Of a DNA stretch of 37,978 nucleotides, positions 1 to 37,978 are shown piece by piece (positions within the stretch are counted from its first letter, which is position 1; each line of letters begins with the position of its first letter). The DNA comes from Prochloraceae cyanobacterium. Lineage in GTDB: Bacteria > Cyanobacteriota > Cyanobacteriia > Cyanobacteriales > JASJDA01. The stretch lies in the NCBI GenBank assembly GCA_030065755.1, contig JASJDA010000035.1, positions 1 to 37,978 on the forward strand. Direction: 5' to 3'. Below the pieces are notes generated by a model. That model made no database searches, was not told the origin of the DNA, and saw nothing but the letters and a program-made list of their open reading frames with translations. A program made the position numbers and the translations under genes.

Positions 1-111
1 GAAGGACTGCGAATCCTGACCTCTGGGACGGGGGATAAAGCCTATCGCCAAACTGTAAGACTTCGTGCTGGAGGACGCAAGAAATCCACTATTCCGCTGG
101 TTTCTGGGTAG
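1..111 (+). CDS. tnpB: TnpB (OrfB) C-terminal tail, cut by the window edge
   Basis: Frame 1 is open from the first base to TAG at 109-111 and gives 36 residues starting EGLRILTSGTGDKAYRQ. This resembles the variable tail that follows the last RuvC motif and zinc ribbon in cyanobacterial IS200/IS605-family TnpB proteins. The catalytic domain would lie upstream of the window, so completeness cannot be judged. The stop falls directly before a GGAAGCC...GTTCAC segment shaped like the right end of such an element, which supports the call. TnpB is the RNA-guided nuclease of these elements. The short length is the main uncertainty. Confidence 0.6.
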   Translation, partial: EGLRILTSGTGDKAYRQTVRLRAGGRKKSTIPLVSG

Positions 112-155
112 GAAGCCTCAGCATGAATTCTTTGAATCAAGATAGGTAGTTCACA
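110..155 (+). mobile_element. IS200/IS605-type right end
   Basis: Directly after the TnpB tail the sequence reads GGAAGCCTCAGC, then a small ATTC-TTT-GAAT fold, and ends in GTTCAC. Two other decayed elements in this window share the frame GGAAGCC, hairpin, then GTCAC or TTTAC (7041-7088 on +, 4153-4199 on -). I take this as the right terminus of the element whose tnpB enters from the left edge. Confidence 0.5.
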
Positions 156-226
156 ATACTGGTAGACTACAAAAGTGTGAATTTGAGAATAGACCTCAAC
201 TTAGCCGAAAATAACCTGGTTATCTC

Positions 227-1966
227 ATGAACAATCTTCGTTCTCTAACCCGTTTAAATCTAAGTAAAGCTATCTTCGTTCCTTTGTTGCCATTATTGTT
301 AGTGCTAGGTGCTTGTGAGAATCGCTCTAGCCAAAACCAAAATAACAATAACCTGCAAGGAGTTGAAGTTAAATTTTTAGTTGGTAGTAATTTAGGTGAA
401 TTTTGTCACAGGATAGCTACAAAACTCAATTCAACTCGAGCGAAACTTAATAACGGGCAAACTTTTTATCTAACTTGCGAAGCGAAAGGAAGTGGAGATG
501 TAATTAATACGGCGATCGATTTGGCTCAAAGGTATCAAGCGGGAAACATCCCTGCCGATGCGCCAGAATTTCCCACTCTCTTATCAGTAGATGGGGAAAT
601 TTATCATTCCCAGTTAATTTTTCAAATGAATAGAGTCTTTGCAGGACAAAGTTACATTCCACAAATTACTGACTCTCCTCTAATCGCTCACAGTCCCATG
701 GTCTTTATGACATCTGCGGAGCTAGCAGATACTTTAAACAAATTAGACGATCCTTTTACAGCCTTAGTCAAATTTAATAATTTCAGTCAAATCGATCGCT
801 CAGCGCAGTCAATACCTATTCGCTACGCACATACTGCACCGACTCGATCGAATTCTGGCTTACAAACTTTGGTTGCTCAATATGCTTCTGTATCTGGAAA
901 AGCACCAGAACAAATAACGGTAGCGGACGTACAAAAATACCAGCAGCCAATTCAACAAATTGAAAGCAAAATAACTCGCTATGGCGTTTCTACTACTTCT
1001 CTAGGTAAGTCCATGGTCAAAAATGGTCCCTATTGGGCTTCTGTGGTCTCAGTATACGAGTCTGTGGTCATTCGTGCCAATAGCCAAGTAAAACCAGGCG
1101 AAACCCGCTACAAAGCCGTTTATCCCCGAGCTACATTTAGTTCTAATATACGAGCAATTTTACCCAACGCTCCCTGGGTGAGTGCAGCCGAAAAAGAAGC
1201 AGCAGAAAAAGTAATTGAGTTCGCACGCAAACCAGAAAATCAACAAATCGCGATCGAACTGGGGTTGCGACCTGGGATTGCTGGATTGTCTTTGGGAACT
1301 AAATTCTCACCTCAATTTGGCGTGCAAACTAATCCCACCTACGAATCCTATCGCTCTCCCCAACCAGAAGTAGTAGACGCAATGCTTAAAAGTTGGCAGG
1401 AGTTTACCAAAAAGCCTTCTCAGGTAGCGGTAGTGATTGATGTTTCTGGTTCCATGGAAGGGGAAAAACTAGCAGCAGTACAAAATACTTTGCTCAACTA
1501 CGTTAACAATTTGGGGCCAAAAGAAAGAATAGCATTAATTAAATTTAGCTCGACGATCGAACCTCCAGTTATAGTCGATGGCACTCCCCAAGGACGCAAG
1601 CGCGGCATTGAATTTATCAATAAACTTAAAGCTATAGGAGGAACTAAACTCTACGATAGCGCTCTTTACGCTCGCAATTGGCTGCAACAAAATTTCCGTG
1701 CCGATGCAATTAATGCGGTATTAATTCTCACTGACGGACAAGATTCTGGTTCCAAAATTAATTTACAAGAATTGGAGAAAGAATTGAAAAAGAATATTGT
1801 TTCTTCTGATACTAGAATTGCCTTCTTCACGGTTGGGTATGGCAAAAAAGGCGAATTTAATTCTGAAGTTCTCGAAACAATTGCCGAAATAAATGGTGGT
1901 TATTACAGCCAGGGAAATCCAGAAACTATTTCCGATTTGATGAAAGAATTACAACTAGAGTTTTAA
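227..1966 (+). CDS. Substrate-binding (PBP type 2) and vWA-domain lipoprotein
   Basis: This 579-residue protein has an N-terminal hydrophobic segment ending in lipobox LVLGAC with Cys30, so it is probably an exported lipoprotein. Residues ~45-360 form a periplasmic-binding-protein-like domain with a TRSNSG motif, shared with the protein two genes downstream. Residues ~399-579 form a von Willebrand A domain with an intact MIDAS motif (DVSGSM, Asp405; later LTDGQD). PBP domains bind small solutes and vWA MIDAS domains bind protein partners through a metal ion. I infer a surface sensor or adaptor that couples ligand binding to protein contact. It is first of three tightly spaced genes (gaps 7 and 13 bp). 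No transport permease or ATPase is nearby, which argues against an ordinary ABC importer. The ATG at 227 is the first start before the signal sequence. Confidence 0.85.
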   Translation: MNNLRSLTRLNLSKAIFVPLLPLLLVLGACENRSSQNQNNNNLQGVEVKFLVGSNLGEFCHRIATKLNSTRAKLNNGQTFYLTCEAKGSGDVINTAIDLAQRYQAGNIPADAPEFPTLLSVDGEIYHSQLIFQMNRVFAGQSYIPQITDSPLIAHSPMVFMTSAELADTLNKLDDPFTALVKFNNFSQIDRSAQSIPIRYAHTAPTRSNSGLQTLVAQYASVSGKAPEQITVADVQKYQQPIQQIESKITRYGVSTTSLGKSMVKNGPYWASVVSVYESVVIRANSQVKPGETRYKAVYPRATFSSNIRAILPNAPWVSAAEKEAAEKVIEFARKPENQQIAIELGLRPGIAGLSLGTKFSPQFGVQTNPTYESYRSPQPEVVDAMLKSWQEFTKKPSQVAVVIDVSGSMEGEKLAAVQNTLLNYVNNLGPKERIALIKFSSTIEPPVIVDGTPQGRKRGIEFINKLKAIGGTKLYDSALYARNWLQQNFRADAINAVLILTDGQDSGSKINLQELEKELKKNIVSSDTRIAFFTVGYGKKGEFNSEVLETIAEINGGYYSQGNPETISDLMKELQLEF

Positions 1967-1973
1967 GTTAAAA

Positions 1974-2693
1974 ATGAAACTAGCCAACCCACTTAACTAT
2001 CCCCTAGCTATTTTAGGTGGCAGTATTGTTTTAGTTGTCGGCGTTCGATTTTTTCAAGTATCTAGCTGGATAATCTTGCCAGCAGCAGGAGCGATCGCAA
2101 CTACTGGGGCAATAGTCTTAAAATCCCAAGAATCTCAACAGATAAATTTAGACAATCCTGCATTAGAAGCAGAATTAGAAACAGTAAAACAGCAAGCTAA
2201 ACTGTTAGGGAAAAAAGCAGAAACTCTGCGCGCCGAATCGGAAAAAATGCTGACTTCTTCCAGACAATTAGAACTACTAACAGCAGTTCAATATGCTTGC
2301 GATCGCGCCTTAGAATTACCCGTCAAAATTGACGAACTATCAAAACGCTTCCACGGTTCGGATTCTTTATTATCAGTAGAAGAACTGCAGCAACAATTAA
2401 GAGAAGCACGAGCTAAACTAACAAATAGTACGGGAGTTGCTCGCCAACAAATCCAGCAGTTAACAGCAATTTTAGAAAACAATATTAAGCTAGCAAAAGA
2501 AGGACAGGACGCTCGTCAAGCACAAATTATCTCTCTCTCTACTGTGGTGAATAATTCTGCTGGTGTATTGCAGCAATTACAAAACAAATTGCGTACTTCT
2601 AACTTAGATAACTCTCAAGAAATTCAAGAATTGCTAATTTTGAGTGAAGAATTAAAGAGTATGCAAGAAAACGCGGAATTGTTGATTTCTTAA
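1974..2693 (+). CDS. Membrane-anchored coiled-coil protein, function unknown
   Basis: The 239-residue product has two adjacent hydrophobic segments at its N terminus (~8-26 and ~32-48). The rest is almost entirely charged, Leu/Glu/Gln-rich helix, with likely coiled coils at ~60-100 and ~130-235. I do not recognise a catalytic motif. It starts 7 bp after the PBP-vWA gene and 13 bp before a second PBP gene, so it is almost certainly co-transcribed and probably acts with them at the cytoplasmic membrane as a scaffold or signal relay. That role is inferred from position and topology only. Confidence 0.75.
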   Translation: MKLANPLNYPLAILGGSIVLVVGVRFFQVSSWIILPAAGAIATTGAIVLKSQESQQINLDNPALEAELETVKQQAKLLGKKAETLRAESEKMLTSSRQLELLTAVQYACDRALELPVKIDELSKRFHGSDSLLSVEELQQQLREARAKLTNSTGVARQQIQQLTAILENNIKLAKEGQDARQAQIISLSTVVNNSAGVLQQLQNKLRTSNLDNSQEIQELLILSEELKSMQENAELLIS

Positions 2694-2706
2694 GAGGTAA
2701 AAAAAC

Positions 2707-3816
2707 ATGAATATCAAACCAACCAAAATAATAACTTCTCTAGGAATTATTTTAGCGGCATTAGGTATAAGTTACGCCCCAATACCAGGATTTAAAAAAA
2801 CAATTTTTGTTGTTAGCGGTTCCGAACTTCAAGAACCACTGAAAAAATTAGAAGCTAGATTTGAAGAACAAAATAAAAATATCAATCTGGAAATCAAAAT
2901 TCAAGGTTCTCAAGATATGGTCAATAACTATATTGACCGTAAAAATGATTTTCAACCCACCGTCCTAATTCCAGCTAATGGGGAAAAATTAACAGAATTG
3001 CGATCGCGCTGGCTAGCACAAAACCAAAATGAAGAACCTTTTTACGACCAGCCTACACCGATCGCTAAAACTATGTTAGTCGCGATCGCTTGGCCCGAGC
3101 GAAGTAAAATTCTCTTTCCCCAAGGTCGCTTTCAATGGAAAACAGTTGAAATGGCAATGGAAAAGCGCAGTTGGGGGGCTATTGGGGGAAAATCTAATTG
3201 GGGTAGCTTTGACTTTATTGCTACCGACCCCACCCGTTCTAATAGCGGTCAGTTAACGGTTAGTCTGTGGAGTCGATCGCGTCTGGGAGGCAAAAATATA
3301 GACCCTACCAGTTTAAATAATCCTGGAATTGTATCTTTATTTTCTTTGATTAAGCGATCTATCTATCAGCCACCTCGCTCTACCGATATTCTTTTAGAAG
3401 AGTTTATCACCCGCGGCCCCAATGATGCTGACGTTGCTACCGTCTATGAGAGTATAGCTCTCTATCGCTGGTCGCAAGCCAAAATTACTCAAGGAAAACC
3501 TTACCAAATCTATTATCTCAACCCTACTATTGAAACCGTCTCCACTGCTGCTATTGTCCGTAGAGACGTGGATAAAAGTACTGCTGAAGCAGCCAGAAAA
3601 TTTTTAGATTTTCTTAATTCTCCTCAGCAACAAGAAGTATTTGTAGAATTTGGTTTTCGACCAGTAGTTTCTGGTATCGACCTGCGATCGGTTCCGAAAA
3701 GTCCTTGGGGACAAAATATTCCTGGCGCTCAAATTAACCCGTCTATAAAAACAGTAGAATCTCCTGATGCTAGAGTTACTGCTGAAATTCAGCGATTGTG
3801 GCAAAGAGTCAAATAA
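2707..3816 (+). CDS. Extracytoplasmic substrate-binding protein (PBP type 2)
   Basis: The 369-residue protein has an N-terminal signal or anchor helix (~8-26) and no lipobox Cys. A full PBP-type-2 fold follows, with TDPTRSNSG near residue 176, matching the TRSNSG loop of the PBP-vWA protein at the head of this operon. The two appear to be paralogous binding modules, one with and one without vWA. An AGAGG ribosome-binding site lies just before the ATG. It is the last gene of the three-gene unit. The ligand is unknown; no permease or ABC ATPase accompanies it. Confidence 0.8.
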   Translation: MNIKPTKIITSLGIILAALGISYAPIPGFKKTIFVVSGSELQEPLKKLEARFEEQNKNINLEIKIQGSQDMVNNYIDRKNDFQPTVLIPANGEKLTELRSRWLAQNQNEEPFYDQPTPIAKTMLVAIAWPERSKILFPQGRFQWKTVEMAMEKRSWGAIGGKSNWGSFDFIATDPTRSNSGQLTVSLWSRSRLGGKNIDPTSLNNPGIVSLFSLIKRSIYQPPRSTDILLEEFITRGPNDADVATVYESIALYRWSQAKITQGKPYQIYYLNPTIETVSTAAIVRRDVDKSTAEAARKFLDFLNSPQQQEVFVEFGFRPVVSGIDLRSVPKSPWGQNIPGAQINPSIKTVESPDARVTAEIQRLWQRVK

Positions 3817-4152
3817 TATTCTTATTACATAAAAATTCAGTAATCAAAAAAGAGAACTTATGTACTGTTAAGGCGGTTGGAGATGACTAAAAATAAAAGT
3901 CCTTGTTCGCGATTGTCGTGACTTTCTTGGCGAAAGCAATCAGATAGTAATTAAAAATAATATACGGGGTAGAGGACGCACTGGGGGGACATACCCGCAA
4001 CTACTAATGATTCCAGCACGTTGCGCCTTCGTCGAACTCACGTTCAATTTAATGATAAGAGAACTTTGCGCGCTAACCAAGCCACAGCTAAGCAGCATTT
4101 AGTCTTTTATTCGGCAAAAAAGATTAGTATTTATTGTTTAGATTGACAGTAA

Positions 4153-4430
4153 GTAAAGTACCCACGACTTGCGGCTAGCGCCTTAGTCGGGGCTTCCTGT
4201 TTCTCACCGATGCCTCCAATAGTACAAGACTATTTTTGGTCTTACTCAGCGAGAGAGTGGTTTTGCTCACCTAAGTGGCACTAACACTCGTAGCAATCTA
4301 GTTACTACCCAGGCAGACTCCCTGCTTCCCAAGGAGTATATCTTTTTAGTTACAAGACCCTTATTTTTACCACTGCAAGGCTACGGTACTCACCTCGCGA
4401 GTCTTGATTATCCCGCTAATAACAGGATAG
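4153..4430 (-). mobile_element. Decayed IS200/IS605-type 3' region with right end (omega-RNA-like)
   Basis: Read on the minus strand, 4199-4153 is AGGAAGCC, then a hairpin (CCCCGACT pairing with AGTCGTGGG around an inner GGC-GCTA-GCC stem), then TACTTTAC. This is the layout of the right ends at 110-155 and 7041-7088. The ~230 bp preceding it on the minus strand is non-coding and rich in short pairings, as expected for the structured RNA at the 3' end of tnpB elements. Upstream of it only a short open frame without a recognisable TnpB motif remains, so the nuclease gene appears lost. The right end is fairly clear; the RNA assignment is inference. Confidence 0.4.
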
Positions 4431-4572
4431 TGGTCTCTAGGGTTTATAGGTTGGAGAGTTCGCTGACCACGGCTACATCTCTTCATTTCTCGCTCTATCT
4501 TAGTAGTGTATTGTACAACACTTTTGTCGTAAAATCAAGAGATAGCTCGCTTTCATCCCCGAAGGATGTATT

Positions 4573-4656
4573 TATTTTTATAAAGTACCCCTTTATAACC
4601 GATAACCTATCCTGCTAACCAATAACTTAAAGTAGAAGGGGTACTTTATAAAAATA
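4573..4656. repeat. Hairpin element 1: 21-bp perfect stem, 42-nt loop
   Basis: Left arm 4573-4593 and right arm 4636-4656 are exact reverse complements (right arm AAGGGGTACTTTATAAAAAT and one further A). The reverse complement of loop 4594-4635 matches the loop of hairpin element 2 (36296-36338) at 24 of 30 aligned positions, although the stems differ completely. The 24-mer at 4648-4671 recurs at 36433-36456 with three mismatches. This points to a dispersed structured element rather than a simple terminator. Confidence 0.75.
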
Positions 4657-4721
4657 GAATCATTGTGACCCTAACTGCGCAGAGCTTGTTAGGGGACTTC
4701 CCGCTCACAGGTTAATTCTCC

Positions 4722-5705
4722 ATGACTCTCATTCGCATCCCCAAATCTTGGCAAATTTTTAAGCAAGAAATAACCTCCGAAACTGCTTATTTCAACCGTC
4801 GCCGCTTTATCAAAACTTTAGTAGGTGCCAGTATTGGAGCCAGTTTATTGCCTCTGGCTGGTTGTCAAAAATCTGCGTCGGAGACAGCGCTAGATTCTAG
4901 TCTAGATTTACCCAAAATCAAGTCATTTACTCCTAACCCCAATTTTAGTTCTCTAGACCGACCCATAACAGATCGAACTCTAGCTGGACGTTACAATAAT
5001 TTTTATGAATTCGGTGGCGGCAAAAATATCTGGCTCAAAGCTCAGAAATTGCCTGCGGAAAATTGGAAGGTAGAAGTAACTGGACTAGTTAAAAATCCCC
5101 GCACTTACGATATTGACGATCTCAAACGAGAATTTGCACTTGAAGAGCGGATCTATCGCTTTCGCTGTGTGGAAGCTTGGTCGATGGTCGTACCTTGGAT
5201 AGGCTTTCCCATGAAGGCATTAATAGAAAAGGTCGAGCCTACTTCATCGGCTAAATACGTCAGGTTTACTTCTTTTTACGACCCTGAAATTACTACTGGA
5301 CCTGGTATAGTTTTTGGTAAGTTGCCTTGGCCCTATCAGGAAGGTTTGCGCATCGAAGAAATGGCAAATGAATTAGCATTTTTTGCTCTAGGGAATTACG
5401 GTCGCGATTTGCCCAAACAACAAGGCGCCCCTCTGCGTATGGTGTTGCCTTGGAAGTATGGTTTTAAAGGCGCAAAGTCGATCGTCAAAATTGAATTTCT
5501 TGCCAGCCAGCCAGCTACTTATTGGAATACTATTAATTCTCAAGAATATGGTTTTGAAGCTAATGTAAATCCCGACAAACCTCACCCTCGTTGGTCCCAA
5601 GCCAAGGAAAAATTTATCGGTGAGGGGCCAGATTTTAAGTGGGAAATAAAAGAAACTATGCCTTACAACGGATACGGCGAATATGTAGCTTCTTTATACG
5701 TTTAG
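4722..5705 (+). CDS. msrP: Periplasmic methionine-sulfoxide reductase catalytic subunit MsrP (YedY)
   Basis: This 327-residue molybdoenzyme repairs oxidised methionine in periplasmic proteins. The N terminus has a twin-arginine signal (NRRRFIK, 25-31) followed by a hydrophobic stretch ending in LAGC (Cys48). The family signature YNNFYEFG lies at ~91-98, and Cys149 in RFRCVEAW is the expected molybdenum ligand. Length fits the family. The usual haem partner MsrQ is not in the window, so electrons may come from another quinol donor or an unlinked gene. The gene stands alone on + behind a hairpin-rich non-coding region. The Tat signal starts about 25 residues in, slightly late, but no better in-frame start is obvious. 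Confidence 0.9.
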   Translation: MTLIRIPKSWQIFKQEITSETAYFNRRRFIKTLVGASIGASLLPLAGCQKSASETALDSSLDLPKIKSFTPNPNFSSLDRPITDRTLAGRYNNFYEFGGGKNIWLKAQKLPAENWKVEVTGLVKNPRTYDIDDLKREFALEERIYRFRCVEAWSMVVPWIGFPMKALIEKVEPTSSAKYVRFTSFYDPEITTGPGIVFGKLPWPYQEGLRIEEMANELAFFALGNYGRDLPKQQGAPLRMVLPWKYGFKGAKSIVKIEFLASQPATYWNTINSQEYGFEANVNPDKPHPRWSQAKEKFIGEGPDFKWEIKETMPYNGYGEYVASLYV

Positions 5706-5857
5706 TGGCTCAGTACGATCGCCAACAGGGAAATAACAAGTAAAGAGTAACGAGTAGGGCGATCGAGAAGTTTAATACTCGTGCAAGCTCTAATCTTAAT
5801 ACCATAGGGATAACATTACCTCGTTACTCATTATTTTTTCCACTTAAAAACTTCAAA

Positions 5858-6460
5858 GTGATGAAAGCAAAGATAAATCGCCAATTTTGTCTAGCTAGTC
5901 GTCCTGTTGGCGAGATTAAAGAAAACGACTTTGAATATCGAGAACAGCCAATTCCCGTTCCCAAAGAAGGACAAATTTTAGTGCGGATCATTTATCTTTC
6001 TCTAGATCCGACTAATCGAATTTGGATGAGCGATATGCCCCAATATATGCCTCCTGTGGAAATAGGAGAAGTCATGCGCGGGATAGTTCTCGGTCGGGCA
6101 GAAGTATCGAAAACTCCCAAGTGGCGAGAAGGGGATTTAGTTTCTGGTTTATTGGGATGGCAAGATTATATGGATTAATTGACATCGGACGACCACAACC
6201 AGGAGAAACTGTAGTAGTTTCAGCAGCCTCTGGCGCAGTAGGGTCGATGGTAGGGCAAATTGCTCGCATTAAAAAATGTCGCGTTGTCGGAATTACGAGT
6301 TCGGCAGAAAAATGTCGTTGGCTAACAGAAGAATTAGGTTTTGACGCAGCGATCGATTATAAAACTACCGAGTTAAAAACTGCTCTGGCTGCTGCTTGTC
6401 CCCAAGGAATTGATATCTATTTTGAGAATGTCGGTGGCAAAATTCTCGATACAGTTTTAA
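5858..6460 (+). pseudogene. NADP-dependent MDR oxidoreductase, internally deleted and truncated
   Basis: The first frame (5858-6178) encodes the N-terminal ~104 residues of a medium-chain dehydrogenase/reductase of the zinc-independent CurA / leukotriene B4 dehydrogenase type (LSLDPTNRIWM) and stops after LLGWQDY. From ~6160 another frame continues the same protein at GLIDIGRPQPGE, with the nucleotide-binding region VVVSAASGAVGS and ELGFDAAIDYKT, up to FENVGGKILDTVL. About 30 residues normally present between the halves are missing and the frame is shifted. At ~6461 it runs into a TnpB remnant and the C-terminal third is lost. Not functional. Confidence 0.85.
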
Positions 6461-6469
6461 CTAGACCTC

Positions 6470-7072
6470 TTGCAAAAGTATCAATTGCTGCGAGGTAGAT
6501 TATCTAAGAAGAAGAAACGACACAAAAATTACGAAAAAGCCAGGCTCAAAGTAGAAAAGATGCACAATCACATTGCTTGGACAAGAAAGGATTATCAGTT
6601 CAAGTTAGCTCACAAGCTTTGCGACATGGCAGACACCATTTTTCTAGAAGATATAGACTTTAGAACGATGGCAAAAGGTTTTTTAGGCAAAAACACTCTT
6701 GATGCTGCTTTCGGTCAATTTCGCACTATTCTCAAATATGTAGCTTGGAGTATAGGTAAATATGTCGCCGAAGTAGACCATCGGGGAACTTCTCAAACCT
6801 GTCCTAATTGTCGTATCGAAGTCAGGAAAGAGCTAAAAGATAGATGGCATTCTTGCCCAGAATGTAAGTATGAGGTAGACCGCGATGTAGCCTCAGCTCA
6901 GGAAATTTGTAATCGCGGAATAGAAATGCTATGTACCCAGGGACTCTGGGGGAAGGAAGAAATTGGCTATCAAGTCGGGCTGTCGGGTGCTATGTGCATA
7001 GACAAGTGGCGTAGGGTAGCAATGCCTAACTGTGAGGTTGGGAAGCCCACGTCTATATCGCGTAGCGATTAG
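6470..7072 (+). pseudogene. tnpB: TnpB C-terminal fragment
   Basis: About 200 residues of a RuvC-like RNA-guided nuclease. Visible parts are the helix region with LSKKKK and NYEKARLKVEKMHNHIAW, the second catalytic acid in FLEDIDF (Glu60 counting from the TTG at 6470), a four-Cys zinc ribbon (CPNC at 111-114, CPEC at 129-132), and the last acidic motif DRDVASAQ. The wedge domain and the first RuvC Asp are missing, so nuclease activity is not expected. The fragment has no proper start codon. A retained role of its 3' RNA cannot be excluded. Confidence 0.85.
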
Positions 7073-7088
7073 CGTGGGAGGATGTCAC
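7041..7088 (+). repeat. IS right-end hairpin
   Basis: GGAAGCCCACG pairs with CGTGGG around an inner stem in which ATCGC pairs with GCGAT, and the segment ends in GGATGTCAC. It overlaps the last codons of the TnpB fragment. The layout equals that at 110-155 and at 4153-4199 (minus). Confidence 0.6.
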
Positions 7089-7132
7089 TTAAAGTATCTG
7101 AATAATCTCCCAAAATCTCCCTCTCCTCGATA

Positions 7133-7654
7133 CTATTTATTGAGAACTCCTGGCCAATTGCGATCGGCTTTGGCAATATTCCCAGGTATATCTTTCTCCC
7201 AGGTTTTTTGCACCCGCTTGTCGTAGTTGAGGTAAAGTTTACCGTCGACAATTTTCCAGGCTGAGGGATCGATCGGTGCAGTGTAGCCTTGACTGACAGC
7301 CCAAGCACAATAACCGCCGTATTTAGGCGCGTATTTTTCGGGGTTGCTGGCAAATAAGTCTCGATTTTCCGCACTGGCAAATTTCCAAATAGCGTTTTTC
7401 CACTCGTAAGTGAAGCTATTGCTCCCTGAAACTGGCTTACTTTCCTGGAAATAAGCCACCGGATCGGTTCCTTTAATCGCTACCCCATTTTCTGTATAAA
7501 TTTTTATTGCCGTACTTTTTTGGCTAGTAACAGCTTCCTGCGCGTTGTCAGTTGTAGTTGCAGCGTCATTAGACTTGCTATTACCACAAGCAGTTATAAT
7601 TGTAAAGCTCAGGATGGTTATCGTTACGAGCGATCCTAATTTGTTTAGTTTCAT
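7133..7654 (-). CDS. YHS-domain lipoprotein
   Basis: The 173-residue protein starts with a signal peptide and lipobox (IITAC, Cys at ~22), then a low-complexity Asn/Thr linker. From ~60 to 140 it carries a YHS-type domain: GTDPVAYFQ, WKFASAENRDLFASNPEKYA, then GGYCAWAV. YHS domains are small, often metal-associated modules; in cyanobacteria free-standing lipoprotein versions are common and of unknown role. It would sit on the outer face of the cytoplasmic membrane. It is convergent with the TnpB remnant. Confidence 0.85.
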   Translation of the reverse strand: MKLNKLGSLVTITILSFTIITACGNSKSNDAATTTDNAQEAVTSQKSTAIKIYTENGVAIKGTDPVAYFQESKPVSGSNSFTYEWKNAIWKFASAENRDLFASNPEKYAPKYGGYCAWAVSQGYTAPIDPSAWKIVDGKLYLNYDKRVQKTWEKDIPGNIAKADRNWPGVLNK

Positions 7655-7805
7655 AGTTAATAGCTCTATAATTAATTGATTTTGTTAATTTTTATGATTA
7701 TTTATTTGTCTGAGTTCAGTATAAGATACTGATTAAATTTTTCTCATATTTGTTATTTTTAGTTATTATCCAATATTAGAGCAAAAATAGGAGTAAAAAA
7801 GACTA

Positions 7806-7964
7806 GTGTCAACAAAGATTAAATATGCTTTAGTTTGCTTCACGATCGTCAGTACGGCAACACTGACTGTAACTTACTGGCATTTAGGTATGGCTGTAAT
7901 TACGGGATTTTTGCTAGCTTACCTATCCAAAGGTAGTAGGAAATATCGCCAACCTAAAGATTAG
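7806..7964 (+). CDS. Small two-helix membrane protein (52 aa)
   Basis: A GTG at 7806 opens a 52-residue frame ending TAG at 7964. AGGAG at 7789-7793 is a plausible ribosome-binding site about 12 nt upstream. Residues ~7-24 and ~26-41 are hydrophobic and separated by TYWHLG; the tail is basic (KGSRKYRQPKD), giving a positive-inside anchor. I recognise no family. It lies 41 bp upstream of the K+ channel gene on the same strand and may be co-transcribed with it. Confidence 0.5.
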   Translation: MSTKIKYALVCFTIVSTATLTVTYWHLGMAVITGFLLAYLSKGSRKYRQPKD

Positions 7965-8005
7965 TACGATTGGTAGCAAAGAAGATAAGACAGTAAAAAT
8001 CAATA

Positions 8006-8665
8006 ATGAAAAATAAATATTCTCAACTTCTATCCATACTTGTCCTGATTTTTTTTATATCTCCTTTCTGCCAAGGTAGAGTAGGAGACTTAATTATATT
8101 CGGGCTCTTTTTTTTGATGCTAATGATAATTATTAGAATAATCAGAAGCTTTGATTTAAAACCAAGGTATGTTTTTTTATACGTGTTAATTGCGTCCATA
8201 TCCTTTTCGTTGGCAATTTTTGTTGTAGAGGAAAGATTTAGTTTTCCATATTACAACTATCTTTTAGCGATTTCTTATTTAATTAATGCAGTTTTTTTTC
8301 TCGGTGCAATTCTTGCAATAAATCGAAAAATTTTCCACCAAAGAAAAGTAGATCAAGACACGATTAAAGGAGGGGTTTGCGTCTATTTGTTAATTGGAAT
8401 GTTATGGGCGTTTTTCTATGGAATGATATCTATTCTCGATGATAATGCTTTTTCCCAAGCTCTAGAACCAAAAGATTTTGAAAAGACAATATATATGAGC
8501 TTTACTACTTTAAGTACTCTCGGTTATGGAGACATAACTCCCATAAATAAAATCGCTATGAGATTAGCTAATATAGAGTCAATTATTGGGCAACTGTACC
8601 CAGCAGTATTTATTGCTAGATTGGTAAGTCTGTATACAGCTCAAGAATTAGCCGATCGCAATTAA
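8006..8665 (+). CDS. Two-pore-helix type potassium channel protein
   Basis: The 219-residue protein has about six hydrophobic segments. Four lie in the first ~110 residues, and a C-terminal Ion_trans_2 module (~125-210) has helix, pore loop, helix. The pore carries the K+ selectivity signature TLGYGD within TTLSTLGYGDITP. No cytoplasmic RCK/TrkA-N domain follows, since the protein ends soon after the last helix (TAQELADRN), so gating is probably not by that route. The ATG at 8006 precedes the first hydrophobic helix. The extra N-terminal helices are not voltage-sensor-like by eye because they lack regularly spaced Arg. Confidence 0.85.
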   Translation: MKNKYSQLLSILVLIFFISPFCQGRVGDLIIFGLFFLMLMIIIRIIRSFDLKPRYVFLYVLIASISFSLAIFVVEERFSFPYYNYLLAISYLINAVFFLGAILAINRKIFHQRKVDQDTIKGGVCVYLLIGMLWAFFYGMISILDDNAFSQALEPKDFEKTIYMSFTTLSTLGYGDITPINKIAMRLANIESIIGQLYPAVFIARLVSLYTAQELADRN

Positions 8666-9117
8666 AAGGGAACAGGGAATAGGGAATAGGGAATAGAGCA
8701 ATGAGTTGGAGATTTTACCCCAACTTATTGGGGACTACCCTAATAGGAAGCCTTGAACTACCGATCGCTGGAGGGAACAGAAAATAGAAACCCGCTCCTC
8801 TCTGAAAAATATTACTGTTCCCTGTTCCCTCCAGCCCTCTGGCTGGTAAAAAATCTCAGAGTCACTTACACACTAAGCCAAGGAGAGTCGCTCTCAGATG
8901 AAACTCTCTACATAACACTATACTTAGAGTTAAATAATAAGTAAAATAGAAAGTTGAACTAATAAAGAAAAAATGGATGTAAACACCTAAGTGAAGTCTG
9001 GACAAAGAAAAAAAAGTGACTGGCTCGCTACATCAAACATAAAACAACAAAGGGTCAACTTTTATACATTAGTACAAAAGGCAAATCCAGCGTCATTGGT
9101 GAAAAAAAGATACAATA
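8666..9117. repeat. Intergenic heptamer repeats and inverted repeats
   Basis: Starts with tandem heptamers (GGGAATA and variants, ~8669-8697). A perfect 13-bp inverted repeat CTGGAGGGAACAG at 8768-8780 pairs with 8822-8834. A compact hairpin CCAGCC-CTCT-GGCTGG at 8831-8846, followed by TAAAAAAT, is terminator-like for the + strand. The remainder (8850-9117) shows nothing I can assign beyond the upstream region of the NACHT gene. Confidence 0.6.
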
Positions 9118-11637
9118 GTGAACCCAGACAACCCCATGAATCAACAGCGATCGCTCAGCCTAAATTTTCCTCAAAACAGAGACAGTTTTTCTGGTAGAGA
9201 CAGTTACCGCCACCGCCAAATCCTGCTAAATAAGGTAAAAAACTACTGGATCGAAGGAGTACTCGAAAAATCCCTTGCCACGGTCGCAACCATAGAACTC
9301 GGCTTAGAAGAAAGACTCGATGCGGTAGAAGGTCCATTTAGGAAAGCTTGGGAAACAACCTCTCACGCCAGAAAAAAATTGGCGAAGAGAATGAGAGTAA
9401 TAGACAAATTCGATCGAATGGGAGAAGGGCGATCGCTGTTAATTTTAGGAGAACCAGGTTCCGGTAAAACCACAACCCTACTAGAAGTTGCTCGCGAATT
9501 AATCGCTAGAGCCCAACAAGACATTACCTATAAAATACCAGTTGTTTTAAATTTATCCTCTTTTTTCGAGATCTCTGAGGAGATAAAACCAGAGCAGGTT
9601 ATTTATCGGTGGATAGTTGAAGAACTCGAGAGCCAGTACCAAGTACCCAAAAATATAAGTCAAACTTGGATCGAACAACAACAACTTTTGTTACTGCTCG
9701 ATGGCTTAGATGAGGTAGTTGAAGAAGAGCGTCAATTGTGCGTCAAAGCTCTCAACGAGTTCGGACGGGTGTGGGGACGCACGGAGACGATCGTCTGCTC
9801 TCGCACCAGAGAATATGAAGTCCTCTCAGAACGTCTCAGGTTACAAGGGGCAATTTGCTTACAACCTCTGACAGCAGAGCAAGTCGATCGCTACCTGAGT
9901 GCAGCAATTTACTTACAACCTGAGATTCCAGAGGAAGTAGATGGCTATTTCGATCGAGCAGAACAACAGATGACAGCGCTCATAAATCTGCTTGAAAAAG
10001 ATCCGCTGCTGCAAGAATTGACAAAAACTCCCCTAATGCTCAACATTATCGTTCTTGCTTATCAGGGGATGTCAGCGGAAGATCTGAGCGAGCAAGAAGG
10101 AAAATTTACATCTATAGAACAAACTCGCAAACAAATCTTTAATGCTTATATTCAAAGAATGTTTTTTCGGCGCGGTTCGGTTCAGCCATACTCTCAAAAG
10201 CAATGTTTGCAATGGTTGAGCGAACTAGCCTTGAGGATGTCTCGCGAGTCGCAAACAGTATTTTTAATCGAACGCATTCAACCGAGTTGGCTGCAAATAA
10301 ACCTAAAAAATAAATTCCGACTACCTTGGCAAAAAAGCAGAAAACAAAAAACTAAAAGTTATCAAGCCTATGCTACGGGAGTACAACTACTTACAGGCTC
10401 GATTTGGGGACTTATTTGCCTTTTCTCCTTTTTATTAGCAGGATCTCCGAGTAACTTCGTAATTGGGGGAATATTAGCTGGAATATTTGGCGCAGCATTG
10501 ACCAAAATAGAGCCGATAAAACCAGTAGAAAACCTCAAATGGTCTTGGATCGAAGTACAAAAATGGCTTCCGGTAGGATTACTTTTGGGTACAGGTGGTT
10601 TTTTAAGTGCTGGAATTTCTTGGGGACTGTTCCTAGGGTTGAGTGGGGTGACAATTGCTGGCTTAATTGAAGAAGAAGTTCCCGACAAGACTATTCCCAA
10701 TCAAGGTATTTGGCAGTCAGCTAAAAAAGCAGTGAGTTTTGGCGTTGGCGGTTCAATTCTTTGTTTGGTCGGAGGAGCGGGGTTAGAAGGTTCGATCGCC
10801 CTACCTTACGTTTTAAGTATGTCAATTTTTGGCTCTGGAATTGTCGGCTTAATTCTGGGACTGCTTAAAGGAGGTCAGACTTGTATTCAACACTCAGTAG
10901 TGCGACTGATGCTCTATCTCGACGGCGCTATTCCTTGGAATTATTCCCGTTTCTTGAACTATGCAGCAGAGCGCAATTTACTGCAAAAAGTTGGCGGAGG
11001 CTATATTTTTATTCATCGCCTCCTACAAGAGCATTTTGTCGCTTTAGCTAGGGAAAAGTACCAGCAAAATATCGAAATTACTACTACTGATGCTGAATCT
11101 TACCTCGAACGGGCTAATACTAAAGCTAGTCTGGGGGATGCTAAAGGGGCGATCGTAGATTACGATAAAGCGATCGCTATCAATAGGCATTTAGCCCACG
11201 CCTATGCTGGTAGAAGTATAGCTCGCTATATGCTCGGAGATTATCAAGGGTTACTCGACGATTACTATCAAACCTACGATCTGAATCCACAACTGGCTCA
11301 GAGCATTAGTTATACTGCTGTCAATTCTACCGAGTTACCCCAGCAAGAAGCAACAACAGAAATAGTTAGCTCAAATAACCCCAAATACTTGCTGACTCTT
11401 CTCAATGACGATAGCAACAGTTTCGATCTGGTTTGCAGGTGTTTGATGAAATATATTCCTGACATGAGTCTCGATCGCGCTCGAAAACTCGCCGAAAAAG
11501 TACATACTGAAGGTCAAGCAGTAATTTGGTCGGGTACGGAACACTTAGCCGAGGTGTATCGCACTCAACTAATTCAAGCTGGTTTATCTCTAGACTTGTG
11601 TTGGCCCGACGTTGAAGAAATGCAAGAGAATAAATAA
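9118..11637 (+). CDS. NACHT NTPase with membrane segments, TPRs and a C-terminal ClpS-like domain
   Basis: The 839-residue multidomain protein has a ~100-residue helical N-terminal region, then a NACHT STAND ATPase: Walker A GEPGSGKTT (111-119), Walker B LLLLDGLDEV (191-200), sensor TIVCSRTREY (224-233), and helical and winged-helix parts to ~400. Residues ~421-583 hold about five hydrophobic helices. FLNYAAERNLLQKVGG and IHRLLQEHFVAL (612-643) are typical NACHT C-flank sequence. Two TPR-like repeats follow (660-730). Residues ~757-832 align with ClpS: LNDD (Asn763-Asp765) and KVHTEG (His796) occupy the N-degron pocket positions, and AEVYRTQL matches the ClpS C-helix. STAND NTPases are signal-activated switches; ClpS recognises N-degrons and feeds Clp proteases. 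The fusion suggests regulated delivery to Clp at a membrane, which is inference. GTG at 9118 is used; ATG at 9136 is equally possible. Confidence 0.88.
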   Translation: MNPDNPMNQQRSLSLNFPQNRDSFSGRDSYRHRQILLNKVKNYWIEGVLEKSLATVATIELGLEERLDAVEGPFRKAWETTSHARKKLAKRMRVIDKFDRMGEGRSLLILGEPGSGKTTTLLEVARELIARAQQDITYKIPVVLNLSSFFEISEEIKPEQVIYRWIVEELESQYQVPKNISQTWIEQQQLLLLLDGLDEVVEEERQLCVKALNEFGRVWGRTETIVCSRTREYEVLSERLRLQGAICLQPLTAEQVDRYLSAAIYLQPEIPEEVDGYFDRAEQQMTALINLLEKDPLLQELTKTPLMLNIIVLAYQGMSAEDLSEQEGKFTSIEQTRKQIFNAYIQRMFFRRGSVQPYSQKQCLQWLSELALRMSRESQTVFLIERIQPSWLQINLKNKFRLPWQKSRKQKTKSYQAYATGVQLLTGSIWGLICLFSFLLAGSPSNFVIGGILAGIFGAALTKIEPIKPVENLKWSWIEVQKWLPVGLLLGTGGFLSAGISWGLFLGLSGVTIAGLIEEEVPDKTIPNQGIWQSAKKAVSFGVGGSILCLVGGAGLEGSIALPYVLSMSIFGSGIVGLILGLLKGGQTCIQHSVVRLMLYLDGAIPWNYSRFLNYAAERNLLQKVGGGYIFIHRLLQEHFVALAREKYQQNIEITTTDAESYLERANTKASLGDAKGAIVDYDKAIAINRHLAHAYAGRSIARYMLGDYQGLLDDYYQTYDLNPQLAQSISYTAVNSTELPQQEATTEIVSSNNPKYLLTLLNDDSNSFDLVCRCLMKYIPDMSLDRARKLAEKVHTEGQAVIWSGTEHLAEVYRTQLIQAGLSLDLCWPDVEEMQENK

Positions 11638-11646
11638 GAAAGCAAA

Positions 11647-12450
11647 TTAACCCGTACGGGGAAAGCGATCGACTCTTGCGTATCCGCTAAACAGAAGCAT
11701 CTTTCCTTTAGTCTCCAGACGATTGAGACGCAGATTAACCCCATCGAGGTCAAAACGGTCTAGATCGACCATCTCATTTAAAATATCTCCCAGGATATCA
11801 GTTAATTTTGCGGAAACTTCTCGCACATCTGCGGGAATTTCATCTGCTTCAAACTGAATATCGTTAAAAACAACCCTTCGCCGCTTTGCCACTGTCAAAG
11901 TACAGCTCATACTTATTGGAATATTACCGTCGGGCAAATTCGCTTTAGCAAAAAGTTTAATTTGATTGTGAGGAAAAAGCTGTATCTCAACATCGGTAAA
12001 GGATACGGGTTTACCTCCTGATAATTCCTCTAAAGCAGGAATCGAGAGATTCTCTAAGCGCTTTTTCACCAATTCAGCTTTGAAAGCGCGGTTGATATCG
12101 ACTTCCGATAACTTTATCGAAGCGATCGCCTGTGTAGGCTGTTTTAGAGAAATTTGACCTTGCAGCACCGAACTAAAATCTAGTGAAACAGCATCTGTTT
12201 CAAAAGACATCTCCTCCGTACGGAAATCTTTCCGAATCACCAAACCCCGTCCGCTCATTTGAAAGCTGTCAATAGTACCCTGCAACAGCTTACTAGAAGG
12301 ATTGCACCGAACCTGTACTTTTACTGACTCGCTGCGAGTAAACAGGTGGCGAATGGCGTTGCTAGCAACGGTATTGAGAAGATTCTCCCCCCAATCCCCA
12401 CTTGAATCGTTGTTAAAACCAATAAAGCCACCTAACATAAAGCTATCCAT
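11647..12450 (-). CDS. DUF2993 (LmeA-like) lipid-associated protein
   Basis: The 267-residue protein has the DUF2993 pattern: an N-terminal GENLLNTVASNAI helix, alternating beta-strands (VRCNPSSKLLQGTIDSF, GRGLVIRKDF), a central LSEVDINRAFKAELVKK, and C-terminal strands ending LLFSGYARVDRF. DUF2993 proteins are widespread in cyanobacteria and actinobacteria; the mycobacterial member LmeA binds phospholipid. There is no clear cleavable signal peptide. It is convergent with the NACHT gene, with 9 bp between the stops. Role here unknown. Confidence 0.8.
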   Translation of the reverse strand: MDSFMLGGFIGFNNDSSGDWGENLLNTVASNAIRHLFTRSESVKVQVRCNPSSKLLQGTIDSFQMSGRGLVIRKDFRTEEMSFETDAVSLDFSSVLQGQISLKQPTQAIASIKLSEVDINRAFKAELVKKRLENLSIPALEELSGGKPVSFTDVEIQLFPHNQIKLFAKANLPDGNIPISMSCTLTVAKRRRVVFNDIQFEADEIPADVREVSAKLTDILGDILNEMVDLDRFDLDGVNLRLNRLETKGKMLLFSGYARVDRFPRTG

Positions 12451-12505
12451 TTCGCAAATTTCAGCAATATATCTTATTATACTTGTAACAAACTATTAAG
12501 AGAAT

Positions 12506-12541
12506 AGCTATTAAACTTTTTCTATCAAAAGTTTAATAGCT
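12506..12541 (-). terminator. Perfect 15-bp stem-loop after the hydrolase gene
   Basis: AGCTATTAAACTTTT (12506-12520) and its exact complement (12527-12541) flank a 6-nt loop. It sits 13 bp beyond the hydrolase stop on the minus strand and before the DUF2993 start. There is no long T-run, so termination may be weak; a protein-binding palindrome is the alternative. Confidence 0.5.
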
Positions 12542-12553
12542 TACAGGAAAATC

Positions 12554-13459
12554 TCAAATCGCCGTGCCGATCGAGGACGACTCAGCTATAGATAAAGCCC
12601 ACGAACTAATCAGAGCATTAATTTGTTCGGGAATTTCGTCGTGAGGACAGTGACCCGCTTGTAGGTAGTGTTCTGTTAGTTGGGGATAGTGCTGGCGGAA
12701 CTTTGCCCCTCTCTCTTTAGTATTCATCCACGGGTCTCCTTCTCCCCAAAGCATCAGAAGAGGAGATTTTAATTGTTTTAACAGTACGTCATTTTTGTCC
12801 CCCTGGGGAGTTTTGAACACCGAGGCAAAAACCTGTACTGCTCCTTTGTCGCAGGAGGGACGATAGAGATCTTCTACTAGTTCGTCGGTAATAGCGCTGT
12901 GGTCTAAATAAACTTTTTTGAGAGTTTTGCGAATTACTGACCGTTGTCTGACGTACTGAAACAAAAGATAATTAGCCCACGGTTGCAATAAAATTGAACG
13001 GATTAGCTTTTTAATTATGTTTCCATTAGAATTAGATTTCTGCTCTGACTCAGTCTCGGTAAATGGCCCCGCACTGTTGAGTAAAATCAAACCAGCCGCA
13101 GAATCAGAACGAGTTGCAGCTAAGCATAAAGAGCAATAGCCTCCCAAAGAATTTCCCGCTAAGATGACTGGTTGACCGATTACTTCGGTAATGAAGTCGT
13201 GGAGTTGGTCGCGCCACAGATTGCCACTGTAAGTTAAATCTGCTTTAGCCGATCGCCCAAACCCCAAAAGGTCAATTGCCCAAACTTCAAAATCTTTCTG
13301 GAGTTCGGCTATATTCTTCTTCCAGTGATCTGTAGAAGCCCCAAATCCGTGAACTAGTAGTAGAGGCGATCGTCCGTCTTTTCTACTACCCGCTTTCACG
13401 TAGTAAATTGAATGTCCTCGCCATTGCCAGTAGGCACCAGGGATAGAAGTTACTTGCAC
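12554..13459 (-). CDS. Alpha/beta hydrolase, pheophytinase / chlorophyll dephytylase-like
   Basis: The 301-residue hydrolase has an oxyanion motif LVHGFGAS, VWAIDLLGFGRSAK, nucleophile elbow GNSLGG (Ser ~105), acid in WGEGDPW, and catalytic His in GHCPHDE. The strings NLWRDQL, FITEVIGQPV, AGNSLGGY and GHCPHDEIPE closely follow plant pheophytinase and chlorophyll dephytylase as I remember them. These enzymes remove the phytol chain from (pheo)phytin or chlorophyll. A role in chlorophyll turnover is likely but the substrate is inferred; related cyanobacterial hydrolases are often annotated only as alpha/beta fold. Soluble, no signal peptide seen. Confidence 0.82.
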   Translation of the reverse strand: MQVTSIPGAYWQWRGHSIYYVKAGSRKDGRSPLLLVHGFGASTDHWKKNIAELQKDFEVWAIDLLGFGRSAKADLTYSGNLWRDQLHDFITEVIGQPVILAGNSLGGYCSLCLAATRSDSAAGLILLNSAGPFTETESEQKSNSNGNIIKKLIRSILLQPWANYLLFQYVRQRSVIRKTLKKVYLDHSAITDELVEDLYRPSCDKGAVQVFASVFKTPQGDKNDVLLKQLKSPLLMLWGEGDPWMNTKERGAKFRQHYPQLTEHYLQAGHCPHDEIPEQINALISSWALSIAESSSIGTAI

Positions 13460-13737
13460 TTTGCTGATGTTGTTAAGTAATGTTAACTTCTTTATTATAT
13501 TTTTACACTAAGTTGAACAATTAAGCGCAAATTATTGATAAATTTTCTTAATTCTTAAGATTCGAGCGTCAACTAACAATCCGGACCTCGACCGCAAATA
13601 TTTTAAAGCTGCGTTATTCTATCATTAGGCACAAGAGTGGTGACAATATGCTGCGATCGTGGTTAGGTTGCCAACACCGCAGCTCACTCAAAAAATATTC
13701 TTACTAGAAGTGTAGAGTAAAAAAAGGGAGAAAAAGC

Positions 13738-14025
13738 GTGTCCGTTGAAACTATTGAAAAGCGTTCAACATCCACTGTTCGCAAACCTGCGCCTCGTTAT
13801 AAAGTTTTGCTTCATAACGACGACTTTAATAGTATGGAGTACGTGGTACAAACATTAATGAAAACTGTAGCAGGTATGACTCAGCCCCAAGCAGTAAACA
13901 TAATGATGGAAGCTCACAGTAATGGATTGGCTTTAGTTATTACCTGTGCTTTGGAACCTGCCGAATTTTATTGCGAAACTTTAAAAAGTCACGGATTGAC
14001 TAGCACGATCGAACCTGACGAATAA
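13738..14025 (+). CDS. clpS: ATP-dependent Clp protease adaptor ClpS
   Basis: The 95-residue protein has a short flexible N terminus and a complete ClpS domain: YKVLLHNDDFNSMEYVV (Asn27-Asp29 in the N-degron pocket), then MMEAHSNG with pocket His60, and AEFYCETLKSHGL. ClpS binds N-terminal bulky residues and delivers substrates to ClpC/ClpP in cyanobacteria. A GGGAG ribosome-binding site precedes the GTG start. It is followed after 24 bp by a CPBP-family protease, suggesting one transcript. The NACHT protein 2 kb upstream carries a second, divergent ClpS-like domain. Confidence 0.93.
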   Translation: MSVETIEKRSTSTVRKPAPRYKVLLHNDDFNSMEYVVQTLMKTVAGMTQPQAVNIMMEAHSNGLALVITCALEPAEFYCETLKSHGLTSTIEPDE

Positions 14026-14049
14026 ATTTATTACTATAAAAATATAATT

Positions 14050-14886
14050 TTGTCAATTAAATTTAGTGAGATTGCCGATTACCCAGCACCAGTAAGGCTG
14101 GGAATTTTTACGATCGCTTTGCTAGTAATTTGGTTGCCACTAGCAGCACCAATATATTGGTTATTGGGGAGCGATCGTAATTTAGTCACTATTTTGACTA
14201 TGGGGTTAATGTTTGTAGAATTCTTGTTTTTACTGAGATTTTGGGGTAAAAAAGTCTACGATCGACCTCAAATATACAAACATTATGGCTTAGTTTGGAC
14301 GAGACAAAATGGCATAGATTTCCTCAAAGGTTTGAGTATTGGTCTGTGGTTTTGTTTGGGTTTATTTATCTTAGAAGGTCTTCTCGGTTGGTTAGAGTGG
14401 ACAACGCCAACAGTAGCATTATTTTTAGTAATTGCCGAAGGTTTATTGAGTGCTTTAGGAATAGCTTTGGCAGAAGAATTACTTTTTAGAGGATGGATTT
14501 TAGACGAATTAGAAAGAGATTATCAACCTCAAACAGTTCTGTGGGTAAATGCAATTCTTTTTGCTAGCTGTCACTTTATTAAACCAATAGAAGAAATAAT
14601 TAGAACTTTTCCCACATTTCCTGCACTAATATTATTAGGATTGAGTTTAGTTTGGGCAAAAAGAGGTCATAAAAATCGCTTGGGAATTTGTATCGGTCTG
14701 CACGCTGGTTTAGTCTGGGGTTACTATATTGTTAATGTGGGAAAACTGGTGCAAAACACCGAAAAGATTTCTCCTCTAATTACAGGAATTGACAGTAATC
14801 CAATAGCTGGAGTTACGGGATTATTATTTTTAGGAATTCTGGCTTTTTGGATGAGAACAAAGACAATAGAACCACCTGCAGTTTAA
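14050..14886 (+). CDS. CPBP-family intramembrane glutamic/metallo endopeptidase
   Basis: The 278-residue protein has about eight hydrophobic segments. Motif 1 EELLFRG (142-148), the second motif around FASCHF (His175) and HAGLVWGYY near 218 are the CPBP (CAAX protease and bacteriocin-processing, Abi) signatures. The family is related to the Rce1 prenyl-protein endopeptidase; most bacterial members have no known substrate. Translation starts at TTG 14050, since no ATG lies before the first helix. It is co-directional with clpS (24-bp gap), hinting at a shared role in proteolysis at the thylakoid or plasma membrane. Confidence 0.85.
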   Translation: MSIKFSEIADYPAPVRLGIFTIALLVIWLPLAAPIYWLLGSDRNLVTILTMGLMFVEFLFLLRFWGKKVYDRPQIYKHYGLVWTRQNGIDFLKGLSIGLWFCLGLFILEGLLGWLEWTTPTVALFLVIAEGLLSALGIALAEELLFRGWILDELERDYQPQTVLWVNAILFASCHFIKPIEEIIRTFPTFPALILLGLSLVWAKRGHKNRLGICIGLHAGLVWGYYIVNVGKLVQNTEKISPLITGIDSNPIAGVTGLLFLGILAFWMRTKTIEPPAV

Positions 14887-14962
14887 GAGCTGACTCGTAA
14901 ACCTGATACAATTCTCTAAGCTAATTAGATCGGCTAAATAGAAATCGATCGACAAACATAAA

Positions 14963-15180
14963 TCACTTTTTCTGCAAAATTTCTCCGATCGCCTTACGGA
15001 ATAAACGAACAGCAGACCTTTGTCCGATTTCTTTACTTTGTTCGATAAATTGAGAAACCTTTTCTATGAGCAAGAAAGGAAAAGCTAAACTTGTTTGACT
15101 CGATCGATATTTATCTTGTCCTAATAGATAAATTTGTCAATTGCGATCGCGATATCGCCAAAGTTCTGGAACGGCGATCG
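14963..15180 (-). pseudogene. Uma2-family protein, C-terminal remnant
   Basis: On the minus strand from ~15180 one frame reads AIAVPELWRYRDRN, hits an in-frame TGA, then continues QIYLLGQDKYRSS...LAFPFLLIEKVSQFI and EIGQRSAVRLFRKAIGEILQ to a stop at 14963. This is the C-terminal third of a Uma2 protein (PD-(D/E)XK-like fold, abundant in cyanobacteria). The N-terminal part is missing; the homology starts exactly where the direct-repeat array begins. The last ~30 residues match another Uma2 remnant at 18489. Confidence 0.7.
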
Positions 15181-15860
15181 CAAATGATAATTATTCTTAT
15201 TTGCGATCGAGCCTGGATCCACTTCTAATACTTACACTGCATTGAAACTAAAAATGGAGACACAATGCTCCTATTATTATTTGATTCGATCTTGTTGAGC
15301 CACTCCCCCGAATTCAATTCGGGGGATTCAGGCTAGGAGTCAATACTAACTTTTAGTCCGTGAATTTTTAGCTTTCTGGTCCTGTTCCCTCGCAGATGAT
15401 AATAATTCTTATTTGCGATCGAACCTGGATCCAATCCTAATACTTCCCCTGCACTAAAACTAAAGATAGAGACTTTAGGCTCCTATTCTTACTTGATTCG
15501 ATCGCATCGGAATTTTTAGCTTTCTTGTCCTGTTCCCTCGCAAATGATAATAATTCCTATTTGCGATCGAACCTGGATCCACTCCTAATACTTCCCCTGC
15601 ATTGAAACTAACTAAAAATAGAGACAAAAAACCATCGCTCCTCTTTCCTCAAACAAGCGATCGAAACTTCTCATTCACGTTTCGCCCTAAATGTCAAGCC
15701 CCTGCAAATATACCTAGCCAAAAACAAATTTCTCGACTCCCTCCAATAAATGCTAATTATTTTCATTTGCGATCGAACCTCTACGAAGTTCTAATACTTA
15801 CACGACAGTAAAACTAAAAATAGACACAAAAAGCCTATATTATTATTTGATTTTACCAAG
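15179..15860. repeat. Array of four non-coding direct repeats with a palindromic core
   Basis: Four related units begin near 15179, 15391, 15539 and 15746. Each opens with a palindromic core (for example CGCAAATGATAA, spacer, TTATTTGCG with GATCG following), then CCTGGATCC and TCCTAATACTTCCCCTGC, then an A-rich ACTAAAAATAGAGAC block. Units 2 to 3 are spaced 148 bp. Unit 1 is longer by a 64-bp net insertion with an IS-end-like hairpin. Unit 3 has a divergent tail, and unit 4 is the most diverged. No open frame runs through. It could be a tandem small-RNA locus or protein-binding array. Confidence 0.75.
15292..15361 (-). mobile_element. Short insertion with IS200/IS605-like right-end hairpin
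   Basis: Compared with unit 2 of the array, unit 1 has these 70 bp in place of GCATCG. The insert contains a perfect hairpin at 15305-15325 (CCCCCGAATT facing AATTCGGGGG). Read on the minus strand it resembles the GG-A-AGCC/CCCC...GGGG-AGT-G ends of cyanobacterial IS200/IS605 elements. No coding capacity; probably a solo end or miniature element. Confidence 0.4.
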
Positions 15861-16136
15861 ATAAATTTTCAGCTATTAAGCAACTCTGAAAATCGGTCAA
15901 ATTAGTTCAAATTTCGGGAAATTAAGAGAGAGATTATCTAGAGAGCGATCGGCAAAAAAATCTTATCTATTAAAATTCAAAAACTAAATCCACAATAACT
16001 AAAAGCTATGCTTATACTTTAATTTTTCCTCCCCTTTTAACCTCTGTGCTGACGATCGTGGCAACTAGTAGTAGTACTAAAGAAGCAGGAAGTAAACACT
16101 AAAATAGATAATTTTGGATAAGTTTTAGGGAACAGA

Positions 16137-18254
16137 CTACGAAATACTCTTCGTCGCCACACGCACTAGTCGTAACCCGACGCTGAGATTTTTATTATAT
16201 GGGTTGTTGCTACGATATGCAGAACGACAATTAAAAGGTAAATGATTCCAAGAACCGCCCCGTCTTACTTTAGGATTATTCTTGTTTCTTGAATACCAAG
16301 CCCTACCATCCCTTGGCGCTCCCTCATAGTTGTCGTGCCAATCATCCTGACACCACTCCCAAACATTGCCGTGCATATCATATAAGCCAAAAGCATTGGG
16401 AGGAAAACTTCCTACTATCGTGGTTTCCATTCGATACTTGCTTTTGGGTTCTCTGGCATAACTATAATTGCCATTATAGTTGGCTAGCTCGCTGGTAATA
16501 GTTTCGCCAAAATGAAACGGAGTAGTAGTCCCAGCACGGCAAGCATATTCCCACTCGGCTTCGCTAGGCAGTCTATATTCTCTTTGCGTTTCTTTCGATA
16601 AGCGTTTACAAAATTCAACTGCATCCTCCCAGGAAATATTCTCTATAGGACGATTATCGCCTTTGAACCTGGATGGATCCCAATTTAGATCGCGATCGAC
16701 TTTGGGTTGGTTAGCAACTGCTTTCCACTGCGCTTGAGTCACTTGAAACTTACTCATAAAGAAAGGCTGAATACTTACTTCGTGTTGCGGTTTTTCCTTT
16801 CTAAATCCACTCCAATTAAATTTTTTAGACAGTTGTTCTATTTCCTCATATTTCGTTCCCATAATAAATTTGCCCCCAGGAATAGCGACCATTTTTAAAA
16901 CAACACCATTGCCCAAATCTTCAGTAAAGTATTCAGTTTGCTTGCTGCTGCGAGCGATTAATTGACCGCTTGCATTTACAGTTAGTAGCTCAAAACTAAA
17001 ATTGTTTAGTTGAGGTTCAGATCTCTTTGTAGACGATCGTTGAGTATCTCGATCGCTAGATTTATTGGGGTCAGGTTCGCTATCTGCAATGGATTGAGCT
17101 TTTGATTTTGTCTTAGATGTCTTTGTAGATGAAATTTGAGTATCTCGATCGAATAAAGTTCCTCCCACAACCGCAATACCTACTCCTGCACCTCCTAAAA
17201 TTGCTAATTTGAGCAACCCCCTGCGTTGTATCAAACCGAATTGAGAAGAAGTTTTTGGTTTTGGTGGAGTCGAAGTTTCTCTTGCAGAGGTTGGACGAGC
17301 AGTTATTGTTGAATAGGAAATAGGGCTAGTTGTTCTTTCGGGGGTTGAGGGGGAACTGGTGTTTTCTTTTTCTGGTATTGGATCTACTCTTACTGTTGTT
17401 GTAAGTCGATCGTTTTGACTCGTAGGGGAAGATTCTTTTAGTTCAAAAACTGCTTCTAATACATCTGACGCTTTTCTATAGCGCTGTTTGACATGGTAAG
17501 CTACCATTGTTTCTAAGATTAACTTCAATTGTGGAGTTACTCTTACCAAATTTGACCACACTAATTCCTCTGTCTCTGGATCTTTTAGCTCGCTTGGAGG
17601 CAATCCTGTTAGTGCTTGAATAGTAACGATACCCACTGCATAAATATCACTAGCGAATTTAGGGTTTCCTAATGCCTGTTCCGACGGCATATAGCCAGGA
17701 GTGCCGATAATTGTTCCTACTCTGGTTTCTCCTGTACTATTAATTACTTCAGTTTGAGCTACTTCTTTGATAGCTCCAAAGTCTATGAGAACTATTTGAG
17801 CGTCCTTTTGACGACGCATTAAGTTGGAAGGTTTGATATCCCGATGTATGTAGTTGTTCTCGTGAAGAAAAGCTAAAGGTTTTAAAATATCTTCTAATAA
17901 TGCGATCGCCTCTAATTCTGATAACTTTTTCCCCCGAATCAATTCTTTGCTTAGATCTTGTCCTTCAATAAATTCTTGAACCAAATACAATTGGCGATCT
18001 TCTTCAAAATAAGCGATTAATGAAGGAATTTGAGGGTGGTTATGACCCAGTTCATCTAAACTTCGAGCTTCTCGTTCAAACAAACCTTTAATAATTCCAA
18101 AGCTTTCTGGGCTACCTACTACTGGTCGCAAATGCTTTACTACGCATCGACGACCAAAATATTGAAGATCTTCTGCTAAATAGGTTTGACCAAAGCTCCC
18201 CCCACCTAGAGGTTTGATAATTTGAAAGCGACCGCCTACAGTATCAGTATTCAT
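16137..18254 (-). CDS. Membrane Ser/Thr protein kinase with C-terminal SUMF1 (FGE-like) domain
   Basis: The 705-residue protein has a Hanks-type kinase at 10-272: Gly loop LGGGSFGQTYLA (16-27), Lys40, HRDIKPSN (137-144), DFG (158-160) and [10 protein letters not shown] (184-193). A Ser/Thr/Pro-rich linker and one membrane helix (~347-367, preceded by QRRGLLK) follow. A second linker leads to a formylglycine-generating-enzyme/SUMF1 module (~450-700: MVAIPGGKFIMG, EYRLPSEAEWEYACRAG, GLYDMHGNVWEWC, RRGGSWN, GLRLVR). Kinase motifs look complete. In bacteria SUMF1-like domains are usually non-enzymatic or ligand-binding when fused to kinases. The layout suggests kinase inside, SUMF1 outside the membrane. 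It is closely related to the truncated gene at 36654. Confidence 0.92.
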   Translation of the reverse strand: MNTDTVGGRFQIIKPLGGGSFGQTYLAEDLQYFGRRCVVKHLRPVVGSPESFGIIKGLFEREARSLDELGHNHPQIPSLIAYFEEDRQLYLVQEFIEGQDLSKELIRGKKLSELEAIALLEDILKPLAFLHENNYIHRDIKPSNLMRRQKDAQIVLIDFGAIKEVAQTEVINSTGETRVGTIIGTPGYMPSEQALGNPKFASDIYAVGIVTIQALTGLPPSELKDPETEELVWSNLVRVTPQLKLILETMVAYHVKQRYRKASDVLEAVFELKESSPTSQNDRLTTTVRVDPIPEKENTSSPSTPERTTSPISYSTITARPTSARETSTPPKPKTSSQFGLIQRRGLLKLAILGGAGVGIAVVGGTLFDRDTQISSTKTSKTKSKAQSIADSEPDPNKSSDRDTQRSSTKRSEPQLNNFSFELLTVNASGQLIARSSKQTEYFTEDLGNGVVLKMVAIPGGKFIMGTKYEEIEQLSKKFNWSGFRKEKPQHEVSIQPFFMSKFQVTQAQWKAVANQPKVDRDLNWDPSRFKGDNRPIENISWEDAVEFCKRLSKETQREYRLPSEAEWEYACRAGTTTPFHFGETITSELANYNGNYSYAREPKSKYRMETTIVGSFPPNAFGLYDMHGNVWEWCQDDWHDNYEGAPRDGRAWYSRNKNNPKVRRGGSWNHLPFNCRSAYRSNNPYNKNLSVGLRLVRVATKSIS

Positions 18255-18488
18255 GAATAATTTGAATTTAAACTTTTTGTTTGAATTTCAGTCGATCTTT
18301 TTGTTGTATTACTCAAGAAAATAAATGGTAATGCAGCATCACCACTTTGGTTATGATATAAGAAGTTAGCTGTGGAATTCAATACAATTACCATTTTTAA
18401 TAGTATTCTAGTACTAGCAGGATTTTAAACTATTAAAACAAAAAAATATTATCGATCGTTATGTTCTCTAACGAATCATTCTAACTAT
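18255..18488. other. Upstream region of the kinase gene
   Basis: AT-rich, no open frame of note. It should hold the promoter of the minus-strand kinase gene. I see no clear operator or terminator. Confidence 0.4.
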
Positions 18489-18712
18489 TTAGACAGACAA
18501 ATATGAATCACTTTTTAGGCAAAATTCTCTAATTTTATTGCGGAATAAACGGACAGCAGATCTTTGTCCTATTTCTTTACTTCGATCGATAAATTGATAT
18601 CTGCCATTAAAGCTTTAAAAGTTTGCCAGCTAACACCTTTGAGAACCACTCTATTTTCTGAGGGAGTCGGTGTAGGTTGAGTTGTGGAAGCAGTAGGGTT
18701 TTTAACGTTCAT
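18489..18712 (-). pseudogene. Uma2-family protein with internal deletion
   Basis: From an ATG at 18712 (minus) the frame gives MNVKNPTAS, a Thr/Pro stretch and SENRVVLKGVSWQTFKALMA, which is the N terminus of a Uma2 protein. Immediately afterwards a different frame reads QFIDRSKEIGQRSAVRLFRN and ends at 18489, which is the extreme C terminus. About 130 central residues, including the PD-(D/E)XK core, have been lost. The tail is nearly the same as the remnant at 14963, so the two derive from sister genes. Confidence 0.75.
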
Positions 18713-18749
18713 ATAATGAGAAAAAAAGGTATTGGGAAATTGTTGTTAT

Positions 18750-19289
18750 ATGTCTCTGACGATCGCCGATTTAGAAAAGCTACAAACTCAACATCCAGAC
18801 CTCAAATTTGAACTTGTTGATGGAGATATTATTATTATGAGTCCGTCCGATTATTGTTCGGAGGAAGTTGGTGGGGAATTATTAAGATTACTAGCCAATT
18901 GGGTCAAACCTCGCAAATTAGGACGAGTAACGGGATCTTCTGCAGGTTTTATTATGCCTAATGGGGATTTACTAGCGCCAGATGTGGCTTTTGTTTCAGC
19001 TGACAAATTGAGAGAAAGTCCGCGATCGTATGCCGAAATTGTGCCAGATTTAGTAGTTGAAATTAAATCTTCTACGGATAAAATCAAAAAATTAACTCGA
19101 AAAATTGAGAGATTTATCGAGTTAGGAGTGAGTGTAGCAATACTCGTAGATCCAGACAAGCATCTGGTTACAGTCTATCGTCCTAACGCCGAAGCTGTGG
19201 AGTTAGGGGACGACGACAAGCTAACATTACCCAATCTTCTACCTGGATGGGAAGTACAAGTAAGAGAGCTGTGGCCTGTGGTATTCTAA
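18750..19289 (+). CDS. Uma2-family (PD-(D/E)XK-like) protein
   Basis: The 179-residue protein has the typical Uma2 order: TIADLEKLQ, FELVDGDIIIMSP, GGELLRLLANW, GSSAGFIMPNGDLLAPDVAFVS, PDLVVEIKSSTD, KIERFIELGVSVAILVDP and LPGWEVQVRELW. The acidic residues in APDVAF and VEIK fit the nuclease-like core. Uma2 proteins are hugely expanded in cyanobacteria and have no settled function. ATG at 18750 is preferred over an upstream TTG because it gives the usual N terminus. It lies next to a broken Uma2 gene on the opposite strand. Confidence 0.85.
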   Translation: MSLTIADLEKLQTQHPDLKFELVDGDIIIMSPSDYCSEEVGGELLRLLANWVKPRKLGRVTGSSAGFIMPNGDLLAPDVAFVSADKLRESPRSYAEIVPDLVVEIKSSTDKIKKLTRKIERFIELGVSVAILVDPDKHLVTVYRPNAEAVELGDDDKLTLPNLLPGWEVQVRELWPVVF

Positions 19290-19374
19290 AAACTAAATAT
19301 CAAAATACTGAATAATATATATATAAGCTAATTACGCCAGCCTAACAGAAATCGATCGACAGTAACTATCATCC

Positions 19375-22300
19375 ATGAAAAGTACTTTTCTAGAACGTCT
19401 CAACAGTCCAGAACGTCCAGTTATAGTCTTCGACGGCGCAATGGGGACCTCTTTACAAACGCAAAACCTCACTGCGTCAGATTTTGGCGGAGAAAAATAC
19501 GAAGGTTGTAACGAATATCTGGTACACAGTAAACCAGAGGCTGTAGAAAAAGTACATCGAGGTTTCCTAGAAGTGGGTGCGGATGTAATAGAAACCGATA
19601 CTTTTGGGGGAACTTCAATAGTTCTGGCAGAATACGATTTAGCAGACAAGGCTTATTATCTCAATAAAACCGCCGCAGAAATCGCCAAAAGAGTCGCCGC
19701 AGAATACTCTACACCAGAAAAACCTCGTTTTGTAGCTGGTTCTATGGGTCCTGGTACTAAATTACCAACTTTAGGACACATTGACTTCGATACTCTCAAA
19801 ACTGCTTATATAGAACAAGCAGAAGCTTTATATGACGGTGGTGCAGATTTATTACTTGTAGAAACATGTCAGGACGTACTGCAAATAAAGGCAGCATTGA
19901 ACGCGATCGAAGAAGTGTTTGAGAAAAAAGGCGATCGCCTCCCTCTCATGGTGTCCGTCACTATGGAACAGATGGGAACTATGTTAGTAGGGACAGAAAT
20001 TGACGCAGCTTTAGCAATACTCGAACCCTATTCTATAGATATCCTCGGTCTAAATTGTGCCACAGGGCCAGACTTGATGAAGGAACATATTAAATATCTC
20101 TCCGAACATTCTCCTTTCATCGTCTCCTGTGTTCCTAACGCTGGTTTACCAGAAAATGTTGGTGGAGTTGCGCACTACAAACTTACACCAATGGAGTTGC
20201 GAATGTCGTTGATGCACTTCGTAGAAGATTTAGGAGTGCAAATAGTTGGGGGTTGTTGCGGTACTCGTCCCGACCACATCGAACAATTAGCGGAAATGAC
20301 GCGAGATTTAACGCCAAAACAGCGTCATCCCCAATACGAACCCTCTGCTGCATCGATTTACAGTACCCAACCCTACATACAAGATAATTCTTTCCTCATT
20401 GTCGGAGAAAGATTAAACGCCAGTGGTTCTAAAAAGTGTCGGACTCTGTTGAATGATGAAGACTGGGACGGTTTAATCTCTCTGGCTAAATCGCAAGTAA
20501 AAGAAGGCGCACACGTCCTCGATGTCAACGTAGACTATGTAGGAAGGGATGGGGTGCGAGATATGCACGAAATCGCCTCCAGGTTAGTTAATAACGTTAC
20601 TTTACCTCTAATGCTGGACTCCACAGAATGGACGAAAATGGAGGCAGGATTAAAAGTAGCAGGTGGTAAATGTATTCTCAACTCCACTAACTACGAAGAC
20701 GGGGAAGAACGTTTTTACCAGGTATTGGAATTGGCTAAAAAATATGGTGCGGGTATAGTAGTCGGTACGATCGATGAAGATGGTATGGGACGGACTGCGG
20801 ATAAAAAGTTTGCCATAGCCAAACGTGCATACAATGCAGCTATTAAATATGGTATACCCGCCCACGAAATATTTTTCGACCCCCTAGCTTTACCAGTTTC
20901 TACAGGAATAGAAGACGATCGAGAAAATGGCAAAGCAACCGTAGAAGCAACTCGTCGCATCAGGGAAGAATTGCCAGGTTGTCACATTCTTTTGGGTATT
21001 TCTAACGTATCTTTTGGTTTAAACCCCGCTGCACGTCAGGTATTGAATTCGGTGTTTTTACACGAAACAATGGCGGTAGGATTGGATGGAGCGATCGTCA
21101 GTGCGAGTAAAATTTTACCCCTGTCGAAAATAGAACCAGAACATCAGAAAATCTGTCAGGATTTAATCTTCGATCGCCGCGAATTTGACGGAGATATTTG
21201 CACCTACGACCCACTTACCAAACTGACGGAATTATTTGCAGGGAAAAAGACTAAAAAAGATAAGGCTTTAGATACTAACTTACCTATAGAACAACGTCTC
21301 AAACAACATATTATCGACGGAGAAAGGATCGGTTTAGAAGAGGCTTTAACCGAAGCAATGGAAAAATATCCTCCCCTAGATATAATTAACACCTTCCTCT
21401 TAGATGGAATGAAAGTAGTAGGGGAATTATTTGGTTCGGGACAAATGCAGCTTCCTTTTGTATTGCAGTCAGCGCAAACTATGAAAGCAGCAGTGGCGCA
21501 TTTAGAACCTTTCATGGAAACAGAAGAAAGTGATAGCAGTGGAAAAGGGATATTCGTAATTGCTACTGTTAAAGGAGATGTCCACGATATTGGCAAAAAT
21601 TTAGTCGATATCATCCTCTCTAATAATGGTTACAAAGTAATTAATCTGGGAATAAAACAACCAGTCGAAAATATTATTCAAGCCTACGAAGAAAGTAACG
21701 CTGACTGCATCGCTATGAGTGGATTGTTAGTTAAATCTACGGCGTTTATGAAAGAAAATTTAGAGGTATTTAACGAAAGAGGAATTAGCGTACCTGTTAT
21801 TTTAGGTGGTGCGGCGCTAACTCCTAAATTTGTCAACCAAGATTGTCAAAATACCTATAAAGGTCAGGTAGTTTATGGCAAAGATGCCTTTTCTGACCTC
21901 CATTTTATGGACAAATTAATGCCTGCGAAAAAAGCAAACAAGTGGGACGATATTAAAGGATTTTTAGACGAATATACCGAAGAAAATAACGGCAAAAACG
22001 GCAAAAAAACCGAACCAGAAGAATACCAAATTAACCCCGATACTATAATTGGGGACGGATCCAAAACAAAACAATCTCCAACAGAAAAAGATACCAGACG
22101 ATCGGATGCTGTTACTCTCGATATCGATCGTCCCACTCCTCCTTTCTGGGGTACAAAGATACTAAACCCCCAAGATATCTCTCTAGAAGAGGTCTTCTGG
22201 TATCTAGACTTACAAGCGACGATCGCAGGACAATGGCAATTCCGCAAACCTAAAGAACAGTCAAAGGAAGAATACCAAGAGTTTTTAGCTGAAAAAGTTT

Positions 22301-22956
22301 ATCCTCTACTAGAAAAGTGGAAGCAGCTTATTATCGAGGAAAATTTACTCCATCCAACAGTAATATACGGCTACTTCCCAGTACAAGCAAAAGGGAATTC
22401 ATTGTATATCTACGATACCGAAGCGATAGCCCAAGGGAAAGACATAGAAACTCTAGAACCAGTAGCAACCTTAGAATTTCCCCGTCAAAAATCGTCCCGT
22501 CGTCTGTGTATTGCTGATTTCTTCGCGCCAAAAGGATCTGGTATCGTAGATGTATTCCCCATGCAAGCCGTAACGGTAGGGGAAATAGCTACAAAATACG
22601 CCAAAAAACTATTTGACTCCGATCGCTATACTGACTATCTCTATTATCACGGCATGGCGGTACAAACAGCAGAAGCGCTAGCAGAATGGACTCACGCTAG
22701 GATACGTCGCGAGTTAGGTTTTGCGACAGAAGAACCCGATAATATAAAAGACATCTTACAGCAAAGATATCGCGGTTCTCGCTATAGTTTTGGCTATCCT
22801 GCTTGTCCCAATATTCAGGATCAGTACAAGCAATTAGAGTTATTAGGTTGCGATCGCATCGACCTCTACATGGACGAAAGCGAACAAATATATCCCGAAC
22901 AATCTACTACTGCAATTATTACTTATCACCCAGTGGCTAAATACTTCAGCGCTTAA
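19375..22956 (+). CDS. metH: Cobalamin-dependent methionine synthase
   Basis: The 1193-residue enzyme transfers the methyl group of methyltetrahydrofolate to homocysteine through cobalamin. Homocysteine-binding domain ~1-320: zinc ligands Cys228 (GLNCATGP) and Cys294-295 (GGCCGTRP). Pterin-binding domain ~340-620: [22 protein letters not shown]. Cobalamin cap and binding domains ~640-870: GDVHDIGKN, His737 as the lower cobalt ligand, then SGLLVKS and LGGAALT. C-terminal AdoMet-dependent reactivation domain ~925-1193: [20 protein letters not shown]. Length fits the family and all domains are present. The gene stands alone; no cobalamin riboswitch is apparent in the 85 bp upstream. Confidence 0.97.
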
Positions 22957-23117
22957 TTATTAACTAAATTTCCAGAAATAGAACACTTATTTAATTTTAA
23001 AGATGTGGTGAGAAAGATACCGTTGAAAGGGTTAGGTTAGAGACAAATCGATCGCAATATCTAGTTAACTTGACAACAAGGAACGGACATTGGAAAACGT
23101 CAATCGTTTAGTTATCA

Positions 23118-23339
23118 CTAGATTAGTTCGTGCCAAATTGTCCAATAGCTGTCATTTTCAACTAATAAACAAAATCGATTATTATCAAGATATTCTTTTA
23201 CTAAATCTAAGGCTGCGCCTTTGAGTTTTTTAGCAAAAGAAACTCCTTCTTTTAAATTATTACTTTGAATCTGAATTAGATTGTTCTCTGAGTCAGATAA
23301 AAACTTTTGTTTTAATTCTTTTTCCGTGATTATCAGCAT
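23118..23339 (-). CDS. Small hypothetical protein (73 aa)
   Basis: A frame with ATG at 23339 gives a 73-residue acidic/basic mixed protein (ITEKELKQKFLSD at the N terminus, ENDSYWTIWHELI at the C terminus), without membrane segments. AAGGAT about 15 nt upstream could be a weak ribosome-binding site. The composition looks protein-like and nothing overlaps it, so I consider it likely real but cannot assign a family. No partner gene adjoins it, so a toxin-antitoxin role is not supported. Confidence 0.5.
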   Translation of the reverse strand: MLIITEKELKQKFLSDSENNLIQIQSNNLKEGVSFAKKLKGAALDLVKEYLDNNRFCLLVENDSYWTIWHELI

Positions 23340-23830
23340 ATTAATGATAGACTTATCCTTTGTTCTTTAATGTTATTTAAATTGTATGAGACTAAACTGA
23401 CGACATCTGTACTTATAATGTTTCAGCGGTGACGAAAAGTTATAAAATATTTTACTTTTTGTTTTATACCAAACTCCATTAAAGTGAAAAATTTTATAAA
23501 AACCCGTTAAAACATCATTAAAAGCTTAAAACGTGTAGCAAAAAGTAAAAAAAATGTGAATTTTTGTATAGCAACAGTTTTTCTTGTCAATTACACGGTG
23601 TGACTAAAATTACAATAATTATGTAATCATAAAGTTGTTACGCTCAATAGTAACACAAATATTTAACCCTTGACCTCGTGAAGTCAATTATTGGCAATAA
23701 ATATTACCTATTTTTTTATTTGTAACTTTTTATTTATAAATAGGTTTAACTTTTTCAAGGTTTACATAAATTTACTTACTTCGATCGTACATAGAGAGAC
23801 TCTGTGTTACCGATCTATACTTCCTGATTT
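23340..23830. other. AT-rich intergenic region with small palindromes
   Basis: About 490 bp without a gene. Two short inverted repeats stand out near the right half: GTTAC-gctcaata-GTAAC (~23636-23654) and TTGAC-ctcgtgaa-GTCAA (~23670-23688). They could be operator sites, but nothing links them to a gene; the flanking genes both read on the minus strand. Confidence 0.4.
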
Positions 23831-24892
23831 TTATTGCCAACCTAGTTCTTTTCTAAATTCTTCAGAATATTTCGCTTTTGACCAATTTCTTGCTTTTTTA
23901 ACTTGTTCGACTTTTAGATCGATCGCGCCATTGAGGTTAGCGTCAGTGAGGTTAGCGTCAGTGAGGTAAGCGCCAGTGAGAATAGCACCAGTGAAATCTG
24001 CGCCTCTGAGGATAGAGCCAGTGAGGTCTGCATCATTGAGGATAGAGTCAGTGAGGTCTGCGCCTCTGAGGATAGTGCAAGTGAGAATAGCCCCAGTGAG
24101 AATAGCTCCAGTAGGGTTAGCCCCAGTGAGGTTAGCCCCAGTGAGAATAGCACCATCGAGGTTAGCACCATTGAGGTTAGCACCATTAAAGATAGCGCCA
24201 TTAAGGATAGCGCCATTAAGGATAGCCCCAGTGAGAATAGCGCCAGTAAGGTTAGCCCCAGTGAGGTTAGCCCCAGTAAGGTTAGCCCCAGTGAGGTTAG
24301 CCCCAGTGAGAATAGCTCCATTGAGGTTTACTGATTTTATGTCAGCTTTACTAAGATCGGCGAAAGAAAGGTCAGCATTACGGAGTATCGAAGGATTTTC
24401 TTTCTCTTTACTAGCAAGACCACTACTTACTAAAAAACTGCTTACTTGTGCGATTCTAGCGTTGTCCAGTTGACGAATCAACGTTACTGTTAAAGCTTGA
24501 GCCGCACGAGTAACTGGCTCTTCATGTTTTGCCTCAGCAAGCTGACTAGTAGTAAGAAGTTGAGTCATTTGCTGTAAATATTGTCTCAAAGCTTCTTGTC
24601 TCCGATTTTCTTGGCTCTCCTCGCTTTGGCGTTTTAGTAGTTCTTCTTGCCTTTTATTATCTTCCTTACTTTGGCGTTCTTCTCGCTCAATATCTTCTTT
24701 TCGCTTGCGCTTTTCAAATTCTTGATTAATATTTCGAGCAACAATTATGAGAGTAATAGGAGTAGCTAAGGCTTTTATCAATTCTAGTAACCTATTAAAA
24801 GTTGCACTTTCTAGCAGATAAACCAGAATAAGCAACCCAATGCCATAAACCCCCAAAATGTAAAGCTGAGCATATAAACCAAGATAATTCAC
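23831..24892 (-). CDS. Membrane-anchored pentapeptide-repeat protein
   Basis: The 353-residue protein has one or two hydrophobic helices at the N terminus (~10-27 and ~40-52), then a strongly charged coiled-coil (~58-110, rich in Glu/Lys/Arg/Gln). A ~60-residue linker (TRAAQALTVTLIRQLDNAR) and about 30 pentapeptide repeats of the A(D/N)LxG type follow (~173-335, mostly GANLT/GAILT). It ends LKVEQVKKARNWSKAKYS..FRKELG, the usual cap of cyanobacterial pentapeptide proteins. The repeats form a right-handed quadrilateral beta-helix; the function is probably scaffolding. The DNA at 23930-24330 is correspondingly repetitive. Confidence 0.88.
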   Translation of the reverse strand: MNYLGLYAQLYILGVYGIGLLILVYLLESATFNRLLELIKALATPITLIIVARNINQEFEKRKRKEDIEREERQSKEDNKRQEELLKRQSEESQENRRQEALRQYLQQMTQLLTTSQLAEAKHEEPVTRAAQALTVTLIRQLDNARIAQVSSFLVSSGLASKEKENPSILRNADLSFADLSKADIKSVNLNGAILTGANLTGANLTGANLTGANLTGAILTGAILNGAILNGAIFNGANLNGANLDGAILTGANLTGANPTGAILTGAILTCTILRGADLTDSILNDADLTGSILRGADFTGAILTGAYLTDANLTDANLNGAIDLKVEQVKKARNWSKAKYSEEFRKELGWQ

Positions 24893-25102
24893 TATAAACC
24901 TGATTTAAGATATCACTCATTAAATATGTACACCACAACTTTCAACTTTACCCCACCAGCGAGCGCATTTGCACCATTAGCTAGGAAGAGGGGTAATGAG
25001 TGAATATCCGAGCGCGAGCTTCTAAGATCTGAGGATGGTAGAACTCGATTTCAATCTTTCAACTTAATCTTCTAAAAGTTCGCGCAATTGCCTTCTCTGT
25101 CA

Positions 25103-26224
25103 TCACTTTAGAATTGTTTTTCTTAGTAATTTCCAATAATTGCTAAGTAAGCTATCGTATAGAGTTTTGCAATAGCATAAGAATGAGTTACTAAGCATGT
25201 CTTCACGTACCAAAATCGGACTACTTATTAGCACCTCGTGGTCTTGGCGAACGCGAAACTTAGCAACACTGGCTCTATCTGAGGGAAGTGATGGCAGCAT
25301 CTTTATCAGGTTTAAAATAGCTTTCAGATAAGCTATTGAATGACCTTTGTATGTTAGCAGTGTAATTTGTAATAACTCGTGCAAGAGCAATATTGGTGCG
25401 AGTAATAATAGGGTACGAATTTGGTAATTCTTGAGCATAAAATGCCAGCGGTTTCGGATTTGGTGCTGGAATAGTTTGGTGCCACGGGGACTGCAATTAT
25501 GAATAACGTGTGCTGTAGGCACTTCTATAATTCTGTAACCTGCCAGCTTGATTCTATGGGTAAAGTCTCCGTCATCCTTACCTGCGAAGTATCGGTTGTC
25601 GAATAAACCTGCGCGTATAGCGGCAGCACGAGAAATTAAGAGAGTGCAACCTGAGGCACAGCCGATATCTTGTGGCTCAGTTCCGCGCTCGTAAACTGGC
25701 TTACCTTGCCAAGGATTGACCGCTTCACACATAAAATGAAGGCTCGTTCCTGCATACTGGATCGTATCTGGTTTATTGGCATATACAACAATTGGGCTGG
25801 CGATTGCAATCGAAGGGTCTTGCTTCATGGCAGTTCTAAGCAAAAAAACGGTGTTTGCTTGTACCATGACATCAGCATCCATAATAAGTACATAGGGTGT
25901 CGTTGCACTAGTGATACCAAGATTACGCGCAGGATTTGGACCTTTATTGAAATCAAGACGCAGAACCCGAACACCAGACCATTGGGATTCAACCCAATCT
26001 GTCCCGCCGTCAGTACTAGCAACATCTACTATAGTTATCTGTTCATTGGGACAACCAGCCGCTTTCAGTGACTCCAGTGTTGCTGCTAGATAACTCAGAG
26101 CATTGTGGGTGACAATGGCAACTGAGACATCTTGAGGAAATTCTTCTACCGCCGTCACCTGTGTAGTAGCAGTAAAGTTGAGAGTCGTTTGCTTTTGTAA
26201 ATCCTCTATCTGTTTTGTTGTCAT
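25103..26224 (-). CDS. Family 2 glycosyltransferase
   Basis: The 373-residue protein has a GT-A fold: VSVAIVTHNAL, ITIVDVASTDGG, NKGPNPARNLGI, and the metal-binding MDADV motif (115-119). DIGCASGCTLLISRAA and GKDDGDFTHRIKLAGYRI form the acceptor side with the catalytic-base region. A hydrophobic C-terminal segment (~270-292) may anchor it to the membrane. It would transfer a sugar from a nucleotide-sugar onto a cell-surface glycan or lipid; the exact substrate cannot be told. An acetyltransferase remnant lies just upstream, so this may be the edge of a former polysaccharide cluster. Confidence 0.88.
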   Translation of the reverse strand: MTTKQIEDLQKQTTLNFTATTQVTAVEEFPQDVSVAIVTHNALSYLAATLESLKAAGCPNEQITIVDVASTDGGTDWVESQWSGVRVLRLDFNKGPNPARNLGITSATTPYVLIMDADVMVQANTVFLLRTAMKQDPSIAIASPIVVYANKPDTIQYAGTSLHFMCEAVNPWQGKPVYERGTEPQDIGCASGCTLLISRAAAIRAGLFDNRYFAGKDDGDFTHRIKLAGYRIIEVPTAHVIHNCSPRGTKLFQHQIRNRWHFMLKNYQIRTLLLLAPILLLHELLQITLLTYKGHSIAYLKAILNLIKMLPSLPSDRASVAKFRVRQDHEVLISSPILVREDMLSNSFLCYCKTLYDSLLSNYWKLLRKTILK

Positions 26225-26282
26225 AACGATCGTGACCTTTTAACTAAGTTTGTTAATAGTCTTAATAGATTGCTTTTGCAAA

Positions 26283-26405
26283 TTAATTGTTTTTGTTGCG
26301 CATCTTAGTAACTTTGGCTGGAACTCCAATAGCCACAGCATCATAGGGAATGTTTTTAGTAACTACGGCACTTCCACCAACAATGCACCCCTCACCAAAG
26401 ATTTT
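26283..26405 (-). pseudogene. Hexapeptide-repeat acetyltransferase, C-terminal remnant
   Basis: On the minus strand the last ~41 residues before the stop at 26283 read IFGEGCIVGGSAVVTKNIPY then DAVAIGVPAKVTK. This is the final coil and C-terminal cap of a left-handed beta-helix acyltransferase of the sugar/serine O-acetyltransferase type. Upstream the frame is AT-rich and not homologous, so the first ~150 residues are gone. It probably belonged with the neighbouring glycosyltransferase. Confidence 0.75.
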
Positions 26406-26554
26406 TGATTCTTTATTATAATTAGAAGTTTTTTGAGATTTTGTCAGTGAGAAAAGGTATGAAAAAGTATGAAAAAATACAATTAAATAGTTAAAAATTG
26501 TTAAGGAACGCGATCGCTCCAATAGGCAGCTTCAGACTAAACGGGGTAGTCTGT

Positions 26555-26690
26555 TTAACAGTTGTCAGTGAACAGTTACCAGTTATCACCCTTCGGGAGA
26601 GGGAACAGGCAACAGGCAACCAATGTTTTTGTAGAATGTCTAAGAACGTGGTTTAAATCTATAACTGATAACTGATAACTGATAACTGTT
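26555..26690. repeat. Short tandem (heptamer) repeats in inverted orientation
   Basis: The left block (~26558-26588, AACAGTTGTCAGT, CAGTTACCAGTTATC) is the inverse of the right block 26661-26688, four copies of ATAACTG. Between them lies GGGAACAGGCAACAGGCAAC. The string TTTAACAGTTGTCAGT recurs near 36075. These are the heptamer STRR-type repeats known from cyanobacterial genomes. Confidence 0.75.
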
Positions 26691-26755
26691 TATATTAATT
26701 CCCAAAAAAAGTAAACTCCGACTGAAATACTTTAGTCGGAGTAATTAACTACTGT

Positions 26756-27466
26756 CTAAGCTGAAACTGAGTGACTAACGTTTTGATTTTGCCATCGTTT
26801 GTTGAGGCGATAACCTAAACCATAAACTGTTTCAATAAAATCTTTAAGTGCTCCAGCTTTTGCTAATTTTTGTCTCAAACGCTTGACATGAGATTTCACT
26901 GCATCTTGTTGGGGATATTCCTCCAATGACCACAGATTATCTCTAATTACACAGGAACTCAACACGCGAGAACCATTACGCACAAACAATTCTAATAAAC
27001 GATACTCTTTGGGGGTTAATTTTAAGGGGCGATCGCCATAGGTTGCTTCACAACTATTAGGATCTAGACACAAGATTCCCCATTTCATGACTGGAGCTAT
27101 AGAAGATTTTCCTCGACGCAATAAAGCGCGTATGCGTGCTAATATTTCGTCTATGTTATAAGGCTTGATAACGTAATCATCTGCTCCCGCATCTAGACCG
27201 TCAATTCCCTTTTCGATATCGCTTTCTTCAGTCAATAGAAGAATAGGTATTTCACAGCCACATATGCGTACTTTGCGAACTAAATTAATACCATCGAGCA
27301 AAGGAGACACTACGTTTACAATCAGCAAATCGTAATCAAAAGCCTCGATCGACCCCCAAGCATCTCTACTATCACTGACAATATCGACTACATAGTGATG
27401 TTTGGTTAAAGCTTTTCTCAGCCATCGGCTAATCCACCGATCGTTTTCTATTAATAAAATTTTCAT
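26756..27466 (-). CDS. OmpR/PhoB-family regulator with aspartate-less receiver
   Basis: The 236-residue protein has a receiver domain (1-118) and a winged-helix DNA-binding domain (~135-228: LTPKEYRLLELFVRNG, DAVKSHVKRLRQKL, YGLGYRL). The receiver is atypical. The phospho-acceptor position reads IVNVVSP with Asn51 instead of Asp, and the acidic pocket reads IEND, with Asn8 where Asp is usual. The switch Thr (LLLTEES) and Lys (VIKPYN) remain. Phosphorylation is therefore unlikely; DNA binding may be constitutive or controlled by protein or small-molecule contact. No cognate histidine kinase is adjacent. The start at 27466 gives the canonical MKILLIE opening. Confidence 0.9.
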   Translation of the reverse strand: MKILLIENDRWISRWLRKALTKHHYVVDIVSDSRDAWGSIEAFDYDLLIVNVVSPLLDGINLVRKVRICGCEIPILLLTEESDIEKGIDGLDAGADDYVIKPYNIDEILARIRALLRRGKSSIAPVMKWGILCLDPNSCEATYGDRPLKLTPKEYRLLELFVRNGSRVLSSCVIRDNLWSLEEYPQQDAVKSHVKRLRQKLAKAGALKDFIETVYGLGYRLNKRWQNQNVSHSVSA

Positions 27467-27787
27467 GACTTATATCTATCTTGAGATTAAATCCAATTTT
27501 TTATGGTCGTCTGTCTGGCCAGGACAGTTAGATTTCTATCTATCTGAATATCTAATATTACTGCTTTTATGTTTCTTTTGGGTTAATTTGCACACAACCA
27601 GATCGCGATCGGGATCTTAATAAATTTGCGATCGGACTTAATATACTCTCTCTGTATATCTTTCACCAATCTATAAGATTAATTTATTGTTTTTATATTA
27701 AAAAATAATAGCAATATATATATAATTTTATTATTATTTTATAACCTATGCAAGTTGTTTTTACTGATTTTTTTCAGTATTAACTAA
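27467..27787. other. Upstream region of the atypical regulator
   Basis: About 320 bp, very AT-rich at 27660-27760, with several CGATCG cores. No gene is visible. It should hold the promoter of the minus-strand regulator. Confidence 0.4.
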
Positions 27788-28045
27788 CTAGATACACTAG
27801 ACGCCCTAATTTTAATAAAAGAACTAGATGAAGAACTTTTAACTCGCTATCCTAATAGCAGCGTGCATAGATTAGACTTGGAAAAAATAGATAATATAGG
27901 TTTATTGAAGTTGAAATTAGAAACAGGCGATCGCCAACCAGAAGCCTTGGGTTTGTACGCTTCATTGGGCTACAAGCAAATTCCTAATTTCGGAGAATAT
28001 ATAGGAGATCCTCACAGCATCTGTATGGAAAAAAAATTGTGCTAA
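27788..28045 (+). pseudogene. GNAT acetyltransferase with in-frame internal deletion
   Basis: After a stop at 27785 one frame reads DALILIKELDEELLTRYP and VHRLDLEKID, the N-terminal pattern of a GNAT protein. It passes directly to LLKLKLETGDRQPEALGLYA, SLGYKQI and DPHSICMEKKL, the C-terminal pattern. The central ~80 residues with the acetyl-CoA-binding loop are missing. No normal start codon precedes it. The stop abuts the stop of the convergent regulator gene. Confidence 0.7.
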
Positions 28046-28903
28046 CTAAATTCTATAGAGAAACTTTCGATCGTTTGACGTTACTAGCTCTTTCTCGATA
28101 ACCTCAGTGTCAACAGTCAAAAATTTCTCTACCGTATTGACTATTTTAGGAATTTCTAGGGGTTTGGAAATAAAATCTGTTGCTCCAACTATCCTAGCGC
28201 GAGCTCGATCTGTATAACCGTCCCTACTTGTAAGCAGAACCACTGGCGTATCTTTCAACTTAGAAATCTGACGCAGTTTTTGGCATACTTCTAAACCATT
28301 ACATATAGGCATCTCTATATCGAGGAAAATCAGATCGGGTTTAGATGAGATCATCATGGTTATAGCTTGCAAAGGCTCTTGAATGCCAAGATAACCGTAA
28401 CCTTCTCGGCAAATAATATTTTTCATAGTTTTGACAATTTGCCGACTATCATCAATACAAGCTACTAGTCCTTGAGGTTGAGTATCGTATCTCGGTAATA
28501 CTCTTGAAGCTTTATGAGAAAAAGTGTTAAACGGCGATTTTGTCAAGCTAGAGGTTGAAAATAGATTCTGTTGCTTCGGGAAGTGACTGGGTGAATTGGC
28601 CAATTGGCGATCGCCTTCATACTTTCCTAATTCAGTGTAAGCACTTATTTTGCTGCCGCAGGTAGCGCAGGTCAATTCCAATTCTTTGAGTATTTGATGT
28701 ACGTCCCTGTAAGGTCTGTAGTTAATTTCCTGTAACACTCCTGCATTTTTTATTATCTGACGCAAGACGAAAATCATTGGTTGACGAGAAGCATTTACAA
28801 CCTTCCGCTTGCCTTCACGAATCATCTCTCGATCGCAAATTTGCCAATTTCTATAAAATTCTGCTCTTATTCTGTGTTTTTGTTCTTCAGATAAAATTCC
28901 CAC
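28046..28903 (-). CDS. CheY-type response regulator with unknown N-terminal domain (PatA/PixG-like)
   Basis: Of 285 residues, ~145-270 form a receiver: acidic pair CIDDSR (Asp151-152), phospho-acceptor Asp195 in IFLDIEMP, Thr in VVLLTSRDG, and Lys in FISKPLE. The ~85-residue N-terminal part (EFYRNWQICDREMIREGKRK) has a CATCG pair and no family I can name; a Ser/Pro-rich linker joins the two. Receivers of this sequence type occur in cyanobacterial PixG/PatA regulators of motility and patterning, but the PATAN domain is not recognisable here. Likely phosphorylated by an unlinked kinase. No DNA-binding domain. Confidence 0.82.
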   Translation of the reverse strand: MGILSEEQKHRIRAEFYRNWQICDREMIREGKRKVVNASRQPMIFVLRQIIKNAGVLQEINYRPYRDVHQILKELELTCATCGSKISAYTELGKYEGDRQLANSPSHFPKQQNLFSTSSLTKSPFNTFSHKASRVLPRYDTQPQGLVACIDDSRQIVKTMKNIICREGYGYLGIQEPLQAITMMISSKPDLIFLDIEMPICNGLEVCQKLRQISKLKDTPVVLLTSRDGYTDRARARIVGATDFISKPLEIPKIVNTVEKFLTVDTEVIEKELVTSNDRKFLYRI

Positions 28904-29367
28904 TTTTTAAATTTCCCAGGCTTTAATTTCTTGTTTTTAAACCCAATAATTTAGTTTTTGTTGCTTTTTTGTTTACTTACATATCACAGATCGCGGCTTT
29001 TTTATAAATATCAATTAATTTCTAGTTTATGAGAAATTGTCATTGTTTCATACAGTAAAATCCACAGATTAACACTCTGAAGAAGCACGCGTCTGAATTC
29101 TTTCTACTGACTAGATTAATATTACATTAAATTTTTGTAAACATTCCAAGGCCCTATTTTGACATCAACTTGAAAAATTAATCCAGAATTGTCGCTCGAA
29201 GTGATCCAGGTCAGTCGGCAGGAATTAAAAACTTTGTAAAATATTAAATGTTTCAGTAAAAATACTTAACTTACATCCCATCCTTAAGTTAAATATATAG
29301 ATACATACAAGTATAAAAATTTGTACATTACACAAAACATATCAAAATATCAAAAGCGCTATCTAGG
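28904..29367. other. Divergent intergenic region
   Basis: About 460 bp separating the minus-strand regulator and the plus-strand CHAT gene; it should hold both promoters. A TTAACTT / AAGTTAA inverted repeat (29266-29272 / 29286-29292) lies ~75 bp before the CHAT start. Its half-site is similar to, but oriented differently from, the direct repeats of cyanobacterial Pho boxes (CTTAACCT). Otherwise nothing recognisable. Confidence 0.4.
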
Positions 29368-31788
29368 ATGAAAAAGTTAGTTGTTCTTAAGTTAAACGGA
29401 AATTTCAGGGAAGGTTTTTTTGTTTCTTTAGAAATTGGACGAGAAGGTAAATATCCCGAGACAGAGCAGACTGGTTATTTGCCTGCTAATACTTCTGTAA
29501 TTGATGCTTACGAAGAGTGGCAATCAATATATAGAGAGCTAGAACATTCTTTTAGACTCAAAGACCGCATAGATAATTCTTTTCAACTGCCTCAAACTCA
29601 AAAATATCATCCTGTAGAACTACACATAGATGACTATATCAAAAAAAGAAAACAAAACTGTACGGACAAAGCCACAGCATTAAAAGAACAACTAAATCAA
29701 TGGCTGGAATCGCGGGGATTTAGACGAATAGACGAGCGTTTAAGGGAAAAATTAAGCTTAGAAGATGAAGTTCGTTTTCTCATTCGCACTACCTCGAGTA
29801 GAGTCAAAAAACTACCTTGGCATCTTTGGAATTTGCTCGAACGTTATTACAGTGCAGAAATTACACTAGCTGGCTTAGAACACGAAAAAGTTGCAAATTT
29901 AAATTTACAATCACCTAAAAAAGTTGTCAAAATACTTGCTGTTTTAGGAAATAGTTCGGGAATCGATCTAGAACCAGATACAAAACAACTTCTCAAACAT
30001 TTACCACAAGCAGATATAACTTTTCTCAAAGAACCCTCACGTCAACAACTTAATAACTACCTCTGGGAGCAATCTTGGGATATTTTATTTTTTGCAGGTC
30101 ACAGTCACACAGAAGGTAAAACAGGTCGAATTCACATCAATCAAACCGAAAGCCTTAGCATCGATGAAATAGGCTCCGCGCTCAAAAAAGCTATTGATAG
30201 TGGATTACAACTAGCTATTTTTAACTCCTGTCAAGGTTTAGGATTGGCACATTATTTACAAAAACTCCATCTTCCTCATACCATTGTGATGCGAGAGCCA
30301 GTTCCCGATCTGGTAGCTCAAAAGTTTTTGAATTATTTTCTGACTTTTTTTGCCAGTGGCAAACCTTTACATTTAGCAGTACGATCGGCCAGAGAAAGGC
30401 TAGAAGGCTTAGAATATCAGTTTCCTTGCGCTAGTTGGCTGCCTACCATCTACCAAAACCCTGCTGTTTTACCCCTAACTTGGTCTGAGTTACTGGGAGA
30501 GAATGCCTCTGCTTCAACTCACCTTCAATCTACCTCCAAAACACTAAAAGAAAATCGCTCCGAAATCCCTAACGAAAAGGTTGTTATTGACACTCCCAAT
30601 ACGATCGCTTCTTCCACTATGAGTTCGAGCAATACTGCTCGAGCGCAATACCCAACTTTACCTAAATCGTCGGAATTAGAGCTGGTAAAAGGTCTCAAAA
30701 ATAGTAGTAAGCAAAAGTATCGTAATTTAACCGTCCTAGGAATTACTACTCTAACTATTACTGGAGCAATCATTTTAGGAACTACAAGGCTGTTCAATTT
30801 TTCCCAGTTTTACTCAAAAGAATCGGAAATTACTACCCCATCTACGTCCTCTCTTCTTCCTAATAAGCAAGTACGAGATGGCTCGATCGCGCTCAAAGAG
30901 AACTATATAGACGTAACTGACATACCTGTAGGACATTTTCGATATGGCGGGAGTACTACTTGGGCTGTAATTAGAGAGAAGGTAGACCCATCGATCGCAT
31001 CTGTCTGGCCGCAGTTTAATTTAGTTTATGCCGAACATCCCCAGATTGCTCCTAGCTCTGGAGTCGGAGTTAAAATGTTGCTTGACGATCAATTGAGTTT
31101 TGCTCAAACCTCTCGTCCCCTCAAGCCATCAGAGTACGAGCAGGCAGAAGCGAAAAGATATACTCTTCAACAAATTCCTGTAGCCATTGATGGCATTGCT
31201 TTTGCTGTTAACCCTTCCTTGAATATTCCTGGTTTAACCATATCTCAACTTAAAGATATTTACACTGGTAAAATTGTTAACTGGAAAGAAGTTGGCGGAC
31301 CAGATCTCGAAATCCTCCCCTTCTCTAAATCTCCTAAGACAAGCGGTACTGCTGAATTTTTTGTCAAAAACATCGTAAAAAGCAAGGAATTTGGCGATTC
31401 AGTCAAAATAGTTACTAATATCACCCAAACCTTGAGAGAAATTTCTGCTAATCGGGGTGCGATCTTTTTTGCTTCTGCTCCAGAAATAGTATACCAGTGT
31501 TCGATTAAACCACTTCCCATTGGCAAGATTGCCGGACAGTATGTTGCTCCCTACGCTGAGCCATTAGTGCCACCATCTCAGTGTCCTTCCCGTCGCAATT
31601 CTATCAACAGCAAAGCTTTCCAACAAGCAAAGTATCCCTTAACTCGCAATCTCTACGTCATTATTAAAGAAAATGGTTCCTTTGAAGAAGAAGCAGGAAG
31701 AGCTTACGTTCAATTGCTTCTAACTGAGGAAGGACAAAAGTCGATCGAAAGTGCTGGTTTTGTTCCTACCCACATTGCTCCCGATTGA
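29368..31788 (+). CDS. CHAT-domain peptidase fused through one TM helix to a PstS-like binding domain
   Basis: The 806-residue protein has three parts. Residues ~1-370 are a helical N region and a CHAT (caspase HetF-associated with TPRs) cysteine peptidase domain: catalytic His245 in FFAGHSHTEG and Cys288 in AIFNSCQGLG, then VPDLVAQKFLNYFL and PTIYQNPAVLPL. A Ser/Thr-rich linker follows, then one hydrophobic helix (~453-476, after basic KQKYR), giving N-in/C-out topology. Residues ~515-806 are a PstS-type binding domain: FRYGGSTTWAVI, SFAQTSRPL, VAIDGIAFAVNP, LSQLKDIYTG-like ISQLKDIYTG, and SGTAEFF. CHAT peptidases act in bacterial death and defence cascades; PstS binds phosphate. I infer a transmembrane receptor that controls a cytoplasmic caspase-like protease by an external ligand. 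Confidence 0.9.
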   Translation: MKKLVVLKLNGNFREGFFVSLEIGREGKYPETEQTGYLPANTSVIDAYEEWQSIYRELEHSFRLKDRIDNSFQLPQTQKYHPVELHIDDYIKKRKQNCTDKATALKEQLNQWLESRGFRRIDERLREKLSLEDEVRFLIRTTSSRVKKLPWHLWNLLERYYSAEITLAGLEHEKVANLNLQSPKKVVKILAVLGNSSGIDLEPDTKQLLKHLPQADITFLKEPSRQQLNNYLWEQSWDILFFAGHSHTEGKTGRIHINQTESLSIDEIGSALKKAIDSGLQLAIFNSCQGLGLAHYLQKLHLPHTIVMREPVPDLVAQKFLNYFLTFFASGKPLHLAVRSARERLEGLEYQFPCASWLPTIYQNPAVLPLTWSELLGENASASTHLQSTSKTLKENRSEIPNEKVVIDTPNTIASSTMSSSNTARAQYPTLPKSSELELVKGLKNSSKQKYRNLTVLGITTLTITGAIILGTTRLFNFSQFYSKESEITTPSTSSLLPNKQVRDGSIALKENYIDVTDIPVGHFRYGGSTTWAVIREKVDPSIASVWPQFNLVYAEHPQIAPSSGVGVKMLLDDQLSFAQTSRPLKPSEYEQAEAKRYTLQQIPVAIDGIAFAVNPSLNIPGLTISQLKDIYTGKIVNWKEVGGPDLEILPFSKSPKTSGTAEFFVKNIVKSKEFGDSVKIVTNITQTLREISANRGAIFFASAPEIVYQCSIKPLPIGKIAGQYVAPYAEPLVPPSQCPSRRNSINSKAFQQAKYPLTRNLYVIIKENGSFEEEAGRAYVQLLLTEEGQKSIESAGFVPTHIAPD

Positions 31789-31789
31789 T

Positions 31790-32959
31790 TTAACTAAACG
31801 CCCCCCTCCTCAAAGGGAGGGTTACAGTAAAAGTAGTGCCAACTCCGACTTGACTCTCTACTGAAATTTCACCCGAGTGTAGTTCGACGCATTTTTTCAC
31901 AATTGCTAACCCCAAACCACTGCCAGCAATTGTATCGACATTACTGGCGCGATAGAAAGGCTCGAACAGTTGTTTTTGCTCTTCGAGAGGAATGCCAATC
32001 CCCCGATCGCGCACGTAAAAGACAACAGTTTTGTCCTGCTCGATCGCGCTGAAGTCGATTTTACCCCCAAAAGGGGAATATTTGATCGCGTTGGCGAGTA
32101 AATTGCTCAAAATGTGTCGTAGAAGATCGCGATCGCATAACACCTCCTTTAATTCCCCAAAACAAGTGAAAGCAATATCGATCTCGTTACCGTCATTACT
32201 CAATCTAAACTCTTCTACCAGGGATCGACAGAACAATTCTAAATCCAGTGGCACGAGTTGACATTCTAATTTACCCGAATCAGCTCTACCTATTAAAAGA
32301 CACTCGTCCAACATTCGATCCATGTTTTTAATAGCCGAGCGAATCAACTGGAAATGAGCTAATTTTTTCTCCTTACTCAAAAGGTGTTCTCTTTTGAGTA
32401 GCAAGCCACTAGAAAGCAGGATAGCATTCATAGGATTGCGGAAATCGTGAGAAAGCATGGAAAGAAACTCAGATCTGAGGCGATCGACTTCTTTAGCTTT
32501 AACCATTTCCGCAGTTGCTTGCTCGATCGCAGTTTCCAATGCCTCATTTTCTTTTCGCAACGTTTCTTGAGCCTGCTTGCGTTCAATAGCGTAGCACAAG
32601 GAACGAATCAGTAATTCGGGTCTAATCTGTCGCTTGACCAGATAATCTTGCGCTCCTTGTCGGACAGCTTCAATTGCTAGAGAATCGTCGTTAGTATTAG
32701 TTAGAACGACAATTGGTAAGCTTGGTGCCAGCCTCATCAAGGGTTGAAGGGATGCTAATCCTTGAGAGTCTGGTAAAGTTAAATCCAATAAAATGACATC
32801 AAAATAGTCTCGATCGAGTCGCTTGAGTGCTTCTTGCAATCGCTGAACGTGTACCATACTAAATTTTTGGCGTTCAGCTACTTTAAGAAACTCCTGCAAC
32901 AGTCTAGCTTCTGCCAGATTATCCTCTATCAACAAGATTTTTAAAGAGTTTCCACACAT
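31790..32959 (-). CDS. Receiver-histidine kinase hybrid
   Basis: The 389-residue soluble protein has an N-terminal receiver (1-125: phospho-acceptor Asp59 in VILLDLTLP, Lys in YLVKRQ), a coiled-coil (~126-158), a HisKA dimerisation domain with His171 in MLSHDFRNP, and a HATPase domain (NLLANAIKYSP, RDRGIGIP, GSGLGLAIV). All catalytic residues appear present. Input probably comes by phosphotransfer to the receiver. It lies 161 bp behind rcp and cph1 on the same strand, so it may be a later step in the phytochrome pathway. Its stop is 1 bp from the convergent CHAT-PstS gene stop. Confidence 0.92.
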   Translation of the reverse strand: MCGNSLKILLIEDNLAEARLLQEFLKVAERQKFSMVHVQRLQEALKRLDRDYFDVILLDLTLPDSQGLASLQPLMRLAPSLPIVVLTNTNDDSLAIEAVRQGAQDYLVKRQIRPELLIRSLCYAIERKQAQETLRKENEALETAIEQATAEMVKAKEVDRLRSEFLSMLSHDFRNPMNAILLSSGLLLKREHLLSKEKKLAHFQLIRSAIKNMDRMLDECLLIGRADSGKLECQLVPLDLELFCRSLVEEFRLSNDGNEIDIAFTCFGELKEVLCDRDLLRHILSNLLANAIKYSPFGGKIDFSAIEQDKTVVFYVRDRGIGIPLEEQKQLFEPFYRASNVDTIAGSGLGLAIVKKCVELHSGEISVESQVGVGTTFTVTLPLRRGAFS

Positions 32960-33000
32960 GACGTTAGGGTTTTTTCCTGAAGCTCATCTACTCCTATAGC

Positions 33001-33099
33001 GGTTAGTGGTTAGTGGTTAGTGGTTAGTGGTTAGTGATTAGTTTTCTCCCCCATCTTCCCACACTTCCCACACTTCCCACACTCCCCACACTTCCCACA
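33001..33099. repeat. Two short tandem repeats between rcp and the REC-kinase gene
   Basis: 33001-33042 is six heptamers (five GGTTAGT and one GATTAGT). 33055-33099 is five nonamers CTTCCCACA, one with a single change. They occupy most of the gap between two co-directional signalling genes. Confidence 0.9.
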
Positions 33100-33120
33100 C
33101 TCCTCTCTCCCCCTCTTAAA

Positions 33121-33555
33121 TTACACCGATGGGAGAGTAGCAGTTGAAAGCCAAAAATCTTCAATCCCTTTGACTATTTTAAATAATTCGCTGAGGTTGC
33201 GGGATTTAGTGATGTAACAATTCACGTGCAAGTCGTAACTCTGCTGGATGTCATCTTCGTTTCTCGAAGTTGTCAACACCACCACCGGAATCCTTTTTAG
33301 ATTGGGATCGACTTTAATTTCTGCGAGTACTTCTCGACCGTCTTTCTTTGGTAAATTTAGGTCTAACACGACCAAGTCGGGACGAAGCGCACTAGCATAC
33401 TCCCCCTCTTGACGCAGGTAAGCCATAGCATCTACGCCATTTCTTACCGACATCACTTGATGGGGTACCGAGCTATTTTTCAGTGCTTCTTGAATTAAGC
33501 GGATATCAGCTCGATTATCCTCAACCAAAAGGATTATTTTGTCCTTTCCGTCCAT
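33121..33555 (-). CDS. rcp1: Rcp1-type single-domain response regulator
   Basis: The 144-residue receiver has acidic pair Glu12-Asp13 in VEDN, phospho-acceptor Asp65 in VVLDLNLPKKDG, Thr in VVLTTSRN, and Lys in YITKSRN. The sequence and extended C-terminal helix (ELFKIVKGIEDFWL) are those of Rcp1, the phospho-acceptor for cyanobacterial phytochrome Cph1. The gene overlaps the 3' end of the phytochrome gene by 35 bp, implying translational coupling and a matched pair. It has no output domain and acts by protein contact. Confidence 0.93.
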   Translation of the reverse strand: MDGKDKIILLVEDNRADIRLIQEALKNSSVPHQVMSVRNGVDAMAYLRQEGEYASALRPDLVVLDLNLPKKDGREVLAEIKVDPNLKRIPVVVLTTSRNEDDIQQSYDLHVNCYITKSRNLSELFKIVKGIEDFWLSTATLPSV

Positions 33556-35818
33556 TTATTATACGCTCCCGTCTCCCTACCGGAATTGTAAAGTAGAAGG
33601 TGGAACCTCTATCGAGTTCAGACTCGACCCAAATCCGACCTCGATGGCACTCTACAATCTTTTTACAAATCGCCAAACCCATACCCGTACCAGGATATTC
33701 TTCTCGCGTATGCAATCGCTGAAAGATAACGAAAATGCGATCGCTAAACTGCGGGTCTATACCTATGCCATTATCTTCTACCCAGAACAACCACTCATCT
33801 TCAATGCGTTTAGTTCCCACGTGAATTTTCGGAGGCTCTTCACTGCGAAATTTAATGGCATTACCAATGAGATTTTGGAATAATTGCATTAATTGGGTTC
33901 CGTCCGCCATCACTATTGGTAAAGGATCGTGGGTAATTTCTGCTTTCGTTTCGATAATGCGGTTGCGCAAATTGCCTAATGCTTTTTCTAAAGACTTTTC
34001 TACCTCCGTCAATTCAAATTCTATACCCTGCACGTCTACTTTTGAGTAGGCCAATACGTCATCGATGAGGGTTTGCATCAGGCTTACCCCTTCTACAGCA
34101 TAGTTAATGAACTCTTTGCCATCTTCGTCAATTGCTTCTTCGTAACGCATCTCCAACAACTGCACGTAGTTAGCCACTTGATTGAGAGGTTCTTGCAGGT
34201 CGTGGGAAGCCACATAAGCAAACTTTTTCAATTCCGCATTCGATCGCTCCAGATCGCGAGCTAATTGAGCTAATTCGTCTGCTTGACGGAGAACAATATT
34301 GACGATCGCTTTTCTCAACTCCAATGCTGCCTTAATTTCTACCTGTTTCCAGGGTAAAGACTTCAAGCGCACTGTTTCTTTCCACAGTTCAAATGACTTG
34401 CGCGGAGATAGTTTTAAAATCCCTTCTGAATGGCTTTTTTCAAAAGCTTTACTCGGATCTCCTCCCCAATTTACTGTTTGAATTACTTCTGGTCTAAACC
34501 ACAATACGAAGTTTCTTTGAGAAATTGGAATAGCCAACAAACCACTAGCAACATCTTTATATCTTTGCGCGTCTGAATAAATACTCGGCAAAGAATCTGT
34601 GGCAAAAACTTCTTGTTCTACGTTTTTTTGCAGCCATTGAACTAAAAAATTGAGGTCTTCTCGCTCGGGAGTTTTCCCAACTACCGTCCAATTTCCCCCA
34701 AAACATATAGCTGCTCCGGTTGCATTAGTTAAGTCTAATAAATTAGGTTCGTGCTTAACTAAACCATCTACAAACTTTTCTTCTTCTGACATATATTCAA
34801 TCAAAATCGAACGAATATATGTCAGCCTCATTCTATGGTCATAATCTTCCGTTTCTTCTCTAGAAGATATTTCTGCAAATATTACCCTTCCCAAGAATTC
34901 GCAGGCTTTACGCAATTCGTAAGATACGTATTTAGGCGATCGATGGTGACAAGCAATTAACCCCCACAGTTTTCCGTCTTTAATTAAAGAGATTGTTAGA
35001 GAAGCACTAACCCCCATATTTTCTAGATATTGCAAGTGACAGGGTGAAGCGCTTCTGAGAACTGAAAAAGTTAAATCTACAGGGCGATCGATAATTGGAT
35101 TTTGAAGAGGGAATAGCTCTGCGGGTTGGGTTTTAGCATCGGGAATTATTCTAATATAATTAGAACTAAATAATTTTCTTGCTGGTTTAGGAATATCCGA
35201 TGCTGGATAGTGGAGACCCAGATAAGGCTCCATATCTTCTTCTTTTTCTTCGGCGATAACTGTCCCGTGATTGTCTTCTTCAAATTTATACAGCATCACT
35301 CTGTCAAATCCTGTCACTTTGCGAACTTCTGTGACAATTACTTGACAAAATTCCTGGAGATTTGATGTTTCTTGTAGCTGATTTATAGATACTCTTGCTA
35401 GATGATAAAAACTTAAAAATGGGATATTTTCTTGAGAAATAGCTGGCTCTAATTCTAAAATTAAAAATCCATCTGGATTTCGATGAAAAACTCCATCAAA
35501 TACTACATAATCATCCCCATTTCGCCTTACCCAAAATTTTGTAGGATTAATATAGTCCAAGTTTTCATCTGACAAACCTGGTTTTATTGTTTCTACTTGA
35601 AATGAATCTAGTAATTCTTCTAATTTTTTCCCCAGTAGACTTTCAGGAGTTTTCCCAAGTTCTTTATAAGAATTGTTGCTGACTTGTAATATTTCTAGCT
35701 CTGGTTCTTTTAATATTAGAACTACTCCGTGGGGCTGAATTTGACCAGAAATGTGGATTTGTGTCTGGTCTAAATTGCTTAAATTAAGATCTTGAAACTC
35801 TACATCTATTCCCTGCAC
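33521..35818 (-). CDS. cph1: Cyanobacterial phytochrome Cph1 (bilin-binding histidine kinase)
   Basis: This 765-residue red/far-red photoreceptor has a PAS domain (~20-125, IQPHGVVLILKEPE), a GAF domain (~145-320) with DIP motif at 208-210 and Cys260 in SPCHLQYL as bilin attachment site, and a PHY domain (~330-510) with tongue WFRPE and WGGDP. HisKA has His539 in ASHDLQEPLNQ, and HATPase has NLIGNAIKF, DNGIGIDPQF and GTGMGLAICKK. Cys in GAF rather than near the N terminus places it with Cph1-type proteins using phycocyanobilin. The GTG start at 35818 is supported by GGGAGGAAGAAG just upstream. It heads the unit cph1-rcp1(-REC kinase). Confidence 0.96.
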   Translation of the reverse strand: MQGIDVEFQDLNLSNLDQTQIHISGQIQPHGVVLILKEPELEILQVSNNSYKELGKTPESLLGKKLEELLDSFQVETIKPGLSDENLDYINPTKFWVRRNGDDYVVFDGVFHRNPDGFLILELEPAISQENIPFLSFYHLARVSINQLQETSNLQEFCQVIVTEVRKVTGFDRVMLYKFEEDNHGTVIAEEKEEDMEPYLGLHYPASDIPKPARKLFSSNYIRIIPDAKTQPAELFPLQNPIIDRPVDLTFSVLRSASPCHLQYLENMGVSASLTISLIKDGKLWGLIACHHRSPKYVSYELRKACEFLGRVIFAEISSREETEDYDHRMRLTYIRSILIEYMSEEEKFVDGLVKHEPNLLDLTNATGAAICFGGNWTVVGKTPEREDLNFLVQWLQKNVEQEVFATDSLPSIYSDAQRYKDVASGLLAIPISQRNFVLWFRPEVIQTVNWGGDPSKAFEKSHSEGILKLSPRKSFELWKETVRLKSLPWKQVEIKAALELRKAIVNIVLRQADELAQLARDLERSNAELKKFAYVASHDLQEPLNQVANYVQLLEMRYEEAIDEDGKEFINYAVEGVSLMQTLIDDVLAYSKVDVQGIEFELTEVEKSLEKALGNLRNRIIETKAEITHDPLPIVMADGTQLMQLFQNLIGNAIKFRSEEPPKIHVGTKRIEDEWLFWVEDNGIGIDPQFSDRIFVIFQRLHTREEYPGTGMGLAICKKIVECHRGRIWVESELDRGSTFYFTIPVGRRERIINGRKGQNNPFG

Positions 35819-36241
35819 CTTCTTCCTCCCTATTTTTTGGTTATATCCCGATCGCTATCCCGATTACATATAACTCGACACCACTATTAAATTTTTTTTA
35901 AATTTAGGCACTAATTCGTATTTTGCGATCTTCGTTATTGAATTGTATTAGAGATCTGAGCTGCTAAGTCTCTTTCCTATTTATTAGATCTAATTTTTCT
36001 AGAATCGATCGATTTAAGATTAAATAATTTACAATTCACATTCTTTTTTTAAAAAATGCAAAATATTGCAACTTTTAACAGTTGTCAGTTACCAGTTACC
36101 AGTTATCAGTTGTGAGTAGGTACTTTCGTACCCTAGCTCTACAGGGAGAATGTCTCCTTTTAAATCCATGTATTTTGTTCGATGAGCGAGCAGTTACAAA
36201 AAAATATGACAAAGTAGGACAGTCTTGGACAAATTTACGGA

Positions 36242-36366
36242 AGGAAATTATTTTTATTAGGGTTGGAAAAAGTTCATTTTTATGAGTGCAGTCCTTATCG
36301 ATAGGTTCTCGGCTAGTAGGATAGGTTGTTGGTTTATGAGGACTGCACTCATAAAAATAATTTCCT
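36242..36366. repeat. Hairpin element 2: nested perfect stems around a conserved loop
   Basis: Inner arms 36277-36295 and 36339-36357 are exact complements (TTTTTATGAGTGCAGTCCT on the left). Outer arms 36242-36257 and 36351-36366 are exact complements too (AGGAAATTATTTTTAT on the left), and share ATAAAAA bases with the inner right arm. So the left side carries an extra ~19-nt bulge. The 43-nt loop (36296-36338) matches the reverse complement of the element 1 loop at 24 of 30 positions, with unrelated stems. Confidence 0.75.
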
Positions 36367-36432
36367 CTCTCGCCCTTCTATAGTATTAAAGTTGATTACG
36401 AAGAGCGACAAGTTGTCGTTAAAGGTTTCCCT

Positions 36433-36456
36433 ATAAAAATAGAACTATTGTAACCC
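36433..36456 (+). repeat. 24-mer shared with hairpin element 1 flank
   Basis: ATAAAAATAGAA followed by CTATTGTAACCC matches 4648-4671 with three differences, all transitions. At 4648 it covers the right stem end and flank of hairpin element 1; here it lies 67 bp beyond hairpin element 2. It may mark the boundary of a larger repeated unit. Confidence 0.5.
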
Positions 36457-36653
36457 AGATGCGAAAAAACTCATAAACTCAAACCTATAGCTGAGGAAGA
36501 CTGTCCCTATTTCTAATATTTCTCTCGGGGCTAGCTTCGTCCAGACGATCGTTTTTACCTCTTTTTCCACTCCTTATTATTTTTAACTTGCCAAATCGTG
36601 ACGATAATATTAATTTAGATTGAGATAAAAATATAAAAAACTTATTTAACATT

Positions 36654-37808
36654 ATGAACAGAAGCATCATAGGTGGTCGTTTCCAGATCGTCAAGCAACT
36701 GGGAAGAGGCAGTTTCGGTGAAACCTATTTAGCAGAAAATATCCAGCAATTTCGCCATCAGTGCGTAGTCAAACAGTTGCGTACTATGGCTGTTAATAAC
36801 AAAGATTTTAAGAAAATCAAAGAGTTGTTTGAAAGAGAAGCTAAAGCACTATACGAACTAGGTCGCCATCACCAACAAATACCCTCTCTGATTGCCTATT
36901 TTGAAGAAGAGGGGCAATTGTATTTGATTCAAGAATTTATCGAAGGACACGATCTCACAAACGAACTGACTCCCAACAACAAATTAAGCGAATCTGAAAC
37001 GCTTGCTCTGCTGGAAAACATCTTAGAACCTCTTGCTTATCTTCACGAGAACAGAGTAATACATCGGGATCTAAAACCTTCTAATTTAATGCGTCGCAAC
37101 GCTGACAGAAAAATATTTCTCATTGATTTTGGTGCGATTAAAGAATTAGCCGTAACCCAAATAATCAATACAATTGGAGAAACCCGAAGCGCAACAATTA
37201 TCGGCACTCCAGGTTATATGCCATCAGAACAAGAAGAAGGACAACCCCATTTTGCTAGCGATGTCTATGCGGTTGGTGTTATTGCCATTCAAGCAATAAC
37301 AGGATTAATGCCACACCAATTCAAGAAAGATCCAAAGACAGGAGAGTTAGTTTGGCAACATAAGGCTTCTATTAGCCGAGAATTTGGCGCACTTTTAGCA
37401 AAAATGGTAAGTTACGATCGTCAAAAGCGCTATTCTAGTGCCATTGAAGCCTTAAAAGCATTGCTACAAATAAGGGAAAGTAACGACTCAGTAAATCAAA
37501 AGAATACATCGAGTTCAAAGTTGAGATTTGAAGTAGTAACCGTAAATGCAAGCGGTAACATAATCGCTCGAAGCGACGCGGAGGCTCAATATTTTACTGA
37601 ATATTTGGGCAATGGTGTTGAAATAGAAATGGTCGCTATTCCTAGGGGGACTTTTATGATGGGGTCTCTCTCAACAGAAAAAGGCAGCAGAGATAATGAA
37701 CGTCCTCATCATAGAGTCACAGTCCAGCCTTTCTTTATAGGCAAGTATCAAGTAACTCAGGCGCAGTGGAAAGCAGTTGCTAATTTAACTAAAGTCGATC
37801 GCCTTTAG
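36654..37808 (+). CDS. Ser/Thr protein kinase with truncated SUMF1 domain
   Basis: 384 residues are open here. The Hanks-type kinase (10-~272) has [12 protein letters not shown], Lys40, HRDLKPSN (137-144), DFG (158-160) and [10 protein letters not shown]. It is close in sequence to the kinase at 16137-18254, but has only a short linker and no membrane helix before the SUMF1 part (from ~312: [21 protein letters not shown]). The SUMF1 domain stops at KVDRL because the DNA then folds back into an inverted copy of the preceding 124 bp. The other strand of that copy continues the expected protein ([15 protein letters not shown]), so the real gene is probably full length and the stop may be an assembly artefact. 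Confidence 0.85.
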
Positions 37809-37978
37809 AGAAAATTCCCCAGCCTTTAAAGTAAGATGGATTTAGTTTGAGATCGCGATCGACTTTAGTTAAATTAGCAACTGCTTTCCACTGCGCCTGA
37901 GTTACTTGATACTTGCCTATAAAGAAAGGCTGGACTGTGACTCTATGATGAGGACGTTCATTATCTCTGCTGCCTTTT
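37679..37978. repeat. Perfect 124-bp inverted repeat at the window edge
   Basis: 37679-37802 and 37855-37978 are exact reverse complements, base for base, separated by 52 bp (37803-37854). The arms are SUMF1 coding sequence. The right arm runs to the last base of the window. A fold-back of this kind at a contig end is typical of a chimeric read or assembly, though a true inverted duplication is possible. Confidence 0.95.

Follow-up and report, generated by a model that had tools for sequence, protein, structure and literature searches.

The gene at positions 29368-31788 (+) of a 37,978-nucleotide stretch of Prochloraceae cyanobacterium DNA (the whole stretch is hereafter the window) encodes a protein for which the domains, predicted topology, a cysteine pair and conservation lend good support to a single-pass receptor, its caspase-clan protease lying in the cytoplasm and its PstS-type domain outside the cell. 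We propose, with a probability of roughly 0.5, that it is a receptor-protease of the cyanobacterial EACC2-CHAT family, whose ectodomain may gate CHAT cleavage of a DUF1822/sigma partner and thereby a transcriptional response; the in vivo topology, proteolysis, substrate, sigma release and ligand are all steps that we infer.

Domain architecture and predicted topology

The open reading frame starts with ATG, contains no internal stop and encodes 806 aa, in which the following features were recognised (dN/dS values are relative to the C357 paralogue in the same genome).

29368..31788, +, stop included: CHAT-TM-PstS-like fusion gene, 806 aa (ORF read, homologous fusions)
29368..29907, +: N-terminal alpha+beta domain, aa 1-180, probable EACC2 (model secondary structure; dN/dS 0.23)
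29920..30492, +: CHAT (caspase/separase-like) protease core, aa 185-375 (PF12770, fold matches; dN/dS 0.15)
30100-30102, +: codon of catalytic His245 (H in 24/26 fusions and 42/42 other CHAT ORFs)
30229-30231, +: codon of catalytic Cys288 (C in 26/27 fusions and 42/42 other CHAT ORFs)
30508..30726, +: cytoplasmic linker, aa 381-453, disordered and weakly constrained (pLDDT <50; dN/dS 0.82)
30727..30783, +: single transmembrane helix, aa 454-472, predicted N-in/C-out (hydropathy, flanking charge)
30910..31785, +: PstS-type ectodomain, aa 515-806 (PF12849, model fold matches; dN/dS 0.26)
31498..31584, +: Cys711...Cys739 pair, probable disulfide (pair in 26/27 fusions and 70/70 other PBP modules)

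A preliminary description of this DNA had noted a CHAT domain with a His245/Cys288 dyad, one hydrophobic helix at about 453-476 with a basic N side, and a PstS-type domain at about 515-806, and all three parts were recovered. The Pfam CHAT match (aa 206-345, E 7.5e-11) scored 42.4 bits against a curated cut-off of 24, and His245 and Cys288 are in register with the CHAT dyad columns, which hold H and C in all 42 aligned non-fusion CHAT ORFs; both residues are retained in 24 of the 26 assessable fusions. Hydropathy placed the helix at 454-472 (Kyte-Doolittle 1.78, N-side net charge +4), and PBP_like_2 (PF12849) matched aa 524-788 with an E of 1.6e-26. The PstS subfamily profile TIGR02136 (NCBIfam) also matched (E 3.5e-34), its 118 bits being under the curated cut-off of 206.6, and the NCBIfam HetF profile gave a weak partial match at aa 207-295. 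Pfam searches found no match for aa 1-180 and neither a TPR nor an effector domain in the 806-aa protein.

In the AlphaFold model (mean pLDDT 69.6), the PBP mostly reached 85-98 and the protease half 60-85, with the linkers and helix (358-513) below 50. Strands (E) and helices (H) in aa 1-180 of the model follow the order E3-12, E16-25, E31-33, H42-71, H83-113, H116-128, E135-141, H150-157 and E164-168, and the secondary structure of two models together with Pfam places this alpha+beta domain before CHAT. Model aa 1-366 aligned with Csx29 (8eey; Z 17.3, 285 residues) and separase (7nj1; Z 17.5, 289 residues) in VIA-align, so the N-terminal domain also has a counterpart in these proteins. The PBP half aligned with 1twy at Z 26.4 and with phosphate-bound 4gd5 at Z 26.2. 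A second, weaker model built from two sequences (pLDDT 59.9) has nearly identical secondary structure; it matched SAVED-CHAT at Z 16.2, separase and Csx29 at Z 11.5-12.6, and DdvA (8rot, 8rw5), titled a transmembrane anti-sigma factor in the PDB, at Z 12.0-12.3.

A hydrophobic segment, its N flank mostly positive, lies between the two domains in 27/27 fusions. Cys711 and Cys739 are both present in 26/27 fusions and both gone in the sole exception, and each of the 70 further PBP modules examined has the two; such a pair is what an extracytoplasmic disulfide would be expected to show. With many stand-alone PBP homologues the alignment extends through the N-terminal helix of the homologue, giving the fusion the appearance of a soluble protease attached to an entire secreted binding protein. 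The dN/dS values of the N-terminal, CHAT and PBP regions (0.23, 0.15 and 0.26), compared with 0.69-0.83 for the linkers and helix, support the view that both domains are genuine, conserved units held under purifying selection.

Distribution and gene neighbourhood

Two full-length paralogues in the same genome, C357 (76% identical) and C151 (48% identical), contain the three parts in identical order. For a wider survey, a profile built from ten fusions (A1) was run across the order (391 genomes) and the loci were read back. This yielded 27 different fusion ORFs from 23 genomes, and G047 added a copy interrupted by an in-frame TGA, bringing the total to 24/391 genomes from nine families, a lower bound with few candidates scored per genome by the profile search; in four of the 24 the only copy is interrupted or partial. 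The preliminary description had allowed that two genes might have been joined by a sequencing error, which is ruled out because the same parts occur in the same order in both paralogues and in 24 genomes. The profile search also ruled out that the architecture is unique: single-sequence full-length matches had given three genomes only, and a contig scan with a single sequence as query returned mostly unrelated PBPs. No full-length fusion outside the order was found among the matches listed from a phylum-wide sample. Phage records gave PBP matches only and no CHAT relative was found in viral contigs, ruling out phage carriage. Phylogenetic trees of CHAT and of PBP both set the window-genus fusions (group A) apart from the remainder (group B), and a single origin of the two groups was not rejected by AU tests (CHAT p 0.076, PBP p 0.148).

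At 12 of the 19 group-B loci, a sigma-like gene, a DUF1822 gene (PF08852, E 1e-57 to 1e-76) and the fusion form a cassette on one strand, with DUF1822 mostly 15-34 bp upstream of the fusion; the cassette is absent from the other seven, some of which are at contig ends. The sigma-like gene matched TIGR02937 in 2/12 members, at E 6e-10 in the best (G047), under the curated cut-off, and weakly elsewhere, and its profile gave sigma-factor matches in the PDB at E 0.3-0.9 only. Tandem CHAT-TM-PstS pairs behind a single sigma/DUF1822 pair were observed in G364 C8 (L202, 6002-10250) and G295 C118 (L126, 5836-10500). In public annotation, a Planktothrix plasmid has sigma-70 and DUF1822 genes upstream of a protein that we found to be CHAT-Peripla_BP_6, and plasmid5 of Nostoc sp. 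HK-01 carries DUF1822 with a CHAT-PstS protein (BBD63582.1) annotated as hypothetical.

Same-strand sigma/DUF1822 neighbours are absent at the window copy and at the other group-A copies (one of them without upstream sequence). The window copy is flanked by response-regulator and histidine-kinase genes on the opposite strand, the nearest upstream gene being the divergent response regulator, and no same-strand ORF of at least 35 aa was found directly upstream (28851-29380). A scan around the gene found promoter and terminator sites to be no more numerous than in shuffled sequences. Of the four DUF1822 genes in the source genome, the ones on C151 and C179 lie near genes for CHAT proteins of about 1,560 aa, and at least the CHAT gene near the C151 one has a STAND-type region by its sequence.

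Several other genes in the window were recorded. A three-gene cassette at 227-3816 encodes an SBP-VWA protein (579 aa), a coiled membrane protein (239 aa) and an SBP (369 aa); in G027 and G251, group-B fusions have homologues of both the SBP-VWA and the coiled membrane protein within a few kb, and in G286 a homologue of the SBP-VWA protein lies similarly close to a group-B fusion. By eye, 16137-18254 (-) and 36654-37808 (+), the latter reaching near the contig end, encode a Ser/Thr kinase with a C-terminal formylglycine-generating/sulfatase-modifying-like region, 9118-11637 (+) a large protein with a P-loop NACHT-like region, a hydrophobic stretch and TPR-like repeats, and 6022-7072 a truncated reductase-like ORF overlapping a TnpB-like fragment.

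Relationship to described systems

The preliminary description knew of no system with this architecture, yet the class has been described (PMC8195603; PMC7159879). EACC2-caspase proteins carry exchangeable C-terminal sensors (CHASE2, STAND, kinase and small-molecule-binding domains), including extracellular sensors after a TM segment; ECF sigma and DUF1822 genes accompany EACC2-caspase genes in the 'majority' of TRADD-N-independent neighbourhoods, and autopeptidase activation has been proposed for these systems (Kaur et al. 2021, PMC8195603). The window protein shares with them a constant N-terminal alpha+beta domain and caspase-clan protease followed, after a TM helix, by a variable C-terminal sensor, and sigma-like and DUF1822 neighbours occur at 12 of the 19 group-B relatives but not around the window copy or its genus relatives. 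The N-terminal CHAT module (aa 1-380) was also found in 34 other CHAT ORFs with variable C-terminal regions, as in EACC2-caspase systems: CHASE2 in 21 and nSTAND1 in five. The window protein fits this architecture, and we infer its membership from anatomy and the relatives' neighbourhoods rather than from EACC2 sequence. A PstS-type ectodomain is unnamed in the main text of PMC8195603, which speaks of 'several small-molecule-binding domains', and no description of CHAT-TM-PstS was found in searches of an open-access library. What seems to be new is a PstS-type sensor in the EACC2-caspase family, the repeated occurrence of this sensor alongside the sigma-DUF1822 cassette and, in the window's genus, the existence of orphan copies and of pseudo-protease copies.

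In actinobacterial EACC1 System 4, one protein likewise combines a caspase-superfamily protease, a TM helix and a downstream extracellular periplasmic-binding domain (Kaur et al. 2020, PMC7159879). However, that system is mainly actinobacterial and comprises two genes with a 5' EACC1 gene, and its PBP type is not stated as PstS; EACC1 membership was ruled out, as no 5' gene with the EACC1 single-TM domain lies upstream of the window gene. In the Craspase/CASP set of Csx29 (TPR-CHAT), Csx30 and CASP-sigma (PMC10028731; PMC9729208), the protein cut by Csx29 is Csx30, which inhibits a sigma factor (PMC10028731). Both Csx29 and the window protein are CHAT proteases with the same predicted fold over aa 1-366, and genes for relatives of the latter lie with a sigma-like gene and with one for a third protein, a possible substrate, although Csx29 acts in an RNA-guided Cas7-11 complex and not as a membrane receptor, and DUF1822 is likened to Csx30 by its putative role rather than by homology. 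Membership of type III-E CRISPR Craspase was rejected, since the protein has no TPR match and no Cas7-11-like ORF was seen by eye in the window.

HetF of Anabaena, a CHAT-TM-TPR divisome and heterocyst protein (PMC8406250), is likewise a cyanobacterial CHAT protein anchored in the membrane, by a single predicted TM helix, and its profile gave the weak match above, but it has no PstS domain. Cyanobacterial metacaspases with CHASE2 or ANF-receptor domains (PMC2853523) similarly fuse a caspase-clan protease to an extracellular sensor, though the protease is a p20 caspase rather than CHAT and the sensors differ. DdvA, known here by PDB title and fold match alone, resembles the window protein in that it is a membrane protein, part of which matched the modelled protease half, and is linked by its title to a sigma factor, but it is called an anti-sigma factor and not a protease.

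Possible mechanism and alternatives

In the proposed mechanism, the PstS-type ectodomain would replace the usual CHASE2 or STAND module on a single-pass EACC2-CHAT protein with its N-terminus inside and C-terminus outside. Ligand binding or clustering of the ectodomain would most likely activate the cytoplasmic CHAT cysteine protease, which might then cut a cytoplasmic partner, the DUF1822 protein to judge from the cassette; the cut could alter the associated ECF-like sigma factor and hence transcription. Because the linkers flanking the helix are long and weakly constrained, activation through proximity or oligomerisation is favoured over a rigid relay of the signal. By analogy with Csx29-Csx30, receptor-gated proteolysis acting on a DUF1822/sigma partner is the most economical reading. 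Speaking against it, the cassette neighbours are missing at the window and other group-A copies and at seven group-B loci, the dyad is wholly or partly lost in 2/5 genus copies, and the sigma match is weak in most members. Lacking these neighbours, the window copy would act in trans on partners encoded elsewhere or on another substrate. The preliminary claim of a one-protein receptor-protease is thus borne out in its architecture (domains, predicted topology, cysteine pair and conservation), while novelty, phosphate and cell death do not stand as written; because the relatives' genes adjoin a sigma-like gene and DUF1822, cell death is a less supported outcome than gene regulation. A fuller version, in which the ectodomain gates a separase/Csx29-like protease via one helix, cleavage of DUF1822 frees an ECF sigma as in a membrane counterpart of the Craspase-Csx30-sigma switch, and pseudo-protease paralogues tune the pathway in the genus, is offered tentatively, as possible rather than probable.

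In a ligand-specific version, compatible with the other readings, the PstS domain would inform the protease of the phosphate supply, either by itself or together with an ABC transporter. The PstS fold, with phosphate-bound structures as best matches, and the retained anion-pocket motifs (S529, S564, S582-R583 and (S/G)-G-T at 659-661) are consistent with this idea. However, Ser582 presumably corresponds to Asp56 of E. coli PstS and Lys654 to the pocket Arg (mapped by eye from aligned motifs and the E. coli structure), no Pho-box-like repeat was found within three mismatches in the window, and no transporter genes were recognised among the listed neighbours, most of which are without annotation. 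The phosphate reading is therefore doubtful, and phosphate as the ligand is only a guess.

Instead of controlling a sigma factor, CHAT might respond to ligand binding by cleaving either the linker of its own chain or an adjacent receptor, with fragment release or death/immunity as the outcome. The autopeptidase activation proposed for EACC2 systems (Kaur et al. 2021), the long disordered linkers flanking the helix and the window copy's lack of sigma/DUF1822 neighbours would agree with such autoproteolysis, as would the fusion of the same TM-PstS module to caspase p20 (Peptidase_C14, E 7.6e-19) in the genus, where the module is found joined to protein kinases and to TPR repeats as well. Two Peptidase_C14-TM-PstS proteins are encoded in G001 (C331 and C31; L130 and L131), the catalytic His of L130 being Tyr in L131. 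On the other hand, most group-B relatives have the sigma-like gene and DUF1822 directly upstream, and the window protein has neither an effector domain nor a PADLOC defence match, which makes autoproteolysis without sigma control rather unlikely.

A non-proteolytic role, in which the CHAT half is a protein-binding module (an anti-sigma factor or scaffold, as in a DdvA-like membrane protein) whose binding, not its catalysis, is controlled by the PstS domain, is less likely again. In its favour, the second model matched DdvA and the dyad is gone in two genus paralogues with the rest of the fusion intact (His to Arg in C151, both residues in G001 C281); these copies are, from their sequences, likely pseudo-proteases and could have such a role. 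Against it, the dyad is invariant in the non-fusion CHAT ORFs and kept in nearly all assessable fusions, and the CHAT core is under the strongest purifying selection. That the genus has merely expanded its paralogues and the orphan copies are decaying without present function is very improbable: one genome has several TM-PstS fusions with differing N-termini, two paralogues have lost the dyad, and fusions are interrupted or partial in G047, G315, G373 and G133, but the window ORF is intact and both of its domains are constrained relative to the paralogue.

The proposed receptor-gated proteolysis would tie a widespread cyanobacterial protease family to a concrete type of signal and a likely, though putative, substrate. 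If DUF1822 is cleaved and sigma freed, CHAT-sigma signalling would reach past CRISPR to environmental sensing, and the numerous CHASE2 and STAND versions could be read as a single exchangeable receptor platform.
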